Source: Polynucleobacter alcilacus (GTDB lineage: Bacteria > Pseudomonadota > Gammaproteobacteria > Burkholderiales > Burkholderiaceae). Taken from it: a stretch of 64,000 bases of DNA. Made by a program: the position numbers and the translations under genes. The notes beneath the pieces were generated by a model that did not search any database, was not told the DNA's origin, and was given only the letters and a program-made list of their open reading frames with translations. Shown piece by piece: positions 1 through 64,000 of the stretch (its first letter is position 1; every line of letters starts with the position of its first letter). Location: the NCBI RefSeq assembly GCF_018881545.1, contig NZ_JACVQD010000001.1:586039-650038 (forward strand). Reading direction: 5' to 3'.

Positions 1-1
1 G

Positions 2-955
2 ATGGTTGGAGAGGAAGTCACAATGCCAGTGGCGCTTGCTCCAACTGGACTTACCGGAATGCAACATGCGGATGGGGAGATTCTGGCTGCAAAAGCAGCT
101 GAAAAATTTGGTGTGCCATTTTGCTTATCTACTATGAGTATCTGCTCCATTGAAGATGTTGCTGAGCGCACTACTAAGCCATTTTGGTTTCAGCTCTATG
201 TCATGAAAGATCGTGGTTTCATCGAGCGCTTAATTGAGCGCGCTAAGGCTGCAAAATGTTCTGCCCTAGTCTTAACCTTAGATCTCCAAATTCTAGGTCA
301 GCGTCATAAAGATTTGAAGAATGGTTTATCTGCACCACCAAAGCTCACTATTGCCAACATGATTAATATGGCGACCAAGCCACGTTGGTGCTTAGGCATG
401 GCTATGACTCCTCGCAGAACCTTTCGCAATATTGTTGGGCATGCCACTGGTGTCGGTAATATGTCCTCCCTCTCCTCTTGGACTGCCGAGCAATTTGATC
501 CTGGCCTCAATTGGGGGGATGTTGAATGGATAAAAAAACTCTGGGGTGGCAAGCTCATCATCAAAGGGATTTTGGACGAAGAGGATGCTCGCTTAGCAGC
601 AAACTCTGGTGCTGATGCACTGATTGTTTCTAATCATGGCGGTCGCCAATTGGATGGCGCAATTTCTAGTATTCGAGCACTGCCCGGCATTGTGAATGCC
701 GTTGGTAATGATATTGAAGTGTGGATGGACGGCGGCATTCGGTCTGGTCAAGATGTTTTAAAGGCCTGGGCATTAGGCGCACGCGGCACTATGATTGGTC
801 GCCCATTCCTGTATGGCTTAGGTGCTATGGGTGAAGCGGGTGTTACGAAGTGCCTCGAACTCATCCATAATGAATTGGATATCACCATGGCCTTTACGGG
901 ACATCGTGATATTCAGAACGTTACTAAAGATATCTTATATCCAGGGACTTTTTAA
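2..955 (+). CDS. lldD: FMN-dependent alpha-hydroxy-acid dehydrogenase, L-lactate dehydrogenase-like (5' truncated)
   Basis: This is the C-terminal five sixths of a flavin (FMN) alpha-hydroxy-acid oxidoreductase, most like membrane-associated L-lactate dehydrogenase, which passes electrons from lactate to the respiratory chain. In the visible 317 residues I see the family signature SNHGGRQLDGA at 210-220 with the catalytic His at 212, the flavin-contacting Lys in KLIIKG (184-189), DGGIRSG (243-249) and GRPFLYG (266-272). The family is about 380 residues, so roughly 60 N-terminal residues lie upstream of the window; the ATG at position 2 is an internal Met, not a proven start. Substrate could be another 2-hydroxy acid (glycolate, mandelate). 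The next gene begins directly after the stop. Confidence 0.88.
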   Translation: MVGEEVTMPVALAPTGLTGMQHADGEILAAKAAEKFGVPFCLSTMSICSIEDVAERTTKPFWFQLYVMKDRGFIERLIERAKAAKCSALVLTLDLQILGQRHKDLKNGLSAPPKLTIANMINMATKPRWCLGMAMTPRRTFRNIVGHATGVGNMSSLSSWTAEQFDPGLNWGDVEWIKKLWGGKLIIKGILDEEDARLAANSGADALIVSNHGGRQLDGAISSIRALPGIVNAVGNDIEVWMDGGIRSGQDVLKAWALGARGTMIGRPFLYGLGAMGEAGVTKCLELIHNELDITMAFTGHRDIQNVTKDILYPGTF

Positions 956-1750
956 ATTAGACACATCCTCAATTACCCTCTCTTAGTTTTTGGCCTAACC
1001 TTTTTAATACTCATTTTTTCTGTTTGGTTTGGTAATGCAGTATTAAGCCGCTTTCGCACGAAAGATACCGAGACCTCTGTGGATCTGGGGATTATCCAAA
1101 CAGCGACCTTAACTTTGCTGGCGCTGATTATTGGCTTCACCTTCTCCATGGCAATTGACCGCCACGATCAACGCGAAATTCTCGAAGAAAGCGAAGCCAA
1201 TGCGATTGGGACCGAATATCTCAGGGCAGACCTACTCCCCCCAAAATCAGCGTTAGCCACTAAAGAATTATTAAATTCTTACCTAGACCTCCGGATTCAG
1301 TTCTACTCTAGACAACCCCATGAGAAAGTCTTAGTCATTCGTCAAAAAACAAATGAGGCTCAGCAAGCCCTCTGGAATGAAATTTTGCCGATTGTACGAA
1401 CCAATCCAACACCAACGATGGCACTCGTTGCCTCGGGTATGAATGATGTTTTGAATTCTCAAGGCTATGTGCAGGCAGCGTGGTGGAATCGAATCCCTTA
1501 CACTGCTTGGGCTTTGATGGTAGCGATCGCCATCTGCGCTAATTTATTAGTTGGCTTTGGGGCGCGGAATTTTCAAAAGAATATCGGCCTCTTCATGATT
1601 TTTCCCTTTGTGATTTCTGTATCATTTTTCTTGATCGCAGATATTGATAGCCCCAGAGGTGGAGTCATCCGCATTGAACCCAGAAACTTGATTACGCTTC
1701 AGAAAGTAATCAATCCCAAGATAGCCAGTACTAATTCAGTATCACCATAG
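956..1750 (+). CDS. DUF4239 (bestrophin-like) membrane protein; start codon uncertain (ATT at 956 or GTG at 1079)
   Basis: The protein matches my memory of DUF4239: GFTFSMA-x2-R near the second membrane segment, SEANAIGTEYLR, the LDLRIQFYSR region, and a C-terminal membrane pair followed by DIDSPRGGVIRIEP. The first ATG/GTG in frame is GTG 1079, but that start omits an obvious membrane helix. The frame stays open back to the stop of the preceding gene, and codons 968-1048 encode a hydrophobic stretch (PLLVFGLTFLILIFSVWF) as expected for the family's first helix. The only plausible start upstream is ATT at 956, eight bases after AGGGA (943-947). Function of the family is unknown; ion-channel resemblance is only distant. 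Probably co-transcribed with the lactate dehydrogenase-like gene. Confidence 0.75.
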   Translation: MRHILNYPLLVFGLTFLILIFSVWFGNAVLSRFRTKDTETSVDLGIIQTATLTLLALIIGFTFSMAIDRHDQREILEESEANAIGTEYLRADLLPPKSALATKELLNSYLDLRIQFYSRQPHEKVLVIRQKTNEAQQALWNEILPIVRTNPTPTMALVASGMNDVLNSQGYVQAAWWNRIPYTAWALMVAIAICANLLVGFGARNFQKNIGLFMIFPFVISVSFFLIADIDSPRGGVIRIEPRNLITLQKVINPKIASTNSVSP

Positions 1751-1761
1751 AGGCGGTAAAC

Positions 1762-1950
1762 ATGAAACGTGTAGTTGATGTCTATAAAAACCGTGGCCGT
1801 GAGCTTGTCTGGACTTACGTCATTCACCTCCAAAACGATGATGAATTTCACCCAGGACAGCTGGATTTTGAAGCCGAAGCGCTCAGGCTATCCCAGATCG
1901 ATAAAAGAGGCTTAGTCAGTGAATTAAGCGCCAAAGTAAGGCTGAATTAG
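1762..1950 (+). CDS. Small hypothetical protein (62 aa)
   Basis: I do not recognise this protein. It starts 11 bases after the DUF4239 gene with a good ribosome site (GAGGCGG before ATG 1762), so it is probably translated from the same transcript. It is soluble and charged (MKRVVDVYKNRGRELVWTYV at the N-terminus, acidic middle), has no signal peptide, membrane segment or cysteine, and might form a small alpha/beta fold. No function can be proposed from sequence. Confidence 0.6.
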   Translation: MKRVVDVYKNRGRELVWTYVIHLQNDDEFHPGQLDFEAEALRLSQIDKRGLVSELSAKVRLN

Positions 1951-1997
1951 CCCAGGGAAGTATAAAAATAGGGGAAATTACCCCTAAACTTGTTATT

Positions 1998-2016
1998 GTT
2001 AATGAGATTCATTATC
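1998..2016 (+). promoter_or_regulatory. Probable Fur box
   Basis: The 19 bases GTTAATGAGATTCATTATC match 16 of 19 positions of the classical Fur consensus GATAATGATAATCATTATC. They lie 38 bases before the cytochrome b561 start, where they would overlap or adjoin its promoter. By established knowledge this predicts repression under iron sufficiency; binding itself is inferred. Confidence 0.7.
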
Positions 2017-2053
2017 ATTTGTGATGATTCTTCATTAATTAATAGCAAGCAAT

Positions 2054-2596
2054 ATGTCAAAAACTCACTATCACCCTGCCTCCATCTTTTTTCATTGGTT
2101 TGTATTTCTTCTGGTTGTAGCAGCTTTCATCGTCATTGAACTTAAAGGACAGTTCCCCAAGGGAAGTGAGCCACGCGAGCTCTGTAAATCTGTCCATGGC
2201 GTCATTGGGCAGCTTATTTTTATAGCCATGGCTCTCCGACTGATGATCCGTTTCACTTATGGCGTTCCGAATCCCACTAACCCAAAACCGGTATTTATCT
2301 CTTTCGCTAAGGCAATGCATTGGTTGCTATATGCCCTGCTACTGATATCGCCTATCTTTGGCGTGCTCTATTTTCAGTATGGCGGGAAAGAAATCCACTT
2401 CTTTGGATTGGTATGGCCTCAACTACTTACCCCTAATCCGGAAATGAAAAAACTCGCTGAAGGGATCCATGAGTTTTTAGGAAATTCGCTGTATTTCCTC
2501 ATTGGTATTCATGCACTAGCTGGACTATGGCAACATTACGTCTTAAAGGACGATACACTTCGTCGCATGTTGAATAAAATAAAAGCCCACGCTTAG
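2054..2596 (+). CDS. cybB: Cytochrome b561 family protein
   Basis: A four-helix integral membrane di-heme cytochrome b of the bacterial CybB type, which moves electrons between quinol and other carriers in the cytoplasmic membrane. Its 180 residues match the family length. Candidate heme ligands are spread over the helices: His14 (FHW), His48 (KSVHG), His89 (AMHW), and His139, His153 and His161 near the C-terminus. The Fur box just upstream suggests it is made when iron is scarce, so a part in ferric reduction or iron-sparing respiration is possible but unproven. A 58-residue membrane protein gene follows 12 bases later and is probably in the same operon. Confidence 0.88.
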   Translation: MSKTHYHPASIFFHWFVFLLVVAAFIVIELKGQFPKGSEPRELCKSVHGVIGQLIFIAMALRLMIRFTYGVPNPTNPKPVFISFAKAMHWLLYALLLISPIFGVLYFQYGGKEIHFFGLVWPQLLTPNPEMKKLAEGIHEFLGNSLYFLIGIHALAGLWQHYVLKDDTLRRMLNKIKAHA

Positions 2597-2608
2597 GAGC
2601 AATCACCC

Positions 2609-2785
2609 ATGAAGCCCTTATCAAAAAAAGCAAAGATAGCTGTGGGCTGGACCGTACTCATGACGGTAGTGGGCACCGCTATGTTGCATCAATGGGAATT
2701 CTTTGCCATGGGATGCGCCTCGCTTGCGCTTCTATTAGTAGCCAACCAGTACGACCTCCTCAAAGATCCAGAAGACAAAAAATAA
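2609..2785 (+). CDS. Small membrane protein (58 aa), unknown function
   Basis: A short reading frame with a clear ribosome site (TTAGGAGCAATCACCC before ATG 2609) starting 12 bases after the cytochrome b561 gene. The product has a basic N-terminus (MKPLSKKAKIAVGW), two hydrophobic segments (about 11-25 and 31-46) and a charged tail ending KDPEDKK. It resembles no family I can name. Position and Fur box upstream suggest co-expression with the cytochrome under iron limitation; it could be a small partner subunit, which is inference. Confidence 0.6.
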   Translation: MKPLSKKAKIAVGWTVLMTVVGTAMLHQWEFFAMGCASLALLLVANQYDLLKDPEDKK

Positions 2786-2813
2786 ACCTCGTCCTTTATG
2801 GGGAGCGAGGTTT
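2784..2813 (-). terminator. Rho-independent terminator for the ene-reductase gene (possibly bidirectional)
   Basis: The 8-bp inverted repeat AAACCTCG (2784-2791) and CGAGGTTT (2806-2813) encloses a 14-base loop. Read leftward, the stem is followed by a T-rich tract (TTATTTTTTG), as expected for a terminator of the leftward gene ending at 2837. Read rightward the T tract is poor, but the hairpin sits at the end of the small membrane protein gene. Confidence 0.7.
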
Positions 2814-2836
2814 ATCTAAACTGACCTAAGCAAAAA

Positions 2837-3937
2837 TTAGAGGGTAGGATAGTCAGTGTAGCCCGCCTCATTGCCACCATAAAAGGTAGCGCGGTTGTAT
2901 GGACTTAACGGAGCATTCTTTTTAAATCTCTCCACTAAATCTGGGTTCGAAATGTATAAGCGACCATATGCTACTGCATCAGCTAAGCCCTCTTCCAATA
3001 CTTGCTCACCCATTGCCTGATCGTATCCGCCAGCAGTAATAAATTTACCTTGATAAGCGGCGCGGAATAACTCTGATGTAATTGGTGCATCTTCATATAC
3101 TTGATCATTGCCGCCAGAACTGGTTGAGCGAGGCTCAATCATATGGACGTAAGCCAGCTTATAGCCATTCAGTTTGTTAATCAATGTAGTAAACAAAGCG
3201 ATTGGATCGCTATCTTCGATATCGTTGAATGTGCCGTATGGAGAAAGACGCACTCCAATTTGATCACTTGGAAATACCGTACTAACAGTCTCAATCACTT
3301 CATCCAATAGACGGATGCGATTTTCAATTGAGCCGCCGTACTGGTCAGTTCGCTGATTGGTTCCGTCTTGCAGAAATTGATCCAGTAAGTAGCCATTAGC
3401 AGCATGAATCTCAATACCATCGAAGCCTGCTGTTTTAGCATTTTGTGCGGCGAATTCGAATTGTTTTAATAAGCGAGCAATATCCTCAGTGCTCATTGCC
3501 CTAGGTGTTTCGTAATCGTGCAGTTGCCAATCTGCGCCATAAGTTTGGCCTGAAGCAGCAATTGCGGAAGGTGCCTCAGGCAATCCTTGCTCAGGATGTA
3601 AAGATGAATGAGAAATCCGACCGACATGCCATAACTGCGCAACAATCGATCCGCCCTTTGCATGTACAGCTTCGACTATTTCTTTCCAGGCGGCCGTTTG
3701 CGGTGCTGAATAAATACCGGGGGTAGCAGGATAGCCCATACCTAGCGGGGAAATTTGGGTTGCCTCTGTAATAATTAAGCCAGCACTAGCACGTTGGGCA
3801 TAGTAAGTCTTAGTTAATGGATTTGGTACCTCGCCATCGATTGCACGCATCCTCGTTAATGGCGCCATCACAAGACGATTCTTCAATTGAATTGAGCCGA
3901 GATTAACCGGTGTAAACATTACTTCTTTACTTGTCAT
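2837..3937 (-). CDS. nemA: Old Yellow Enzyme family ene-reductase, N-ethylmaleimide reductase-like
   Basis: A 366-residue FMN- and NADPH-dependent ene-reductase that reduces activated C=C bonds of electrophiles such as N-ethylmaleimide, quinones or enals. The sequence shows the TIM-barrel landmarks of the family: an FMN-contacting MAPLTRMRA near residue 25, QLWHVGRISH, the paired substrate-binding His and Asn in IHAANGYLLDQFL, and NQRTDQYGGSIENR. Length fits NemA. It lies 70 bases downstream of oxyR on the same strand, so the two may be co-transcribed and the enzyme may belong to an oxidant or electrophile response. The exact physiological substrate is unknown. Confidence 0.92.
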   Translation of the reverse strand: MTSKEVMFTPVNLGSIQLKNRLVMAPLTRMRAIDGEVPNPLTKTYYAQRASAGLIITEATQISPLGMGYPATPGIYSAPQTAAWKEIVEAVHAKGGSIVAQLWHVGRISHSSLHPEQGLPEAPSAIAASGQTYGADWQLHDYETPRAMSTEDIARLLKQFEFAAQNAKTAGFDGIEIHAANGYLLDQFLQDGTNQRTDQYGGSIENRIRLLDEVIETVSTVFPSDQIGVRLSPYGTFNDIEDSDPIALFTTLINKLNGYKLAYVHMIEPRSTSSGGNDQVYEDAPITSELFRAAYQGKFITAGGYDQAMGEQVLEEGLADAVAYGRLYISNPDLVERFKKNAPLSPYNRATFYGGNEAGYTDYPTL

Positions 3938-4007
3938 TGAATACTTTCTAAATATTAAGCTGATAAACCTTTGACTGTACCAAAATTTACGGAGAAATAC
4001 TGTGCGT

Positions 4008-4952
4008 TCAATTTAACTTGACACTTCTGTGTCCTCGACTGCCCGGAAGAATTCCGCCGAAACGCTCCTGAATACACTCAGATAGGACTGCAAATTCCTT
4101 AGCATGCGCTGTAGATGGCCTTGCCACAAGAGCAATCACCCGCTTTGGTGCAGGCGCAGTCAGAGGCCTAGCTAGCAATGTCGTGTTAGTTAATAAACCC
4201 CCTTTGATAGCCATCTCTGGAAGCAAGGCAATCCCGAATCCAGATTCCACCATTTGCAATAAAGTTAAGAGGCTAGTTGCCTCCATCCCTTCAGCGTGAA
4301 GTATGTTGGACTTCTTGCACGCCTGCATACTGTGGTCACGTAAACAATGCCCCTCCTCCAACAATAAGAGGCGCTCAGCCATCTTTGCTGGCAAAGTCAC
4401 TTCTTTTCCCTTTAGGGCGGGATCATCTTCTCTAGCCACCAACCAAAATTCATCATTAAATAATTCTTTAACAAGCAAGCCACTGACATCGTATGGCAAA
4501 GCAATCAAAGCAAAATCAAGCTGATGATCTGCTAGTCTGGTTAACAGATTTTTTGTGAGGTCTTCTCGTAAAGTGATTTTAAGATTTGGAAAACGCTGAC
4601 GAATATCAGGCAATACATTAGGTAGTAAGAATGGAGCAATGGTTGGAATAACACCCAAGCGAATAGTTGCCGTCATCGGCTTACTTAAAGCGTTCGAATA
4701 TTCCACTAAGTCTTCAGATGCTGCAAGAATCACCCTAGCGCGCTCCAGCACTCCAACGCCAGCTGGCGTAAGAGAAACATTTTGACGATCACGCTCAACC
4801 AAGCGGATACCCAAACCCTCTTCGAGTTCTTTCAAGCCCGCACTCAAAGTAGATTGACCTACAAAACAAGACTCAGCAGCCCGAGTGAAATTAAGCTCTT
4901 TTGCCAAGGCCACTAAATAGCTCAGTTGTTTAAGCGAGGGTAAATAAGCCAT
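4008..4952 (-). CDS. oxyR: OxyR, LysR-family hydrogen-peroxide sensor and regulator
   Basis: A 314-residue LysR-type regulator with an N-terminal winged helix-turn-helix (residues about 6-65) and a periplasmic-binding-protein-like effector domain. The redox switch of OxyR is present: EGHCLRDHSMQAC contains two cysteines nine residues apart, equivalent to Cys199 and Cys208 of E. coli, which form a disulfide with peroxide. It is divergent from a rubrerythrin-rubredoxin-rubredoxin reductase cluster, a peroxide-removal system, and upstream of an ene-reductase gene on its own strand. Regulation of both sides from the shared 150-base intergenic region is the natural inference. Confidence 0.93.
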   Translation of the reverse strand: MAYLPSLKQLSYLVALAKELNFTRAAESCFVGQSTLSAGLKELEEGLGIRLVERDRQNVSLTPAGVGVLERARVILAASEDLVEYSNALSKPMTATIRLGVIPTIAPFLLPNVLPDIRQRFPNLKITLREDLTKNLLTRLADHQLDFALIALPYDVSGLLVKELFNDEFWLVAREDDPALKGKEVTLPAKMAERLLLLEEGHCLRDHSMQACKKSNILHAEGMEATSLLTLLQMVESGFGIALLPEMAIKGGLLTNTTLLARPLTAPAPKRVIALVARPSTAHAKEFAVLSECIQERFGGILPGSRGHRSVKLN

Positions 4953-4961
4953 ATCAGTTCC

Positions 4962-4989
4962 TTATCGATAATTTAGATCAATACTATCA
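4962..4989. promoter_or_regulatory. Candidate OxyR operator in the oxyR-rubrerythrin intergenic region
   Basis: Ten bases upstream of oxyR lies a perfect palindrome TTATCGATAA (4962-4971), followed about one helical turn later by ATACTATC. Alternating ATA/TAT half-sites spaced about ten bases are typical of OxyR sites, but the match to the classical ATAG/CTAT pattern is only partial. Placement in the divergent region is the main support. Confidence 0.35.
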
Positions 4990-5102
4990 TTATTATTCAT
5001 TGGACTGATTAATGATTTAAGCCCAAAATCCGATTCATGGTTGAGGAAGTAAGAAATTAAGTAATCAACAAATTTTTAATCATCAATACAAAGGAAATGA
5101 AA

Positions 5103-5588
5103 ATGGCACGTCCTGAAATTAAAACAATCCAAAACTTAGAGTCAGCATTCGCAGGAGAATCAATGGCTCACATTAAATACCGCTACTTTGCAAAATTAGC
5201 ACGCGCTGCGGGAGATGAGGAAACAGCAAAGATTTTTGAGGCTACTGCAGATCAAGAAGTATTGCATGCATTCGGTCACTTAGATCTTCTCTACCCTGCT
5301 CACACCATTACCCCGACTCGCGCACTTGAAATTGCAATCGAAGGGGAGACTTATGAGTACACAGAAATGTACCCATCATTTCGGAAGACTGCAGTAGAAG
5401 AAGGTAATTCTGCAGCCATTCAAGAAATTGATGAACAGATTGCTGAGTCCAAAGAGCATGCTGAGCAATTTCAAGCGGTATTAGCTAAAGCAGCAAAACG
5501 CTTTGCGGCCTTGGCAAACGTCGAAGAGCGTCATGCAAACCATTACAAGAAAGCCTTAGAGCAGGCCAAAGCCTTTGCAGCGCAATAA
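5103..5588 (+). CDS. Rubrerythrin (di-iron peroxidase, lacking its own rubredoxin domain)
   Basis: A ferritin-like di-iron protein that reduces hydrogen peroxide. Iron-ligand glutamates are visible in ESMAHIKYRYF and in the EVLHAF segment of the first helix pair, and in the EEGNSAA and EERHANHY segments of the second. The protein is 161 residues and stops after the four-helix bundle, while classical rubrerythrin (about 190) carries a C-terminal rubredoxin domain; here a separate rubredoxin gene follows at 5652. I choose ATG 5103 because AGGAAA lies seven bases before it; ATG 5097 sits too close to that site. Divergent from oxyR, so peroxide-inducible expression is likely. Confidence 0.92.
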   Translation: MARPEIKTIQNLESAFAGESMAHIKYRYFAKLARAAGDEETAKIFEATADQEVLHAFGHLDLLYPAHTITPTRALEIAIEGETYEYTEMYPSFRKTAVEEGNSAAIQEIDEQIAESKEHAEQFQAVLAKAAKRFAALANVEERHANHYKKALEQAKAFAAQ

Positions 5589-5651
5589 GTCATAGCAAGA
5601 AATAAAACTCGATTAAATTTAAAATCAATACACCATCATTAAGGAATAAAC

Positions 5652-5819
5652 ATGAAAACTTGGCAATGTATCGTATGCGGCTTTATCTATGATGAAGCTT
5701 TAGGCTTACCAGAGGATGGCATCGCTGCCGGAACTGCTTGGTCTGATATCCCCGAAAATTGGGAATGTCCAGATTGTGGGGTTGCAAAGGCTGACTTTGA
5801 GATGGTTCAGGTAAGCTAA
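5652..5819 (+). CDS. Rubredoxin (55 aa)
   Basis: A small one-iron electron carrier. The two metal-binding knuckles CIVCG (residues 6-10) and CPDCG (39-43) and the intervening [20 protein letters not shown] are characteristic, and the length of 55 residues is standard. It starts at ATG 5652 after AAGGAAT. It sits between rubrerythrin and a rubredoxin reductase, so it most likely carries electrons from the reductase to rubrerythrin, in effect replacing the missing rubredoxin domain of that protein. Confidence 0.95.
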
Positions 5820-5892
5820 GCTCTTCAGTATTTTTAGACTCTGATTTTCTCTTTTTATATAACTTTTTTCTGCTTTACTTGGGAGCCCAGCT

Positions 5893-7059
5893 TTGACTCA
5901 AAACACACCTCAATCATCCGCAATCGTCATCATTGGGAGCGGATTAGCTGGGTATACCGTTATTCGTGAGGTTCGTAAACTAGATAAATCTGTCCCGATT
6001 ACCTTAATCACTCGTGAGCCTGGCTATTTTTATTCCAAGCCTATGCTCTCTACCGCACTTGCAGGCAAGAAAGAAGTAGCTCAACTAGTTACCACCCCAG
6101 CAGATGGAATGGCAACGCAGCTGGAAATCACTATCCTATCTGAAACAGATGTGAGTGCGATCAACATTCAAGCACAGACACTGCAAACGAACAAAGGGGA
6201 AGTGCCTTATGGCAAGCTTGTGATGGCCCTAGGGTCAGATCAAATTCGTTTACCTTTGGCTGGTAACGCTGCCAAAGAAGTACTGACGGTAAATGATCTT
6301 GAGGATTACGCCCGCTTTCGTCATGCAATAGTAGGTAAAAAAAATATTGCCATTCTGGGTGCGGGCCTCATTGGCTGTGAGTTTGCCAACGATTTAGTAT
6401 TAGGCGGCTATGCAGTAGATGTGATTGATTTGGCCGCTCAGCCATTGGGTAGACTGTTACCCGAGCAAGCAGCTAAAGAGCTGCAGGCGAAATTGAGCGA
6501 TGCTGGTGTACGCTGGCATTTCTCCACCACAGTGCAGTCTATCGATCGCAATGGAGACGTTTTGCAAATTACCTTAGCCAATGGTGACTGCATCATAAGT
6601 GATGCTGTCCTATCGGCAGTGGGTTTAAAACCCAGATTAGATTTAGCAAAAGCTGCAGGTATGCGCACTGGCTTAGGTATCCAAGTGAATCGCGAACTCG
6701 AAACCAGCGCAAGTAATGTCTATGCGCTTGGCGATTGCGCGGAGGTTGATGGGCTTGTCCTCCCCTATGTGATGCCCATCATGCAGGCAGCAAGGGCATT
6801 GGCGCCAACCTTAATTGGGCAACGGACAGCACTCATCTATCCAGCAATGCCTGTCATGGTCAAGACTCCTGCCCTAGCTACTATCGTTTCACCTCCTGCC
6901 AAGGGAGTGAAGGGCGAATGGAAAACAACTGCTGTTGATGGCGGAATTGAGGCACGGTTTGAATCTGCTGATGGCAAATTACTAGGCTTTGCTTTAATGG
7001 GGGCGGCTACCGCTCAACGAGGTGCCTTAAGTAAAGAACTCCCGCCGATCTTGTCATAG
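5893..7059 (+). CDS. FAD-dependent rubredoxin:NAD(P)+ reductase
   Basis: A 388-residue pyridine nucleotide-disulfide type flavoprotein that would reduce the neighbouring rubredoxin with NAD(P)H. It has an N-terminal FAD-binding GSGLAG (about 15-20), the YFYSKPMLSTALAGKK segment typical of rubredoxin reductases, a second Rossmann motif GAGLIGCEFAND for NAD(P)H, and the C-terminal FAD motif YALGDCAEVDG. Translation appears to start at TTG 5893, seven bases after GGGAG, because no ATG is available nearby. It is third in the rubrerythrin operon. A role in alkane hydroxylation (AlkT) is possible for homologues but not suggested here, as no alkane hydroxylase is present. Confidence 0.9.
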   Translation: MTQNTPQSSAIVIIGSGLAGYTVIREVRKLDKSVPITLITREPGYFYSKPMLSTALAGKKEVAQLVTTPADGMATQLEITILSETDVSAINIQAQTLQTNKGEVPYGKLVMALGSDQIRLPLAGNAAKEVLTVNDLEDYARFRHAIVGKKNIAILGAGLIGCEFANDLVLGGYAVDVIDLAAQPLGRLLPEQAAKELQAKLSDAGVRWHFSTTVQSIDRNGDVLQITLANGDCIISDAVLSAVGLKPRLDLAKAAGMRTGLGIQVNRELETSASNVYALGDCAEVDGLVLPYVMPIMQAARALAPTLIGQRTALIYPAMPVMVKTPALATIVSPPAKGVKGEWKTTAVDGGIEARFESADGKLLGFALMGAATAQRGALSKELPPILS

Positions 7060-7099
7060 GGGTTGCGCTAAGTTTGTCGGAGAGGTAATGACAGAAACA

Positions 7100-7127
7100 A
7101 AAAGGCCCGCTATGCGGGCCTTTTCTT
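7100..7127. terminator. Bidirectional Rho-independent terminator
   Basis: A strong GC-rich hairpin, AAAAGGCCCGC (7100-7110) and GCGGGCCTTTT (7114-7124), with a three-base loop and a T-rich tail on both strands. It lies between the convergent rubredoxin reductase and PuuD-like genes and should end transcription from both. Confidence 0.92.
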
Positions 7128-7144
7128 TAAAGCAGATGGCGTGA

Positions 7145-7738
7145 TTAAGAAACGATCACAAACCAAGTAGTGTTGTGTGACTGAGCAACCATCAAGAACA
7201 ACATAGGTACTGAAAGCAGTGTATTTAAACGGGATGTCAACATCGCCACACGAGCAGATTTTGCTTTGACGTCAGGTTCCACAGCGACGATACCAAGAGC
7301 GCGTTTTTGATTTGGCCAAATAATGAACCAAACGTTGAAGGCCATAATTAAAGCAATCCACATTCCTAGGCCGATTGCACGGAACGGACTTTGTAATGTA
7401 AACGCTTGATGTAAGTAACCATTCAACGCAGCAACGATCAAACCAGTAATGACGGTGAAGAGCGCTGCATAGCGGAACCAAAATAAAGCTGCTGGTGCGA
7501 TCACCTTACTAATTGCTGGCTTTTGCTCATCTGGAATCTTTGGCATAGAAGGAATTTGCACAAAGTTAAAGTACCAAAGCAGACCAATCCACATGACACC
7601 GAACATGGTGTGTGCCCAACGGAATAGGAAAGGCAATTCAGCAGAACTAAAGTTACCGCCCAAAGCGAAGATGATGATAACGAGCAGAACAAAACCTGCC
7701 AATACGGTGCGTCCTAATGAGGCCAAGATTGATGCCAT
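7145..7738 (-). CDS. PuuD-like membrane protein (urate oxidase N-terminal domain family), without cytochrome c domain
   Basis: A 197-residue integral membrane protein with about five hydrophobic segments. The segment with WAHTMFGVMWIGLLWYFNFVQ after the first helix, the GxGMWIALIMAFNVWFIIWPNQ stretch and the final SVPMLFLM match the membrane part of PuuD, a urate hydroxylase whose C-terminus is a cytochrome c. The cytochrome domain (CxxCH) is absent here, so urate oxidation cannot be assumed; it may serve another membrane electron-transfer or structural role. AGGAG lies eight bases before the ATG. No other purine catabolism gene is nearby. Confidence 0.75.
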   Translation of the reverse strand: MASILASLGRTVLAGFVLLVIIIFALGGNFSSAELPFLFRWAHTMFGVMWIGLLWYFNFVQIPSMPKIPDEQKPAISKVIAPAALFWFRYAALFTVITGLIVAALNGYLHQAFTLQSPFRAIGLGMWIALIMAFNVWFIIWPNQKRALGIVAVEPDVKAKSARVAMLTSRLNTLLSVPMLFLMVAQSHNTTWFVIVS

Positions 7739-7872
7739 GGAAGAATCTCCTATGAGTAATAATGGATCTAACTATAAACGATTCTGATGATTGTGCTGTG
7801 GCAAGCCAAAATCCAGAATTCTCTCTTAAAATAGCGACTTAGCCCAATTTGGGTTCAAAATAGCCTATCTTT

Positions 7873-8817
7873 ATGACAAACACTGTGCCCCTTAAAAGCC
7901 CAAAACGGATCTATATCCAAGAAGTTGTTACACGTGACGGGTTTCAGGCGGAAAGTACCTTTATTCCGACAGAGGAAAAAATTGCTCTGATTAACCGCCT
8001 AAGTCGTGCGGGGTATGCCAAGATTGAAGTGAGCTCTTTTACTAGCCCAAAAGCAATACCGATGTTAGCCGATGCTGAGGCGGTCATGAAAGGCATCTAT
8101 CGAGAGCCCGGTGTTGAATATACGGTTCTAATTCCGAACCTCAAGGGTGCAGAAAGAGCATTAACCGTTGGCGTTGATGAATTCAATTTAGTGATGTCAG
8201 TTAGTGAAACGCATAACCAAGCCAACCTCAAGATGGGTCGTGAGGACTCTTTTCAGGGACTTGTCTCAGTTATTGAATTAGCGCATGCAAATAAGACTGC
8301 AGTGAATATTTCTTTATCGACTAGCTTTGGCTGTCCTATGTCAGGTATTACCTCTTTAGCAGAATTCATGTCCTGGGTAGATCGGTTTGCTAACCTTGGG
8401 GTACGCGGTATTACTATCTGCGATACTACTGGCATGGCAAATCCTGCGCAAGTTCAAGCAATATGCGAGGCTACCCAAGCCAAGTATCCAAAGCTGCAAT
8501 GGACCTTGCATTTCCATAACACCCGGGGCATGGGTCTCGCAAACGCCTTAGCGGCCGTAAACAGTGGCATCGACCGCTTTGACTCTTCATTGGGTGGCTT
8601 AGGTGGTTGCCCTTATGCTCCTGGCGCAACCGGAAATATTTGCACTGAAGAACTCGTCCATATGTTCGATCTCATGGGCTTTGATACGAATATGCAGATT
8701 GATGCTTTATTAGAATGCTCAAAAGACTTGCAGACCCTAATTGGAAGAGTCTTGCCGAGTCAATTACTCATGGCAGGCAAAGTAGACCGCCTTTACGAAG
8801 CGCCTTGCCAAAGCTAG
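7873..8817 (+). CDS. mvaB: Hydroxymethylglutaryl-CoA lyase family protein
   Basis: A 314-residue TIM-barrel aldolase of the HMG-CoA lyase/DRE-TIM group, which cleaves 3-hydroxy-3-methylglutaryl-CoA to acetyl-CoA and acetoacetate. The catalytic Arg-Asp pair is in TRDGFQAE (Arg21, Asp22), metal-binding histidines are in HFHNTRG, and the active-site loop GLGGCPYAPGATGN carries Cys246. The N-terminal motif reads EVVTRDGFQ rather than the usual EVGPRDGLQ, so a relative acting on another 3-hydroxyacyl-CoA (for example a citramalyl-type substrate) is possible. The convergent neighbour is 3-hydroxybutyrate dehydrogenase, which interconverts acetoacetate and 3-hydroxybutyrate and so fits the lyase product. 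Confidence 0.85.
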   Translation: MTNTVPLKSPKRIYIQEVVTRDGFQAESTFIPTEEKIALINRLSRAGYAKIEVSSFTSPKAIPMLADAEAVMKGIYREPGVEYTVLIPNLKGAERALTVGVDEFNLVMSVSETHNQANLKMGREDSFQGLVSVIELAHANKTAVNISLSTSFGCPMSGITSLAEFMSWVDRFANLGVRGITICDTTGMANPAQVQAICEATQAKYPKLQWTLHFHNTRGMGLANALAAVNSGIDRFDSSLGGLGGCPYAPGATGNICTEELVHMFDLMGFDTNMQIDALLECSKDLQTLIGRVLPSQLLMAGKVDRLYEAPCQS

Positions 8818-8833
8818 ATATTTAATCTGCAGA

Positions 8834-9625
8834 TTATTGTGCAGTCCAACCACCGTCCATATTCCAGGCAGCCCCACGTACTTCAGAGGCATCTGGACTA
8901 CAGAGGAATACCGCTAAAGCTCCCAACTGTTCGGGAGAAACAAACTGAGCAGAAGGCTGCTTTTCAGACACTAAGGCAATCTTAGCTGCGTCATTAGAAA
9001 TACCCTCATGCTCCGCACGCGCATCTACCTGCTTTTGCACCAAAGGTGTTAATACCCAGCCTGGGCAAATTGCATTACAGGTAATACCAGTCCGCGCATT
9101 CTCAAGCGCAATCACTTTAGTAAGACCAATAATCCCATGCTTTGCTGCCACATAAGCGGCTTTTTGAGTTGAGGCCACTAGACCGTGCACGGAAGCAATG
9201 TTGATAATGCGGCCCCAATTCCGTTTCTGCATACCTGGCAGCGCATGATGCGAAGTATGAAATGCCGAGCTTAAATTAATTGCAATAATGGCATCCCACT
9301 TATCGGTAGGGAAGTCTTCAACATTCGCTACATATTGAATTCCAGCGTTGTTAATTAAAATATCTAAAGAGCCGAAACGTTTTTCAGTTTGCTGAATCAA
9401 ATCTGCGATCTCGGCGGGCTTACTCATATCTGCGCCGTGATAATCCACTTCAACGCCAAATGCTTTAATTTGGGCAATTGCTTCGTCTTTCTCGCCAAAG
9501 CCATTCACCATAATATTGGCACCCTGCTTCGCTAGCGCTATGGCTATCCCCAAACCAATACCGCTAGTTGATCCCGTTACCAGGGCTGTTTTACCCTTTA
9601 ATGTAGACATATCTGTACTCGCCAT
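8834..9625 (-). CDS. bdhA: D-3-hydroxybutyrate dehydrogenase (short-chain dehydrogenase)
   Basis: A 263-residue classical short-chain dehydrogenase. NAD-binding TGSTSGIG is at 17-24, NNAG at 92-95, and the catalytic Ser145, Tyr158 and Lys162 are in place. ASVHGLVAS, NAICPGWVLTPLV and the Gln-rich end of the substrate loop match bacterial 3-hydroxybutyrate dehydrogenases used in polyhydroxybutyrate and ketone-body metabolism. A second in-frame ATG five codons later (9610) could be the true start; neither has a strong ribosome site. It is convergent with the HMG-CoA lyase gene with only 16 bases between. Confidence 0.9.
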   Translation of the reverse strand: MASTDMSTLKGKTALVTGSTSGIGLGIAIALAKQGANIMVNGFGEKDEAIAQIKAFGVEVDYHGADMSKPAEIADLIQQTEKRFGSLDILINNAGIQYVANVEDFPTDKWDAIIAINLSSAFHTSHHALPGMQKRNWGRIINIASVHGLVASTQKAAYVAAKHGIIGLTKVIALENARTGITCNAICPGWVLTPLVQKQVDARAEHEGISNDAAKIALVSEKQPSAQFVSPEQLGALAVFLCSPDASEVRGAAWNMDGGWTAQ

Positions 9626-9768
9626 CCAGTTGAAATTGATAAAACCTCTAAAACTAGATGTTACAGCAGCTCATTAGCCCTGAAAGATGCCATATGCCCC
9701 AAGAACACTCGCCTAGTGTCTCTTTATAGCCAAAGCAGGCCTCTGAATCGATTCTTTTGCACAACTCC

Positions 9769-9797
9769 TTGACACCCCAGCAAAATGAGCAAACAAT
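9769..9797 (+). promoter_or_regulatory. Candidate sigma-70 promoter and leader of the cold-shock gene
   Basis: TTGACA (9769-9774) is followed after 17 bases by AACAAT (9792-9797), a perfect -35 and a 4/6 -10. Transcription would start near 9804 and leave a leader of about 100 bases before the cold-shock start at 9908, as is common for cspA-type genes whose leaders fold with temperature. The rest of 9626-9907 shows nothing else I can identify. Confidence 0.5.
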
Positions 9798-9907
9798 GAG
9801 CCGCTAGGCTTTAATTGAAGTCTTTTATGGTGTGTTGTAGGGTAAAACTGGTTAACCCGTATTTACCCCCCATCACGGTTGTTTTAAGTTTATGCAATGG
9901 AGTTCGT

Positions 9908-10111
9908 ATGTCTACCGGAATAGTTAAGTGGTTTAATGATGCAAAAGGTTTTGGTTTTATCAAACCAGATGATAGTGAAGAAGAGTTGTTCGCGCATTTC
10001 AGCGCAATCAATATGGGTGGTTTCAAAACCCTCCAAGAGAACCAAAAGGTAACGTTTGATATTACCCAAGGTCCTAAAGGCAAACAGGCTACCAACATTC
10101 AAGCTGGTTAA
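9908..10111 (+). CDS. Cold-shock domain protein (CspA family)
   Basis: A 67-residue single cold-shock domain that binds single-stranded RNA and DNA and melts RNA structure. RNP1 (KGFGFI, 13-18) and RNP2 (LFAHFS, 27-32) are both intact, and the protein begins with the typical TGIVKWFN. The frame is open further upstream, but the domain starts at ATG 9908, preceded by GGAG, and this length is standard for the family. It has its own promoter candidate and terminator and so is probably monocistronic. Confidence 0.95.
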
Positions 10112-10129
10112 TTGTCCTTAGATCATCAT

Positions 10130-10160
10130 AAAAAACCCAGGAATCTGTCCTGGGTTTTTT
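10130..10160 (+). terminator. Rho-independent terminator of the cold-shock gene
   Basis: AAAAAACCCAGGA (10130-10142) pairs with TCCTGGGTTTTTT (10148-10160) around a five-base loop, ending in a run of six T. It lies 19 bases after the cold-shock stop codon and would also work in the opposite direction for the leftward molybdenum hydroxylase operon. Confidence 0.92.
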
Positions 10161-10215
10161 GTTTATCGAAGCGCCACATCTTGCAGCGCTAAGCTATTTT
10201 TAAAATCTTAATTAA

Positions 10216-10260
10216 TTAAATCTTGCTTCATTAAATCTTGCTTCATTAAATCTTACCTAA
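10216..10260. repeat. 15-bp tandem repeat (three copies) overlapping a stop codon
   Basis: Three adjacent 15-base units start at 10216, 10231 and 10246. The first two are identical (TTAAATCTTGCTTCA); the third (TTAAATCTTACCTAA) differs in three bases and forms the last codons and stop of the leftward gene ending at 10246. The two outer copies therefore look like slippage or duplication copies of the gene end. Confidence 0.85.
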
Positions 10261-12642
10261 TGCCCGCAGGATTTTTTCACAGGTAATAGGCTGATCAAAG
10301 ACGGCGGTGTTAAATGGTGCTAGGGCATCATTAATTGCATTCATTACCGCGCCTGGTGCTCCAGCAGTTCCAGCTTCACCCGCACCCTTTGCACCCAACT
10401 TCGATGATTGCGTGGGCGTCTCGACGTGCGCAACCTCGATATCAGGCATCTCATTTGCCATCGGCACTAGATAATCAGCCATATTGCCATTCCGCATTAA
10501 ACCACTGTCATCATAGAGACACTCTTCGAATAACACACCACCAATTCCCTGCACAATAGCACCGCGGACTTGTTCATCGACGAGCATTGGATTAATAACA
10601 CGACCACAATCCTCTACCGCCCAATGCTTTAACAGCTTTACAAAGCCAGTGTCAGGATCCACCTCCACATAAGAAGCTTGTACTCCATTTGTAAAAATGA
10701 ATGGATACTCTTTTTGTGTGTAATGACGTGTCACCATGAGATCAGCTGAAAAACCGGGTGGCAAGGTATCGGTCCTAAAATAACCAATGCGGCCAATCTC
10801 ACTAAATGGTAATAACTGCTCCCCGGTCGCCTTATCCAAAACCTGGCTACGATGTACTGATAATTCTGTGACGGGACGTTTTAAAATCGCACCTGCTAGT
10901 TTCAGAATATTTTCTTGTAATGCTTGGCAGGCTAATAGAACAGCTTCGCCACCCACTCCTGCACCACGCGATGCCCAAGTGCCACCGCCATAGGGAGTGA
11001 CGTCAGTATCGCCAGTCACGATACGCACCTGATTAATCGAAACACCGACTGCATCTGCTGCAATTTGCGCATAGATGCCTTCAGTGCCCTGGCCTTGTTC
11101 ACCAACACCAACCAATACGGACACAACCCCGCTAGGATCAAGCCTTACAGAGGCTCCATCTTGGGAGGCAATCCGTGCACCCCCAACTCCATAAAATGCT
11201 GGACTTGGATTAGTTAATTCAATCAAGGTTGCAAAACCAATACCGCGATAGATTCCTTTTTTGCGCAGCTCGGCCTGTTCTTTACGCAAAGCCGAGTAGT
11301 TCATCATTTTCTCAATGGTACGCAAGCATTGCTCATGTGACAGGACTTCAAGCTTAATTCCTGAAATTCCTGAGCAAGGATAAGCATCATCTGGAATCAC
11401 ATTGCGCTTACGGAATTCCAATGGATCCATCTGCAATTTCTGTGCAGCCAAGTCGACTAAGCCTTCAGTTACAGCACAAGCAATTGGATGGCCTACACCG
11501 CGGTATTGACAGGTAGGGGTTTTATTCTGAAAGACGACATTCAACTTGGCTCGATAGTGTTGATGCTTATAAGGTCCGCCCACCAAATTGACAACTTGAT
11601 TACCTTCAATTGCACTTGTTCTAGGGAACATCGAGTAAGGACCGATCGCTGTGAGGTCATCAATCTCGAATGCCAAGATATCACCTTCCTTATTAGCAGC
11701 AATGCGGCCTTTAATACGATGCTCACGCGCATGAATATCACTGGTAAATGACTCTAAGCGATCAGCAACAAACTTCACTGGACGCTCTAACATTATTGCT
11801 AGACCTACAGTGGCAAAGTCATCCGGATAGGCGTGCACCTTAATACCAAAGGAGCCGCCTACATCTTTACAAATCACACGCACATCCGATTCAGATAAAC
11901 CAAACTGACGGCAATACAAATCTTGCATCATGTGCGGTGCTTGTTGAGAATGATAGACAGTGAGGCGACGATCGCCTGGGTTGTAATCAGCAATTTGGCA
12001 GCGAGGCTCTAATGTCACGCCAGTGTGACGCCCAAACCCAAAGCTAGCCTCGGCAACCACATCTGCAGTGGCAAATACCTCATCGACATTGCCTACATCT
12101 AGGCTGCGGGTAAAACACAGGTTATCGCCCAGCTCAGGATGAATTAATGGGGTTTCTGGATCCAAAGCCGTTTCCATCGAAACTACTGCAGGCAATTCTT
12201 CCCATTCCACTTCAATATATTGCAAGGCATCTTCAGCTTGAGCGCGAGTTTCTGCTACAACCGCCACTACTGGCTCACCCTGCCAACAAGCGCGATCAAT
12301 GGCTAATGCATGTTGCGGAGCAGATTTCATGCCAACGAGGTGACCTAAGGTAGCCACCCACGGCTTACATATTGTCGCCATCTGTGCGCCATCTACAACC
12401 GCTAGAACGCCAGGCATCTTACGTGCATGCTCAGAATGGATTTTGCCAATCTTCATATGGGCTACCGGAGAACGCCAGTAGACTACATGACCCATACGGG
12501 GCAGTTGAATATCATCAATATAGGTGCCTTGACCTTCGAGCAAACGGCGTGCGCTATGTCTTGGCTCACTATTACCGATATAGCGCTGGTCATTGGTAAC
12601 AGGATCGAGAACCAGACCTTTCAAATCACTTGGCTTATTCAT
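10246..12642 (-). CDS. Molybdenum hydroxylase large subunit (xanthine dehydrogenase/CoxL family, non-CO type)
   Basis: The 798-residue molybdopterin-binding catalytic subunit of a three-part molybdenum hydroxylase, which inserts water-derived oxygen into aromatic heterocycles or aldehydes. Visible landmarks are VGGSFGIK (261-268), QYRGVGHP (379-386), the Gln-rich GVGEQGQGTEG and the C-terminal GAGEAGTAG with the catalytic Glu. Genuine CO dehydrogenase has AYxCSFR at the 379-386 position; here the motif is of the AYRGAGR type, so this is not a CO oxidiser despite CoxL-like annotation in relatives. It is downstream of its Fe-S and FAD subunits. The substrate is unknown; nearby genes suggest a N-heteroaromatic. 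Confidence 0.92.
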   Translation of the reverse strand: MNKPSDLKGLVLDPVTNDQRYIGNSEPRHSARRLLEGQGTYIDDIQLPRMGHVVYWRSPVAHMKIGKIHSEHARKMPGVLAVVDGAQMATICKPWVATLGHLVGMKSAPQHALAIDRACWQGEPVVAVVAETRAQAEDALQYIEVEWEELPAVVSMETALDPETPLIHPELGDNLCFTRSLDVGNVDEVFATADVVAEASFGFGRHTGVTLEPRCQIADYNPGDRRLTVYHSQQAPHMMQDLYCRQFGLSESDVRVICKDVGGSFGIKVHAYPDDFATVGLAIMLERPVKFVADRLESFTSDIHAREHRIKGRIAANKEGDILAFEIDDLTAIGPYSMFPRTSAIEGNQVVNLVGGPYKHQHYRAKLNVVFQNKTPTCQYRGVGHPIACAVTEGLVDLAAQKLQMDPLEFRKRNVIPDDAYPCSGISGIKLEVLSHEQCLRTIEKMMNYSALRKEQAELRKKGIYRGIGFATLIELTNPSPAFYGVGGARIASQDGASVRLDPSGVVSVLVGVGEQGQGTEGIYAQIAADAVGVSINQVRIVTGDTDVTPYGGGTWASRGAGVGGEAVLLACQALQENILKLAGAILKRPVTELSVHRSQVLDKATGEQLLPFSEIGRIGYFRTDTLPPGFSADLMVTRHYTQKEYPFIFTNGVQASYVEVDPDTGFVKLLKHWAVEDCGRVINPMLVDEQVRGAIVQGIGGVLFEECLYDDSGLMRNGNMADYLVPMANEMPDIEVAHVETPTQSSKLGAKGAGEAGTAGAPGAVMNAINDALAPFNTAVFDQPITCEKILRALGKI

Positions 12643-12662
12643 AATGCGTTTTCCTAAATCCG

Positions 12663-13172
12663 TTAAGCGTGAGCAACAACTGGTTTAATTTTTTGACCCT
12701 TAGCACGAGCCTCTAATACATCCACAATTGCATCGACGATAGAGTGATAACCAGTGCAGCGACAGTAATTTCCTGAAATCCACTCGCGCACTTCTTCGCG
12801 AGAGGCCTTTGGCTGCATCTCAATCAACTCTGCAGCGGCCAGCAACATTCCAGAAGAGCAAAAACCGCATTGCATGGCGTTATGGCGCATGAAAGACTCT
12901 TGCAGATCAGCTAAAGCGCCACTCTTAGTCAAGCCTTCAATAGTCTCGACTACAGCACCGTTCGCTTGGACTGCTAAGAATAAGCAGCCCCGAATAATTT
13001 GGCCGTTCACCTTGACAGTGCAGGCCCCACAAGCGCCCTGCTCACAACCAAGATGTGGCCCCTTTAAGTGCAAATCTTCACGCAAGAAATCAACTAAATG
13101 TCTACGCGGTTCAATTTCGGCATTCACAAGCACGCCATTAACTGTCATTGAAATAGGTTTCTTCAGGCTCAT
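12663..13172 (-). CDS. Molybdenum hydroxylase small subunit, two [2Fe-2S] clusters (CoxS-like)
   Basis: A 169-residue electron-transfer subunit. The plant-ferredoxin-type cluster uses Cys43, Cys48, Cys51 and Cys63 (GCEQGACGACTV...GC), and the second, all-helical domain uses Cys102, Cys105, Cys137 and Cys139 (QCGFC and YCRC). Length and order match CoxS, NdhS and QoxS-type subunits. It passes electrons from the molybdenum centre to the FAD subunit. It is encoded between the FAD and catalytic subunits on one leftward operon. Confidence 0.95.
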   Translation of the reverse strand: MSLKKPISMTVNGVLVNAEIEPRRHLVDFLREDLHLKGPHLGCEQGACGACTVKVNGQIIRGCLFLAVQANGAVVETIEGLTKSGALADLQESFMRHNAMQCGFCSSGMLLAAAELIEMQPKASREEVREWISGNYCRCTGYHSIVDAIVDVLEARAKGQKIKPVVAHA

Positions 13173-13214
13173 TTAGGTCTCCAAAAACTGATCTATTTTT
13201 TAGTTCTATCTTAT

Positions 13215-14069
13215 TTAAGCAAGCATGTGCTTAAGGCCACGCTCAAGCAAAACACCAATGAGGTGTTGTTTGGCTTCTGCACTGTTAGTGATATCTGCGA
13301 TCGCCTCAATCTCAGCGCGCGCAGCGGCTACCGCATTCCCAATCAGTTCCTCATTGAGTTTTTGTCCATTTACCAAATTCTGTGCCTTTGTTGCCATGAC
13401 AGGCTTCGAGCTAACCGAGAAAAAAGTAAATGCACATTGACTCAAAACATCACCCTGCTTTTGCGCAACAGCTGCCAGGCCTGCAATAGCGTAATCACCA
13501 TGACGCCTTGATAGTTCATGGAAATAAAAAACTTCCTGACTAGTGGCGAGCGGAATTTCCGTAGCCACCAGAATTTCATCCGGCTCTAAGGTAGTGGTGT
13601 AAAGATCAATAAAAAAATCGTTAGCAGAAATTCGGCGTTCTCCAGCAGGGCCTTGAATAATCATGGTCGCCCGTAATGTCAAACTACAGGCTGGCCATTC
13701 TGCTGCGGGATCGCCGTAAGCAAGCGAACCACCCCAGGTACCCAGATTGCGGATTGCACGATGGGCAATATGGGGTGCAGCTGCCTTTAGTAAGGGGGCA
13801 TGCTTGGCAATTAACTCAGAATCTTCAATTTCAGTATGGGTAACCAAGGCACCGATTCTCAAGTGGTCACCCTCTAAAGTGATCCCTTTAAGCTCAGCTA
13901 AATCGGTAATATCAATCAGAACGCTTGGTTCTGATAGGCGCATATTGAGCGTGGCTAGCAGAGTTTGTCCGCCAGCAATTAATTGGGCATCATCGCCCGC
14001 TTCAGCCAGTAAAGACAAAGCATCTTGCAGCGCCTTGGGCTTTACATAATCAAATGCTGCTGCTTTCAT
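13215..14069 (-). CDS. Molybdenum hydroxylase medium subunit, FAD-binding (CoxM-like)
   Basis: The FAD-binding subunit of the molybdenum hydroxylase, 284 residues from the start I prefer. The two FAD pyrophosphate motifs are visible: AGGQTLL near residue 32 and RNLGTWGGSLAYGDPAAEWP near 100, followed by the C-terminal CO-dehydrogenase flavoprotein domain. An ATG eight codons upstream (14093) is in frame, but a very strong ribosome site GGAGGAG (about 14075-14081) overlaps that region and points to ATG 14069. First of the three subunit genes after the coxG-like gene. Confidence 0.93.
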   Translation of the reverse strand: MKAAAFDYVKPKALQDALSLLAEAGDDAQLIAGGQTLLATLNMRLSEPSVLIDITDLAELKGITLEGDHLRIGALVTHTEIEDSELIAKHAPLLKAAAPHIAHRAIRNLGTWGGSLAYGDPAAEWPACSLTLRATMIIQGPAGERRISANDFFIDLYTTTLEPDEILVATEIPLATSQEVFYFHELSRRHGDYAIAGLAAVAQKQGDVLSQCAFTFFSVSSKPVMATKAQNLVNGQKLNEELIGNAVAAARAEIEAIADITNSAEAKQHLIGVLLERGLKHMLA

Positions 14070-14155
14070 TGCATCTCCTCCACCACTAATCAATCAAGCC
14101 TTAAGGCTTTTTATTGTTGTTTAGTTTTTAATTCGGTTATTTTTGAACGACTTTT

Positions 14156-14632
14156 TTATTCACTACTAGCACCGGAATCCAATGCTATTGCCTCCCCGCC
14201 TAACTCTGTTGCAAATTTTTGAAAAAAGTCATCTGCAATCTTTTTGGCGGAAGCACTAATTAAGCGACCGCCAATTTGTCCCAGCTTCCCACCAATCGAT
14301 GCTTCGGTTGTATAGGACACTAGTGTTCCACCTTCTGCCTGCTTAAGCTCGACACGGGAACGTCCTTTGGCAAAACCAGCTGCGCCGCCAGACCCTTCGA
14401 ATGACATCGAGCAAGATTGGTTGGGAATAACGTCACTCAGAAGCAATTTCCCAGAAAAACGCGCCCGTACGGGTCCAATCTTGAACATCACTTTGGCATG
14501 GATCTCTTCAGGCGAAATACGACTAATTTCCTCGCAACCCGGAATGGACTTGGCAAGCACATCAATATCGTTCAAACCCTCCCATACAGCAGGGATAGGA
14601 GCGGCTATGAGTTGCTCACCATTTAGTTCCAT
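14156..14632 (-). CDS. CoxG-like SRPBCC protein (short form)
   Basis: A 158-residue START/SRPBCC-fold protein of the CoxG family (MELNGEQLIAAPIPAVWEGL at the start, the CxxI-like IPGCEEI motif, and KGRSRVELK with the typical SYTTEASIGGKLGQIGGRLI end). In carboxydotrophs CoxG recruits CO dehydrogenase to the membrane through a C-terminal hydrophobic anchor. This copy ends soon after the SRPBCC domain with a Ser/Gly tail and no anchor. It is the first gene of the molybdenum hydroxylase operon, so it probably helps assembly or docking of that enzyme. Confidence 0.87.
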   Translation of the reverse strand: MELNGEQLIAAPIPAVWEGLNDIDVLAKSIPGCEEISRISPEEIHAKVMFKIGPVRARFSGKLLLSDVIPNQSCSMSFEGSGGAAGFAKGRSRVELKQAEGGTLVSYTTEASIGGKLGQIGGRLISASAKKIADDFFQKFATELGGEAIALDSGASSE

Positions 14633-14684
14633 TTGGTCTCCTTGGGGTTTGTACGAATAGAGTCTTATCTACCAACTGCTCAAC

Positions 14685-14712
14685 AATGTACCATTATTTA
14701 ACTTTTGGTCAA
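14685..14712 (-). promoter_or_regulatory. Candidate promoter of the molybdenum hydroxylase operon
   Basis: On the minus strand TTGACC (14712-14707) and TACATT (14690-14685) are separated by 16 bases, pointing into the coxG-like gene that begins at 14632. It lies in the 112-base divergent region with the TetR gene, so that regulator could act here. The match is moderate. Confidence 0.35.
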
Positions 14713-14744
14713 TAAGTCCAAATTCGGATAAACCCTGAGAATTC

Positions 14745-15437
14745 ATGAGCTTTAATGAAGACCGCACCTCCAGTATCAGAAGGGCCTCAAATTTAATTGA
14801 GGAAATGGCACCAGCTCGTCGCCGCATGAGTACTACGGACCGAAAGCGCCAAATCCTTGATCGCGCTATTCAGTTTTTTGCCAAACATGGCATCGATGGG
14901 CAGTTACGAAATCTGACGAAAGAGTTGGGGGTTACCCATACCCTGCTTTACCATTACTTCCCCACTAAAGAAGCGTTGATCAAAGCGGTTTATAAAGAAG
15001 TCTTTGAATCCAGGTGGAAGCCTGAATGGGAGGAATTGCTAGATGACAAACTTCTCTCCCCCGAAGAAAAGTTAAACGCGTTTTATCTTGATTACAGCAA
15101 TACAGTGCTCACCTATGACTTTGTACGTATTTTAATTTTTTCAGGCTTAAGCGACCACTCTATTAGCGATCGATTCTTTGAACTTCTCCGCTCCCGCCTG
15201 CTGCCAAGACTCATTCGAGAAACCCGCAAATATTGCGAGCGTTCAACTAGACCTAAGCCGACCCATCGAGAATTAGAATTTCTAATGGGGCTGCATGGTG
15301 GCATCTTTTATATTGGTATGCGCCGCTGGATCTATGGTCAAGCAATTTATGACGATAGTAGCCCGAATGCAGAGCAAGACATCATTCGCGATCGCATTCG
15401 ATCCTATCTACTTTCAGCAAAAATCCTCTTTGCGTAA
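14745..15437 (+). CDS. TetR/AcrR family transcriptional regulator
   Basis: A 230-residue TetR-type regulator. The N-terminal DNA-binding domain spans about 32-85 (RKRQILDRAIQFFAKHGIDG, then the recognition helix region LGVTHTLLYHYFPTKEAL), and the C-terminal helical domain would bind a small ligand. It is divergent from the molybdenum hydroxylase operon and 14 bases upstream of the VOC protein gene in the same direction, so it probably controls one or both units. The first 20 or so residues are an extension rich in Arg and Ser. Ligand unknown; a pathway substrate is the natural guess. Confidence 0.9.
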   Translation: MSFNEDRTSSIRRASNLIEEMAPARRRMSTTDRKRQILDRAIQFFAKHGIDGQLRNLTKELGVTHTLLYHYFPTKEALIKAVYKEVFESRWKPEWEELLDDKLLSPEEKLNAFYLDYSNTVLTYDFVRILIFSGLSDHSISDRFFELLRSRLLPRLIRETRKYCERSTRPKPTHRELEFLMGLHGGIFYIGMRRWIYGQAIYDDSSPNAEQDIIRDRIRSYLLSAKILFA

Positions 15438-15451
15438 TTTCAAAGGTAACT

Positions 15452-15910
15452 ATGACTAACTTAAGCCTAAATCACTTTTCCATCCGCAGCCTCGAGATTG
15501 AAAAGACCACAGAGTTCTATTGCAAACTATTTGGTCTTACCGTGGGACCACGCCCGGAATTTCCCTTTCCTGGTGTCTGGCTCTATAACGGCGATGAGGG
15601 TAGCTGGGCAAACGCCGTACTGCACCTGATCGCAATTGATAAGAATGATCCAAACGGATTAAAGCAATACCTAGGAGAGCGTGATCCTAGCTCGCTTCAT
15701 GGCTCTGGCGCGGTAGATCACATTGCTTTCTTTGCCATAGGCCTAGAAGAAAAGATTGCTCTGCTAAAAGAACTCAAGGTTCCATACCGCGAGCGTACCG
15801 TTCCTGCAATTAAGCTTCATCAGATTTTTTTGGATGACCCTAATGGCGTGGTGATTGAATTAAATTACCCCGCTGAAGAGAAAGCTGCTTTGGATGCCAA
15901 GGCAGCCTAA
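15452..15910 (+). CDS. VOC-superfamily metalloprotein (glyoxalase/extradiol dioxygenase-like)
   Basis: A 152-residue vicinal-oxygen-chelate protein. All four positions of a glyoxalase-type metal site can be assigned: His8 (LNHFSI), His58 (VLHLIA), His90 (VDHIAF) and Glu136 (VIELNY). It has a good ribosome site (AAAGGT) and follows the TetR gene by 14 bases. It is placed directly before a hydroxypyridine-hydroxylase-like monooxygenase, so it might be a ring-cleaving or isomerising enzyme of the same pathway rather than a methylglyoxal detoxifier. Which of these applies cannot be read from the sequence. Confidence 0.85.
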   Translation: MTNLSLNHFSIRSLEIEKTTEFYCKLFGLTVGPRPEFPFPGVWLYNGDEGSWANAVLHLIAIDKNDPNGLKQYLGERDPSSLHGSGAVDHIAFFAIGLEEKIALLKELKVPYRERTVPAIKLHQIFLDDPNGVVIELNYPAEEKAALDAKAA

Positions 15911-15917
15911 GAAAAAT

Positions 15918-17159
15918 ATGGCAAAAATACTGGTAGCCGGTGGATCTCTTGGTGGCTTGTTTGTAGCTAATATATTGCTGCGTCAAGGTCATGATGTCAC
16001 CCTGCTAGAAAAAGCAACCGGTTCCCTAGATGGTCGCGGCGCAGGTATTGTGACGCATGATGCCTTAGCTAAAGCATTGGGTGCCGCCGGAGTAACAGTG
16101 GATGATTCCCTCGGAGTAGCGGTAACAAAGCGTGTCACCTTGGGCGCTGATGGACAGACTCTAGGTGAAATGGCGCTACCTCAAATACTGACCTCTTGGA
16201 GCCGGCTATATCAGATGCTCAAGGAAAACTTTCCTGTTGAGCGCTATCTACAAGGTAAGACGGTAAAAACAGTGACTCAAGATGCAAATGCAGTACAAGT
16301 TGGTTGTGATGATGGCAGTCAATATGAGGCCGAGTTATTGATTGCCTCTGATGGCATTCGCTCTGGCGTTAGAGCGCAGCTTGCACCCGAGATTCAGCCT
16401 GAATATGCAGGGTATATTGCGTGGCGCGGAGTCTGTGACGAATCAGTACTGTCTCAGTACACCCTGGATACGCTATTTAACTATTTTGGATTTTGCCTAC
16501 CGAGTGGTGAGCAGATGCTGGGGTATCCAGTAGCTGGGTCTGGTAATGACACGCGCCCAGGCAAACGACGTTATAACTTTGTTTGGTATCGTCCTGCATC
16601 TGAATCTCAGGAGCTGATCGAGCTGCTGACAGATGATGATGGTCATTACCATCCTACTGGCATCTCCCCTTCTAAGGTTTCTGGAAAACATATAGCAAAT
16701 ATGCGTAAAGAAGCCCAAGCAATCCTCGCGCCCCAATATACGGAGATATTAGAAAAAACGGTCTCTCCATTTTTACAAGCGATATATGACGTCCGTTCTG
16801 AGCAAATTGTTTTTGGCAGAGTTGCTTTGATGGGCGATGCAGCATTTGTGGGTAGACCACATGTAGGAATGGGTGTGACTAAGGCAGGAGATGAAGCCAT
16901 CGTTATTGCCAGACATATTGCTAAGTTGGGTGCCAGTCCAGAAGCTCTAAAGGCCTATGGAGATGAACGCCTGAAATTAGGCCAGCAGGTAGTAGCTAGA
17001 GCCCAGTATTTGGGTCGCTATATGCAAGCGCAAGGGAGTAAAGGCGCAAGGGATAACGCCAAGCTCAAAAGGAATGCCGATACTGTAATGGCAGAAACCG
17101 CCATTGATATCAGTGATTTATTAGCCCAAGGGAAAGCAGTGCCTGAATCCACGCATTAA
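15918..17159 (+). CDS. FAD-dependent aromatic monooxygenase, 2,6-dihydroxypyridine 3-hydroxylase-like
   Basis: A 413-residue group A flavoprotein hydroxylase that would hydroxylate an aromatic ring with NAD(P)H and O2. Seen are the N-terminal Rossmann motif GGSLGG (8-13), the DG motif (SDGIRSGVR) and the GD motif (LMGDAAFVGRPH). Segments such as YAGYIAWRG, NFVWYR and GDAAFVGRPHVGMGVTKAGDEA recall 2,6-dihydroxypyridine 3-hydroxylase of the nicotine pathway more than p-hydroxybenzoate or salicylate hydroxylases; this is from memory, not alignment. An earlier in-frame ATG (15894) overlaps the VOC gene; I prefer ATG 15918 because the Rossmann strand starts there. Next to a molybdenum hydroxylase, it suggests N-heterocycle degradation. 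Confidence 0.85.
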   Translation: MAKILVAGGSLGGLFVANILLRQGHDVTLLEKATGSLDGRGAGIVTHDALAKALGAAGVTVDDSLGVAVTKRVTLGADGQTLGEMALPQILTSWSRLYQMLKENFPVERYLQGKTVKTVTQDANAVQVGCDDGSQYEAELLIASDGIRSGVRAQLAPEIQPEYAGYIAWRGVCDESVLSQYTLDTLFNYFGFCLPSGEQMLGYPVAGSGNDTRPGKRRYNFVWYRPASESQELIELLTDDDGHYHPTGISPSKVSGKHIANMRKEAQAILAPQYTEILEKTVSPFLQAIYDVRSEQIVFGRVALMGDAAFVGRPHVGMGVTKAGDEAIVIARHIAKLGASPEALKAYGDERLKLGQQVVARAQYLGRYMQAQGSKGARDNAKLKRNADTVMAETAIDISDLLAQGKAVPESTH

Positions 17160-17235
17160 TTGGTGCTTTCAGTTAAGATTTATGAAACAAAAAAGTATTC
17201 TTATTCAAACACAGTTTTAAATGGAGGAGACAACC

Positions 17236-18471
17236 ATGAAACAAAAGGTAACGAGTCAAACTAGAAGAAAAATACTGATTGGTGGAGCTACAGTTGCAAG
17301 CACCCCACTTTGGTTAAATGTTGCTAAGGCCCAAGCCGACACGATTAAGATCGGTTTTCCAACTCCCCTAACTGGTCCATTTTCAGCAGAAGCTCAGGAT
17401 CAAGTAAAGGCAGCTGAATTGGCCATTAAAGAATTTAATGATGCCGGTGGATTTAATGGTCGCAAAGCCGAACTCTTAGTGCGTGACGACAAATTAAATC
17501 CTGGTGAAGCTGCTACACGCACATTAGAGCTAATAGAAAAAGATAAAGTGAACTATGTAGTTGGCTCATTGTCTGCTGCCACACAACTTTCAATCAATGC
17601 GGTTTGTAAAGAACGTAAAGTACTTTTTAATTCCATCAGTCAGTCTGATGCGATTAACGAAGCCAAAGACTGGAGTGTCTATACATTCCACGAAGCTTTG
17701 AACCCAACGATGACTGCTGGTGCTGTGGCTCGTTATTCCATTCCTCGCTTTGGTAAAAAGATTGTGTTCCTCACGGCTGACTATGCTTATGGTCACGAGA
17801 TGGTACGCGCCTTTGAACGTGCCGGCAAAGAAATGGGCGCTACCACTTTGGCGGATATTCGCCATCCACTAGGCGCATCTGATTACTCTGCTTTCTTGCC
17901 CAGAATCAAAGCCTTGAACCCTGATATTTTGGTGCTCTGTAACTTTGGCCGCGACCTTGTGAACGCAGCAAAACAATGTACCGACTTTGGCCTGAAATCG
18001 AGCATGAAGATAGTAACGCCCGTCTTGCTCTATACCTCACGTCTTGCTGGTGGTCCAGAAGCATTTGAAGGTATTGCTGGTGGCACCTCGTATTACTGGG
18101 GCTTAGAGGATCGTATTCCAACAGCCAAAACATTTAATGATGCTTTCCGCAAAATGTATAACGGTTCAGTGCCATCCGATTACGGTGCCCTAGGTTATGC
18201 AGGGGTGAGGAGTGTCCTCGCCTCGATCAAGATTGCCAAATCCACTGAAACCATGAAGGTAGTCACCGCCATGGAAAACCTCAAATACGATTGGTACAAA
18301 GGTCCTGAGTACTATCGTAAGTGCGATCATCAAGCCGTTCAAACTGTGATTATTGTTGAGTCCAAATCCAAGAATATGAAAGACAAATACGATGTCTTCA
18401 ATATTCTGACTATCGAACCCACTACTGAGAAAAATATGCGCAGTTGCGCAGAGCTAGGCCACAAAGCCTAA
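17236..18471 (+). CDS. ABC transporter substrate-binding protein (branched-chain amino acid type), Tat-exported
   Basis: A 411-residue type I periplasmic binding protein of the LivK/amide-binding family (DTIKIGFPTPLTGPFSAEAQ after the signal). The N-terminus QTRRKILIGG followed by a mild hydrophobic stretch and AKAQA looks like a twin-arginine signal cleaved near residue 32. The start ATG 17236 is preceded by a perfect GGAGGAG. It is the first gene of a complete Liv-type transporter. Relatives bind amino acids, amides or aromatic acids; here the neighbouring hydroxylases suggest an aromatic or heterocyclic ligand, which is inference. Confidence 0.92.
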   Translation: MKQKVTSQTRRKILIGGATVASTPLWLNVAKAQADTIKIGFPTPLTGPFSAEAQDQVKAAELAIKEFNDAGGFNGRKAELLVRDDKLNPGEAATRTLELIEKDKVNYVVGSLSAATQLSINAVCKERKVLFNSISQSDAINEAKDWSVYTFHEALNPTMTAGAVARYSIPRFGKKIVFLTADYAYGHEMVRAFERAGKEMGATTLADIRHPLGASDYSAFLPRIKALNPDILVLCNFGRDLVNAAKQCTDFGLKSSMKIVTPVLLYTSRLAGGPEAFEGIAGGTSYYWGLEDRIPTAKTFNDAFRKMYNGSVPSDYGALGYAGVRSVLASIKIAKSTETMKVVTAMENLKYDWYKGPEYYRKCDHQAVQTVIIVESKSKNMKDKYDVFNILTIEPTTEKNMRSCAELGHKA

Positions 18472-18480
18472 TACCAAATC

Positions 18481-18508
18481 TCAGGGTAGATCACTTGATT
18501 TACCCTGA
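18481..18508 (+). other. Stem-loop after the binding-protein gene
   Basis: TCAGGGTA (18481-18488) pairs with TACCCTGA (18501-18508), with further ATC/GAT pairing inside the loop. No T tract follows, so it is more likely an mRNA-stabilising hairpin at the end of the binding-protein message than a terminator. Confidence 0.6.
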
Positions 18509-18511
18509 TTC

Positions 18512-18547
18512 ACTCCCCTTGAACCGGTTTGGTCATGGGGAGTTTTT
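18512..18547 (+). terminator. Intra-operon terminator/attenuator between binding protein and permease
   Basis: ACTCCCC (18512-18518) pairs with GGGGAGT (18537-18543) around an inner, partly self-complementary stretch, followed by TTTT. Partial termination here would make the binding protein more abundant than the permeases 12 bases further on, a common arrangement in binding-protein operons. Confidence 0.65.
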
Positions 18548-18559
18548 CTGAGTACATTT

Positions 18560-19444
18560 ATGACCGGTCTATCCTTCGAACTTTTATGCATGCAGTTGCT
18601 AACAGGCATTGCCCTAGGCAGCATTTATGCACTCCTTGCTTTAGGCTTATGTCTTATTTTTGGCATGCTCAATGTAGTGAACTTTGCCCATGGTGCTTTC
18701 TTTATGGTGGGCGCATTTTTAGGTGTTTATTTCTTGGGGGTAACCGGTAACTTTTGGTTTAGCCTTGTTTTAACACCGCTTGTTACTGGAGGCCTTGGTT
18801 TGTTCACCGAGCGCTTCTTAGTAAGACCTCTATATGGTCGCGGTATTGATTACCCACTACTGCTTACCTTTGGCCTATCCTATGTTTTGATTGAAGTGAT
18901 GCGCGTGACTTTCGGCATTGAAGGACTTCCCTCAGTGACGCCGGCTGGCCTTGGCGGAACAATGAATGTAGGCATTGGTGACTTCCCAAAATATCGCCTC
19001 TTTCTGATTGCTGCTACTGCCCTTATTATTTTTGGCGTCTGGTTTTTTATCCAGAAAACCCGCTACGGACTAATTATTAAAGCCGGTGCAGCCGACCAAG
19101 AAATTGTCAAAGTGTTAGGTATTGATATTGCCAAAGTTTGGCTACTGGTATTCGGTCTGGGTTGCGCGATTGCTGGTCTATCTGGAATCCTGGCTGCGCC
19201 AACTCGCTCAGTTAATCCAGAAATGGGTATACCCATTCTTGCTGAGTCATTTGTAGTTACTGTTGTGGGTGGCATGGGCTCACCAGTTGGTGCAGTGGTA
19301 GCGGGACTTTTGGTTGGCGTTGTCTATAGTATGACCTCACTCTTCTTCCCCGAGTTAGCCGAACTCTCTATTTTTGTATTAATGGCAGTGGTCTTATTGA
19401 TTCGTCCTCAAGGTCTGTTTGGTAAAGCGGGGGCGATGGGCTAA
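18560..19444 (+). CDS. livH: Branched-chain amino acid-type ABC transporter permease (LivH family)
   Basis: A 294-residue inner-membrane permease with about eight hydrophobic segments. LGSIYALLALGLCLIFGMLN and VVNFAHGAFFMVGA at the N-terminus and GIDIAKVWLLVFGLGCAIAG with GGMGSPVGAVVAGLLVG near the end are LivH signatures. It pairs with the LivM-type permease that follows to form the membrane channel. It follows the binding-protein gene after an attenuator-like hairpin. Confidence 0.94.
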   Translation: MTGLSFELLCMQLLTGIALGSIYALLALGLCLIFGMLNVVNFAHGAFFMVGAFLGVYFLGVTGNFWFSLVLTPLVTGGLGLFTERFLVRPLYGRGIDYPLLLTFGLSYVLIEVMRVTFGIEGLPSVTPAGLGGTMNVGIGDFPKYRLFLIAATALIIFGVWFFIQKTRYGLIIKAGAADQEIVKVLGIDIAKVWLLVFGLGCAIAGLSGILAAPTRSVNPEMGIPILAESFVVTVVGGMGSPVGAVVAGLLVGVVYSMTSLFFPELAELSIFVLMAVVLLIRPQGLFGKAGAMG

Positions 19445-19448
19445 ATTG

Positions 19449-20408
19449 ATGAAGTCATTTTTCCAACTCATTGCACGTCACCGAGTGCTAGCCAGCACCC
19501 TTTTCCTGGCGATATTTCCATTCATCATGCCCTACGAGGCCTTGGCGATTAACATTTTGATCTTCGGCTTGTTTGCCATGGGATTTAATCTCTTATTTGG
19601 CTACATGGGTCTACTCTCATTTGGTCATGCGGCCTTCTTAGGTATTGGCAGCTACTTCACCGGCATTGCCATCGTTCATTACGGAGTGCCTTGGGCGGCT
19701 GCCATTCTGATTGGCGTAGTGGGTGCAGCGCTTGGTGGACTCATTATGGGCTTTCTGGCAATTCGTACGCGCGGCATCTACTTCTCTATGGTGACCTTAG
19801 CGCTCGGTCAAATTGTTTACTATATTTTCTATAAAGCGGAAAGTTTTACTGGTGGTGAGAATGGTTTACGGGGTGTCCGAGTAGATACATTCAATATCCT
19901 TGGAATTCCAGTCGATTTTTTAAATCCGCTAGTGAAGTACTACATCATCTTATTTTTTGTTGTTATCGCAATCTGGCTAATCTCTCGCATTCTGAATTCA
20001 CCATTAGGTGCAGTCATGGAGGCGATTCGGGAAAATGAGAAACGTGCTGCAGCCTGTGGTTTTGATGTTGCAAAAACAAAGCTCTTGGTCTTCGTCCTCT
20101 CAGCAGCGATTTGTGGCTTAGCGGGATCACTTCGCGCCCTCCACCTCTCCATCGTACCAATTGACTCTTTGCACTACTTGCAATCCGGTCAAGCCGTCAT
20201 GATGAGTATCTTAGGTGGTATGGGCACTTTTTTTGGGCCTTTTATTGGCGCGGCCGTCATGCTGTACCTGGAAGATGTTGTTACCAGCTTCACTAAACAT
20301 TGGATGGCTGTGATCGGTTTGGTCTTCATGTTCTTTGTACTATTTTTCCCTAAGGGCATCTGGGGAACAATTCTGAGCAAGCTCAACATTCAGCGGGATT
20401 CAAAATAA
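19449..20408 (+). CDS. livM: Branched-chain amino acid-type ABC transporter permease (LivM family)
   Basis: The second permease, 319 residues from ATG 19449. The LivM motif NLLFGYMGLLSFGHAAFLGIGSYF is present in the first third, and RENEKRAAACGFDVAKTKLLVF marks the cytoplasmic loop contacting the ATPases. A TTG ten codons upstream (19419) is in frame but would run into the livH coding end and adds only a basic tail, so I prefer the ATG. Its stop overlaps the start of the first ATPase gene. Confidence 0.93.
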   Translation: MKSFFQLIARHRVLASTLFLAIFPFIMPYEALAINILIFGLFAMGFNLLFGYMGLLSFGHAAFLGIGSYFTGIAIVHYGVPWAAAILIGVVGAALGGLIMGFLAIRTRGIYFSMVTLALGQIVYYIFYKAESFTGGENGLRGVRVDTFNILGIPVDFLNPLVKYYIILFFVVIAIWLISRILNSPLGAVMEAIRENEKRAAACGFDVAKTKLLVFVLSAAICGLAGSLRALHLSIVPIDSLHYLQSGQAVMMSILGGMGTFFGPFIGAAVMLYLEDVVTSFTKHWMAVIGLVFMFFVLFFPKGIWGTILSKLNIQRDSK

Positions 20409-21163
20409 TGAATAGCCCATCAACCACTCCAATCCTTGAGGCGCGTAATATCAGCAAGAGTTTTGGTAAGTTTAAAGCTCTACAAGATGTATCCACCAGC
20501 TTTATGCCTGGATCACTGACTGCCATCATTGGTCCTAACGGTGCAGGTAAGAGCACTTTCTTTAATGTCTTAAGTGGCGCCTTTCCTCCAAGTAGTGGAC
20601 AAATCTTATTTAATGGCAAAGATATCACTGGCATGCAGCAATATGAGTTTGCACGCATTGGTATATCGAAAAGCTTTCAAATCACCAACGTATTCAAGCA
20701 GCTGAGCGTTCATGAAAATGTACGTGTTGCTGCGCAAATGGAAACTGCGCGTTATGATTTTCTTCGTAATGCCCAAAGTTATCCTGAACCTATTGAGTTA
20801 GCTGATCAATTGCTTCGCCGCGTCAATCTCGAGCATTTACGTAATAAGAAGACTGGCGACTTAGCCCATGGTCAACAGCGCGCCCTAGAAATTGCTATGG
20901 CTTTAGCTTGTAATCCCAGTCTACTGCTACTGGATGAGCCTACTGCAGGGATGTCCCCAGAGGAAACACTAGTGATGATGGATCTCATTCGAACTTTAGC
21001 CAGTGAACGCACTGTCATTTTGGTTGAACACAAGATGAAACTCATCATGGGTCTTTGCAAACGCATCATCGTTCTTCATCATGGAGAATTTTTGGCTGAA
21101 GGTACTCCTGAAGAAATCCAAAATAATGCTGAAGTACGTCGCGTGTACTTAGGCCAAGGTTAA
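20408..21163 (+). CDS. livG: ABC transporter ATP-binding protein (LivG family)
   Basis: A 251-residue ATPase with Walker [10 protein letters not shown] (about 38-46), a signature segment [16 protein letters not shown] in which the usual LSGGQ reads AHGQQ (typical of LivG proteins), Walker [12 protein letters not shown] and the switch His in VEHKM. The C-terminal extension typical of LivG ([20 protein letters not shown]) is present. Translationally coupled to livM (the stop codon overlaps its ATG). Confidence 0.95.
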
Positions 21164-21177
21164 TTTAAAGGTCCTCT

Positions 21178-21882
21178 ATGTTGCAGCTTGAAAACCTAAA
21201 CGCCTGGTACGACCGAAGTCACGTCTTACAGGGAGTCTCCTTACAGGTGAATAAAGGTGAGATTGTTACCTTGATGGGACGTAATGGTGCTGGCAAGACT
21301 ACTACCCTGCGGACCTTGATGGGCCTCTTATCCAAACGTCAAGGTAAAGCATCTATTGATGGCACGTCATTTTTAGATTTACCGGCCCATGAGCGCTTTC
21401 ACTTGGGGCTTGCTTATGTTCCAGAGGATCGGCGTATCGTCCCAGGACTCACTGTCAAAGAAAATCTAGAGCTGGGAGTGATTGCCCAGAAAAATCGTGG
21501 CGATATGAGTGCCTTAGTAGATGAAATCGCTGAAACCTTTCCTAGACTTAAAGAACGTCTTGATCAAGATGGCACTTCAATGTCGGGAGGTGAGCAACAA
21601 ATGCTGGCGATTGCTAGAGCGATGATCGGTAAACCAAAAGTCATCCTACTAGATGAACCCTCGGAAGGCATCATGCCAGTGCTCGTCGAAGAAATGTTTG
21701 CGCTTTTTGCCAATCTCAAAGCTCAAGGCCTCACTATTCTGCTGGTTGAGCAAAACGTACAACAAGCATTAAAGATTTCAGACCGGGCTTATATCTTGGA
21801 TCAAGGTGAGATTGTGTTTCACGACACTGCCCAAAATCTCTTAAATAATGACGAGATTCAGCAGAAGTATTGCGCGGTTTAA
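21178..21882 (+). CDS. livF: ABC transporter ATP-binding protein (LivF family)
   Basis: The partner ATPase, 234 residues, ending the transporter operon. Walker A GRNGAGKTT is near residue 38, the signature is SGGEQQMLAIARAM, Walker B VILLDEPSEGI, and the switch His position is replaced by Gln in VEQNVQ, as usual for LivF. It begins 14 bases after livG. The gene is followed immediately by a convergent YqaA-family gene. Confidence 0.95.
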   Translation: MLQLENLNAWYDRSHVLQGVSLQVNKGEIVTLMGRNGAGKTTTLRTLMGLLSKRQGKASIDGTSFLDLPAHERFHLGLAYVPEDRRIVPGLTVKENLELGVIAQKNRGDMSALVDEIAETFPRLKERLDQDGTSMSGGEQQMLAIARAMIGKPKVILLDEPSEGIMPVLVEEMFALFANLKAQGLTILLVEQNVQQALKISDRAYILDQGEIVFHDTAQNLLNNDEIQQKYCAV

Positions 21883-21892
21883 AGCAGCTGCA

Positions 21893-22396
21893 TTAGAGAA
21901 TATGTAACCAACGTCCTAATTGCTGCCACACGCTATCGGGGACAAGGGTGAGTAACCAAGTCATGCTGAGATAGCGGAGTAATTTTCCAAAGAACATATA
22001 CACCATGCAAGGGAACCAGGCTAAACGCAGCCAGCCTGCTGCAACACAAAGAGGATCTCCAACACCAGGTAACCAGGCTAGAAGCAGTATCTTGGGACCC
22101 CAGTCTTTCAGCCATGTGTGCAGACGGCCCTTGGTCTTAATTTCGACTGACTTAATTCCTTTGCTAGCCAAAAAACCTAGCCACCAATCAAACATCCCTC
22201 CCAAGGTATTGCCAACAGTAGCGACAAGGATTGCAATCCAATAAAGATGTGGGTTGATCGTAATATAGCCAAATAGAATTGGCTCGGAACCGACCGGCAG
22301 CAAAGTTGCCGATAAAAATGCGCTGATGAATACCGCAGGCAAACCAATGGCTGGCATTCCAAACCAGCCAAAAAAATGCTCAAAGAATGGATCCAT
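21893..22396 (-). CDS. YqaA family (DedA-like, VTT domain) membrane protein
   Basis: A 167-residue inner-membrane protein with the VTT/DedA-like fold seen in YqaA: SAFLSATLLPVGSEP near residue 26, GNTLGGMFDWWLG, then a re-entrant segment with LLLAWLPGVGDPLCVAAGWLR and a final membrane helix. DedA relatives act in lipid-carrier or phospholipid translocation and membrane homeostasis, but the job of YqaA itself is not known. Its start touches the stop of the class III CoA-transferase gene upstream, so the two are probably co-transcribed without an obvious functional link. Confidence 0.87.
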   Translation of the reverse strand: MDPFFEHFFGWFGMPAIGLPAVFISAFLSATLLPVGSEPILFGYITINPHLYWIAILVATVGNTLGGMFDWWLGFLASKGIKSVEIKTKGRLHTWLKDWGPKILLLAWLPGVGDPLCVAAGWLRLAWFPCMVYMFFGKLLRYLSMTWLLTLVPDSVWQQLGRWLHIL

Positions 22397-23601
22397 TAAG
22401 CCAGAATTCCTGATTTTTTCAGGATAGCGATTTGTTCTTCAGTAAGGCCAGCAGATTTGAGAACGACATCAGTATGCTCCCCTAGCGTAGGGGCACGATA
22501 ACGAATTGCACCAGGATTTTGAGAAAGCTTAGGAATGATCCCAGGAACCTGTACCTTAAGGCCATTGGCTGCTTGCACAGTTTCAATTACACCACGCGCC
22601 TGATAGTGGGGATCTTCAGCAATATCTTTTGCGGTGTAGATTTTTCCTGAGGGTACGTCAGCGTGTTTTAGGGCCTGAATCACTTCATCCAGACCTAGCG
22701 TCGCGGTCCAAGCATTAATCGCTGCATCAATTTCGATAGCGCGCTTTGCACGTCCGTCATTGTGCGCAAGCGTAGGATCCTCACCCAAGTCCGATCGACC
22801 AATGAGAGTCATCAAACGCTTATAAATGGAGTCTCCATTGCCAGCAATCAGGACATACTGGCCATCACTACAGCAATAGGCATTAGATGGTGCAATCCCA
22901 GGCAAGGCGCCCCCAGCTGGCTGACGTATTGCGCCAAAAGCGGAATACTCGGGCAAGAGACTCTCAGTCAAATTAAATACTGCCTCATATAAAGCAACGT
23001 CAATCATTTGCCCTTGTCCACCTCGAGCATCCCTTTCATAGAGGGCCAATAAGACGCCAATAGCCCCATGAAGGCCCGCGATGGTATCTCCAAGAGAAAC
23101 GCCAGCCCTAACCGGAACCTCGCCAGGATGGCCTGTGATGTAACGTAAGCCAGCCATTGCTTCACCAATGGCAGCAAAGCCAGGCTCATCTCGCCTTGGC
23201 CCATCCTGACCATAACCAGAGATGCGCAACATAATGAGTTTCGGATTGGCTTTATGAAGATCTTCCCAGCCAAGACCCCACTTCTCTAGAGTCCCTGGCC
23301 GAAAATTTTCAATGACCACATCGGCCTCGAGCGCCAATTTCCTGGCAATGGCTTGACCTTCTTTTACACGAAGATCTAAACAAATCGATTGTTTATTGCG
23401 CGATTGCGCTTGCCACCAAACTGAAGTGCCCTCATGAAGCATTCTCCATTTGCGCAAAGGGTCCCCTTCACCTGGAGACTCCACCTTAATAACCTCAGCC
23501 CCAAAATCCGCAAGCGTTTTAGACGCAAATGGACCAGCAATGAGTTGGCCAAGCTCTAACACTTTGACCCCTGCGAGGATTTGTTGGTGATTATTCTGCA
23601 T
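22396..23601 (-). CDS. Class III CoA-transferase (CaiB/BaiF family)
   Basis: A 401-residue family III CoA-transferase that moves CoA between carboxylic acids. Features are VLELGQLIAGPFASKTLADFG at the N-terminus, NKQSICLDL, ENFRPGTLEKWGLG, and the catalytic Asp172 in SLGDTIAGLHG. The C-terminal GEHTD motif is present. It is divergent from an acyl-CoA dehydrogenase, which is followed by a second CoA-transferase of the same family; together they could activate and oxidise a carboxylic acid. The acyl substrate cannot be deduced. Confidence 0.92.
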   Translation of the reverse strand: MQNNHQQILAGVKVLELGQLIAGPFASKTLADFGAEVIKVESPGEGDPLRKWRMLHEGTSVWWQAQSRNKQSICLDLRVKEGQAIARKLALEADVVIENFRPGTLEKWGLGWEDLHKANPKLIMLRISGYGQDGPRRDEPGFAAIGEAMAGLRYITGHPGEVPVRAGVSLGDTIAGLHGAIGVLLALYERDARGGQGQMIDVALYEAVFNLTESLLPEYSAFGAIRQPAGGALPGIAPSNAYCCSDGQYVLIAGNGDSIYKRLMTLIGRSDLGEDPTLAHNDGRAKRAIEIDAAINAWTATLGLDEVIQALKHADVPSGKIYTAKDIAEDPHYQARGVIETVQAANGLKVQVPGIIPKLSQNPGAIRYRAPTLGEHTDVVLKSAGLTEEQIAILKKSGILA

Positions 23602-23621
23602 TGAAAAGTCTGTGCCCTTAT

Positions 23622-23651
23622 TTAGTCTATTTGCCGTTAGTCTATTTACCG
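23622..23651. repeat. Two adjacent 15-bp direct repeats in a divergent promoter region
   Basis: TTAGTCTATTTGCCG (23622-23636) is followed directly by TTAGTCTATTTACCG (23637-23651), one mismatch. A related CCTATTT sequence recurs twice a little further right. The location in the 176-base region between the divergent CoA-transferase and acyl-CoA dehydrogenase genes would suit a regulator-binding site, but no regulator is encoded beside it. Confidence 0.6.
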
Positions 23652-23777
23652 AGTTTATCTAAATCACAAATAGCCTATTTTCGCCCTATTTCTATCATTT
23701 TCCAGTATTTTCAAATCTTGCTTAAACTAGCACCTAAATAAGAAAATTATCCGTAAAACCTATCAATTGAGACTTTC

Positions 23778-24947
23778 ATGAACCTACCCATTCCTAAGCC
23801 AGATCAATATCAAGATATGCGTGAGGCTTTACGTGATCTTTGTGGAAAATTTGACTCTAGCTATTGGCAAAAAGTAGACCACGAACGAGCCTACCCAGAA
23901 GCATTTGTTAACGCGATTACCGAAGCAGGTTGGTTAGCCGCCTTGATCCCTGAAGAATATGGTGGCTCAGGATTAGGTTTAGCAGAGGCCTCAGTCATCA
24001 TGGAGGAAATTAACTTTTCTGGTGGAAACGCGGGATCATGTCATGGCCAAATGTACAACATGGGTACTTTGCTCAGACATGGATCTGAGGCACAGAAACA
24101 ACTGTATCTGCCCAAGATTGCGAATGGTGAGCTACGCCTGCAAAGTATGGCAGTGACAGAGCCCACAACTGGTACCGATACCACCAAATTGAAAACCACT
24201 GCAGTCAAAAAAGGCGACAAGTATGTAATAAATGGTCAGAAGGTTTGGATCTCCCGCATTCAGCATTCTGATTTAATGATTTTGTTAGCACGCACAACAC
24301 CCATTAGTGAAGTACAACGCAAATCTGAAGGCATGTCAATCTTCATCGTCAATCTAGCCGATTCCATTGGTAAAGGGATGGAAATCAGACCGATTGCCAA
24401 TATGGTGAATCACGAAACCAATGAAGTGTTCTTTGATCATTTAGAAATCCCAGCAGAGAATCTTATTGGTACTGAAGGCCAAGGTTTTAAATATATTTTA
24501 GATGGCTTAAATGCAGAACGGGTACTGATTGCTGCGGAATGTATTGGTGACGCCTATTGGTTTATTGATAAAGCGAGACGTTATGCCAATGATCGCGTAG
24601 TCTTTGATCGTCCGATTGGCAAAAATCAGGGCATCCAATTTCCGATTGCGGAAAGCTATATCGAAACTGAAGCAGCCAATCTCATGCGCTTCAAAGCATG
24701 TGAACTCTTTGATGCTCACCAGCCCTGTGGCCCTGAATCAAATATGTCCAAGTACCTAGCTGCTAAAGCCTCATGGGAGGCAGCGAACGTGTGTATTCAA
24801 ACGCATGGTGGCTTTGGATTTGCCAATGAATATGATGTAGAGCGGAAGTTCAGAGAAACTCGTCTATACCAAGTAGCACCAATCTCCACTAACTTGATCT
24901 ACTCTTATATAGCCGAGCATGTTCTGGGTCTACCTAGATCCTTCTAA
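23778..24947 (+). CDS. Acyl-CoA dehydrogenase family protein with atypical active-site segment
   Basis: A 389-residue flavoprotein of the acyl-CoA dehydrogenase family, with all three domains: helical N-terminus (EEYGGSGLGLAEASVIMEE), beta domain with MAVTEPTTGTDTTKLKT and KVWISRIQHSD, and C-terminal helices with THGGFGFANEYDVERKFRE. Where short- and medium-chain enzymes carry the catalytic Glu (YEGT), this protein reads YQVAPISTN, so the base is absent there and must be elsewhere if the enzyme is a dehydrogenase. It precedes a CoA-transferase gene and is divergent from another. Substrate unknown. Confidence 0.88.
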   Translation: MNLPIPKPDQYQDMREALRDLCGKFDSSYWQKVDHERAYPEAFVNAITEAGWLAALIPEEYGGSGLGLAEASVIMEEINFSGGNAGSCHGQMYNMGTLLRHGSEAQKQLYLPKIANGELRLQSMAVTEPTTGTDTTKLKTTAVKKGDKYVINGQKVWISRIQHSDLMILLARTTPISEVQRKSEGMSIFIVNLADSIGKGMEIRPIANMVNHETNEVFFDHLEIPAENLIGTEGQGFKYILDGLNAERVLIAAECIGDAYWFIDKARRYANDRVVFDRPIGKNQGIQFPIAESYIETEAANLMRFKACELFDAHQPCGPESNMSKYLAAKASWEAANVCIQTHGGFGFANEYDVERKFRETRLYQVAPISTNLIYSYIAEHVLGLPRSF

Positions 24948-24959
24948 TTGGAAATGAAT

Positions 24960-26144
24960 ATGCGCGTTCGTCCCTTAGATGGAATTACTGTTGTTGCCTT
25001 AGAGCATGTCATCGCTGCACCCTTTTGTACCCGTCAGCTAGCGGATTTGGGGGCACGAATCATCAAGATCGAACGTCCTGGTGACGGTGACTTTGCAAGG
25101 GGATATGACACCCGAGTTGAGGGGCTCTGCTCTCACTTTGTCTGGGTTAATCGTTCTAAAGAAAGTTTGACACTCGATCTCAAACAAGAATCTGCGGTAA
25201 CGGTTTTAAAGAATCTACTAAAAACTGCTGATGTCTTTGTACAAAATCTGGCGCCAGGAGCGGCAGCTCGGATGGGACTTACCGCAGAAGTGCTGCAAAA
25301 AGACAATCCGCAGTTAATTATGTGCGCTATCTCTGGCTATGGCAGTGATGGGCCTTATCGAGATAAGAAAGCCTACGACTTACTCATCCAAAGTGAGGCT
25401 GGATTCCTCTCTATCACTGGTACACCAGATACCCCAAGTAAGGCTGGTAACTCCATCGCTGATATTGCTGCTGGTATGTACGCCTATAGCAATATATTAG
25501 CCGCTCTATTGCAAAGAGGAAAAACCGGTAAAGGCACTGTCATTGATATTTCTATGTTGGAAGCGCTGAGCGAATGGATGAGCTTTCCGATGTATTACGC
25601 TCATAAGGGAGCTGCAGCACCCTCCAGAAACGGTGCCTCACACGCTACCATTTATCCATACGGACCCTTTAAAGCAGGCGATGGTAAGACTGTCATGCTA
25701 GGACTGCAAAATGAACGCGAATGGGCGCAGTTTTGTGAAACGGTATTAGAAAATCCCCAGCTCGCACAAGATGAACGTTTCAATAAAAACTTTAAGCGCA
25801 ATGAGAAGAGAGTTGAGCTACTAGAAATTATTGAAACCTGCTTTAGTAAGTTAACGGCTGAACAACTGATCGCAAAACTAGATAAAGCCCAAATTGCCAA
25901 TGCCCATCTGAATGATATGGAGGGTCTTTGGAATCATCAACAACTCAAGGCGCGTAATCGCTGGGCGGAGGTTGATACCCCGGCAGGCCCCATCCCGGCG
26001 CTTTTACCACCAGGACTCAATGACAGCTACGACTATCGCATGGATCCCATTCCAGAGGTGGGAGAGCATACCGATGCCATTCTGAAAGAACTAGGAATGA
26101 CAGAATCTGCGATCACCAGTATGCGCGCTAGTGGCGCAATCTAA
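24960..26144 (+). CDS. Class III CoA-transferase (CaiB/BaiF family), second copy
   Basis: A 394-residue family III CoA-transferase, clearly different in sequence from the one at 22396. Features are VVALEHVIAAPFCTRQLADLGA, NRSKESLTLDL and the catalytic Asp168 in SIADIAAGMYA. I choose ATG 24960 because GGAAATG lies just before it; the TTG at 24948 and ATG at 24954 are alternatives in frame. It follows the acyl-CoA dehydrogenase directly and overlaps the convergent cardiolipin synthase gene by four bases. In relatives this group includes succinyl-CoA:dicarboxylate transferases, which remains a guess here. Confidence 0.92.
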   Translation: MRVRPLDGITVVALEHVIAAPFCTRQLADLGARIIKIERPGDGDFARGYDTRVEGLCSHFVWVNRSKESLTLDLKQESAVTVLKNLLKTADVFVQNLAPGAAARMGLTAEVLQKDNPQLIMCAISGYGSDGPYRDKKAYDLLIQSEAGFLSITGTPDTPSKAGNSIADIAAGMYAYSNILAALLQRGKTGKGTVIDISMLEALSEWMSFPMYYAHKGAAAPSRNGASHATIYPYGPFKAGDGKTVMLGLQNEREWAQFCETVLENPQLAQDERFNKNFKRNEKRVELLEIIETCFSKLTAEQLIAKLDKAQIANAHLNDMEGLWNHQQLKARNRWAEVDTPAGPIPALLPPGLNDSYDYRMDPIPEVGEHTDAILKELGMTESAITSMRASGAI

Positions 26145-27619
26145 AGTAGCGGCGAAGTGAGATGTGCCGCATTTTCTAAATAATGCTGCCAGCGCGGACG
26201 CTCTGCCCATAACTTGGGGTTGACGTAATCAGACTGTGCTAAGTAGGACTCGATTAAGGTTTCGAGCTTTGCACAAAAATCACCGTCATACACAATAAGA
26301 CTGATTTCAAAGTTTAGTCGTAGGCTACGTTGGTCAAAATTGACGGACCCAAAGATCGCTGCTTTTCTATCAACCATCAAACTCTTAGTGTGCAGAAGAC
26401 CACCATGGAACTCAGCAATCAATACCCCTGAATTTAAGAGGTCTGCGTAATAACTTTTACTACTCCAAGCAACCAGTTTTGAATCATTTAATTTGGGCAC
26501 AATTAAGGTGACTTTTACCCCACGCCGAGCAGTTGCCATCAGCGCTTGCATCAGACCATCATCCGGACCAAAGTAGGGCGTCGTAATCGTCAACTCTTCG
26601 TTCGCATCAACAATCGCTGAGAGCATCACTTGATACAAAATATCGTCCCGATATACCGGACCTGAAGCAAATTCCTGCGCAATGACTCCACCCTCACGAG
26701 GCGCTATTGGCGGCTTGTGATCTTTGAAATGGGTAATCTTTGGGTTATCAACGCTCCAATCAAACGAGAAGGTCAGCTCAAACTGAGCGGCCACCGGGCC
26801 CTCAACCCGCACCATGGCATCAACCCACTCACCCACTCCAGAATCTTGCTTAAAGGTGCGGGGGTCAACCAAATTCATACTCCCAGTCCAAACGATAGCG
26901 CTATCGATTACGAATATCTTACGATGCAAGCGTATATCGGCGCGACGAAATTGAAATCTTCCAATCTGGATTGGTAATGCTTCCGTTACCTCAATCCCTG
27001 CATTCCGAAAGCGGGCTGGCCATTTAGATTTAAACCAATCTTTACTTCCTAATGAATCTAATAAAACCCGGCAAGCAATGCCTCGCTTTGCGGCTGCAAT
27101 CATTGCCTCACCTACTCGATCGGCATCGCCACCTAAAGCCCAAATATAGAACTCTAGATGCAGGCTTTCTTTGGCCTGATTAATTTCATCAATAAAGAGT
27201 TGCAGGATTTGTAATGAATTCGTATGTAACTCAACCTGATTGCCTGCAACCACTGGCGTGCCATTATTTGATGCTGCTAAATGACTAAACAAACGGGCTT
27301 CAATTGGTAGCTTCTGCTTATCATCAGCGTAATTTCTGCGCATGTCCTCAGTGATCACAGAATATTCCCGATTCATGCGATTAATTTTTCTGGTAAGTTT
27401 GCGACCTACAGGACGCTCTCCGATGAGCACATACAAGCAGATACCCACGACTGGGAAACTCATCACAATGAAGATCCAGGCAAATGCCACACCAACCGGT
27501 CTTCTCACCGAAATAATCACGCCAATAAAGTAAGTCACCAAGATGAAATGGATTAATAAAATCCAATCAAAATTTAAATTGAGTGATAGATGCAAAATTT
27601 CAGCCAACAAACCATTCAT
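26141..27619 (-). CDS. clsA: Cardiolipin synthase (phospholipase D superfamily)
   Basis: A 492-residue membrane enzyme joining two phosphatidylglycerols to cardiolipin. Two N-terminal membrane helices (about 15-40 and 45-66) are followed by ERPVGRK and two HKD phosphodiesterase motifs: LHRKIFVID then GSMN in the first half and LHTKSLMVD then GSVNFDQRS in the second, with the His, Lys and Asp all in place. Length matches ClsA. It is the last gene of a three-gene leftward operon after a BFD-like and an EEP-family gene, with which it overlaps by four bases. Confidence 0.93.
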   Translation of the reverse strand: MNGLLAEILHLSLNLNFDWILLIHFILVTYFIGVIISVRRPVGVAFAWIFIVMSFPVVGICLYVLIGERPVGRKLTRKINRMNREYSVITEDMRRNYADDKQKLPIEARLFSHLAASNNGTPVVAGNQVELHTNSLQILQLFIDEINQAKESLHLEFYIWALGGDADRVGEAMIAAAKRGIACRVLLDSLGSKDWFKSKWPARFRNAGIEVTEALPIQIGRFQFRRADIRLHRKIFVIDSAIVWTGSMNLVDPRTFKQDSGVGEWVDAMVRVEGPVAAQFELTFSFDWSVDNPKITHFKDHKPPIAPREGGVIAQEFASGPVYRDDILYQVMLSAIVDANEELTITTPYFGPDDGLMQALMATARRGVKVTLIVPKLNDSKLVAWSSKSYYADLLNSGVLIAEFHGGLLHTKSLMVDRKAAIFGSVNFDQRSLRLNFEISLIVYDGDFCAKLETLIESYLAQSDYVNPKLWAERPRWQHYLENAAHLTSPLL

Positions 27620-28368
27620 AGCAGTTCCAATTCAGCAGTAATTCCTAGGTGGTCGGATAACTTCATCCATTCATGCAGAATTTCTACAGAATGAATCTTG
27701 AGGCCTCTTACATAAATGCGATCCATTGGCAGTAAGGGCTTCATACTTGGGAATGTCTTAGCCGGAGATCCGGTCAATACTTCAAATACCTCATTAAATC
27801 CCGCCGCCCTCATTGGAGCACTAATGCGGTTTCGCCAATCATTAAAGTCTCCAGCTACGATGGTAGGTCCATCGTGTGTAAGTTCTTCAATATAACCAAT
27901 AATTTCGTCTAATTGCCGCTCTCTTCCTCTCTCAAATAAAGCGAGGTGCACACAGAAACAATGAATTGGTTTATCTGCACCTTCAAACTGAATGATGCTA
28001 TGTAGGAGTCCACGCCGTTCAAAGCGATATGCCGAAATATCGTAATTCGTACCCTTATGTAGTGGATGCTTAGAAAGTATGGCGTTGCCGTGGTGACCAT
28101 CGGGGTACTCCACGTTTTTTCCGTAATGCCAGTCATGCCAAAAGTCTTCTGACAAAAAATGGGTTAGTTCTGTTAGCGGCCAGTGCCCAAAACGCTTCAC
28201 TCTGCCACGGTGCTCTTGTTGTAGCTCTTGTAAAAATAATAGGTCAGGATAGTGAGTACGCATTTTCTGGCGTAATTGATAAATAGTTGAATGCCGATGC
28301 AAAGGAGATAAGCCTTTATGCACATTCATACTGATTACCGAAAAACGCGCGCTGTTATTTTGAGTCAT
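27616..28368 (-). CDS. Endonuclease/exonuclease/phosphatase (EEP) family protein
   Basis: A 250-residue metal-dependent phosphodiesterase/phosphatase fold. The family signatures are visible: SMNVHKGLSP at the start, FLQELQQEH with the metal-binding Glu, CVHLALFERGRERQ, VAGDFNDWRN and the closing SDHLGITAEL with the catalytic Asp-His. Adjacent to cardiolipin synthase in many proteobacteria, so a phospholipid-related role is more likely than DNA repair, though this is inference. It overlaps both neighbours by four bases, indicating tight translational coupling. Confidence 0.88.
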   Translation of the reverse strand: MTQNNSARFSVISMNVHKGLSPLHRHSTIYQLRQKMRTHYPDLLFLQELQQEHRGRVKRFGHWPLTELTHFLSEDFWHDWHYGKNVEYPDGHHGNAILSKHPLHKGTNYDISAYRFERRGLLHSIIQFEGADKPIHCFCVHLALFERGRERQLDEIIGYIEELTHDGPTIVAGDFNDWRNRISAPMRAAGFNEVFEVLTGSPAKTFPSMKPLLPMDRIYVRGLKIHSVEILHEWMKLSDHLGITAELELL

Positions 28369-28568
28369 GAAAACTCTCCTGCAGCACGCTGCCGCCTCAG
28401 TCTTGCCTGATAAATTTCACCCTCAACCAAGTCTTGGCACTGCATACACTTATTACAAATGGATGCCTGCTCACGCAAGTCTTCAATTGAGCTTATTGAG
28501 TGAGTATCTAGATACTCTCGCAAATCTACATCGAGGACCTCATTACAGAGGCATATCACTTCAGCCAT
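28365..28568 (-). CDS. BFD-like [2Fe-2S] protein (bacterioferritin-associated ferredoxin family)
   Basis: A 67-residue iron-sulfur protein. Cysteines 6 and 8 (CLC) and 38 and 41 (CNKC, with a further Cys44) match the CxC...CxxC ligand pattern of the BFD-like domain, which in E. coli reduces iron in bacterioferritin. The gene is upstream of EEP and cardiolipin synthase genes and has no bacterioferritin neighbour, so its partner is unclear. Confidence 0.85.
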   Translation of the reverse strand: MAEVICLCNEVLDVDLREYLDTHSISSIEDLREQASICNKCMQCQDLVEGEIYQARLRRQRAAGEFS

Positions 28569-28634
28569 AAGTCAAAAATTGGATAAAAGATCTCATTCGT
28601 CCTATTTTGCCATTGGCTTGATAGAATCAAGCGC

Positions 28635-29330
28635 ATGTTGATTGCTTTTCAAGACGCCCTTGCTTTACTTGCCCATCTAGATGGTGGAGTGATCGGAATC
28701 GTCCTGGTTTCTCTTCAAGTAAGCCTAAGCGCCCTATTCTTTGGGACCCTGCTGGGACTTCCAATCGGCGCCCTGTTGGCCACAGAGGAATTTAGCGGTA
28801 AAAAGTGGATTATTGTGACTTTAAATACCCTCATGGGTGTCCCTACTGTCATTGTTGGTGTGATCGTTTATTTAATGCTGTCTCGGACGGGGCCTCTAGG
28901 GGCTTGGGGGTGGCTATTTACACCCAAAGGTATGATCTTGGCCCAAGTGTTGCTCACAACGCCTCTCATCGCCGCTCTGAGCAGGCAAATCTTGGAAGAT
29001 TCCTGGAGAATTCACCGTGACTCCTTCCTAAGCCTCCGGTTACCGCCTATGGCGCGCTATAAATGGCTTATATGGGATTGCCGTTTCTCCCTCACAATTG
29101 CCATCCTTGCTGGACTCGCTAGGGCCATTTCTGAGGTTGGTGCCGTCATGATCGTCGGCGGCAATATTGATCATTCCACCAGAACGATGACTACCGCTAT
29201 TGCCTTAGAAACTAGCAAAGGCGATCTTCCACTTGCATTAGCACTCGGGATTGTCTTACTTGGAATTGTGCTGTTGGCTAACCTGTTTACTTTTGCTGTG
29301 CGTCAAATTGCAGAGCGTCGCTATGGGTAA
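28635..29330 (+). CDS. tupB: Tungstate-type ABC transporter permease (TupB-like)
   Basis: A 231-residue permease with about six membrane segments and the EAA-type loop (SLRLPPMARYKWLIWDCRFS with ISEVGAVMIVGGNI), as in TupB/WtpB tungstate and molybdate importers. It overlaps the ATPase gene that follows. It stands next to a formate dehydrogenase locus whose enzyme needs molybdenum or tungsten, which fits the assignment. The substrate-binding protein TupA is not in the neighbourhood. Confidence 0.88.
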   Translation: MLIAFQDALALLAHLDGGVIGIVLVSLQVSLSALFFGTLLGLPIGALLATEEFSGKKWIIVTLNTLMGVPTVIVGVIVYLMLSRTGPLGAWGWLFTPKGMILAQVLLTTPLIAALSRQILEDSWRIHRDSFLSLRLPPMARYKWLIWDCRFSLTIAILAGLARAISEVGAVMIVGGNIDHSTRTMTTAIALETSKGDLPLALALGIVLLGIVLLANLFTFAVRQIAERRYG

Positions 29331-30030
29331 TATGACTGAACAATTTGAGAAGTACGTTGAACTCAAAGACATTACGGTAAAAAGTAATGGGAGGATTATT
29401 CTCAATATTCCTCACGCCATTATTCCAGCTGATCGTATTACTGCCTGCATTGGTCCGAATGGAGCGGGAAAGACCACCTTATTGAAACTGTTAGACGGCC
29501 TCATCAAGCCAGATACGGGAACAGTGAAATATTCATTCACCCATAAAACCGCATTAGTTTTGCATCACACTCCCATGATTAAGGCTTCAACCAAAGCCAA
29601 TTTGGGCATCGTGACAGATGCTGATTCTTCAATTACTGCAACCCAAATTAATGAAGTGATTGACCGAGTGGGTCTTGGTAAACTGGCCTCTAGCCCTGCG
29701 CACAAACTCTCTGCCGGTGAAAGGCAAAAGCTGTGCTTGGGTAGGGTAATTTTACAAAAACCGAACTTGGTTTTATTAGACGAGCCAACAGCCAACCTCG
29801 ATCCCAATACTACCGAGCAAGTCGAAGACATCATCCGTCAATTTGATCGAAATGCAACGGATGTGATTTTTTCATCTCATCAACTTGCACAAGTACAAAG
29901 ACTGGCCGAGTACATTATCTTTATTGATCAGGGTGAGATAAAAGAAAAGGGACCCGTAGGCCCCTTCTTTTTAGATCCCCAAACGCAGGCTGCTAAACGC
30001 TACCTACATCAAGAATTGCTAACTGATTAA
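29323..30030 (+). CDS. tupC: Tungstate-type ABC transporter ATP-binding protein (TupC-like)
   Basis: The ATPase partner of the permease, about 235 residues. Walker A GPNGAGKTT (near residue 47), the signature LSAGERQKLCLGRVI and Walker B LVLLDEPTANLD are intact, and the switch His is in FSSHQLAQ. The frame is open into the end of the permease gene, but that part only encodes out-of-frame membrane sequence; ATG 29323 (or 29332) is the sensible start, giving an eight-base overlap with the permease gene. Co-transcribed with it. Confidence 0.88.
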   Translation: MGNMTEQFEKYVELKDITVKSNGRIILNIPHAIIPADRITACIGPNGAGKTTLLKLLDGLIKPDTGTVKYSFTHKTALVLHHTPMIKASTKANLGIVTDADSSITATQINEVIDRVGLGKLASSPAHKLSAGERQKLCLGRVILQKPNLVLLDEPTANLDPNTTEQVEDIIRQFDRNATDVIFSSHQLAQVQRLAEYIIFIDQGEIKEKGPVGPFFLDPQTQAAKRYLHQELLTD

Positions 30031-30034
30031 GTAA

Positions 30035-30334
30035 CTACTTTGCTGCTGGCGCAGCTGCTGGTGCCGTGGCTGGTGCTACAGCCGCAGTAACTGGAGCAAC
30101 AAACGGTGGAGGTGCTGTGCATGCAGCAGGTGCTGCCGTACCAGCTACCTTGAATCGATCAGCAACTCGATTTTGCGCTTGGCAAAGTTGATAGGCACCC
30201 ATCCTATCGCCATAAGCAGCTTTAGCCTTCGCCAGAGCTGCAGCCTCCTGTGCTTCAGGTGTCAATGGAGGCAGAGTTGCAAATGCCGAAGCAGATACAA
30301 ATGCACAAAATGTAAAAGCAATGATTTTTTTCAT
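30035..30334 (-). CDS. Small exported Ala/Pro-rich protein (99 aa), unknown function
   Basis: I do not recognise the family. It has a clear Sec signal peptide (MKKIIAFTFCAFVSASAFA, cut near residue 19), a short conserved-looking middle with two cysteines (YQLCQAQNRVADRF and AACTAPPPF) that could form a disulfide, and a tail made only of Ala, Pro, Val and Thr. It is the last gene of the formate dehydrogenase locus, ten bases after the cytochrome subunit gene, so it may be a periplasmic accessory protein of that enzyme. Confidence 0.7.
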   Translation of the reverse strand: MKKIIAFTFCAFVSASAFATLPPLTPEAQEAAALAKAKAAYGDRMGAYQLCQAQNRVADRFKVAGTAAPAACTAPPPFVAPVTAAVAPATAPAAAPAAK

Positions 30335-30344
30335 GGCCTTGTCC

Positions 30345-31400
30345 TTATTTATTCAGTTTGTCATACCAGAGCTCATGGTGCTCTTTAGCCCAAGTAGCAT
30401 CAACATAACCCGTCTTCATGCCATCAATTGACCCTTGCATACCAATAGTACCGATATAGATGTGGCCCATTGCCATCGCTGACATCAATATGGCAGCGCT
30501 GCTATGAATGATGTTGGCGATCTGCATCGTCCCACGAGTGTACTCAATCGTCATGAATGGCACGATCATATCGAGCACAAAGCCAGATGCAGAAATGACT
30601 AATCCCAAGAAAGTCATGCCAAACCAGAACCAGACCTTTTCACCGCCATTAAAGAAACCAGCTGGTACATGCTTGCCACTAAATATTCCACCAAAGGAAA
30701 GGAACCAAGCCATATCACCTTTGCCAGGTAAATTCTTATGCGCAAAGAGTAAGAAGAAAACGACAATACAAATTGTGAAGAGTGGGCCAGTGAAGTTGTG
30801 GATGTTTTTACAAACATCCAAGAATGAGCCATAAGCAACTCCACCCATAATTGGCATTGCAAAATATTTTCCGTAGAGGATAAGCAGTCCTGTAAAGGCC
30901 AAAGCTAAAAAGCTAGCAGCCATCGTCCAGTGAACAAACCGGTCGAAGAGGCTGAAGCGTTTAATTTTTACACCAGACATTGGCTCATGCAGCTTGATTG
31001 AGCCCTTCAATATATACATCGCAGCGATACCGAAGAATGCAATCGCCAATAACCAACCACCGTAAACGGTGATGATACCGTTACGAATCAGACGCCATTC
31101 TTGACCAGAGCGCTGAATCAGAACGCTGGCTTCTTTATCTGGGATGCTGACGAAGTTATAGGGGTCGCTATTGGCAGAGGTAAAGATTGATGGATTCGCT
31201 GGCTGTGATTGGGCCTGGGTCCCATTAGCAAGGCTATCGGGATTGGCTGGCACTGACCTAGGAGGAATATCCACTCCGCTAGGAGAGGGCAGCGGCGCCA
31301 TTGGCGCGCGCTCTGCATAACTTACTCCACTCGCTAGACTGAGCGACAGACCTGTAGCCACCACCAAAGTGCGTAGAACTTTAGAGAATGATCGTTTCAT
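30345..31400 (-). CDS. fdhC: Formate dehydrogenase gamma subunit, cytochrome b556
   Basis: The membrane anchor and quinone-reducing subunit, 351 residues. It has an N-terminal signal sequence (to about SGVSYA), a Pro-rich periplasmic stretch, a first membrane helix around 120-140, then the FdoI-type four-helix cytochrome: RFVHWTMAASFLALAFTGL, KNIHNFTGPLF, and the C-terminal ANIIHSSAAILMSAMAMGHIYIG with heme ligands. ATG 31400 is preceded by AAGGA with correct spacing; the ATG two codons earlier is too close. The N-terminal extension makes it longer than E. coli FdoI (211), as in other Burkholderiales. Confidence 0.92.
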   Translation of the reverse strand: MKRSFSKVLRTLVVATGLSLSLASGVSYAERAPMAPLPSPSGVDIPPRSVPANPDSLANGTQAQSQPANPSIFTSANSDPYNFVSIPDKEASVLIQRSGQEWRLIRNGIITVYGGWLLAIAFFGIAAMYILKGSIKLHEPMSGVKIKRFSLFDRFVHWTMAASFLALAFTGLLILYGKYFAMPIMGGVAYGSFLDVCKNIHNFTGPLFTICIVVFFLLFAHKNLPGKGDMAWFLSFGGIFSGKHVPAGFFNGGEKVWFWFGMTFLGLVISASGFVLDMIVPFMTIEYTRGTMQIANIIHSSAAILMSAMAMGHIYIGTIGMQGSIDGMKTGYVDATWAKEHHELWYDKLNK

Positions 31401-31447
31401 ACACATGTCCTTAAACGTTTTCGTTTTATTTATTGTTGTTTAGTTGA

Positions 31448-31684
31448 TCACTTAACGCGACTGTATTCGTTTTGACCTTGATTGCGCTTGTCAACTGATT
31501 CAGTCCAACTGCCCTGATTTCCAGGGGCCCAGTTTTTTGTCATGAACCCATTATCGGCACCCATATATGGGGCTACGTCTGGACGCTTAGCAACCTTGGC
31601 AGCAATTTCTGGTGGCTCAGAACATGCGGCCAAAAGCGTTGCTGCTGCAAAACACATACCGAGAGTTCTGAAATTGAATTTCAT
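31448..31684 (-). CDS. Small lipoprotein of the formate dehydrogenase locus (78 aa)
   Basis: A 78-residue protein with a lipoprotein signal peptide; the lipobox LAAC places the lipidated Cys at residue 21. The mature part (SEPPEIAAKVAKRPDVAPYM, then a Trp- and Gln-rich hydrophilic tail) matches no family I can name. It lies between the Fe-S and cytochrome subunit genes and shares one base with the former, so it is surely co-expressed and could be a periplasmic accessory of the complex. Its function is unknown. Confidence 0.75.
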   Translation of the reverse strand: MKFNFRTLGMCFAAATLLAACSEPPEIAAKVAKRPDVAPYMGADNGFMTKNWAPGNQGSWTESVDKRNQGQNEYSRVK

Positions 31685-32340
31685 TAGTTAGCTCCTGGAA
31701 TTTTTGCAGCAGGGGTTGGAGTTGGCGCTGGGGTATCCGGACCACCATAGGCAGTAGTCCAACCAAATGCCTTAGAACCAGCATACTTGCCATTCTTCTC
31801 GCGAGTAGCAACCCGGTTATTGAAGATTCCAGAAATAATATCGCTATCACCACCAATTAAAGCCTTGGTTGAACACATTTCTGCACAGAGTGGCAACTTG
31901 CCTTCAGCTAGACGATTACGGCCATATTTCTCAAACTCGGCAACGCTACCATTTGCTTCTGGACCCCCACTACAGAAGGTGCACTTATCCATCTTGCTAC
32001 GAGTACCAAAAGCACCTTGACTCAAGAACTGTGGCGCACCAAATGGGCAGGCAAAGGAGCAGTAGCCACAACCAATACAAATATCTTTGTCATGCAGGAC
32101 AACACCTTCATCAGTGCGGTAGAAACAATCTACTGGGCAAACAGCCATACAAGGTGCATCACTACAGTGCATACACGCCACTGAAACTGATTTTTCCTGA
32201 CCAATGATGCCGTCATTCACCGTAATAACGCGACGGCGATTGACGCCCCAAGGCACTTCATTATCGTTCTTACATGCAGTCACACAACCGTTACATTCGA
32301 TGCAACGTTCTGTGTCACAGATAAATTTCATTCTTGCCAT
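31684..32340 (-). CDS. fdhB: Formate dehydrogenase beta subunit, four [4Fe-4S] clusters
   Basis: A 218-residue polyferredoxin carrying electrons from the catalytic subunit to the cytochrome. Four clusters can be assigned: CIECNGCVTAC, CMHCSDAPCMAVC with the following CP, CIGCGYCSFACPFG, and CTFCS with the later CAEMC. Length and spacing match the FDH-O/FDH3 beta type, but the C-terminal membrane helix of E. coli FdoH is missing, as in shorter Fdh3B proteins. The end is Pro/Ala/Thr-rich. Confidence 0.94.
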   Translation of the reverse strand: MARMKFICDTERCIECNGCVTACKNDNEVPWGVNRRRVITVNDGIIGQEKSVSVACMHCSDAPCMAVCPVDCFYRTDEGVVLHDKDICIGCGYCSFACPFGAPQFLSQGAFGTRSKMDKCTFCSGGPEANGSVAEFEKYGRNRLAEGKLPLCAEMCSTKALIGGDSDIISGIFNNRVATREKNGKYAGSKAFGWTTAYGGPDTPAPTPTPAAKIPGAN

Positions 32341-32367
32341 TGTGTTCTCCTGACTTTATTTTTTAAC

Positions 32368-35346
32368 TTAGGCAAATTTTTCGATTTGACACATAGTGGT
32401 TTTAGTCTCTTGCATCATCGTTACCTGGTCATAACCATAAGTAGTTGCAGTATTGACTGCCTCACCCAGAACTACTGGGGCAGCGCCCTCTGGATAGTAT
32501 TTACGCAAGTCCGCACCCTGCCACCAACCAGCGAAGTGGAATGGCACAAAGGCTGTACCTTGATCCACACGTTCAGTCAGCATTGCACGTACCTTGATCT
32601 TGGCACCTGTTGGCGATATGACCCAAACATAATCCCAGTTCTTAATGCCCCGATCCGCTGCAGCTTTTGGATTAATCTCCACAAAGTTTTCTTGTTGTAG
32701 CTCAGCTAACCATGGGTTAGAACGGGTTTCGTCTCCACCACCCTCATACTCGACCAAACGGCCTGAAGTCAGAATAATTGGGAACTTTTCATACAGCTTC
32801 AGATTTAAGTTTTGATCCTGAACTGACTTGAAGAGCGTTGGCAAGCGCCAGAAATTCTTCTTATCTGCAGACGTTGGGTACTTACGCATCATCGGCGCGT
32901 TGGTACTGTAGAGGGCTTCACGGTGAATAGGAACTGCATCTGGGAAGTTCCAAACAACCGCTCTGGCCTTGGCGTTACCAAATGGATGGCAACCGTTCTT
33001 CATCACGACGCGCTGGATACCGCCAGATAAGTCAGTCTTCCAGTTCTTACCTTCAGCAAGCTTTTTCTCATCCTCGGTTAATTGATCCCACCAACCTAGT
33101 TTTTTCACAAATACGTGATCGAACTCTGGATAACCCGTGGTAATTGCAGAACCCTTGGAATAGGAACCATCCTCAGCCAGCAAGTTCTTACCTTCACGCT
33201 CAACACCAAAGTTGGCACGGAAGTTACCACCACCCTCCATCACACTCTTACTAGTGTCATAGAGATTTGGTGAGCCAGGATGTTTGATCGCTGCGGTACC
33301 GTAGCAAGGCCAAGGCAAGCCATAGTAATCACCAGTGGTGTCATAGCCAGTTACTGGATCAACACCACCACGGGATTTCAGGGTCTTCGGATCAAATGTA
33401 GCAACCATTCTCATGTGCGCTTTGAGACGCTCTGGAGTTTGACCGGTGTAACCAATCGTCCATACACCACGGTTGATTTCACGCAAAATAGATTCGATCT
33501 CTGGCTCTCTCCACTGCTTACCGGCAAATTTAGAGTTAAGCATTTTGTAATTGACCGACAATTCTTGGCCGAAGCCTAGGCGATCTGCAAATGCTTGCAT
33601 GAGAACATGGTCAGGCACAGACTCAAAGAGCGGATCGATGACTTTCTCGCGCCACTGTAGCGAACGGTTTGATGCAGTTGCAGTCCCACAGGTTTCAAAC
33701 TGAGTGGTGGCTGGTAATAAGTAAACATTGCGACTCTTATTGACTGCCTGACCTTCTGCCGGAGGCATTGCCGCCATTGCAGCAGTTGCGCTTGGATACG
33801 GATCGACTACAACCAACAGATCCAGTTTGTCCATCGCCCGCTTCATATCTAAACCACGAGTTTGGGAGTTTGGAGCGTGGCCCCAGAAGAACAAACCTTT
33901 TACGTTGGTTTGCTGATCAATCATGTCATTCTTTTCAAGAACAGCATCAACCCAACGAGATACAGTTGTTCCAGACTTCTCCATCATGTCTGGTGCATAA
34001 CGACCTTTAATCCATTCGTAGTCAACACCCCAAACAGTTGCAAAGTGTTTCCATGAACCCGCAGCCAGACCATAGTAGCCAGGCAAGGAGTCTGGGTTTG
34101 GACCAACGTCCGTTGCACCTTGAACGTTATCGTGCCCGCGGAAAATATTAGTACCGCCGCCCGATTTACCAACGTTACCTAGGGCCAACTGCAAGATGCA
34201 AGAAGCGCGAACCATGGAATTGCCGATAGTATGCTGCGTTTGGCCCATACACCAAACTACAGTACTAGGCCGATTCTTAGCCATGGTTTCAGCAACTTTA
34301 TACATTTGTGCTTCTGGAACACCGCAAGCCTCTTCTACGTTTGCTGGAGTCCATTTCTCCATTACTTCTTTACGAATCTCATCCATACCGTAAACACGGT
34401 CGTTGATGTATTTCTTGTCTTCCCAGCCATTTTTGAAGATGTGATACAGAACACCAAATAAGAAAGGAATATCTGTACCCGAACGGATACGAACATACTG
34501 ATCTGATTTAGCTGCAGTACGGGTATAACGCGGATCCACTACGATGACTTTGCAGCCATTTTCTTTTGCATGCAAAAGGCTCAACATCGAAACTGGGTGT
34601 GCCTCTGCAGCGTTTGAGCCAATGTACATGGCCGCTTTAGAGTTCATCATATCGTTATAGCTATTGGTCATGGCGCCATAGCCCCAGGTGTTTGCAACAC
34701 CGGCAACTGTGGTTGAGTGACAAATACGAGCCTGATGGTCTGTATTGTTCGTTCCAAAGAAAGAAACCCACTTACGGAGTAAGTAGGCTTGTTCGTTGTT
34801 GTGCTTAGAAGAGCCAATGAAGAACATCGCATCCGGAGAATACTTCTCACGAATACTCTTCATCTGAGCAGTAATTTCAGTTAATGCCTGATCCCAAGAA
34901 ATACGCTGATACTTGCCATCCACCAACTTCATTGGGTAGCGCAAACGATAGTCACCATGGCCATGCTCACGCAAAGCTGCGCCTTTTGCACAGTAAGAGC
35001 CCATATTGATCGGGGAATCAAATACAGAGTCTTGACGAACCCAAACACCATTTTCAACAGTAGCATCTGTAGCGCAACCTACTGAACAGTGGGTACAAAT
35101 AGTTCTTTTGACTTCAATCTTGCCTTTGCCGTCCAGCATTGCTTTACTAGGCTCTGCTACCGCTTTTTGGACAAAGCTTAATTGGCTAGCAGCGATACCG
35201 GCGCCTACACCCACTCCTGAACGCTTCAAGAATGTGCGGCGATCCATAGTTGGAACAGCTGCTTTTAAGCCGCGCGATAGGCTACCAATCAAATGTGATG
35301 TAGAGCGGCTGCTTTGTGGGGTATTGGATTTACGAGTTAGACTCAT
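32368..35346 (-). CDS. fdhA: Formate dehydrogenase catalytic (alpha) subunit, molybdopterin enzyme with Cys ligand
   Basis: The 992-residue bis-MGD subunit that oxidises formate to CO2. It has a Tat signal (DRRTFLKRSG, from residue 35) after a basic 34-residue extension, an N-terminal [4Fe-4S] site (Cys84, Cys87, Cys91, Cys119), and the metal ligand region DHQARICHSTT in which Cys209 takes the place of the selenocysteine of E. coli FdnG, followed by the conserved His210. The C-terminal MGD-binding domain is complete (about 860-990). No in-frame TGA occurs, so no selenium is needed. Molybdenum or tungsten could be the metal; a TupBC transporter is close by. Confidence 0.95.
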   Translation of the reverse strand: MSLTRKSNTPQSSRSTSHLIGSLSRGLKAAVPTMDRRTFLKRSGVGVGAGIAASQLSFVQKAVAEPSKAMLDGKGKIEVKRTICTHCSVGCATDATVENGVWVRQDSVFDSPINMGSYCAKGAALREHGHGDYRLRYPMKLVDGKYQRISWDQALTEITAQMKSIREKYSPDAMFFIGSSKHNNEQAYLLRKWVSFFGTNNTDHQARICHSTTVAGVANTWGYGAMTNSYNDMMNSKAAMYIGSNAAEAHPVSMLSLLHAKENGCKVIVVDPRYTRTAAKSDQYVRIRSGTDIPFLFGVLYHIFKNGWEDKKYINDRVYGMDEIRKEVMEKWTPANVEEACGVPEAQMYKVAETMAKNRPSTVVWCMGQTQHTIGNSMVRASCILQLALGNVGKSGGGTNIFRGHDNVQGATDVGPNPDSLPGYYGLAAGSWKHFATVWGVDYEWIKGRYAPDMMEKSGTTVSRWVDAVLEKNDMIDQQTNVKGLFFWGHAPNSQTRGLDMKRAMDKLDLLVVVDPYPSATAAMAAMPPAEGQAVNKSRNVYLLPATTQFETCGTATASNRSLQWREKVIDPLFESVPDHVLMQAFADRLGFGQELSVNYKMLNSKFAGKQWREPEIESILREINRGVWTIGYTGQTPERLKAHMRMVATFDPKTLKSRGGVDPVTGYDTTGDYYGLPWPCYGTAAIKHPGSPNLYDTSKSVMEGGGNFRANFGVEREGKNLLAEDGSYSKGSAITTGYPEFDHVFVKKLGWWDQLTEDEKKLAEGKNWKTDLSGGIQRVVMKNGCHPFGNAKARAVVWNFPDAVPIHREALYSTNAPMMRKYPTSADKKNFWRLPTLFKSVQDQNLNLKLYEKFPIILTSGRLVEYEGGGDETRSNPWLAELQQENFVEINPKAAADRGIKNWDYVWVISPTGAKIKVRAMLTERVDQGTAFVPFHFAGWWQGADLRKYYPEGAAPVVLGEAVNTATTYGYDQVTMMQETKTTMCQIEKFA

Positions 35347-35416
35347 ATGTGGTCCCTGAGAAAGTTTTTTATGTATTTAGTAAGGGTTAAATCAATATCT
35401 AGCGGTAATAAATTAT

Positions 35417-35638
35417 TTAAAGCATGGTGGTTTCGTAGTACTTACGCATGTGCGCAGTAATCGTCTGGCTTTCGCCTCCACTTTTTACTGTGCTACCAAT
35501 TTCTTGAATAACGGCTTTACCAATCGAAGTTTGTGAGGCAACAGCAACAGCACCTACGGCAGCGCCTGCACCTACAAAAAACTTGCGACGGGAGGGTTTG
35601 TTTGCTTCGCTCACGGCAATATTGGATTTAGTGCTCAT
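35417..35638 (-). CDS. Small Tat-signal protein of the formate dehydrogenase locus (73 aa)
   Basis: A 73-residue protein almost entirely made of a twin-arginine leader: NKPSRRKFFVGAGAAVGAVAVASQ from residue 13, then a short tail ending ITAHMRKYYETTML. Such small Tat proteins are found beside formate dehydrogenases in Burkholderiales and other proteobacteria. The hydrophobic segment may stay as a membrane helix so that the protein acts as a small subunit or assembly aid of the dehydrogenase. It is encoded just upstream of the catalytic subunit gene. Confidence 0.82.
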   Translation of the reverse strand: MSTKSNIAVSEANKPSRRKFFVGAGAAVGAVAVASQTSIGKAVIQEIGSTVKSGGESQTITAHMRKYYETTML

Positions 35639-35735
35639 GGCATGCTCCTTTTTTATTATTCATAACTAGTCTAAGTGTAATTCGTAATTGCATTTTTGAC
35701 ATATTTCATTCACGTGAGAATGTTAGGACTTTCCC

Positions 35736-35757
35736 TTTGATGCGGTGCAGCATCAAA
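35736..35757. other. Stem-loop at the 3' end of the TorD-like gene
   Basis: TTTGATGC (35736-35743) and GCATCAAA (35750-35757) form an 8-bp stem around a six-base loop, overlapping the TorD-like stop codon. There is no T tract on the leftward side, so it is more likely an mRNA processing or stability element separating the accessory genes from the structural genes. Confidence 0.5.
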
Positions 35758-36403
35758 TCATGTCAAAACTCTGCCCTTCAATCGCTAGGAATTCTCTGGT
35801 CAGCGCGGCGATTGGGTGATAAAGATGCATCTCTGGAATAGCCTCTATTGCATCGCACAAGTCGTCATACCAAGGACGAATATGGGCATTGAAAAAAACC
35901 CTTTGATTTATAAGGTTAGAAATTTCGACATCATCCCCTGCAATCAGGTAGCGCATCACTTCGCAAAGCGCTGAAATATGATCTTCGGTTTCGGTTACCT
36001 CTTCTGCGGATTCAAGACCGAACCCCTCTAAGGCCTTCCGAATATTCACCAGTGGCTTTTCGTTTAAGTGCCCTGCCATGTAGAAGGAGCCATTAACAAC
36101 AATATTGGGCTTACCTACGCTAATGAAATTCAGGTCAAACTCATCCTGCCAAGCTTTGGCTGGATTGTTTTTAGCTGCCTCTACGACAGCCATCCATAAT
36201 TTAGCCAAGGGAGCATTATCGGTAACATCATGTTGATCGGCTGTAGCGGCAATTTGATCTAACAACTCTTGATCAGGCGGCAGGTGGAAAAAGCCTGCGA
36301 TCAAACCATATAGATCTGCTCTTGCTAGATCCTCTGGTAAACCAATGTCCCCCACTTCAGTCGATGAACTTTCCTTGGCTGCTTCTTTTGGCATTTCGCT
36401 CAT
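35753..36403 (-). CDS. TorD-family molecular chaperone for formate dehydrogenase
   Basis: A 216-residue all-helical chaperone of the TorD/DmsD group, which binds the Tat leader of a molybdoenzyme and holds it until the cofactor is inserted. RADLYGLIAGFFHLPPDQELL near the N-terminus and the later EDHISALCEVMRYLI with VFFNAHIRPWYDDLCDAI (the family's HxxPW-like region) support the call. The obvious client is the catalytic subunit encoded downstream. It overlaps the poly-ferredoxin gene by four bases. Confidence 0.88.
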   Translation of the reverse strand: MSEMPKEAAKESSSTEVGDIGLPEDLARADLYGLIAGFFHLPPDQELLDQIAATADQHDVTDNAPLAKLWMAVVEAAKNNPAKAWQDEFDLNFISVGKPNIVVNGSFYMAGHLNEKPLVNIRKALEGFGLESAEEVTETEDHISALCEVMRYLIAGDDVEISNLINQRVFFNAHIRPWYDDLCDAIEAIPEMHLYHPIAALTREFLAIEGQSFDMI

Positions 36404-38490
36404 ATTTCTTTTTTCACCATATCTACAACACGACAGTCACTACACATCTTGAGCCGATCCATTGCCGCACCTGCAAAAGCCTCATGCGCACCCAACTTGC
36501 TGAGCATTAAATCCACCATCTTCAGGGTTCCAAAAGGCTTTCCGCAACTAATACAATGAAAAGCTAGGGTTTCATTCAAAGTCACCTTTTGTTTACGCTG
36601 CTCAACAGTTTGCAGGCGAGGATCAAGCGTCAAAGCATGTTCTGGACAAGTTTGCACACAAATACCGCATTGCACACACTGCTTTTCAATAAAAGAAAGT
36701 TTGGGCTCGTCTGGGTTGTCTAATAGCGCACCCTCAGGACAACTACTTACACAAGACATACACAAGGTACAAGCCTCTTTATTAATTAGGAGGCCACCTA
36801 ATAAGGAAGATTTTGGAAGGACAACTCCTGCTTCAGGCAATGGCGTCTTTGCCTGTTTTTGTAAATACTCAAGCACTGCCTCAACAGTTTCACGCTTCTG
36901 ATTGGATAAACCAAAGCTTGAAGGGGGGCAGATTGGAGTCAGTGAGCCGCGCTGACGAAGTTCCCCCATCGCTTTTGATACCGTTTGTAAATCCTCAGCA
37001 GAATCAGTCAGCACCAAGCGGATGCGGTCATCGAATCCATAAGCATTCAAGATGGCATTAGCCAAATGCGCTTGTTCTTCAAGAGCGGCGCGATAGGCTG
37101 GGTCCTCATCACCACTGCAGAGCAACACGACCTCAGCAAATCCATAAGTTAAGGCGCCAAGCCAGAGATCTAAACCAGTAGAGGCAATGTGTTCAATGCC
37201 ATAAGGAATCACAAAAGCTGGCAAGCCCTCGTACTGCTTAGGCTTTAAGTGCGCTACTCGACCCAAACCATCGATCATCTGGGTGCCTACTTTTAAGGTA
37301 TGTAACAGCAGACTTGGGGCCATCGCCTGATGAATCTTTTTCGCCTCAGCAGTAAATACTGAGGCGATAGTTTTGAGCTCTTTTCCCTGATGCGGAACAC
37401 TCGGGTAGTTGTAACGCATTGCACCCGAGGGGCATACCGTGGCACAGGCACCACAGCCCATGCAGAGATTAGGGTTGACCTCGACACTACCTTGGCCACT
37501 TTTGAATAAGGAACTAATCGCGCCGGTCGAACAAACATCAATACAAGAGTTGCAGCCTACCTTACCGTTACGGCCATGCGCGCACACTTTTTCGTTATAC
37601 GCAAAATATTTAGGCTTCTCAAATTCACCAACCATCTCCAGTAATTGATTTACTACTAGGGCTTGGTCTAGTGGATCTTTACCAGGAGCAAAGTAACCCT
37701 GCGGTGTTTGACTCATGCGCATTTTTGGATCGGCACGCAAATCCAAGATCAAATCAAATTCTGCATTGCGCTCAAGATCCTTACGCTCAAAAGAAATTGC
37801 GCCAATGCTGGCGCACGCAGTGACACAGGAACGATGCGACTTACATTTTGACAAATCAATCTGGAACGATAGGTCGATCGCATTTTCTGGGCAGACTTCA
37901 ACACAGGCACCGCAACGAGTGCACATCTCAGGATCAATCGGATTTTGCAAATCCCAATCTACTGAAAACTTTCCAAGGTAACCATCTAACTTGGTGACCA
38001 CTCCAGAATAAATAGGATAGTTCCGCGTCAGCGGTAAATCACCAGGCTCTGTACATAAAACAGAAACATCGAGTGATTGGCTTAACTTTTCCGCCCAGGG
38101 TAGCGCTTGAGATCCAGCGCCGACAATGAGTAACCGTCCCTCGCTCTGATAATTGATAACGGGGACTGGCTCAGCCTCAGGCAGATCTGCCAAGGCAAGT
38201 AATGCTGCAATCTTGGGGCCCGATATTTTTGCTTCTTGAGTCCAGCCAGCTACTTCTCGGATATTGACGAAACGCAGGGGTGCAACTAAAGGTTTTTCAG
38301 CTTGATCAGCTAGCTCAGCAAAAAGAGCACTCTCTTGAGTGCAGGCAACTACCAAAGAATCAGATCCGTCGAGCGCCTTCAAAAAAGAGCCCACTTCTTG
38401 TCTGCACAAGGAATTATGAATGGGGATACCCATAGTCTTTGCATCCAAAGGCATGGTGCCATTACAGTTACAGACTAATTTTTGACTCAT
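36400..38490 (-). CDS. Large poly-ferredoxin with Rossmann-like segment (696 aa), formate dehydrogenase accessory
   Basis: A 696-residue soluble iron-sulfur protein. It begins with a short CNCNGTMP motif, has a nucleotide-binding-like LLIVGAGSQALPWAE near residue 124, and then at least six ferredoxin-type motifs: CTRCGACVEVCP, CKSHRSCVTACA, CNSCIDVC, CMGCGACATVCP, CTLCMSCVSSCP and CVQCGICVQTCP. The C-terminus has two CxxC pairs (CISCG, CSDC). No membrane or signal segment is seen. The family accompanies formate dehydrogenases in Burkholderiales; whether it is an electron carrier to another acceptor or an assembly factor is not known. Overlaps both neighbours by four bases. Confidence 0.85.
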   Translation of the reverse strand: MSQKLVCNCNGTMPLDAKTMGIPIHNSLCRQEVGSFLKALDGSDSLVVACTQESALFAELADQAEKPLVAPLRFVNIREVAGWTQEAKISGPKIAALLALADLPEAEPVPVINYQSEGRLLIVGAGSQALPWAEKLSQSLDVSVLCTEPGDLPLTRNYPIYSGVVTKLDGYLGKFSVDWDLQNPIDPEMCTRCGACVEVCPENAIDLSFQIDLSKCKSHRSCVTACASIGAISFERKDLERNAEFDLILDLRADPKMRMSQTPQGYFAPGKDPLDQALVVNQLLEMVGEFEKPKYFAYNEKVCAHGRNGKVGCNSCIDVCSTGAISSLFKSGQGSVEVNPNLCMGCGACATVCPSGAMRYNYPSVPHQGKELKTIASVFTAEAKKIHQAMAPSLLLHTLKVGTQMIDGLGRVAHLKPKQYEGLPAFVIPYGIEHIASTGLDLWLGALTYGFAEVVLLCSGDEDPAYRAALEEQAHLANAILNAYGFDDRIRLVLTDSAEDLQTVSKAMGELRQRGSLTPICPPSSFGLSNQKRETVEAVLEYLQKQAKTPLPEAGVVLPKSSLLGGLLINKEACTLCMSCVSSCPEGALLDNPDEPKLSFIEKQCVQCGICVQTCPEHALTLDPRLQTVEQRKQKVTLNETLAFHCISCGKPFGTLKMVDLMLSKLGAHEAFAGAAMDRLKMCSDCRVVDMVKKEI

Positions 38491-39107
38491 TCGCTATCTT
38501 CTTTAGTTTTTTTCTGAGCGGGCTCAACGGGTAATTTATCTAACTCATCACTGTGTTTCTCAGATGAGGAATGGATGGATGTTAAATCAGTTTGAGTTTG
38601 TGTCCCCAAAGAGCCATCTTGCAATTGCTTTTCTGCCGATTGTTGATTGGTCTGTTTTTCTTCTTGATTTGCCAATTGATTTGCTTCTTGGTTTGCCTCT
38701 TGGTTTACGTCTTTAACCAGCTCATCAGCGGGCTTACGGAAGAGATTGAGCATATCGCTCTGCACCATTCTCTCCAGCATCCCCGGCGGTAAAGGATCCG
38801 GCTTGGAATAATCGCCTATATAAATATCCAAACCATCCATGACATTGAAATGGGGGTCAGTAAACATCTTCTTCAAAGCAGCTTGTTGAACAGTTGGATC
38901 CACATTAGGCTTCATAAAAGCAGAAAAATCTGGGTCAAAGCGATCGATCTTCTCAACGTCTTCCAATGAAACAGGAGGGAGGGCTTCAGGCTCTGGAGTA
39001 GCAGGAATTGCAACCGGGGCCGGGGTCGTATCCACTCTCTTTTCTGCAAGCTCATCCTCTTTACCTGCTTTGCGTCTAGACCAACGACCTAAAAATCCAT
39101 CTGCCAT
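38487..39107 (-). CDS. DUF3306 protein
   Basis: A 206-residue protein of DUF3306, a family of unknown function found with formate dehydrogenase genes. The conserved part is the N-terminal FLGRWSRRKA and the central IDRFDPDFSAFMKPNVDPTV with HFNVMDGLDIYIGDYS. The C-terminal third is a low-complexity tail with QEANQ-like repeats and many charged residues, not conserved in character. It is sandwiched between DUF3305 and the poly-ferredoxin genes with overlapping starts and stops. Confidence 0.85.
   Translation of the reverse strand: MADGFLGRWSRRKAGKEDELAEKRVDTTPAPVAIPATPEPEALPPVSLEDVEKIDRFDPDFSAFMKPNVDPTVQQAALKKMFTDPHFNVMDGLDIYIGDYSKPDPLPPGMLERMVQSDMLNLFRKPADELVKDVNQEANQEANQLANQEEKQTNQQSAEKQLQDGSLGTQTQTDLTSIHSSSEKHSDELDKLPVEPAQKKTKEDSE
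38664..38711. repeat. Four degenerate 12-bp tandem repeats inside the DUF3306 gene
   Basis: Four consecutive 12-base units begin at 38664, 38676, 38688 and 38700 (TTGATTTGCCAA, TTGATTTGCTTC, TTGGTTTGCCTC, TTGGTTTACGTC). On the coding strand each adds four residues of the QEAN type to the low-complexity tail. This is typical of slippage-driven repeat growth in an unconstrained linker. Confidence 0.75.
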
Positions 39108-39646
39108 TACTCCTCCGCTGGGCGCTCAGCACCCTTGAATGAAGCTGGCTTATGGCGTTTTTTTACTTCAGGCCGATAGTGCTCGTTGACATACTCTTGC
39201 AACCAAGAAGCATGCTCATCGCTCATGGGCACTGTGTCCACTGACTCTCCACCATCAAGAAGTCGAGCTGCTTCGTTGTAACTCACACAAATACGATGGG
39301 GCACAGCAAAGGTATTTTCAGACATAGCTAAGGCAAGAGATTGGCCATCGATATATCGATCAATATCTTCCTCTAAACGCCACATCACAAACCAACACGG
39401 GGTAGTTGCGGAAACATTCAGGTAGTACCCTTCGGCTTCATCAGGGAAAAGATTGAGTTCATAGCCAGTAAATACCCAAGACTCACCATCAGCATCACGA
39501 CCCAGGAAATGGCCGGAGACAGAATTCTTGGGATTGCTGTTATCACTAAATTGCCCAAAATCAGGCAATACCTCCTGAGGAACCCAGCGATAGGAAATCC
39601 ATGGGTTGTCAATATTTTGCTTACGCATTAAAACTGCAAAGCGCAT
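39107..39646 (-). CDS. DUF3305 protein
   Basis: A 179-residue protein of DUF3305, whose genes are found next to DUF3306 and formate dehydrogenase. The N-terminus (PWISYRWVPQEVLPDFG) and the central WVFTGYELNLFPDEAEGYYLN with CWFVMWRLEE are the recognisable parts. No membrane segment or metal motif is present. Function unknown; the constant association suggests maturation or electron-transfer control of the dehydrogenase. It starts 15 bases after mrp, and one base is shared with the DUF3306 gene. Confidence 0.85.
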   Translation of the reverse strand: MRFAVLMRKQNIDNPWISYRWVPQEVLPDFGQFSDNSNPKNSVSGHFLGRDADGESWVFTGYELNLFPDEAEGYYLNVSATTPCWFVMWRLEEDIDRYIDGQSLALAMSENTFAVPHRICVSYNEAARLLDGGESVDTVPMSDEHASWLQEYVNEHYRPEVKKRHKPASFKGAERPAEE

Positions 39647-39660
39647 AAATGCTCAAGGCC

Positions 39661-40749
39661 TCAGGTGTTTTGAACCACAATATTTGGAAATTTACTGCTC
39701 ATATCTTTAGATAGAGTAGCAACACGAATGGCTACTTGTCTAGCAATCTCTTTATAAATAACACTAATAGCGCTATCAGGATCGGCAACCACCGTTGGAC
39801 GGCCAGCATCTGCCTGCTCACGTATGGAAAGATTCAGCGGTAATGCCCCCAAGAAATCCACTCCATATTCTTTACACATTTTCTCGCCACCACCACTACC
39901 AAAGATATGCTCTTCATGTCCACACTGAGTACAAATATACGTACTCATATTTTCAATAATGCCGACGATTGGTACACCAACCTTCTCGAACATCTTTAAG
40001 CCCTTACGCGCATCTAATAAAGCAATATCTTGTGGAGTAGTGACGATGACTGCGCCTGTCACAGGCACCTTTTGGGATAGGGTCAACTGAATATCACCAG
40101 TACCTGGCGGCATATCCACAATCAAATAGTCCAAATCACGCCAACGGGTTTGACGGAGTAGCTGTTCTAAGGCAGAAGTCACCATCGGGCCACGCCAGAC
40201 CATCGGGGCATCTGCTTCAATCAAGAAACCAATCGAGCTGGCTTGTAAGCCATGGCCCTCCATTGGCTCAATCGTATTTTCTTCAATCGATTCTGGTCTA
40301 CCTGTGATGCCTAACATCATCGGCTGACTTGGGCCATAAATGTCCGCATCCAAAATTCCGACTTGTGCACCTTCGGCTGCTAGTGCTAGGGCTAAGTTAA
40401 CCGCAGTAGTTGACTTACCAACACCACCCTTGCCACTAGCTACAGCAATAATGTTTTTTACGCCCGGCAATAATTTCACGCCACGCTGAACTGCGTGCGC
40501 AACTACTTGACTGCTGACATTGATGCTCACGTTTTTTACACCAGCTATTTCACGCACAGCATTAATGACTGATTTACGGATGGATTCGAACTGGCTTTTA
40601 GCGGGGTAACCCAAAACAATATCTAAGGAAACATTTCCATCTTCGACGCGTAAATTTTTAATATTTTTAGCCGTTACAAAGTCGATCTTAGTATTGGGAT
40701 CAATCAAACTTTTTAATGCACTTTGTACGGCTTCTACAGTAACTGACAC
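39661..40749 (-). CDS. mrp: Iron-sulfur cluster carrier protein Mrp (ApbC/NBP35 family)
   Basis: A 362-residue P-loop ATPase that binds and transfers [4Fe-4S] clusters. An N-terminal MIP18/DUF59 domain (about 1-80) is followed by the deviant Walker A VASGKGGVGKSTTAVNL near residue 104 and by the cluster-binding CTQCG in the C-terminal part. Length and layout match Mrp. It is the first gene of the run leading into the formate dehydrogenase locus, an apt place for a cluster carrier, given that the locus encodes more than ten Fe-S clusters. The 151 bases upstream presumably hold the promoter. Confidence 0.95.
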   Translation of the reverse strand: MSVTVEAVQSALKSLIDPNTKIDFVTAKNIKNLRVEDGNVSLDIVLGYPAKSQFESIRKSVINAVREIAGVKNVSINVSSQVVAHAVQRGVKLLPGVKNIIAVASGKGGVGKSTTAVNLALALAAEGAQVGILDADIYGPSQPMMLGITGRPESIEENTIEPMEGHGLQASSIGFLIEADAPMVWRGPMVTSALEQLLRQTRWRDLDYLIVDMPPGTGDIQLTLSQKVPVTGAVIVTTPQDIALLDARKGLKMFEKVGVPIVGIIENMSTYICTQCGHEEHIFGSGGGEKMCKEYGVDFLGALPLNLSIREQADAGRPTVVADPDSAISVIYKEIARQVAIRVATLSKDMSSKFPNIVVQNT

Positions 40750-40900
40750 TACCTTCTCCTGTGACGAATAATCCCAAGCATTTACAAGGGATTACTTTTT
40801 ATGGCTATGATTGAATAGCAGCTAGATTAACCTTACCAGCGAAAAATTGCTTAAGCAGCCCACAAGAGTCTGTTGAAGCCCCTAAAAGGGATTGGGAAAT

Positions 40901-41095
40901 TTAGCTAGAAACTGGAAAGCCAGCATCTGTGATGAGCTCACTTGCTTGGGCAGCGGATAAAGAAGTTTCCAGAGATACGATTTGTGTCGCTAAATCGGCC
41001 TGCACCTTTGCCTGAGGGTCTTGCGCCTGAATAGCTCGAGTAACGGCATTAATGCAACCACCGCAGGTCATTCCAGATACTTTGAGAGTCAACAT
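40901..41095 (-). CDS. copZ: Copper chaperone, heavy-metal-associated domain (CopZ-like)
   Basis: A 64-residue single HMA domain with the metal-binding GMTCGGC (Cys11, Cys14), a beta-alpha-beta-beta-alpha-beta fold size, and the usual C-terminal AGFPV. It would carry Cu(I) to the CopA ATPase encoded divergently 51 bases away. No CueR gene or clear CueR site is seen between them. Confidence 0.9.
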   Translation of the reverse strand: MLTLKVSGMTCGGCINAVTRAIQAQDPQAKVQADLATQIVSLETSLSAAQASELITDAGFPVSS

Positions 41096-41146
41096 ATCAG
41101 CCCTTTTAAAGTCAATCGAGTATGGATGCAGTAGATTATCTTCTAT

Positions 41147-43420
41147 ATGAATGCCTCAAAAGAGACGAATTCCAAATTTATTACTCTGGATATTGGAGGA
41201 ATGACCTGCGCTTCCTGTGTTGGGCGGGTAGAAAAAGCGCTACATCAGATTCCAGGCGTTGAGGCGGCAACCGTGAATTTAGCTACTGAGCAGGCCAAGA
41301 TACGCCTAAAAACCAATTCCGAGACCAACATCGATGAGTTAATCGCTTTGGTAAAAAAGACTGGCTATGTAGCGAAGATCAGTAGCCCCCATGGCGATAT
41401 TCAACCAAATCCATCTAAATCTTTTTGGGGGGCGGATGGTTTAGGTCGAGTTCTACTCAGCTTTACTTTATCGGCCCCACTCTTTTTGCCCATGTTTCTG
41501 ATGCCATTTGGCATTCATTGGGCGCTATCGCCGGAGTGGCAACTGCTATTAGCAAGTCCAGTGCAATTCTTTTTAGGCTGGCGTTTTTATAAGGCCGGCT
41601 TTAAAGCACTCATGTCCGGGGTTGGCAATATGGATTTACTTGTCGCACTTGGGACGAGTGCCGCCTATGGCTTAAGCGTATATCAAATGCTGTTTTCATC
41701 ACATCCAATTCATGAACTCTATTTTGAGGGCTCAGCTGTCATTATCTCTATGGTGCTTTTAGGTAAGTGGTTAGAGGCAAGAGCAAAACAACAAACCAGT
41801 GAAGCCATTAGAGCATTGCAAAAACTGTGGCCAGAACATGCGAAGGTACTTGACCCCAATATTGTTATTACCGAAGGATCTCTTTTAGATCAATATCGTG
41901 ACCTGCCATTAGATCAAGTGTTCCCGAGAGACCGAGTATTAGTGCTGCCAGGGGAGCGCATTCCTGTGGATGGCGTGATTCTCTTGGGCAACAGTCACGT
42001 TGATGAATCCCTGCTGACTGGAGAAAGCGCCCCTGTCAAGAAAGCCCTAGGTGCAACCGTTATTGGCGGCTCTCTGAATGGCGAAGGCGTTTTGGTGATA
42101 GAGGCTAAGGCTGTTGGTGTAGAAAGTGTCTTGTCGAAAATCATCACATTAGTAGAAGATGCGCAAACCCAGAAAGCCCCCATTCAAAAATTAGTGGATC
42201 AAGTCAGCGCGATCTTTGTGCCGACTGTGATCGTGATTGCAATCATTACTGGATTTGCGAATTGGTTTTATTTAGACTCCGCTTCTATTGCCATATTGAG
42301 AGCAGTATCTGTATTGGTCATTGCCTGCCCCTGCGCTCTCGGTTTAGCCACTCCAGCTGCCATCATGGCGGGAACTGGTGTGGCCGCACGCTTTGGAATT
42401 CTGATTAAAGACCCCCAAGTGCTGGAGTTAGCACACCGTCTCAAGATTGTGGCTTTTGACAAAACTGGAACGCTGACCATTGGCAAGCCCCGTCTTTTAA
42501 ATTTAATTCGTTTTACAAACTCAGTTAATGAAGATGCGATTCTGGCTACTGCGGCTGGCTTGCAATTGGGTAGCGAACATCCTTTAGCCAAAGCTTTACT
42601 TGATGCAGCCAAGGAAAAAGGTCTTACCCCCATTCCACCTTCTGAGAGTAAGGCACTTCCTGGGATTGGCATTAGCGGGAAACCCAGCTCTGGCCCGTGG
42701 CTGAATCAAAAACTCTGCTTACAAAGCCTTGCATCTCTAGACACCAACACCCATCAAGCAGAGATACTTCAAAAAGCACAAGCCTGTTTTGATGCGGGTC
42801 AAACAGTTTCTGTATTAATGAATACCGACGCAGCTTCCCCGATTGCCATCATTGCATTTGGCGATGAGCTCAAGAGCAATGCACTTCAAGCGATTACTTC
42901 CTTGCATAAACTCCATATTCGTACTGTGATGCTTTCAGGAGATAACATCGCGGCCGCGACTCGTGTTGGTAACTCTATTGGTATTGATGAAGTTTTTGCA
43001 CAAATCATGCCAGACAATAAAGCCAACATCATTCGCAAACTGCAGTCCATCGGAAATGGTCATCAACGTCAATGGGTTGCGATGGTAGGCGATGGCGTCA
43101 ATGATGCGCCCGCTCTAGCGGTTGCTGATGTTGGGATGGCCATGTCCACTGGAACAGATGTGGCGATGCAAGCCGCTGGCATCACCTTGATGCGAGGAGA
43201 TCCGACCTTAGTTGCCGATGCCATTGATATCTCTAATCGAACTTGGAAAAAAATTCGGCAAAATTTATTCTGGGCTTTTATCTTTAACTCAACCGGAATA
43301 CCTTTAGCAGCATTTGGCTATCTCTCCCCAATGCTTGCCGGTAGCGCGATGGCTCTTTCTAGCTTTTGCGTACTCAGTAATGCGCTGTTACTGAAACGCT
43401 GGCGCCCTTCTCAGCGCTAA
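41147..43420 (+). CDS. copA: Copper-exporting P1B-type ATPase
   Basis: A 757-residue heavy-metal P-type ATPase. One N-terminal HMA domain (GMTCASC, Cys21 and Cys24) is followed by eight membrane segments, the TGES actuator motif, the ion-binding CPC (394-396) in membrane segment 6, the phosphorylation site DKTGT (Asp438), the HP locus (SEHPLAKA) and GDGVNDAPALA. CPC with the late YxxN/MxxS-type segments indicates Cu(I)/Ag(I). It is divergent from the copZ-like gene and is slightly shorter than E. coli CopA, which has two HMA domains. Confidence 0.95.
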   Translation: MNASKETNSKFITLDIGGMTCASCVGRVEKALHQIPGVEAATVNLATEQAKIRLKTNSETNIDELIALVKKTGYVAKISSPHGDIQPNPSKSFWGADGLGRVLLSFTLSAPLFLPMFLMPFGIHWALSPEWQLLLASPVQFFLGWRFYKAGFKALMSGVGNMDLLVALGTSAAYGLSVYQMLFSSHPIHELYFEGSAVIISMVLLGKWLEARAKQQTSEAIRALQKLWPEHAKVLDPNIVITEGSLLDQYRDLPLDQVFPRDRVLVLPGERIPVDGVILLGNSHVDESLLTGESAPVKKALGATVIGGSLNGEGVLVIEAKAVGVESVLSKIITLVEDAQTQKAPIQKLVDQVSAIFVPTVIVIAIITGFANWFYLDSASIAILRAVSVLVIACPCALGLATPAAIMAGTGVAARFGILIKDPQVLELAHRLKIVAFDKTGTLTIGKPRLLNLIRFTNSVNEDAILATAAGLQLGSEHPLAKALLDAAKEKGLTPIPPSESKALPGIGISGKPSSGPWLNQKLCLQSLASLDTNTHQAEILQKAQACFDAGQTVSVLMNTDAASPIAIIAFGDELKSNALQAITSLHKLHIRTVMLSGDNIAAATRVGNSIGIDEVFAQIMPDNKANIIRKLQSIGNGHQRQWVAMVGDGVNDAPALAVADVGMAMSTGTDVAMQAAGITLMRGDPTLVADAIDISNRTWKKIRQNLFWAFIFNSTGIPLAAFGYLSPMLAGSAMALSSFCVLSNALLLKRWRPSQR

Positions 43421-43436
43421 AAACTATTGAGAAGAA

Positions 43437-44234
43437 CTATTTTTGACTCTTGCGAACCAATTCAATATCGCCATAGAAGGCGCGCGTTTCTGATTTAGTG
43501 TTGTCTGTATCGGTTAGCAAAGCAATCCCAATCACTTCACCCGGCGCCTCACCATAAGCAAGCTTGTAATCAGCTTCTAAATTGCGCTGATGTTTATGCC
43601 ACTGTCCCAAATTTTCCCAGCCAGAATCAACCACAATCATTTTGATTCGCGAGGTATGGGCATTGGTGATGATGGTCTCTACAGGAGATTTACCCGACCA
43701 GATATACATGATGGTGGCATAAGGCATTTCTTGACCGCTAATAAGACTAGCCATCTCAAAAGTCATCTTCTCTTTTAAAGGCAATTTCGATTTATTGCCA
43801 TCAAAGGCGACTAGGATTCTTAATGGCGCATCATCGTGATAGCGCTCAGCATTATCCGCCTCAGGCATCGCTCTCAGCGCTTTCCACTCCCACTGTAGCC
43901 ACAAATTATTAGCCTGGCGTGGACGCAATTTCACTGCCAAACCAGAAGCAGATGTTTTGGAATTCGCGCTTAGAACGGTTTTACCTTGGTAGTTTTCTAG
44001 GCGATACACCGTATTCTTTTTATAAGGTGCTATACGATAAAAATTCCAGCCATTAGGCATGCCATCACGAGCAGTCTCGGCAGAAAATTTGGGAAGCTCA
44101 TCTTGGGCTGGCAGTTGGTCAACATTAAAGGCCTGCCCGGACTCATTTTGAATAGAGTCTCCACCGAAACCAGCACATCCAGCCAAAGCGAAGACTGTGC
44201 AGAGAATGGTGGGGCCTAAGATGCGTTTCAACAT
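43437..44234 (-). CDS. DUF3047 lipoprotein
   Basis: A 265-residue predicted lipoprotein. From ATG 44234 the signal MLKRILGPTILCTVFALAGC gives a lipobox with Cys20; a longer frame to 44291 would overlap the divergent gene and bury the signal. The mature part matches DUF3047: NGWNFYRIAPYKKNTVYRLE, LWLQWEWKALRAMPEAD, DAPLRILVAFDG and RAFYGDIELV at the end. The family has a jelly-roll-like look but no known function. It is divergent from the ArnT-like gene, suggesting an envelope role. Confidence 0.85.
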   Translation of the reverse strand: MLKRILGPTILCTVFALAGCAGFGGDSIQNESGQAFNVDQLPAQDELPKFSAETARDGMPNGWNFYRIAPYKKNTVYRLENYQGKTVLSANSKTSASGLAVKLRPRQANNLWLQWEWKALRAMPEADNAERYHDDAPLRILVAFDGNKSKLPLKEKMTFEMASLISGQEMPYATIMYIWSGKSPVETIITNAHTSRIKMIVVDSGWENLGQWHKHQRNLEADYKLAYGEAPGEVIGIALLTDTDNTKSETRAFYGDIELVRKSQK

Positions 44235-44282
44235 AAGCTTAATTGTCCCAAAGAATTGCCCGAGTGAGTCTAAAATCGGAAC

Positions 44283-45779
44283 ATGCGCCAATATTCACCA
44301 TCAGGCTGGGCAGTAATCTGCATTTGCATAGCAGCCATTGTGCATTTTGCACTGGGGTTCTCGATTGAATTTTCGGTAGATGAAGCCCACTACGCGCTGT
44401 ATGCCCAACACTTAGCGTGGAGCTATTTTGATCATCCACCTTTAGTTGGCTGGATTCAGTGGCCTCTTGTTGCGCTTACTTCTTCAGAAGGCCTCATTCG
44501 CATTATTCCAGAGCTTCTTTGGATTGTTTCCTGCATCTTGGTTTATCAAGTAACACTGGAGATTCACCACTTCATTCAAGGGCGTAATTCAGGCTACCTG
44601 ACCAGTTCACTACCTTCGGCAAACTCTTGCGGACTGATGGCGGTCTTAGCCATCATTACAGCACCTATGCCCCATGTTTTAGCCATTGGCTTATTGCCTG
44701 ACACACTACTGACCCCCTTAAGTCTTGGGATTATCTTGATGGCACTGCGTTGGTTAATCCAAGATCGTTTCAGTATTGGCGATTGGATTTTGATGGGTGT
44801 CTTACTAGGTCTGGCTGGATTAAGTAAGTACACCGCTGTATTTACTGCATTGGCTTTGTTGCTAGTGTTTTTCAGTGCCCGCAGAAAACCATGGATTACC
44901 AAAGTAGGTTTTTGGATGGCAGCATTGATTGCACTGCTCTTTATTACCCCTGTTCTTTATTGGAACTGGGTGAATGACTGGATTTCATTTAAATATCAAA
45001 TTGCCCATGGTGGTGGCGGTGAGTGGTTATGGCGTAGATTAGGATCATTCTTAGGATTACAAATTGTGGTCTTTGGTCCTCTGCTGATCATGGGAACGTA
45101 TCTCTTTTTGAGAACCTGCATGCATACAACGAAACTTTCCTTGCTTGCATTGCTTGGATTCTTCTTCATTCCTTTCATGATTTTTGCAAGCTTATCTGGC
45201 GGTGGTGGATTACCCCACTGGACAACTCCTGCATGGTTTTGTTTGGCCCCGTTTGCGGGCATTGGTTTAGCAAAGGCGTGGTCTACACAACATCGTGCCA
45301 TTATTCGTGCGCTCTTCATTTTCCAAATTGCTCTGTGTTGTATTGGTTTTGGGTTTGTTCTATCGGGCGGCATTAGTAGTGCATTGATCAAATCAAATCC
45401 GATCGCAGATCTGTATGGCTGGAAAATAGCAGGTCAAAAAGCCGCTGCACTAACGCAAGCGACTAAAGCAGATGGCATCGCTGTGCAAAATTGGACTCTG
45501 GCTAGTCGAGCCGCTTGGTATGCAAAACCCATTCCCGTGTTCGTACTAGACCAAAGAAAAGATCAGTTTGACCTCTGGTTTGGACAGCTCCCGCCTGGGG
45601 CAAATATTCTGCTCATCAACTGGTCTGGAATGGCTTTCCTGGCACCGATTGGTACTAAGTCGGCTTTCGAACGCTGCGAAGCCCTTGATACCCTAGAAGT
45701 ACAGCGATTTGGCCAAGTTTTATCAAAATTTGACTTTAGCCTTTGTAGTAATTGGCAAGGCCCAGCTGCAGTAGAGTAA
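44283..45779 (+). CDS. ArnT/PMT-like integral membrane glycosyltransferase
   Basis: A 498-residue GT-C fold enzyme with about ten to twelve membrane segments. The periplasmic loop after the first helix carries the catalytic acidic motif EFSVDEAHYALYAQ and FDHPPLVGW, as in lipid-A aminoarabinose transferase ArnT and PMT-type mannosyltransferases, which use undecaprenyl- or polyprenyl-phosphate sugars. It is the first of four envelope genes (with a flippase-like protein, a GT9 enzyme and a PAP2 phosphatase). The sugar and acceptor are unknown; lipid A or LPS core is the most likely acceptor. Confidence 0.87.
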   Translation: MRQYSPSGWAVICICIAAIVHFALGFSIEFSVDEAHYALYAQHLAWSYFDHPPLVGWIQWPLVALTSSEGLIRIIPELLWIVSCILVYQVTLEIHHFIQGRNSGYLTSSLPSANSCGLMAVLAIITAPMPHVLAIGLLPDTLLTPLSLGIILMALRWLIQDRFSIGDWILMGVLLGLAGLSKYTAVFTALALLLVFFSARRKPWITKVGFWMAALIALLFITPVLYWNWVNDWISFKYQIAHGGGGEWLWRRLGSFLGLQIVVFGPLLIMGTYLFLRTCMHTTKLSLLALLGFFFIPFMIFASLSGGGGLPHWTTPAWFCLAPFAGIGLAKAWSTQHRAIIRALFIFQIALCCIGFGFVLSGGISSALIKSNPIADLYGWKIAGQKAAALTQATKADGIAVQNWTLASRAAWYAKPIPVFVLDQRKDQFDLWFGQLPPGANILLINWSGMAFLAPIGTKSAFERCEALDTLEVQRFGQVLSKFDFSLCSNWQGPAAVE

Positions 45780-45828
45780 TTCACCCAAATTCAAGACCTG
45801 AGGTGCCCAAGGCATTATCCTTACGCCT

Positions 45829-46872
45829 ATGAGTTCACAACCCCAAGCTACTGCTAAAACCCCGTCTGGGTGGAAATCAATTCTGAAGCGTACGTGGCCC
45901 ACTATTCGTATTTTGCTTTCTGTCGCACTTCTCTGGAAAGCGACAAGCGGAATTGATTGGCACACCCTACTGGATTCCGAAATCAAAATGGAGCCACTTT
46001 GGTTCTTAGCCGCCCTAGCCTGCATGATGACCGCCTTTGTTTGCGGTGGCTATCGCTGGGGATTGTTTATGCAAGCAGTAGGTTTTCCGCGCCGCATTCA
46101 CTCCTACATTGGACTCTACTTTGCTGGCGGATTAATTAATCAAGGTCTACCAAGCACTCTAGGTGGAGATAGTTACCGCGCTATTACGGCTACTCACCTA
46201 ACCAATGCAGGAAATTTGAGCGACCCCAAAGAGCTGGATCAAGAGTTGCATCACTCAGTAGATCTTGGGCATGCCACTCCCAAACTGCGCTTAAGTTTTG
46301 CAATGGTTTTGGTAGACCGCTTATTAGGGCTTGCTGGGAATAATTTATTAGGTGGTATTGGTTTGGTATTGGGTGGTGTAACGCTTGCTGCCTGGGGTCA
46401 AGATCTGGGTTATGCCGTTCTAGGCATCATGATTCTGGTAGGGCTCATTATTTCCGTCATATTGGCATGGGCTCCAAGCCGTCAACTATTACAAAAATTA
46501 TTGGATCGCCTACAAATGAACAATGCAATGCCGGGTATTCGGCTAGCATTTTCTTGGCCTGCTAATCTTGCGCAAGCCGTATTGGCAATTGGTATTCACT
46601 TTCTAACTATCCTTACACTCTTGTTTTGCCTAAAAGCCTATGGAGTGGATGCGCCGATTGAAAGCTTAATGATTGGTTTACCTGCCCTCAGCTTATTGCT
46701 GATGCTACCTATCAGCATATCGGGCTGGGGATTACGTGAAGCCACACTCTCATCAGTATTGGCATTGTGGGGAGTAAATCCCTCCCTCACTGTCTTAGCC
46801 TCTATTAGCTATGGTGCGCTCACTGTTATATCGGTATTGCCTGGTGCGTACTTTTTATTAAAACGAAAATAA
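45829..46872 (+). CDS. Flippase-like membrane protein (lysylphosphatidylglycerol synthase TM domain, UPF0104 family)
   Basis: A 347-residue protein with about eight membrane segments. GGLINQGLPSTLGGDSYRA near residue 100, AMVLVDRLLGLAGN, and LMLPISISGWGLREATLS near the end are typical of the MprF flippase/AglD-related family. Such proteins are thought to move lipids or lipid-linked sugars across the membrane. Between an ArnT-like transferase and a GT9 enzyme, it is a fair candidate for the flippase of a lipid carrier, but that is inference. Confidence 0.87.
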   Translation: MSSQPQATAKTPSGWKSILKRTWPTIRILLSVALLWKATSGIDWHTLLDSEIKMEPLWFLAALACMMTAFVCGGYRWGLFMQAVGFPRRIHSYIGLYFAGGLINQGLPSTLGGDSYRAITATHLTNAGNLSDPKELDQELHHSVDLGHATPKLRLSFAMVLVDRLLGLAGNNLLGGIGLVLGGVTLAAWGQDLGYAVLGIMILVGLIISVILAWAPSRQLLQKLLDRLQMNNAMPGIRLAFSWPANLAQAVLAIGIHFLTILTLLFCLKAYGVDAPIESLMIGLPALSLLLMLPISISGWGLREATLSSVLALWGVNPSLTVLASISYGALTVISVLPGAYFLLKRK

Positions 46873-46890
46873 TTCTTTCAGAGCGAAACT

Positions 46891-48150
46891 ATGGCTATTA
46901 GCGTCAACACTATGCGTGCAATTGATCATTGGGTAGGCGTCCCACTCTGTGCAGTCGCTAGCCCATTGGTGGCACTCATTGATAGCGTGAAAAATCTTTT
47001 CACTCGCGGTCCCGAGACCCCAAAGAAACTTCTCTTTATTGAACTCTCCGAAATGGGTAGCGCAATCTTGGTAGACCCTGCAATGCGTAATGCACAAGCC
47101 CGTGGTGCGGAACTCTACTTCTTAATTTTTAAGAGCAACCGTGCCAGCCTCACTTTATTGAATACTGTTAAGCCAGAAAATATATTCACTATTGATTCTT
47201 CTAGCTTGGGCGGTTTAATCAAAGATACCTTGCGTTTCTTATGGCTTGCGCGTCGTCATCATATTGATACCGTCATTGATTTAGAGCTTTTCTCACGCTT
47301 CACGGCATTACTAACCGGTTTGTGCGGCGCCCGTCGTCGTGTGGGTTATCACATCTTTCATGGTGAAGGCTTATGGCGCGGCTTCATGCTGACTCGCAAA
47401 GTCCACTACAACCCCCATATCCACATTACTAAAAACTTTCTTTCTTTAATTCATGCGGCTTTTGCCAAAGAGATTGAAGTACCCTTTAGCAAGATTCATA
47501 TTTCCGATTCTGAAGTGCGTTTAGAGCAAGCCATCATTAATCCGGCAGTACTTGAGAAAGTGCGTGAACGTATTGAGAAGCAAGCAAGTGAAGCAGGGAT
47601 TGAATATGTGCATGGCAAGCAGCGCTTAATTCTGATTAATCCCAATGCGAGTGACTTATTACCGCAGCGGCGCTGGGCTCAGCAACGCTTTTCTGAATTA
47701 ATCCAATCGGTCAATACGCAATATCCTCATGACCTGATTTTGATAACAGGATCGCCTGCAGAGCTTGCTTATGTAGAAAAAGTACGTGTAGTCGCCAATG
47801 TCAAGAATGCGCTGAATTTTGCAGGCCAAGTCACTTTTGCGGAACTGCCCCCGCTCTACACCCTGTCAGATGTCATGGTGACCAATGACTCCGGTCCAGG
47901 TCACTTCTCCGCTGTAACGCCCCTCAGAACAGTAGTGCTGTTTGGACCAGAAACTCCCGCTTTATATGGCTCAATCGGTAATTCAATTGCGATCACCGCC
48001 AATCTGGCTTGTTCTCCATGTGTCAGTGCGGCCAACCATCGCAAGACTCCCTGTCAGGACAATGTCTGTATGCAAGCGATTACTGTTGCTCAAGTGTTAG
48101 ACAAAGTACAAATTCAACTGCAAGACGCTGACAAGGCGAAGGGTCGCTAA
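46891..48150 (+). CDS. Glycosyltransferase family 9 protein (heptosyltransferase-like)
   Basis: A 419-residue GT9 enzyme of the ADP-heptose:LPS heptosyltransferase type, which builds the LPS inner core in the cytoplasm. The N-terminal domain starts with KKLLFIELSEMGSAILVDPA; the C-terminal domain has LILINPNASDLLPQRRW and the nucleotide-sugar-binding NDSGPGHFSAVTPLRTVVLFGPETP. It is longer than WaaC/WaaF (about 350), with an amphipathic N-terminal extension. Specific linkage cannot be predicted. Third gene of the envelope operon. Confidence 0.88.
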   Translation: MAISVNTMRAIDHWVGVPLCAVASPLVALIDSVKNLFTRGPETPKKLLFIELSEMGSAILVDPAMRNAQARGAELYFLIFKSNRASLTLLNTVKPENIFTIDSSSLGGLIKDTLRFLWLARRHHIDTVIDLELFSRFTALLTGLCGARRRVGYHIFHGEGLWRGFMLTRKVHYNPHIHITKNFLSLIHAAFAKEIEVPFSKIHISDSEVRLEQAIINPAVLEKVRERIEKQASEAGIEYVHGKQRLILINPNASDLLPQRRWAQQRFSELIQSVNTQYPHDLILITGSPAELAYVEKVRVVANVKNALNFAGQVTFAELPPLYTLSDVMVTNDSGPGHFSAVTPLRTVVLFGPETPALYGSIGNSIAITANLACSPCVSAANHRKTPCQDNVCMQAITVAQVLDKVQIQLQDADKAKGR

Positions 48151-48155
48151 TCAGA

Positions 48156-48947
48156 ATGGGCAAAAAAGCAATTTCTACTTTTGCCTGGTTTATTCCGCTT
48201 GCTCCATTGGCACTTGCCTTCGCGATATATTCAGGTGAACTGCAAACTAGTAGTTTTCTATTCATCAATCGAATTACCTCATTATTACCAGACACCGTTT
48301 GGGTATGGCTTACCTTCCTAGGTAATGGCTGGGGAGTATTTGCGATTGCATTTCCACTCATCCTCTTAGCGCCCCGCTTATTGAGCGCCGGGATTTTTGC
48401 AGGGGTAATCTCCGCAATTGCCAGCAGTTCTTTAAAGGCCCTCTTTGATTTACCTAGGCCCGCTAGCGTGTTAACTGAAGGTAGTTTTTACCGCATTGGT
48501 GAGCCCTTGCTACATAAGGCTTTTCCATCTGGTCACACCTTAACGGCTTTTGCTATTGCTAGTGCCCTGTATTTTTCGACCGATAAAGAAAAGCGCGGAC
48601 TGATGCTGCTTCTTTTTGTGGCGGCAGCCTTGGTCGGCCTCTCACGAAGTGCTTTTGGAGCGCACTGGTTAACCGATGTGCTCGGAGGCGCTGGATTTGG
48701 GCTGTGGTGTGGAATGTTGGGGGCTATTTTGGCCAATGGCATCCCAGAAAAATATCTTGCCATTAAAAGCCTGTGGCTAAGATTTATAGCTCTTGGGGGC
48801 GTCTGCGCTGTCTACGCTCATCTGACCCAAATCATGGATCATGAATTAAACCTGCCATTGCAATATATATCCATAGCCATCCTGCTTGTGACGCTTACTG
48901 TGTTTATCAAAGCCCAGTTCACCCAATCACTCACTAAGTCGGACTAA
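48156..48947 (+). CDS. PAP2-family membrane phosphatase
   Basis: A 263-residue membrane phosphatase. The three active-site motifs are intact: K-x6-RP (KALFDLPRP), PSGHT, and SR-x5-H-x3-D (SRSAFGAHWLTD). About six membrane helices surround them. Members dephosphorylate undecaprenyl pyrophosphate, phosphatidylglycerol phosphate or lipid A. In this operon, recycling of a lipid carrier used by the ArnT-like enzyme or removal of a lipid-A phosphate is plausible. Confidence 0.9.
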   Translation: MGKKAISTFAWFIPLAPLALAFAIYSGELQTSSFLFINRITSLLPDTVWVWLTFLGNGWGVFAIAFPLILLAPRLLSAGIFAGVISAIASSSLKALFDLPRPASVLTEGSFYRIGEPLLHKAFPSGHTLTAFAIASALYFSTDKEKRGLMLLLFVAAALVGLSRSAFGAHWLTDVLGGAGFGLWCGMLGAILANGIPEKYLAIKSLWLRFIALGGVCAVYAHLTQIMDHELNLPLQYISIAILLVTLTVFIKAQFTQSLTKSD

Positions 48948-48953
48948 TGGACC

Positions 48954-49823
48954 ATGTTTAGTTACCGACACGCATTTCATGCGGGCAGTCATGCAGACAT
49001 TCTGAAGCACTTAATCCTGATTCATTTAGTTGAATATCTCCAAGAGAAGCCGGGTGCTCTGACGATTGTTGATACGCATGCTGGAGCAGGAATTTATAGC
49101 CTAAAGGATGGTTTTGCAGCAATTAGTAAAGAAGCTGAGGGCGGAATAGTTCGTCTACTCAAATATATTGAAGCAGGAAATCCTATCCCAGAAAGTATTC
49201 AGCACTATCTAGAGATCATTCAATCAGAAAATACCCAAGAAGAACTAGCCCTCTATCCAGGCTCACCTTTTATCTTGGCAAATCTATTGAGGCCACAAGA
49301 TAGATTGAAGCTGTTTGAACTTCACCCCAAAGAGATTGATATATTGCGTCACAATATTAACCAACTCAAGCAATCCAAACAGATTGATGTTTATGCCGAA
49401 GATAGTTTTTCAAGACTGAAGGGCTTGCTTCCGCCCCCTAGCAGGCGCGGCTTAGTATTAATTGATCCTTCTTACGAAGACAAACAAGATTACCGCCATC
49501 TTGAAACAGCGATGGAGGAAGCGCTCCAGCGCTTTGCTACCGGCTGCTACGCCATTTGGTATCCCGGGCTTTCTAGAAGAGAGGCGGCTGCCCTACCTGA
49601 TCGTATGAAAAAGATTGCTACACATCACAAGCGCTCATGGCTTCATACAGAATTGCGGGTGGAAAATGCACCCGGGGAACGTCGCCTGCAAGCGAGTGGC
49701 ATGTTCATCATCAATCCACCGTGGACTCTTGAAGCAAATTTGCTACAAGCATTGCCGATTCTAATTAAAGCTTTAGGTGTAGATAGTGGTGCTAAATTCG
49801 TACTGAAGAGTTTTGAGGCTTAA
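48954..49823 (+). CDS. rlmJ: 23S rRNA (adenine2030-N6)-methyltransferase RlmJ
   Basis: A 289-residue SAM-dependent methyltransferase that modifies A2030 of 23S rRNA. The N-terminus SYRHAFHAGSHADILKH and the following VDTHAGAGIY are diagnostic of RlmJ, and the catalytic DPPY-type motif reads DPSYEDKQDY. The length is normal. It follows the PAP2 gene by six bases and is presumably carried along in the same transcript; the genes are convergent with the SOUL-domain gene. Confidence 0.94.
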   Translation: MFSYRHAFHAGSHADILKHLILIHLVEYLQEKPGALTIVDTHAGAGIYSLKDGFAAISKEAEGGIVRLLKYIEAGNPIPESIQHYLEIIQSENTQEELALYPGSPFILANLLRPQDRLKLFELHPKEIDILRHNINQLKQSKQIDVYAEDSFSRLKGLLPPPSRRGLVLIDPSYEDKQDYRHLETAMEEALQRFATGCYAIWYPGLSRREAAALPDRMKKIATHHKRSWLHTELRVENAPGERRLQASGMFIINPPWTLEANLLQALPILIKALGVDSGAKFVLKSFEA

Positions 49824-49843
49824 GCAGTAAACCTCGGATATCA

Positions 49844-50473
49844 CTAGTCGCGAACATCAATCATGATTTCATTACGGCGCATAAAAGGTAGCGTCCAAGG
49901 CGGGTTATAACGAGCAAATTTGGGAACACTAGCCGCCTGCAGATTTTTAGTCTTCATCCACTCCTCTAACTCGAGAGTTCTTTCCGCGACCTTATTCTCA
50001 TTATAAAAACCAGAAAAGCCAATCACTGCGCGCTTCACAGCTGGAATTTGCCGCAGTAGTACTTTGGAATTCAGGGGTTTAGGGAGGCTCTCCATAGAGT
50101 ATTCTGCAGGCATCACAAAAGATACTGTCCATTTTCCGGCATTGGATTCAATGTTGACCGGGGTAGTCATTGCGATCTTGGCGCCCTTTGCAGGCTGCTC
50201 TTCTACGACCACGGGAGTAGTCATCGAAATTTTTTCATTAGGCTGATTTTGCCCAAAAATATAGGCTGCAATGAGCCGGAAACCTTGGCTCGATGCTTCG
50301 TCTAAACCCCCCTCAACCTGCACTTCTGCCAAAATCATTGGGGCATAAGACCTTAGCTCAAATGGCGGTGTTTTTTCAAGGACAACATATTTAGGTTCCT
50401 CAATAGCCATTGCAGTACCTATCTCTCCAAAAGAAAGCAAACAGAACAGAATTCGGAAGAAAGTAATTTTCAA
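49844..50473 (-). CDS. SOUL family heme-binding protein, exported
   Basis: A 209-residue SOUL/HBP domain protein with an N-terminal signal peptide (cut near residue 23, after IGTAMA). EEPKYVVLEKTPPFELRSY, EKISMTTPV, AMTTPV and VSFVMPAEYSMESLPKP are standard family segments. Eukaryotic members bind heme; bacterial ones are poorly understood. It is the last gene of the leftward queE-to-ldcA run, nine bases after ldcA, without a clear link to those functions. Confidence 0.92.
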   Translation of the reverse strand: MKITFFRILFCLLSFGEIGTAMAIEEPKYVVLEKTPPFELRSYAPMILAEVQVEGGLDEASSQGFRLIAAYIFGQNQPNEKISMTTPVVVEEQPAKGAKIAMTTPVNIESNAGKWTVSFVMPAEYSMESLPKPLNSKVLLRQIPAVKRAVIGFSGFYNENKVAERTLELEEWMKTKNLQAASVPKFARYNPPWTLPFMRRNEIMIDVRD

Positions 50474-50481
50474 GCACTACC

Positions 50482-51426
50482 CTACCAGTTCGCTTTAAGA
50501 GTGAATCCCGCTGCACTATAGTCTAAGCTGGCTTGAGCGCCAACCGGTAGCGTAAGCTTATTAGACTGATGACCAAAAGGCAAGTCAGTCAAAATAGGAA
50601 TGGATTCTGGTAAGCGTTTATGAATTGCTTCAATTGCGCTCTCTAAAGAATATCCTTTGTCATGATCGTAAAGACGATACGCAGAAAAGCTACCCAATAA
50701 GATAGCGGACTGATTTGAAAGCACTCCTGCCTCAAACAATTGCATCAACATTCTCTCTACCCGATAAGGATGCTCGTTGACATCCTCCAGAAATAAGATG
50801 CCATTCTTAGTCTGTTGCGCTGATGGCAAATAAGGTGTTCCCACTAAACCAGCCAGGATGGTTAAGTTACCGCCCCATAACATTCCTGATAGAGAATTGT
50901 TTACTGCCTTCCCTAAAAAAGATTGGGTAGCAGAAACACTACAATTCAGTTTTCGTTCTTTTACTGCAGCTTGAAACTGCTGCCACATAAATTCATCAGG
51001 AGGAATCGACTTACCGCTTTCATCCAGCTTTCCAAAATCATAATTCAACATTGGGCCGGATAAACTGATCGCCCCCGTCTTTGCCAATAAGCCTAGCTGG
51101 AATACTGTGAAGTCACTGTGACCACAAATTTGTAAACCATTGTTCACGGCCTTTGCAATTGCTGACCAATGAATGTCAGGGAGTAAGCGATGCAAGCCAT
51201 ACCCACCACGCATGGCCATCACCACATTCTGGGGGTCGAGGGTAGCTAACTGATTTAATTCATTTAAACGCTCGTTATCGGATCCAGAAAAACGCTCATG
51301 AACACGATGTACGCATTCAGGATTCTCAACAGTAATCCCCTTGCTCTTTAACCATGCGATTCCAGCTAATGGACTTTTATCATCCAGGCTTGCTCCAGAC
51401 GGAGCCATGAGGTGAATCGATTTCAA
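50482..51426 (-). CDS. ldcA: LD-carboxypeptidase (peptidase family S66)
   Basis: A 314-residue serine peptidase that removes the terminal D-Ala from the tetrapeptide of recycled peptidoglycan in the cytoplasm. The nucleophile Ser is in GHSDFT, preceded by MRGGYGLHRLLPDI, and the Glu and His of the triad are in FLEDVNEHPYRVERML and PFGHQSNKLTLPVGA. The start overlaps the tadA stop by four bases. Confidence 0.92.
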   Translation of the reverse strand: MKSIHLMAPSGASLDDKSPLAGIAWLKSKGITVENPECVHRVHERFSGSDNERLNELNQLATLDPQNVVMAMRGGYGLHRLLPDIHWSAIAKAVNNGLQICGHSDFTVFQLGLLAKTGAISLSGPMLNYDFGKLDESGKSIPPDEFMWQQFQAAVKERKLNCSVSATQSFLGKAVNNSLSGMLWGGNLTILAGLVGTPYLPSAQQTKNGILFLEDVNEHPYRVERMLMQLFEAGVLSNQSAILLGSFSAYRLYDHDKGYSLESAIEAIHKRLPESIPILTDLPFGHQSNKLTLPVGAQASLDYSAAGFTLKANW

Positions 51427-51881
51427 CGCCGCTCCTTAAAAAAGTCTCGTAGTAATTGACCGCATTCCTCGCCCATCACTCCGCCCTCCACACTGGTTTG
51501 ATGATTGATTTGTTCAGAAGAGAATACATCTAAAACACTACCTGCAGCACCTGTTTTTGGATCGCTAGCCCCATAAACAATGCGATCAAGCCTAGCATGC
51601 AAGATTGCACCGGCACACATCGTGCACGGCTCCAGGGTTACGTACAAAGTGGCACCTGGCAAGCGGTAATTTTCAGCTGCCAAGGCTGCCTGTCTTAATG
51701 CCAACATTTCAGCATGCGCACTAGGATCATGATCTGTAATCGGCTTATTAAATGCCCTCGAGATCACTTGACCATCGCGGACCAGCACAGCGCCGACAGG
51801 AACTTCACCAGCAAGAGCAGCCAACTGAGCTTGCTCTAAAGCTTGCTGCATAAACTGGCGATCAAGCTCGATTGGATTCAT
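51423..51881 (-). CDS. tadA: tRNA-specific adenosine deaminase TadA
   Basis: A 152-residue zinc deaminase converting A34 to inosine in tRNA-Arg(ACG). The zinc-binding HAE (His56, catalytic Glu58) and PCTMC (Cys86, Cys89) are intact, and the dimer-interface and C-terminal DFFKERR tail are normal. It abuts queD directly and overlaps ldcA, so wobble-base modification genes (Q and I) are grouped here. Confidence 0.94.
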   Translation of the reverse strand: MNPIELDRQFMQQALEQAQLAALAGEVPVGAVLVRDGQVISRAFNKPITDHDPSAHAEMLALRQAALAAENYRLPGATLYVTLEPCTMCAGAILHARLDRIVYGASDPKTGAAGSVLDVFSSEQINHQTSVEGGVMGEECGQLLRDFFKERR

Positions 51882-52346
51882 TTAGGAATGATGAACATCA
51901 GCCCAGCAATTTGGGGTTTCGTATAAGCGCAGAGAGGAGAGTTCGAGTCGACCACCAAAGGCCTGACTAAATACCGGCTGCAAAATAGTAAAGGCAGCAT
52001 TCGCAAGATTTTCTACGGTAGGCACATGCTCCATAACTACTGTTTTGTGATTGGGCAAGCTTGCTAAAAACGCAACGAGCCCTTCATCTTCTTTGGCAAC
52101 CAAAAATGCATGGTCCCAAAGATCAACCACATATTGATTGGTAAGGCGTTTGATATCCCCAAAATCAAGGACCATGCCATCATCAGCCTGACCAGGTTGC
52201 TCAATAACCTCACCAGTCAAAGTGACTTCGATAGCATATCGATGCCCGTGAAGATGCCGGCATTGCCCATCGTGATTCGGAATGCGGTGTCCTGAATCAA
52301 ATTCAAGACGACGGGTAATAGAAATTGCAGTTTGTTTACTTTTCAT
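51882..52346 (-). CDS. queD: 6-carboxytetrahydropterin synthase QueD
   Basis: A 154-residue enzyme of the queuosine/7-deazaguanine pathway that makes 6-carboxy-tetrahydropterin from dihydroneopterin triphosphate. The zinc site consists of His20 (FDSGHRIPNHDGQC), His33 and His35 (HLHGH); Cys29 is the catalytic Cys. Length is slightly above the usual 120-ish, with the normal C-terminal LSSLRLYETPNCWADV. The next step enzyme QueE is encoded just upstream. QueC is not in the window. Confidence 0.94.
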   Translation of the reverse strand: MKSKQTAISITRRLEFDSGHRIPNHDGQCRHLHGHRYAIEVTLTGEVIEQPGQADDGMVLDFGDIKRLTNQYVVDLWDHAFLVAKEDEGLVAFLASLPNHKTVVMEHVPTVENLANAAFTILQPVFSQAFGGRLELSSLRLYETPNCWADVHHS

Positions 52347-52396
52347 TCAGCACTTAATTAATGGCCTTGCTAGCCTTAGCCAGATTATCGAACACC

Positions 52397-53050
52397 TTAG
52401 CGTATACCGATGAGTTTATGAGATTGAAGGCTTAACCTCCAAAGTGGGCGTTTCTGGCAAAGGCTTACCGCTAATTCGGTATTGCTGATCAAATTCGGTC
52501 CATCCATGGGCTGTAAGAAACGGTTTCGATAATCCATCTTCTCAAAGCGAGCCAATAATTTCTCCAGGGGATCTTGTCCAAGTTGTGGAATAACCAACTT
52601 CAATTCATTTGCTTGCAGCACAATCAATTCTGCACCAGCTTTGGGGCTAACACAGACCCAATCAATGCCGGCAGGAACTTTAATTGTGCCATTGGTTTCA
52701 ATGGCCACTTCAAAACCTTTTTGATGGAGGGCTGCAATCAGATCCTCATCCAATTGTAAAAGTGGTTCGCCGCCAGTGAAAACAACATAACGTTGCTGTG
52801 GTCCTGCCGAAGTACTTCTCCAAGAAGTCTCTATTGCCTCAGCCAAATCTTTGGCATTCTCAAACTTGCCGCCGCCAAGACCATCACTACCTACAAAGTC
52901 GGTATCGCAGAATTTGCAAACGGCAGTCGCTCGATCCTCTTCACGGCCGCTCCATAAATTACAACCTGCAAAACGGCAAAATATGGCAGCACGCCCAGAG
53001 TGAGCACCTTCACCTTGAAGGGTTGGGAAAAGTTCTTTAACGGTATACAT
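52397..53050 (-). CDS. queE: 7-carboxy-7-deazaguanine synthase QueE
   Basis: A 217-residue radical-SAM enzyme forming the 7-deazaguanine core of queuosine. The cluster-binding cysteines use the unusual long spacing CNLWSGREEDRATAVCKFC instead of CxxxCxxC, a layout known for the Burkholderia QueE. TGGEPLLQLD follows. It starts the queE-queD-tadA run; the preceding gene is an unrelated lipoprotein 28 bases away. Confidence 0.94.
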   Translation of the reverse strand: MYTVKELFPTLQGEGAHSGRAAIFCRFAGCNLWSGREEDRATAVCKFCDTDFVGSDGLGGGKFENAKDLAEAIETSWRSTSAGPQQRYVVFTGGEPLLQLDEDLIAALHQKGFEVAIETNGTIKVPAGIDWVCVSPKAGAELIVLQANELKLVIPQLGQDPLEKLLARFEKMDYRNRFLQPMDGPNLISNTELAVSLCQKRPLWRLSLQSHKLIGIR

Positions 53051-53078
53051 AGCAATACACCCATTTTAAGCGCTTTGC

Positions 53079-53807
53079 TTACTTCCAGGCGACAAGGTCC
53101 CACTGCAGATAGTCTTCCCAATAGGCATTCACCCAAAAGACACCACTGGTTAAATATCGGCCATAACTCCTCCGTATAACCCACCGACCAATTTCTGGAG
53201 CTAGCCAAACATCCTCTTGACGATCATTCGCTACTCTAAAAAGGTCATTACTTTCAAAATAGGGTGCCTCATTTTGATAATGGATAGTTGAAAACTGTCC
53301 TGCAGGGACTGTAATTCCCTCCCATTGAAGAGCGCTGATATTGAGCCCCCAGTAATAACTAGAATCTGGATAACCAGGCACCTGATATCGAGTTCGATAA
53401 AAACCAGACCATTTTGGAACTAATTGCTCTGGCCATATTGGCAATGCCTGCTGAAATACCTGAGGAGGATTCCAATGCGGATCCTGAACAACAAAACCCC
53501 ATGGAGATTGAATTTCATCAGGAAGTGGGCCGGCTTTAACGCCGCTACGCTGAATGCGAACCTCTTTGTCTACAGAAACAATCGTCTCGGTAATCACATC
53601 TACCAGATTCTGATTGAAGACATTACGAACGTTATAAACCCACTGTTGTCCTACTTGAGGAGGTCTTACTTTAGGGGGGACTTCAGGCTGTGGCAATACG
53701 CTTCCAGATGGATAGGGTTGAGAAGATATACAAGCCCCCAATAATCCGGTTAGGACTAATAAAAGTACTCTACGCAGATAAGTCGTTTTCAAAAGTAAGG
53801 TCATCAC
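53079..53807 (-). CDS. Hypothetical lipoprotein (242 aa)
   Basis: I do not recognise the family. It has a lipoprotein signal with lipobox LGAC (Cys26) followed by a Pro-rich linker (VLPQPEVPPKVRPPQVGQQW). The folded part begins WVYNVRNVFNQNLVDVITE and is rich in aromatics and beta-prone segments (GFYRTRYQVPGYPDSSYYWG, DVWLAPEIGRWVIRRSYGRY), suggesting a beta-barrel-like or lipocalin-like fold facing the periplasm. The regular spacing to both neighbours suggests one transcript, with no functional clue. Confidence 0.78.
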   Translation of the reverse strand: MMTLLLKTTYLRRVLLLVLTGLLGACISSQPYPSGSVLPQPEVPPKVRPPQVGQQWVYNVRNVFNQNLVDVITETIVSVDKEVRIQRSGVKAGPLPDEIQSPWGFVVQDPHWNPPQVFQQALPIWPEQLVPKWSGFYRTRYQVPGYPDSSYYWGLNISALQWEGITVPAGQFSTIHYQNEAPYFESNDLFRVANDRQEDVWLAPEIGRWVIRRSYGRYLTSGVFWVNAYWEDYLQWDLVAWK

Positions 53808-53828
53808 AGAATCACTTTCTAAAAGGCA

Positions 53829-54626
53829 TTATTGACCGAGAAGGTCAAGCTCCTCTGATGTAAAACCAGCCTGCTCTCTTGCCTGTAGATTAAATGGTCC
53901 TCTTAATACGGGAGCACAGTACTGTTTTACTAAATCTTGATATGCCTTTATTGGTGATAGGTTTTCCTTGGTGCATAAGAAATTAAACCACTGATTGCCA
54001 ATCAATACATGCCCAACCTCATCCCTGAGGATAATCTCTAATATTTCCACGACCCTATCGTCTTTTACCTGCTTAAATCGATCGCGAATGGCTGGGACTG
54101 CATCTAATCCACGAGCCTCCATTGTTCTGGGCACCAGTGCCATTCTAGCAATGACTGCATCTGAGGTTCTCTCCACCATCTCCCACAAACTATTGTGAGC
54201 AGGAAAATCGCCATAGGCTAAACCAAGGGATTGCAAGTGCGCTTCAATTAAGCTGAAATGATAAGCCTCTTCTTTGGCCACATTTAACCAATCTACATAG
54301 TATTGCGCAGGCATATCGGCAAATCGCCAGATGGCATCTAAGGCAAGATTCATGGCGTTAAATTCAATATGGGCCAAGGAATGCAGTAAAGAATGTCTAC
54401 CTTCGACAGTGTGCATTGCTCTTTTAGGAACCGTTAACGGCGGGACTAATTCTGGTCGCTGGGGTCGGCCGGGAAGCTGCCGACCCTCTGAATTCAAACG
54501 CGCAGCAGGATCTAGGCTAAGACGCCCATCACGCTGATCATCAAATAATTGATTGAGCTGCTCGACCTTCGTCTTGGGATCTGCAATTAACAGTATTTCA
54601 AGGGCGGCTTGTCGTAAGTCACTCAT
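53829..54626 (-). CDS. DUF455 ferritin-like protein
   Basis: A 265-residue ferritin-like protein of DUF455. Di-metal ligand motifs are visible as HIEFNAMNLALDAIWRF, KEEAYHFSLIEAHL and RDEVGHVLIGNQW (Glu and ExxH pairs in four helices). The N-terminus carries PGRPQRPELVPP, a family landmark. Members resemble MiaE-type tRNA hydroxylases in fold, which is interesting beside other tRNA-modification genes, but the activity is unknown. Confidence 0.88.
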   Translation of the reverse strand: MSDLRQAALEILLIADPKTKVEQLNQLFDDQRDGRLSLDPAARLNSEGRQLPGRPQRPELVPPLTVPKRAMHTVEGRHSLLHSLAHIEFNAMNLALDAIWRFADMPAQYYVDWLNVAKEEAYHFSLIEAHLQSLGLAYGDFPAHNSLWEMVERTSDAVIARMALVPRTMEARGLDAVPAIRDRFKQVKDDRVVEILEIILRDEVGHVLIGNQWFNFLCTKENLSPIKAYQDLVKQYCAPVLRGPFNLQAREQAGFTSEELDLLGQ

Positions 54627-54647
54627 CTACAGCAATCGACTAGGTTT

Positions 54648-56255
54648 TTATTCCCACTCAATCGTGGCTGGCGGTTTGCCGCTGATGTCATAAACAACCC
54701 GATTGATACCGCGCACTTCATTGATGATGCGGTTCGACACTTTACCCAGTAACTCATGTGGCAAATGCGCCCAGTGTGCTGTCATAAAGTCTTGTGTCTG
54801 CACTGCTCGGAGTGCCACAACGTACTCATAAGTTCTGCCGTCTCCCATCACGCCAACAGACTTCACCGGCAAGAACACTGCAAAAGCTTGACTTGTGAGG
54901 TCATACCAAGACTTCTGGCTTGTCTCATCAATAGTATTTCGTAATTCTTCGATGAAGATGGCATCAGCACGTTGCAGCAGGCTAGCAAACTCCGCCTTCA
55001 CCTCACCCAAAATACGAACTCCTAAACCAGGTCCTGGGAATGGATGGCGATAGACCATCTCCCTTGGCAGTCCTAAAGCAACTCCAAGTTCACGCACTTC
55101 ATCTTTAAACAATTCACGCAAGGGCTCAAGGAGTTTGAGATGCATATCATCGGGCAAACCACCAACATTATGATGACTCTTGATGGTATGCGCACCCTTC
55201 TTTCCTTTACCAGCTGACTCAATCACGTCTGGATAGATAGTTCCCTGCGCTAGCCACTTCGCATTCTCAATCTTGCTCGACTCGCTTTGAAAGATCTCTA
55301 CGAATTCTTTCCCAATAATTTTGCGCTTGGCTTCAGGGTCTGTAACACCTGCAAGCTCAGACATAAATTTCTCTTTAGCATCGACTCGAATCACTTTGAC
55401 ACCGAGATTGCGGGCAAACATCTCCATGACCATATCGCCTTCATTTAAGCGAAGTAGGCCATGGTCAACAAATACACAAGTAAGCTGTTCACCAATGGCG
55501 CGATGAATGAGTGCCGCTGCAACACTGGAGTCAACTCCACCAGACAAGCCAAGAATGACTTCATCATCCCCTACTTGTTTACGGATATGCTCAACCGCTT
55601 CAGCAATGTAGTCGCCCATTACCCAGTCTGGTTTACAGCCACAGATTTGATGAACAAAGCGCTCTAAGATTGCCTCACCTTGTAATGTATGAGTTACTTC
55701 TGGGTGGAACTGAAACGCGTAGAAACGACGCTCTTCATCCGCCATGCCAGCAATAGGACAAGAATCTGTAGAGGCCATTAATTTAAATGATGATGGTAAG
55801 GATGTTACCGAATCACCGTGGCTCATCCACACCTTTAGAATGCCGTGGCCTTCGCTAGTAGAAAAATCCTGAATACCCTTGAGAAGATTGGTATGGCCAT
55901 GAGCACGCACTTCTGAGTAACCAAACTCACGGGCTTTACCCAAGGATTCTGCAGATGCTACTGCGCCACCCAACTGGGTAGCCATGGTTTGCATGCCATA
56001 GCAAATACCTAACACTGGAACGCCTAATTCAAAAACAACTTGGGGAGCACGTGGACTACCGTCTTCAGTCACTGAACTTGGACCACCTGAAAGAATGATC
56101 CCTTTGCCACCCTGCTCTTGAATAAATTGACGAATGAATTCGGGATCGCAATCATAGGGATGGATCTCAGAATACACTTGGGAATCACGCACACGCCTAG
56201 CAATTAATTGAGTTACTTGCGAACCAAAGTCGAGAATCAGTATTTTGTCGTGCAC
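54648..56255 (-). CDS. guaA: GMP synthase (glutamine-hydrolysing)
   Basis: Converts XMP to GMP using glutamine and ATP. The class I amidotransferase domain has GGPSSV, the nucleophile Cys in GICYGMQ, and HPEVTHT; the ATP-pyrophosphatase domain has [13 protein letters not shown]; the dimerisation domain ends in the invariant TIEWE. The start is uncertain: I prefer GTG 56255 (535 residues, the normal [12 protein letters not shown] beginning, with GACGGA upstream). An ATG at 56285 and a TTG at 56312 are also in frame; the TTG start would overlap guaB by eight bases. Co-transcribed with guaB. Confidence 0.93.
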
Positions 56256-56304
56256 GAAAGAATCCGTCTTCAATTCAGCCTTCATTTCAGCTATTGTTTG
56301 CTTA

Positions 56305-57777
<1,473 letters not shown>

Positions 57778-57794
57778 CTAGTCACAAAAACAGA

Positions 57795-58145
57795 TTATAG
57801 CCTCCTAGCCTTTCTTTTCGCTGCGGCAGCCTGGAATTTCGCATCTTGGTTCTGGTTGGCCTTTTTACGTCGCACAGTCTTAGGGTCAATGAGCAGGGGA
57901 GAATAAAGCTCTAAACGGTCTCCAGAGTAAATAGGACTATCCCAATCCTTACGTATACCAAAAACCCCAAAACAGCCTTTTCTAGCTAAAAGAGGGTCAT
58001 TTTGGCTAGTTGCGATCCCTGCTTTGATCAAAGCCAAACCTACAGTTGCAGGCTCCTCATCTTGAAAGACCAATTTCAAAGAACTCAGAATCGGTTCCCC
58101 TAACCTGGCGTCACACAACAAGAGATCCAGTGTGTGTTTAGCCAT
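57795..58145 (-). CDS. rnfH: RnfH family ubiquitin-like protein
   Basis: A 116-residue protein with a ubiquitin-like fold typical of RnfH (LVFQDEEPATVGLALIKAGI, GVFGIRKDWDSPIYSGDRLELYSPL-type core split by a small turn, then LLIDPKTVRR). The frame is open much further upstream, but ATG 58145 starts the domain (HTLDLLLCDARLGEP) and overlaps the ratA stop by eight bases, which is the usual arrangement. The function of RnfH is unknown; the C-terminus here has a basic Ala/Lys/Arg-rich extension. Confidence 0.88.
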   Translation of the reverse strand: MAKHTLDLLLCDARLGEPILSSLKLVFQDEEPATVGLALIKAGIATSQNDPLLARKGCFGVFGIRKDWDSPIYSGDRLELYSPLLIDPKTVRRKKANQNQDAKFQAAAAKRKARRL

Positions 58146-58569
58146 AGAGCTGCTCAGCCCGCTTGACAAAGCAATCCACAAAGGTCCCAGCAATATGGCT
58201 GAATACGGGGCCAATAATCTTATCGAGAACGACGCTCTTAAACTCCCAATGGAGCTTAAATTCGACTTTGCAAGCATCTTCCCTTAAAGGAATAAAGTTC
58301 CATTGCCCTGAAAAATGCTTAAACGGGCCATCCACAAAGACCATATCAATGGTTTCGGGGCGATGATTCACATTTCGGGTGTGGAAATATTGGGTAATGC
58401 CCTTGAAATGGATATTAATTTTGGCATCCAGGACAGTCTCGGTCTGCTCAAAAATTTCCACCCCGCCACACCAAGGTAAAAACTCGGGATATCGTGCCAC
58501 GTCAGTTACTAAACCATACATGCGGTCGGCTGATTGACTAATTAAAACGGTCTTGAAGACGTCTGCCAT
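58138..58569 (-). CDS. ratA: RatA/COQ10-family START-domain protein
   Basis: A 143-residue SRPBCC/START protein of the RatA (YfjG)-COQ10 group. QSADRMYGLVTDVARYPEFLPWCGGVEI at the N-terminus is diagnostic. Homologues bind ubiquinone; the E. coli protein has been reported to interfere with ribosome subunit association. It pairs with rnfH and is divergent from smpB, a conserved arrangement. Start ATG 58569 gives the normal length. Confidence 0.92.
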   Translation of the reverse strand: MADVFKTVLISQSADRMYGLVTDVARYPEFLPWCGGVEIFEQTETVLDAKINIHFKGITQYFHTRNVNHRPETIDMVFVDGPFKHFSGQWNFIPLREDACKVEFKLHWEFKSVVLDKIIGPVFSHIAGTFVDCFVKRAEQLYG

Positions 58570-58594
58570 AATTGATCTTGGAAGCTAAATAAAT

Positions 58595-59047
58595 ATGAGT
58601 ATCGTCGATAACAAAAAAGCCTTCTTCGATTATTTCGTCGAAGAGCGCTTCGAGGCCGGACTAGTGCTGGAAGGCTGGGAAGTCAAAGCCATCCGCGCCG
58701 GTCGTGTGCACGTCAAAGAAGCGTATGTTGTCATTCGCAAGGCGGAGCTTTTCCTCATCGGCTGCCACATTACTCCCCTGCTTTCAGCATCTACCCATAT
58801 TGTTCCAGATAGCACCCGCACTAGAAAACTGCTCTTAAACGCAATAGAGATCCGTAAGCTCATTGGCAAGGTTGAGCAAAAGGGCTATACCCTAGTGCCA
58901 CTAAATCTCCATTTCTCTAAGGGGAATGTGAAGTGTGAGATTGGCCTGGCAAGAGGTAAAAAACAGCATGACAAACGCGCCGCAACCAAAGAGCGTGAAT
59001 GGGAAGTTCAAAAAGGGCGCATTGCTAGAGGCGACTTAAACGCCTAG
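58595..59047 (+). CDS. smpB: SsrA-binding protein SmpB
   Basis: A 150-residue partner of tmRNA in trans-translation, which rescues stalled ribosomes. [27 protein letters not shown], the [28 protein letters not shown] core and the basic C-terminal tail are all conserved. The tmRNA gene itself is not in the window. A bidirectional terminator follows at 59083. Confidence 0.96.
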
Positions 59048-59082
59048 TACTTCTAAAAATAGATGCGGAGATGGCTTAAAAG

Positions 59083-59112
59083 AAAAAGCCTAGATTCAAT
59101 CTAGGCTTTTTT
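59083..59112. terminator. Bidirectional Rho-independent terminator between smpB and ppsA
   Basis: AAAAAGCCTAGATT (59083-59096) and AATCTAGGCTTTTTT (59098-59112) form a long stem with a minimal loop and T runs on both strands, placed between the convergent smpB and ppsA genes. Confidence 0.93.
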
Positions 59113-59131
59113 AATCTCCTTCATCAGTAAT

Positions 59132-61537
59132 TTAGGCTTTTAAACTCTTACCCAACATTTCCCAAGTCTCTACTACGCTATCTGGGTTCAGTGAGATTGA
59201 AGTAATGCCTTTCTCAACTAACCAACGCGCAAAGTCTGGATGATCTGATGGACCTTGACCGCAAATACCCACATATTTGTTTTGTTTGAGGCAAGCCTCA
59301 ATAGATCGGGCAATCATAAACTCCACTGCCGGATCTCGCTCATCAAAGTCAATTGCCAGTAATTCCATACCAGAGTCACGATCTAATCCCAACGTTAATT
59401 GAGTCATGTCGTTTGATCCGATTGAGAATCCATCGAAGTGCTCAAGGAATTGATCTGCCAAAATGGCATTCGATGGAATCTCACACATCATGATAAGACG
59501 TAAACCATTCACACCACGCTTCAGGCCAAACTTCTCCATCATTTCAATTACGCGTTTAGCCTGATTGATAGTACGCACAAAAGGAACCATGATTTCAACA
59601 TTATCGAGGCCCATATCTTCACGTACACGCTTCATCGCCGCACATTCAAGCGCAAAGGCCTCGCCGAAATCTGCTGATACATAACGTGAAGCACCGCGGA
59701 AGCCCAGCATCGGGTTTTCTTCATCGGGTTCGTAACGGGATCCGCCAATGAGTTTTTTGTATTCATTGGATTTGAAATCAGATAAACGCACGATGACAGG
59801 TTTTGGATAAAAAGCGGCTGCAATCGTAGCCACGCCCTCAACCAATTTGTCTTCGTAGAACTGGCGTGGACTTGCATAGCCACGAGCAACACTCTCAACC
59901 GCACGCTTGAGGTCTGGATCAACATTGGGGTACTCTAATACTGCGCGTGGATGAACACCGATATAGTTATTGATAATAAATTCCAGGCGCGCAAGGCCTA
60001 CTCCGGCATTTGGAATCTGGCAGAAATCAAATGCCAATTGAGGATTACCAATATTCATGGTGATCTTCACCGGAATCTCTGGCAATACACCACGAGACAC
60101 TTCAGTTACTTCAGTTTCGATTAGCCCATCATAGATGTGACCTTCATCTCCCTCGGCACAAGAAACTGTCACCATCATGCCGTCTTGCAAGTGTTCAGTA
60201 GCATCACCGCAACCCACTACTGCAGGCACACCCAACTCGCGGGCAATAATTGCTGCGTGGCAAGTACGTCCACCACGGTTAGTCACAATGGCAGAAGCAC
60301 GCTTCATTACTGGTTCCCAGTTTGGGTCGGTCATATCTGCCACCAATACATCACCTGGTTGGACACGATCCATCTCGCTTGGGTCACGAATAATTCTGAC
60401 GGGGCCAGCACCAATTTTTTGACCAATCGCACGGCCATGAGCCAATACCTTAGAACTACCTTTGAGCTTGTAACGCATCTCTACTTGGCCGGCCGCTTGG
60501 CTCTTTACTGTTTCAGGACGAGCCTGGAGAATATAGATGCGACCATCTTGGCCATCTTTACCCCACTCGATATCCATTGGACGACCGTAGTGTTTTTCGA
60601 TAATGACAGCATATTTTGCCAATTCAGTAATATCTGCATCTTCCAGCGAAAAGCGATTACGCTTTTCAGGAATAACGTCAACAGTCTGCACTTTTTCAGC
60701 AGAGCCTTTTGGCGCAAATTGCATCTGAATCAATTTAGAACCCAAAGAGCGACGAATAATCGCTTTTTTGTCTTGCGCTAATGTGGTCTTAAACACATAG
60801 AACTCATCCGGGTTTACTGCGCCCTGCACCACCGTCTCACCCAAGCCATAGCTAGAGGTAATAAATACGACATCCTCAAAGCCTGATTCCGTATCCAAAG
60901 TAAACATGACGCCGGCCGCCCCCAAATCTGAGCGCACCATTCGTTGAATACCAGCCGATAAGGCTACTTCAGCATGGGCAAAGCCCTTGTGAACGCGATA
61001 AGAGATAGCCCGGTCGTTATAAAGAGAAGCAAAGACTTCACGAATCTTCTTGAGCACATCATCGATGCCCTCAACATTTAAGAAAGTCTCTTGCTGACCA
61101 GCAAATGAAGCATCTGGCAGATCTTCAGCGGTTGCAGATGAACGCACCGCAAAAGAACCTTTGCCGGAATCATCCAACACTGCAAATGCTCTTCGAATTT
61201 CTTCTTCAAGCTTAGCTTGAAATGGTGCGGTTTCAATCCACTGACGAATCTCAGCACCAGCCTGCGCTAATGCACGCACATCATCAATGTTCAAACCTTC
61301 CAAACGCTGTTGAATACGCTCAGTGAGATTGTTGTGATTCAAAAAGTCACGAAATGCCAGTGCAGTAGTGGCAAAACCAGTTGGTACACGAACTCCCGTG
61401 GAAGCCAACTGAGAAATCATTTCTCCTAGAGAGGCATTTTTACCACCGACGGATTCGACATCAGTCATGCGGAGTTGCTCAAAAGGTAAAACATAGGCAT
61501 CTGCCAAACTACTATTTTGTTGCTGTTGGTTGGACAT
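59132..61537 (-). CDS. ppsA: Phosphoenolpyruvate synthase
   Basis: An 801-residue enzyme making PEP from pyruvate and ATP for gluconeogenesis. The ATP-grasp N-domain starts with [12 protein letters not shown], the central phosphohistidine domain has [21 protein letters not shown] with the catalytic His, and the C-terminal PEP-binding barrel ends with [17 protein letters not shown] and [15 protein letters not shown]. It is divergent from its regulator gene ppsR. Confidence 0.96.
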
Positions 61538-61643
61538 AAAATACTCTCAAAAGATAAGGAAACTGGTCAAGCGGCCACTCAAAATGGGGCATACTTCTAT
61601 AACTTCTTATTGTAGTGCTGACCCTGACTTTTAGGCCAAATCC

Positions 61644-62471
61644 ATGTCTACCGAAACCCGTATTGTTTTCATTGTTTCTGACGGAACCGGCATCACTGCC
61701 GATAACTTCAGCCAATCGATTTTGGCTCAATTTGAGGCCAGTTTTAAGCGCATTCGCATCCCTTTTGTAGATAGTGTCGATAAGGCCCACGAAGCGGTCA
61801 GCAACATTAACCAGGCCCACCAGAAATATGGGGTACAGCCCATTGTTTTCACTACTTTAGTCAATCCTGAGCTCAATGCCATCGTGACTAAGGCGAATGG
61901 CTTAATCTTGGATATGTTCCAAACCTTTGTGGCGCCCCTTGAGACTGCCCTAGGCATGAAATCTACCCATGCTATGAACCGCCTACACCACAATGCAGAT
62001 ACCGAGGCTTATAAAAATCGGATTGAGGCAATCAATTTCTCTTTAGCTCATGATGATGGCCAGTCCAATCAAAACTTAGCTGAAGCAGATGTCATTTTAG
62101 TTGGCATCTCCCGAGTAGGAAAGACGCCAACCAGTCTGTACTTAGCAATGCAGTACGGATTGAAGGCAGCAAATTACCCCTTGATTCCAGAAGATTTTGA
62201 GAGGGGTCAATTACCGAAGGACCTCGTGCCATTTCGCCAAAAGATATTTGGTCTAATGATCGACGCCGAGCGCCTTTCAGAAATCCGTAATGAACGTCGG
62301 CCTGGCAGCAATTACGCCAAACTAGATAACTGTCGCTATGAGATCAATGAGGCAACGGCGATGATGAAAAAACAATCGATTCCTTGGATACTGACTACTA
62401 GCAAATCCATTGAAGAAATCGCCACTACTGTATTGCAAGCAATCAAATCAGATAGAACTATTTTGGGTTAG
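61644..62471 (+). CDS. ppsR: PEP synthase regulatory protein (bifunctional kinase/pyrophosphorylase)
   Basis: A 275-residue DUF299 protein that switches PEP synthase off and on by ADP-dependent phosphorylation and phosphate-dependent dephosphorylation of a Thr near the catalytic His. The N-terminus FIVSDGTGITADNF and the P-loop region VGISRVGKTPTSLYLA are diagnostic. Its target ppsA is divergent, 106 bases away. Confidence 0.95.
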   Translation: MSTETRIVFIVSDGTGITADNFSQSILAQFEASFKRIRIPFVDSVDKAHEAVSNINQAHQKYGVQPIVFTTLVNPELNAIVTKANGLILDMFQTFVAPLETALGMKSTHAMNRLHHNADTEAYKNRIEAINFSLAHDDGQSNQNLAEADVILVGISRVGKTPTSLYLAMQYGLKAANYPLIPEDFERGQLPKDLVPFRQKIFGLMIDAERLSEIRNERRPGSNYAKLDNCRYEINEATAMMKKQSIPWILTTSKSIEEIATTVLQAIKSDRTILG

Positions 62472-62484
62472 TTTTAGAACGTCG

Positions 62485-63315
62485 CTAAGTTCGCCTAACC
62501 CGCATCGTCTCAAAAAGACAAACTGCTGCTGCTGTTGAAACATTGAGTGATTCAACTCGTGGGTCAATTGGAATAGAGACTCCCTTTGCCTGAGCCGTGA
62601 GGTCTTCAGAAATTCCCTGACCCTCACTGCCCATCACCCAGGCGACTGGATGCTGTAAGATCTTTTTCAAGTCAAAAAGATTCTGCTCTGCATCCGCAGT
62701 GGCCGCTAGTAATGGTGCGGTAACTGCACTTAATACTTGTTGATTGGACCAGCCTTCATATAAATCGAGCAAACGGTGAGCCCCCATGCCAGCGCGCAAT
62801 ACTTTAGTGGACCACAAATGGGCACATCCGGATAAAGCGATTACCTGTGTAAAACCTGCTGCAGCAGCTGTACGCAAAATAGACCCGACATTACCAGCAT
62901 CTTGTATGCGGTCTAAGACCACTAGATCCCCCGCCAAAGTTCCAATAGATTGAGATGGGGCTAAACAGGTCTTTGGAAGATCTAAAAGACCGGCAATGTG
63001 GGGTGCATTCACCAATTCACTCAGCAAATCCCAGAGGGCGCCATCCAATTGAAAAACCTTAGTATCAGGGCAAATCTCTAAATGGGAATAGACTGCTTCT
63101 GCTATTTCCGAATTCTTTAAACCCACCTCTGAAGTAACTAGCATTTTTAAGGCAGAATCTCCTACCCAAGTTTGCACTAAATGGATTCCTTCTAACAAGG
63201 CTTGTCCACTTGTCATCCGAGCTTTTTGCCCTCTTGATCCCGTCGCTTGCAATAGCCGAATCTCTTTAAAAAGCGGGTTGTCCTTGGAGGTAATCAGATC
63301 AAAATTCATTGGCAT
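62485..63315 (-). CDS. TrmH/SpoU family RNA 2'-O-methyltransferase
   Basis: A 276-residue SPOUT methyltransferase. An N-terminal substrate-binding domain (NPLFKEIRLLQATGSRGQKARM) precedes the SpoU knot with motifs LDRIQDAGNVGSILRTAAAAG, VAWVMGSEGQG and IPIDPRVESLNVSTAAAVCLFE. The target (23S rRNA or tRNA) is not predictable; similar genes are annotated as RNA methyltransferases of the RlmB group. It begins directly after the rnhB stop (ATG 63315, or ATG 63309 two codons later). Confidence 0.9.
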   Translation of the reverse strand: MPMNFDLITSKDNPLFKEIRLLQATGSRGQKARMTSGQALLEGIHLVQTWVGDSALKMLVTSEVGLKNSEIAEAVYSHLEICPDTKVFQLDGALWDLLSELVNAPHIAGLLDLPKTCLAPSQSIGTLAGDLVVLDRIQDAGNVGSILRTAAAAGFTQVIALSGCAHLWSTKVLRAGMGAHRLLDLYEGWSNQQVLSAVTAPLLAATADAEQNLFDLKKILQHPVAWVMGSEGQGISEDLTAQAKGVSIPIDPRVESLNVSTAAAVCLFETMRVRRT

Positions 63316-63909
63316 CTAACTTGTTATGTTTTCCAGTACTTTTCTGACTGGAGAAAAGCTTCTGCGATGCTCGTCACACGCACCAAACTCTTTTAGTGCT
63401 GCAAAATGTGCTTCAGTTGGATAACCCATATGCTGAGCAAAGCCATATTGCGGATGACGCGCATGCAAGAGTTGCATCTGACGGTCGCGAGTGACCTTAG
63501 CCAAAATCGATGCAGCGGAAATCGCCGGCTCTTTAGTATCGCCCTTAATAATCGCCTCGGCGGCAATGGGTAGCTCAGGGCAGCGGTTGCCATCAATCAA
63601 TGCTTTATCTGGCCATGCACCTAAACGACTAGCTAAATCTTCAATCGCACGACGCATAGCCAACATGGTTGCTTGCAAAATATTGATATCGTCGATCTCT
63701 GCAGGACTCGCTTCTCCAACACCCCAGGCCTTAGCCTTCACCATAATCTGCTCATACAAATACTCGCGACGAGCAGCAGATAATTTCTTAGAATCCTTTA
63801 ATCCTTCAATGGGGTTTTCTGGATCCAGCACGACTGCACCAGCAACCACAGAACCCACTAGCGGGCCACGTCCTGCCTCATCGACTCCACAGATCCAAAT
63901 GAGACTCAT
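63316..63909 (-). CDS. rnhB: Ribonuclease HII
   Basis: A 197-residue nuclease cutting RNA in RNA-DNA hybrids, including single misincorporated ribonucleotides. [12 protein letters not shown] at the N-terminus carries the first two catalytic acids; [10 protein letters not shown] and [11 protein letters not shown] with the later [14 protein letters not shown] follow. Its ATG overlaps the stop of the upstream gene (ATGA), and it is followed without a gap by the TrmH-family gene. Confidence 0.95.
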
Positions 63910-64000
63910 GCGCCTGCTCTCTTCTGGCGGCTATTAGTAATTGTTTGCACAACGGCTTGCGCCACTAACAAACCTGTCGGTCGACGCAGCGTTTCATGCA
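63906..64000 (-). CDS. lpxB: Lipid-A-disaccharide synthase, C-terminal end (partial)
   Basis: The last 30 codons of a leftward gene that enters from the right edge: [20 protein letters not shown] followed by [10 protein letters not shown] and a TGA overlapping the rnhB start. The HETLRR...AAQAV-type ending and the position directly before rnhB match lpxB in Burkholderiales, an enzyme of lipid A synthesis. Only this fragment can be seen, so the call rests mainly on context. Confidence 0.65.

Follow-up and report, generated by a model that had tools for sequence, protein, structure and literature searches.

The polyferredoxin encoded at positions 36400..38490 on the minus strand of the window (the whole stretch of 64,000 nucleotides of Polynucleobacter alcilacus DNA analysed here) accompanies a single class of exported formate dehydrogenase (FDH), in whose assembly inside the cell it most likely assists. 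It is regarded here, with moderate confidence, as a cytoplasmic maturation factor for the co-encoded FDH3-type FDH, acting in a NapF-like manner by loading or reductive loading. The surrounding genes lie on the same strand. On one side the polyferredoxin gene overlaps by 4 nt with that of a TorD/NarJ-type chaperone (35753..36403; PF02613, E 1.3e-20) and on the other, also by 4 nt, with that of a DUF3306 protein (38487..39107; PF11748), followed by the genes for a DUF3305 protein (39107..39646; PF11749), for which a search of PDB sequences gave no solved relative (best E 0.84), and for an ApbC/Mrp iron-sulfur carrier (39661..40749; NF008669, above cut-off). Downstream of the polyferredoxin and TorD genes are placed those of the Tat-type FDH. 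FdhA (32368..35346), the FDH3-type catalytic subunit, carries a twin-arginine (RR) motif and has 9vap_A as its best solved match (1242 bits); FdhB (31684..32340), the FDH3 beta subunit, reaches 319.8 bits with NF038355, above the NCBIfam cut-off of 240, and matches 9vap_B with an E value of 1.9e-90; FdhC (30345..31406; TIGR01583, above cut-off) is a membrane cytochrome b subunit with four hydrophobic segments. A scan of the polyferredoxin sequence revealed neither a twin-arginine motif nor a membrane segment. The closest solved homologue of FdhAB is 9VAP, described in section 2.4.3 of PMC13397495 as a tungsten-containing, oxygen-tolerant FDH of two subunits (FdhA and FdhB) capable of direct electron transfer.

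The association with this enzyme extends well beyond the window. Of 398 Pseudomonadota genomes from 212 genera, 62 (36 genera) contain the polyferredoxin and 61 (35 genera) FDH3 beta, all 61 falling within the 62. When two candidates per genome were scored, five genomes (G375, G414, G463, G488 and G503) had two genes for FDH3 beta but a single polyferredoxin gene, as expected if the protein is shared and is not a stoichiometric subunit; together with the two-subunit description of 9VAP, this disfavours a stable subunit of FDH3. The gene neighbourhoods were counted, with score limits applied, at 52 of the best 80 loci, those with about 8 kb on each side: 49 of them contain FdhA, FdhB and FdhC, 48 contain TorD, and at three no FdhA lies inside the flanks examined. 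ApbC appears in 29 of the 52, within 3 kb in 25, and its adjacency in Betaproteobacteria could be due to chance, because a MetRS-like gene (recognised by eye) is placed near ApbC in several loci. FDH3 beta was also looked for in 23 of a set of 24 genomes with the polyferredoxin, the own genome being omitted; in the four class genomes without it the contig breaks off within the adjacent downstream FdhA gene (G178, G048, G087) or within the polyferredoxin gene itself (G008).

The same check in 36 of 38 further genomes (G107 and G377, whose status was already scored, were omitted) revealed a lineage with a different partner. Three genomes of a single bacterial family (G393, G605 and G720) contain the polyferredoxin but no FDH3 beta over the cut-off, and in each of them the gene lies beside a PF02613 (TorD/NarJ-type) gene, a twin-arginine PhsA/ArrA-like molybdoenzyme and the Fe-S subunit of the latter. 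The polyferredoxin gene is thus tied to a Tat-type FDH and TorD, with a different Tat-type Mo/W enzyme and TorD as its company in one lineage; its distribution therefore matches that of exported Mo/W enzymes with their chaperones and not formate alone, and a formate-specific function is disfavoured. In G393 the TorD-type protein ends in a CxxC...CxxC stretch resembling the polyferredoxin tail (tail HMM E 0.091 among 12,020 ORFs), which is taken as a lead and not as evidence.

The AlphaFold2 model of the polyferredoxin (pLDDT 94.6), compared with the PDB, resolves into an HdrA-like part (residues 1–377), an MvhD-like domain (389–527) and an HycF-like tail (564–693). HdrA is part of an electron-bifurcating enzyme of methanogens. 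The first 111 residues (38158..38490) resemble its N-terminal domain, with Cys7, Cys9, Cys29 and Cys50 and an NIRE..GW motif, and the HHalign alignment to the HdrA-like sequence L174 is colinear from residue 3. A shrunken HdrA/thioredoxin reductase (TrxR) FAD-type domain is then found at residues 113–291 (37618..38154; VIA-align with 7bkd_a over 113..292, Z 12.2, and with the TrxR 4zn0_A over 117..288, Z 10.4), with an inserted ferredoxin pair at residues 185–235 (37786..37938), a place where HdrA-like proteins also have a ferredoxin, and a further pair at residues 299–362 (37405..37596) equivalent to the C-terminal ferredoxin of HdrA. Over residues 1–377 the parts thus come in the order seen in HdrA, where an N-terminal domain carrying CxC..C..C precedes the TrxR-like domain with its inserted ferredoxin and then the C-terminal ferredoxin. 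VIA-align with 8rvu_A gave Z 12.3 (362 aligned, rmsd 6.1), Foldseek retrieved HdrA with E 2.8e-16 (TM-score 0.27), and HHalign against three HdrA-like sequences gave 98.9% and E 2.4e-17, these sequences themselves scoring below the curated HdrA2 cut-off and the alignment beyond about residue 250 being disregarded as it crosses the deleted part. The polyferredoxin itself scores 51.2 bits with the curated NCBIfam HdrA2 model, below its cut-off of 1100. The resemblance to HdrA is one of homology at the level of fold and profile.

The HdrA likeness had been pointed out in the preliminary description, and the MvhD-like domain (36910..37326) adds more of the Hdr-Mvh system than was noted there. In MvhD, Cys residues are the ligands of a [2Fe-2S] cluster. 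The polyferredoxin domain shares the MvhD fold (5odh_D, Z 11.2, 131 of 137 residues aligned, rmsd 2.9) but has no conserved Cys and so none of these ligands; only Cys458 and Cys521 lie within residues 389–527 and neither is conserved. The C-terminal ferredoxin pair (residues 566–625, 36616..36795) and the tail (residues 640–696, 36403..36573) follow the arrangement of HycF, a ferredoxin pair and then a Cys quartet (7z0t_F over 564..693, Z 10.3), with CxxC-x33-CxxC in the polyferredoxin and CxxC-x34-CPxC in HycF, so that the Pro of the HycF quartet is absent; the position of HycF Arg122, two past the second Cys, is Lys in 86 of 102 polyferredoxins. In formate hydrogenlyase HycF is one subunit within a membrane complex, whereas here the tail is the end of a 696-residue protein devoid of membrane segments. 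According to PMC9474812, the HycF quartet coordinates a metal next to FdhF, the FDH subunit. Among the matches listed, the PorD/KorD model (TIGR02179) was the only one passed (69.2 against 60.05), but it covers ferredoxin stretches only and membership was rejected.

The open reading frame, on the minus strand, proved real, and so did the Cys content ascribed to it earlier. At least six ferredoxin motifs had been claimed and six could be located among its 34 Cys: C190/193/196/200; C216-(H219)-C222-C226, in which the second ligand position is His (CxxH); C303-x9-C313/316/320; C343/346/349/353; C574/577/580/584; and C605/608/611/615. These are not due to chance, since Pfam Fer4 matches the protein with E 7e-30 over five stretches. 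The additional Cys described at both ends correspond to C7, C9, C29 and C50 and to C646/649 and C683/686. Conservation was assessed in an alignment of 102 sequences, consisting of the window protein, the best 80 of 168 relatives and 21 of 23 further polyferredoxin loci, L023 and L025 being omitted as short; a second alignment (A2) held the window protein and 78 of 80 loci, without L053 and L088, whose N ends are apparently cut. Eighteen of the 20 Cys in 303–353, 574–615 and 646–686 are invariant, including the whole tail quartet (102/102), and the two exceptions are C605 (101/102) and C346 (86/102), the cluster at 343–353 being reduced to three Cys in 16 relatives. The N-terminal Cys are conserved in the long forms (C7 and C9 in 77/102, C29 in 80 and C50 in 81), and the inserted pair is present in 42 of the 102 aligned relatives, with H219 in 41 of these. 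Across the aligned family, then, the ferredoxin Cys and the tail quartet are nearly invariant, whereas the flavin motifs (see below) and the Cys of the MvhD-like domain are not kept.

The GAGSQA motif (residues 124–129, 38104..38121), earlier described as Rossmann-like, is present in the sequence and lies inside the Rossmann-like domain of the model, but it is kept in the genus and not in the family, where the first Gly alone is conserved (98/102). FAD-binding sites of this type combine GxGxxG/A, an acidic residue after strand 2 and an ATG-type motif. GxGxx[GA] appears in 16 of the 102 family members, an acidic residue at position 148, after the next strand, in 32 and both together in 9, and the place of the ATG-type motif (AIG in the HdrA-like sequence) is taken by D-L-R, with D250 in 101/102. 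Given the low count of GxGxx[GA], GAGSQA is rejected as a family-wide FAD site. Among the eight Polynucleobacter-type sequences (the window protein and L026–L032), GxGxx[GA] is found in seven and is accompanied by an acidic residue at 148 in six, the window protein having Glu148; since both elements are mostly kept in this lineage, a nucleotide may still bind at the GxGxxA site of the window protein and of most of its genus. Structure prediction, proposed earlier as a check on FAD binding, showed that the TrxR-like fold is retained, but a family-wide flavin site was not supported. A retained flavin or nucleotide could make the protein a maturation reductase, which would draw on NAD(P)H or ferredoxin to reduce the W/Mo or Fe-S centres of FdhA ahead of its export. 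The retention of the FAD-type fold (Z about 10) and the tie to TorD are in keeping with this, and G124, D250, G265, Y266, G288, F290 and K292 are kept in 98 to 102 of the 102 sequences, so that something in the domain is under constraint. It is nevertheless rather doubtful, given the erosion of the motifs, the loss of much of HdrA between the ends of the FAD domain (115..291 in the model against 149..576 in HdrA) and the relative L023 (380 residues), which lacks the entire domain and yet has FDH3 beta in its genome.

The preliminary description had put forward an HdrA-like electron-transfer protein, passing formate electrons to a cytoplasmic acceptor, rather than one that only assists assembly; FDH-HdrA complexes of methanogens work in this way. 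HdrA- and MvhD-like domains do occur in a single chain, the FDH-HdrABC complex 7bkb is among the structural matches, the four to six clusters could be strung into a wire, the counterpart of the tail in HycF is in contact with an FDH, and the strict co-occurrence with FDH3 beta would fit an electron-transfer partner as well. However, the twin-arginine motif is on FdhA and the polyferredoxin has neither such a motif nor a membrane segment, 9VAP is described as a two-subunit enzyme, the FAD motifs are eroded family-wide, the MvhD-like part has no conserved Cys, the same family adjoins non-FDH enzymes in three genomes, and no NF040770 (HdrA2) match at E 1e-60 was seen in the own genome. On these grounds we consider it unlikely that formate electrons are passed to a cytoplasmic acceptor; bifurcation of the HdrA type is rejected as the best reading for the eroded flavin motifs and the absent MvhD cluster. 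The clusters might instead be a readout and not donors, in a redox or oxygen sensor gating TorD release or FdhA export, in which the CxxH ferredoxin and the three-Cys cluster could be labile; the metal of the HycF tail has been proposed to be redox-regulatory (PMC9474812). This is very improbable, as neither the CxxH ferredoxin nor the three-Cys cluster is conserved family-wide. Assistance in assembly fits best.

As a maturation factor, the polyferredoxin would dock apo-FdhA (or FdhAB) in the cytoplasm through its HycF-like tail and MvhD-like domain, with apo-FdhA probably held by TorD, DUF3305 and DUF3306 meanwhile. Its four to six clusters would donate clusters or electrons, so that the clusters of FdhA and FdhB and the W/Mo cofactor would enter in the oxidation state required. 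Tat would then export the holoenzyme and the polyferredoxin would remain in the cytoplasm, as NapF does for NapA. PMC10609526 describes NapF as a cytoplasmic four-cluster protein linked to the Fe-S loading of Tat-exported NapA. The likeness would be one of function only, that of a cytoplasmic multi-cluster ferredoxin-type protein linked to a Tat-exported MGD enzyme; the polyferredoxin is far larger, differs in fold content and scores 74.3 bits with TIGR00402, below the cut-off of 102.2. No experimental study of any family member was found in the open PMC literature, a body that covers few subscription papers. Shewanella oneidensis SO4506 is presumably a member of the family, judging by its gene neighbourhood. 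This iron-sulfur cluster-binding protein appears in an expression table of PMC2535785 alongside the FDH alpha subunit SO4509 and FdhD SO4503.

Tentatively, an HdrA-MvhD bifurcation scaffold whose flavin site has eroded and whose [2Fe-2S] site is gone may have been recycled, together with an HycF-like docking tail, as an obligate loader in the cytoplasm. There it would install or reduce the Fe-S and W/Mo centres of MGD enzymes exported by Tat, and it would be the accessory factor still missing for the production of 9VAP-type, oxygen-tolerant tungsten FDHs. Tat-exported MGD enzymes have to receive a sulfurated Mo/W cofactor and Fe-S clusters before export. For the periplasmic nitrate reductase this loading is called an open question in PMC10609526, and exported FDHs pose the same problem. 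The enzyme class served by the polyferredoxin takes in 9VAP, and if maturation of these FDHs depends strictly on the protein, the two should be co-expressed whenever such FDHs are made in other hosts. The family also clearly illustrates how an energy-conserving scaffold can be put to new use once much of its redox core is lost.

The open reading frame at 36400–38490 was confirmed on the minus strand, with a product of 696 residues, and six ferredoxin motifs are present in its sequence, where the preliminary description proposed at least six. The protein is soluble, as had been proposed, with no membrane segment (maximum Kyte-Doolittle value 1.55), and no twin-arginine motif was found in its sequence. 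Its closest named relative among the best 80 of 168 relatives is that of Polynucleobacter nymphae (88% identity), which places the window in Polynucleobacter or a close relative. Among the matches listed, only ferredoxin-type 4Fe-4S models exceeded the cut-off in Pfam and only TIGR02179, on the ferredoxin stretches, in NCBIfam. In 2015, torD-fdh and dmsD-fdh operons were noted to contain a fer4 gene as well as hypothetical ferredoxins, alongside DUF3305/DUF3306 (PMC4464133); no report of an HdrA/MvhD/HycF make-up or of a function for this polyferredoxin was found in the open-access literature.

The AlphaFold2 model (79 sequences; mean pLDDT 94.6, pTM 0.90) revealed a composite architecture. 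HdrA chains were its top PDB matches in Foldseek (E 2.8e-16), with whole-chain TM-scores of 0.23–0.27 for the first seven matches, low values of the kind to be expected when several domains match and a large deletion intervenes. With VIA-align 2, residues 1–377 superpose on HdrA (Z 12.3, rmsd 6.1, 362 aligned), residues 389–527 on MvhD (Z 11.2, rmsd 2.9, 131/137 aligned) and residues 564–693 on HycF (Z 10.3, rmsd 2.5, 128/136 aligned). HHalign of the family against three Pseudomonadota HdrA-like sequences (98.9% probability, E 2.4e-17) is colinear over residues 3 to ~250. The suggested resemblance to HdrA thus holds for the fold over residues 1–377 and for the profile over the colinear stretch, but the FAD motifs are eroded across the family. 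Residues 117–288 of the model match a TrxR-like FAD domain (Z about 10). The interior of the HdrA FAD domain is largely missing: the residues lying between its two ends in HdrA are mostly absent (115–291 in the model versus 149–576 in HdrA).

A closer inspection of the nucleotide site showed that the GAGSQA motif, correctly described in the window protein, is not a family feature, since GxGxx[GA] occurs in 16 of the 102 aligned sequences. The position aligned with the acidic residue that follows strand 2 in HdrA holds Glu in 14/102 and Asp in 18/102, and both features coincide in 9/102. The ATG-type motif position is usually D-L-x, with Asp250 in 101/102, where the HdrA-like sequence shown has AIG. 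Counting against loss of the site, the window protein has both GAGSQA and Glu148, and in the eight Polynucleobacter-type sequences GxGxx[GA] is found in seven, six of them with the acidic residue too; the loss is therefore a family trend only. Gly265, Tyr266 and Gly288 of the degenerate domain are invariant, which argues that it retains a structural or binding role.

Outside the ferredoxin motifs the sequence has an N-terminal set of four cysteines and a C-terminal cysteine quartet. Cys646, Cys649, Cys683 and Cys686 of the tail, with Arg687, are invariant in the alignment, as are Cys303–Cys353 except Cys346 (86/102) and Cys574–Cys615 except Cys605 (101/102); unlike MvhD, the MvhD-like part has no conserved cysteine at all. 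In the second motif of the inserted ferredoxin (37813–37845), CxxH replaces CxxC, and His219, at the second ligand position, is kept in 41 of the 42 sequences having this ferredoxin. The second cysteine of the 343–353 cluster (residue 346, 37453–37455) is absent in 16/102, namely 15 short forms and the relative L016, where a labile three-Cys cluster may be formed. A 380-residue relative (L023:1492–2631) lacks the N-terminal and Rossmann-like parts, and FDH3 beta is present in its genome.

The gene lies in the same-strand order ApbC, DUF3305, DUF3306, polyferredoxin, TorD-type chaperone, FdhA, FdhB, FdhC. It overlaps DUF3306 and torD by 4 nt each, so the three are probably translationally coupled. 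A twin-arginine motif is present in FdhA, and FdhC has four hydrophobic segments. Permease and ABC ATPase genes adjoining fdhC (28635–30030, plus strand) are presumably TupB/TupC, for tungstate uptake; together with a TupA-like protein encoded about 27 kb before the window (E 4.9e-72, under the curated cut-off), they would fit a tungsten enzyme. Among solved structures 9VAP is by far the best match of both FdhA (1242 bits, runner-up 317) and FdhB (306 bits, runner-up 75); a 2026 review (PMC13397495) describes it as a Cys-ligated, oxygen-tolerant tungsten FDH from S. oneidensis with FdhA and FdhB as its subunits. Hydrophobic segments are absent from the DUF3305 and DUF3306 proteins (38487–39646; maximum Kyte-Doolittle values 0.76 and 0.51), whereas PMC4464133 terms both putative membrane proteins.

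Of 398 Pseudomonadota genomes, 62 encode the polyferredoxin (threshold E 1e-40), and the 61 with FDH3 beta all belong to these 62; many of them are related to one another, and per genus the counts are 36/212 and 35/212. The class sample gave 24/185 genomes, with FDH3 beta in 19 of 23 retested; in the other four a contig ends inside FdhA just downstream (three) or inside the polyferredoxin (one). In G198 about 36 kb separate polyferredoxin and FDH3 beta, and a TupA-like tungstate-binding protein lies about 3 kb from the former (224 bits, short of the cut-off of 400). Among the best 80 of 168 relatives, 52 loci have about 8 kb of sequence on either side, and these include FdhA, FdhB and FdhC in 49 and TorD in 48. 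The order sample gave a match in 38/200, with FDH3 beta over the cut-off in 33 of 36 tested. In the three exceptions (G393, G605 and G720), from one bacterial family, the polyferredoxin adjoins a TorD/NarJ-type gene (PF02613) as well as a PhsA/ArrA-like molybdoenzyme that has a twin-arginine motif, together with the Fe-S subunit of that enzyme. In two non-FDH operons the gene of a small two-CxxCH protein, cytochrome c-like by eye, separates the TorD-type gene from that of the Fe-S subunit (L171:8500–8885, L172:9907–10260). The CxxC...CxxC end of the G393 TorD-type chaperone (L137:7951–8781) weakly resembles the polyferredoxin/HycF tail (E 0.091).

An electron-transfer role, for which HydN and YsaA offer a precedent with FDH-H (PMC6004506), is possible but disfavoured, and it would have to account for the topology (a twin-arginine motif in FdhA and none in the polyferredoxin), for a flavin site eroded in the family and for the non-FDH partners. 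NapF, in turn, is a precedent for a role in maturation (PMC10609526). In HycF the metal of the quartet is close to where FdhF makes contact, and Arg122 is the second residue past the second cysteine (PMC9474812); the position of this arginine is Lys in 86/102 family sequences, and the likeness of the tail to HycF suggests a putative docking site. The polyferredoxin is best explained as a cytoplasmic maturation factor for Tat-type MGD enzymes, because it has no export signal, would hold many clusters and follows such enzymes and TorD, whether or not they are formate dehydrogenases.
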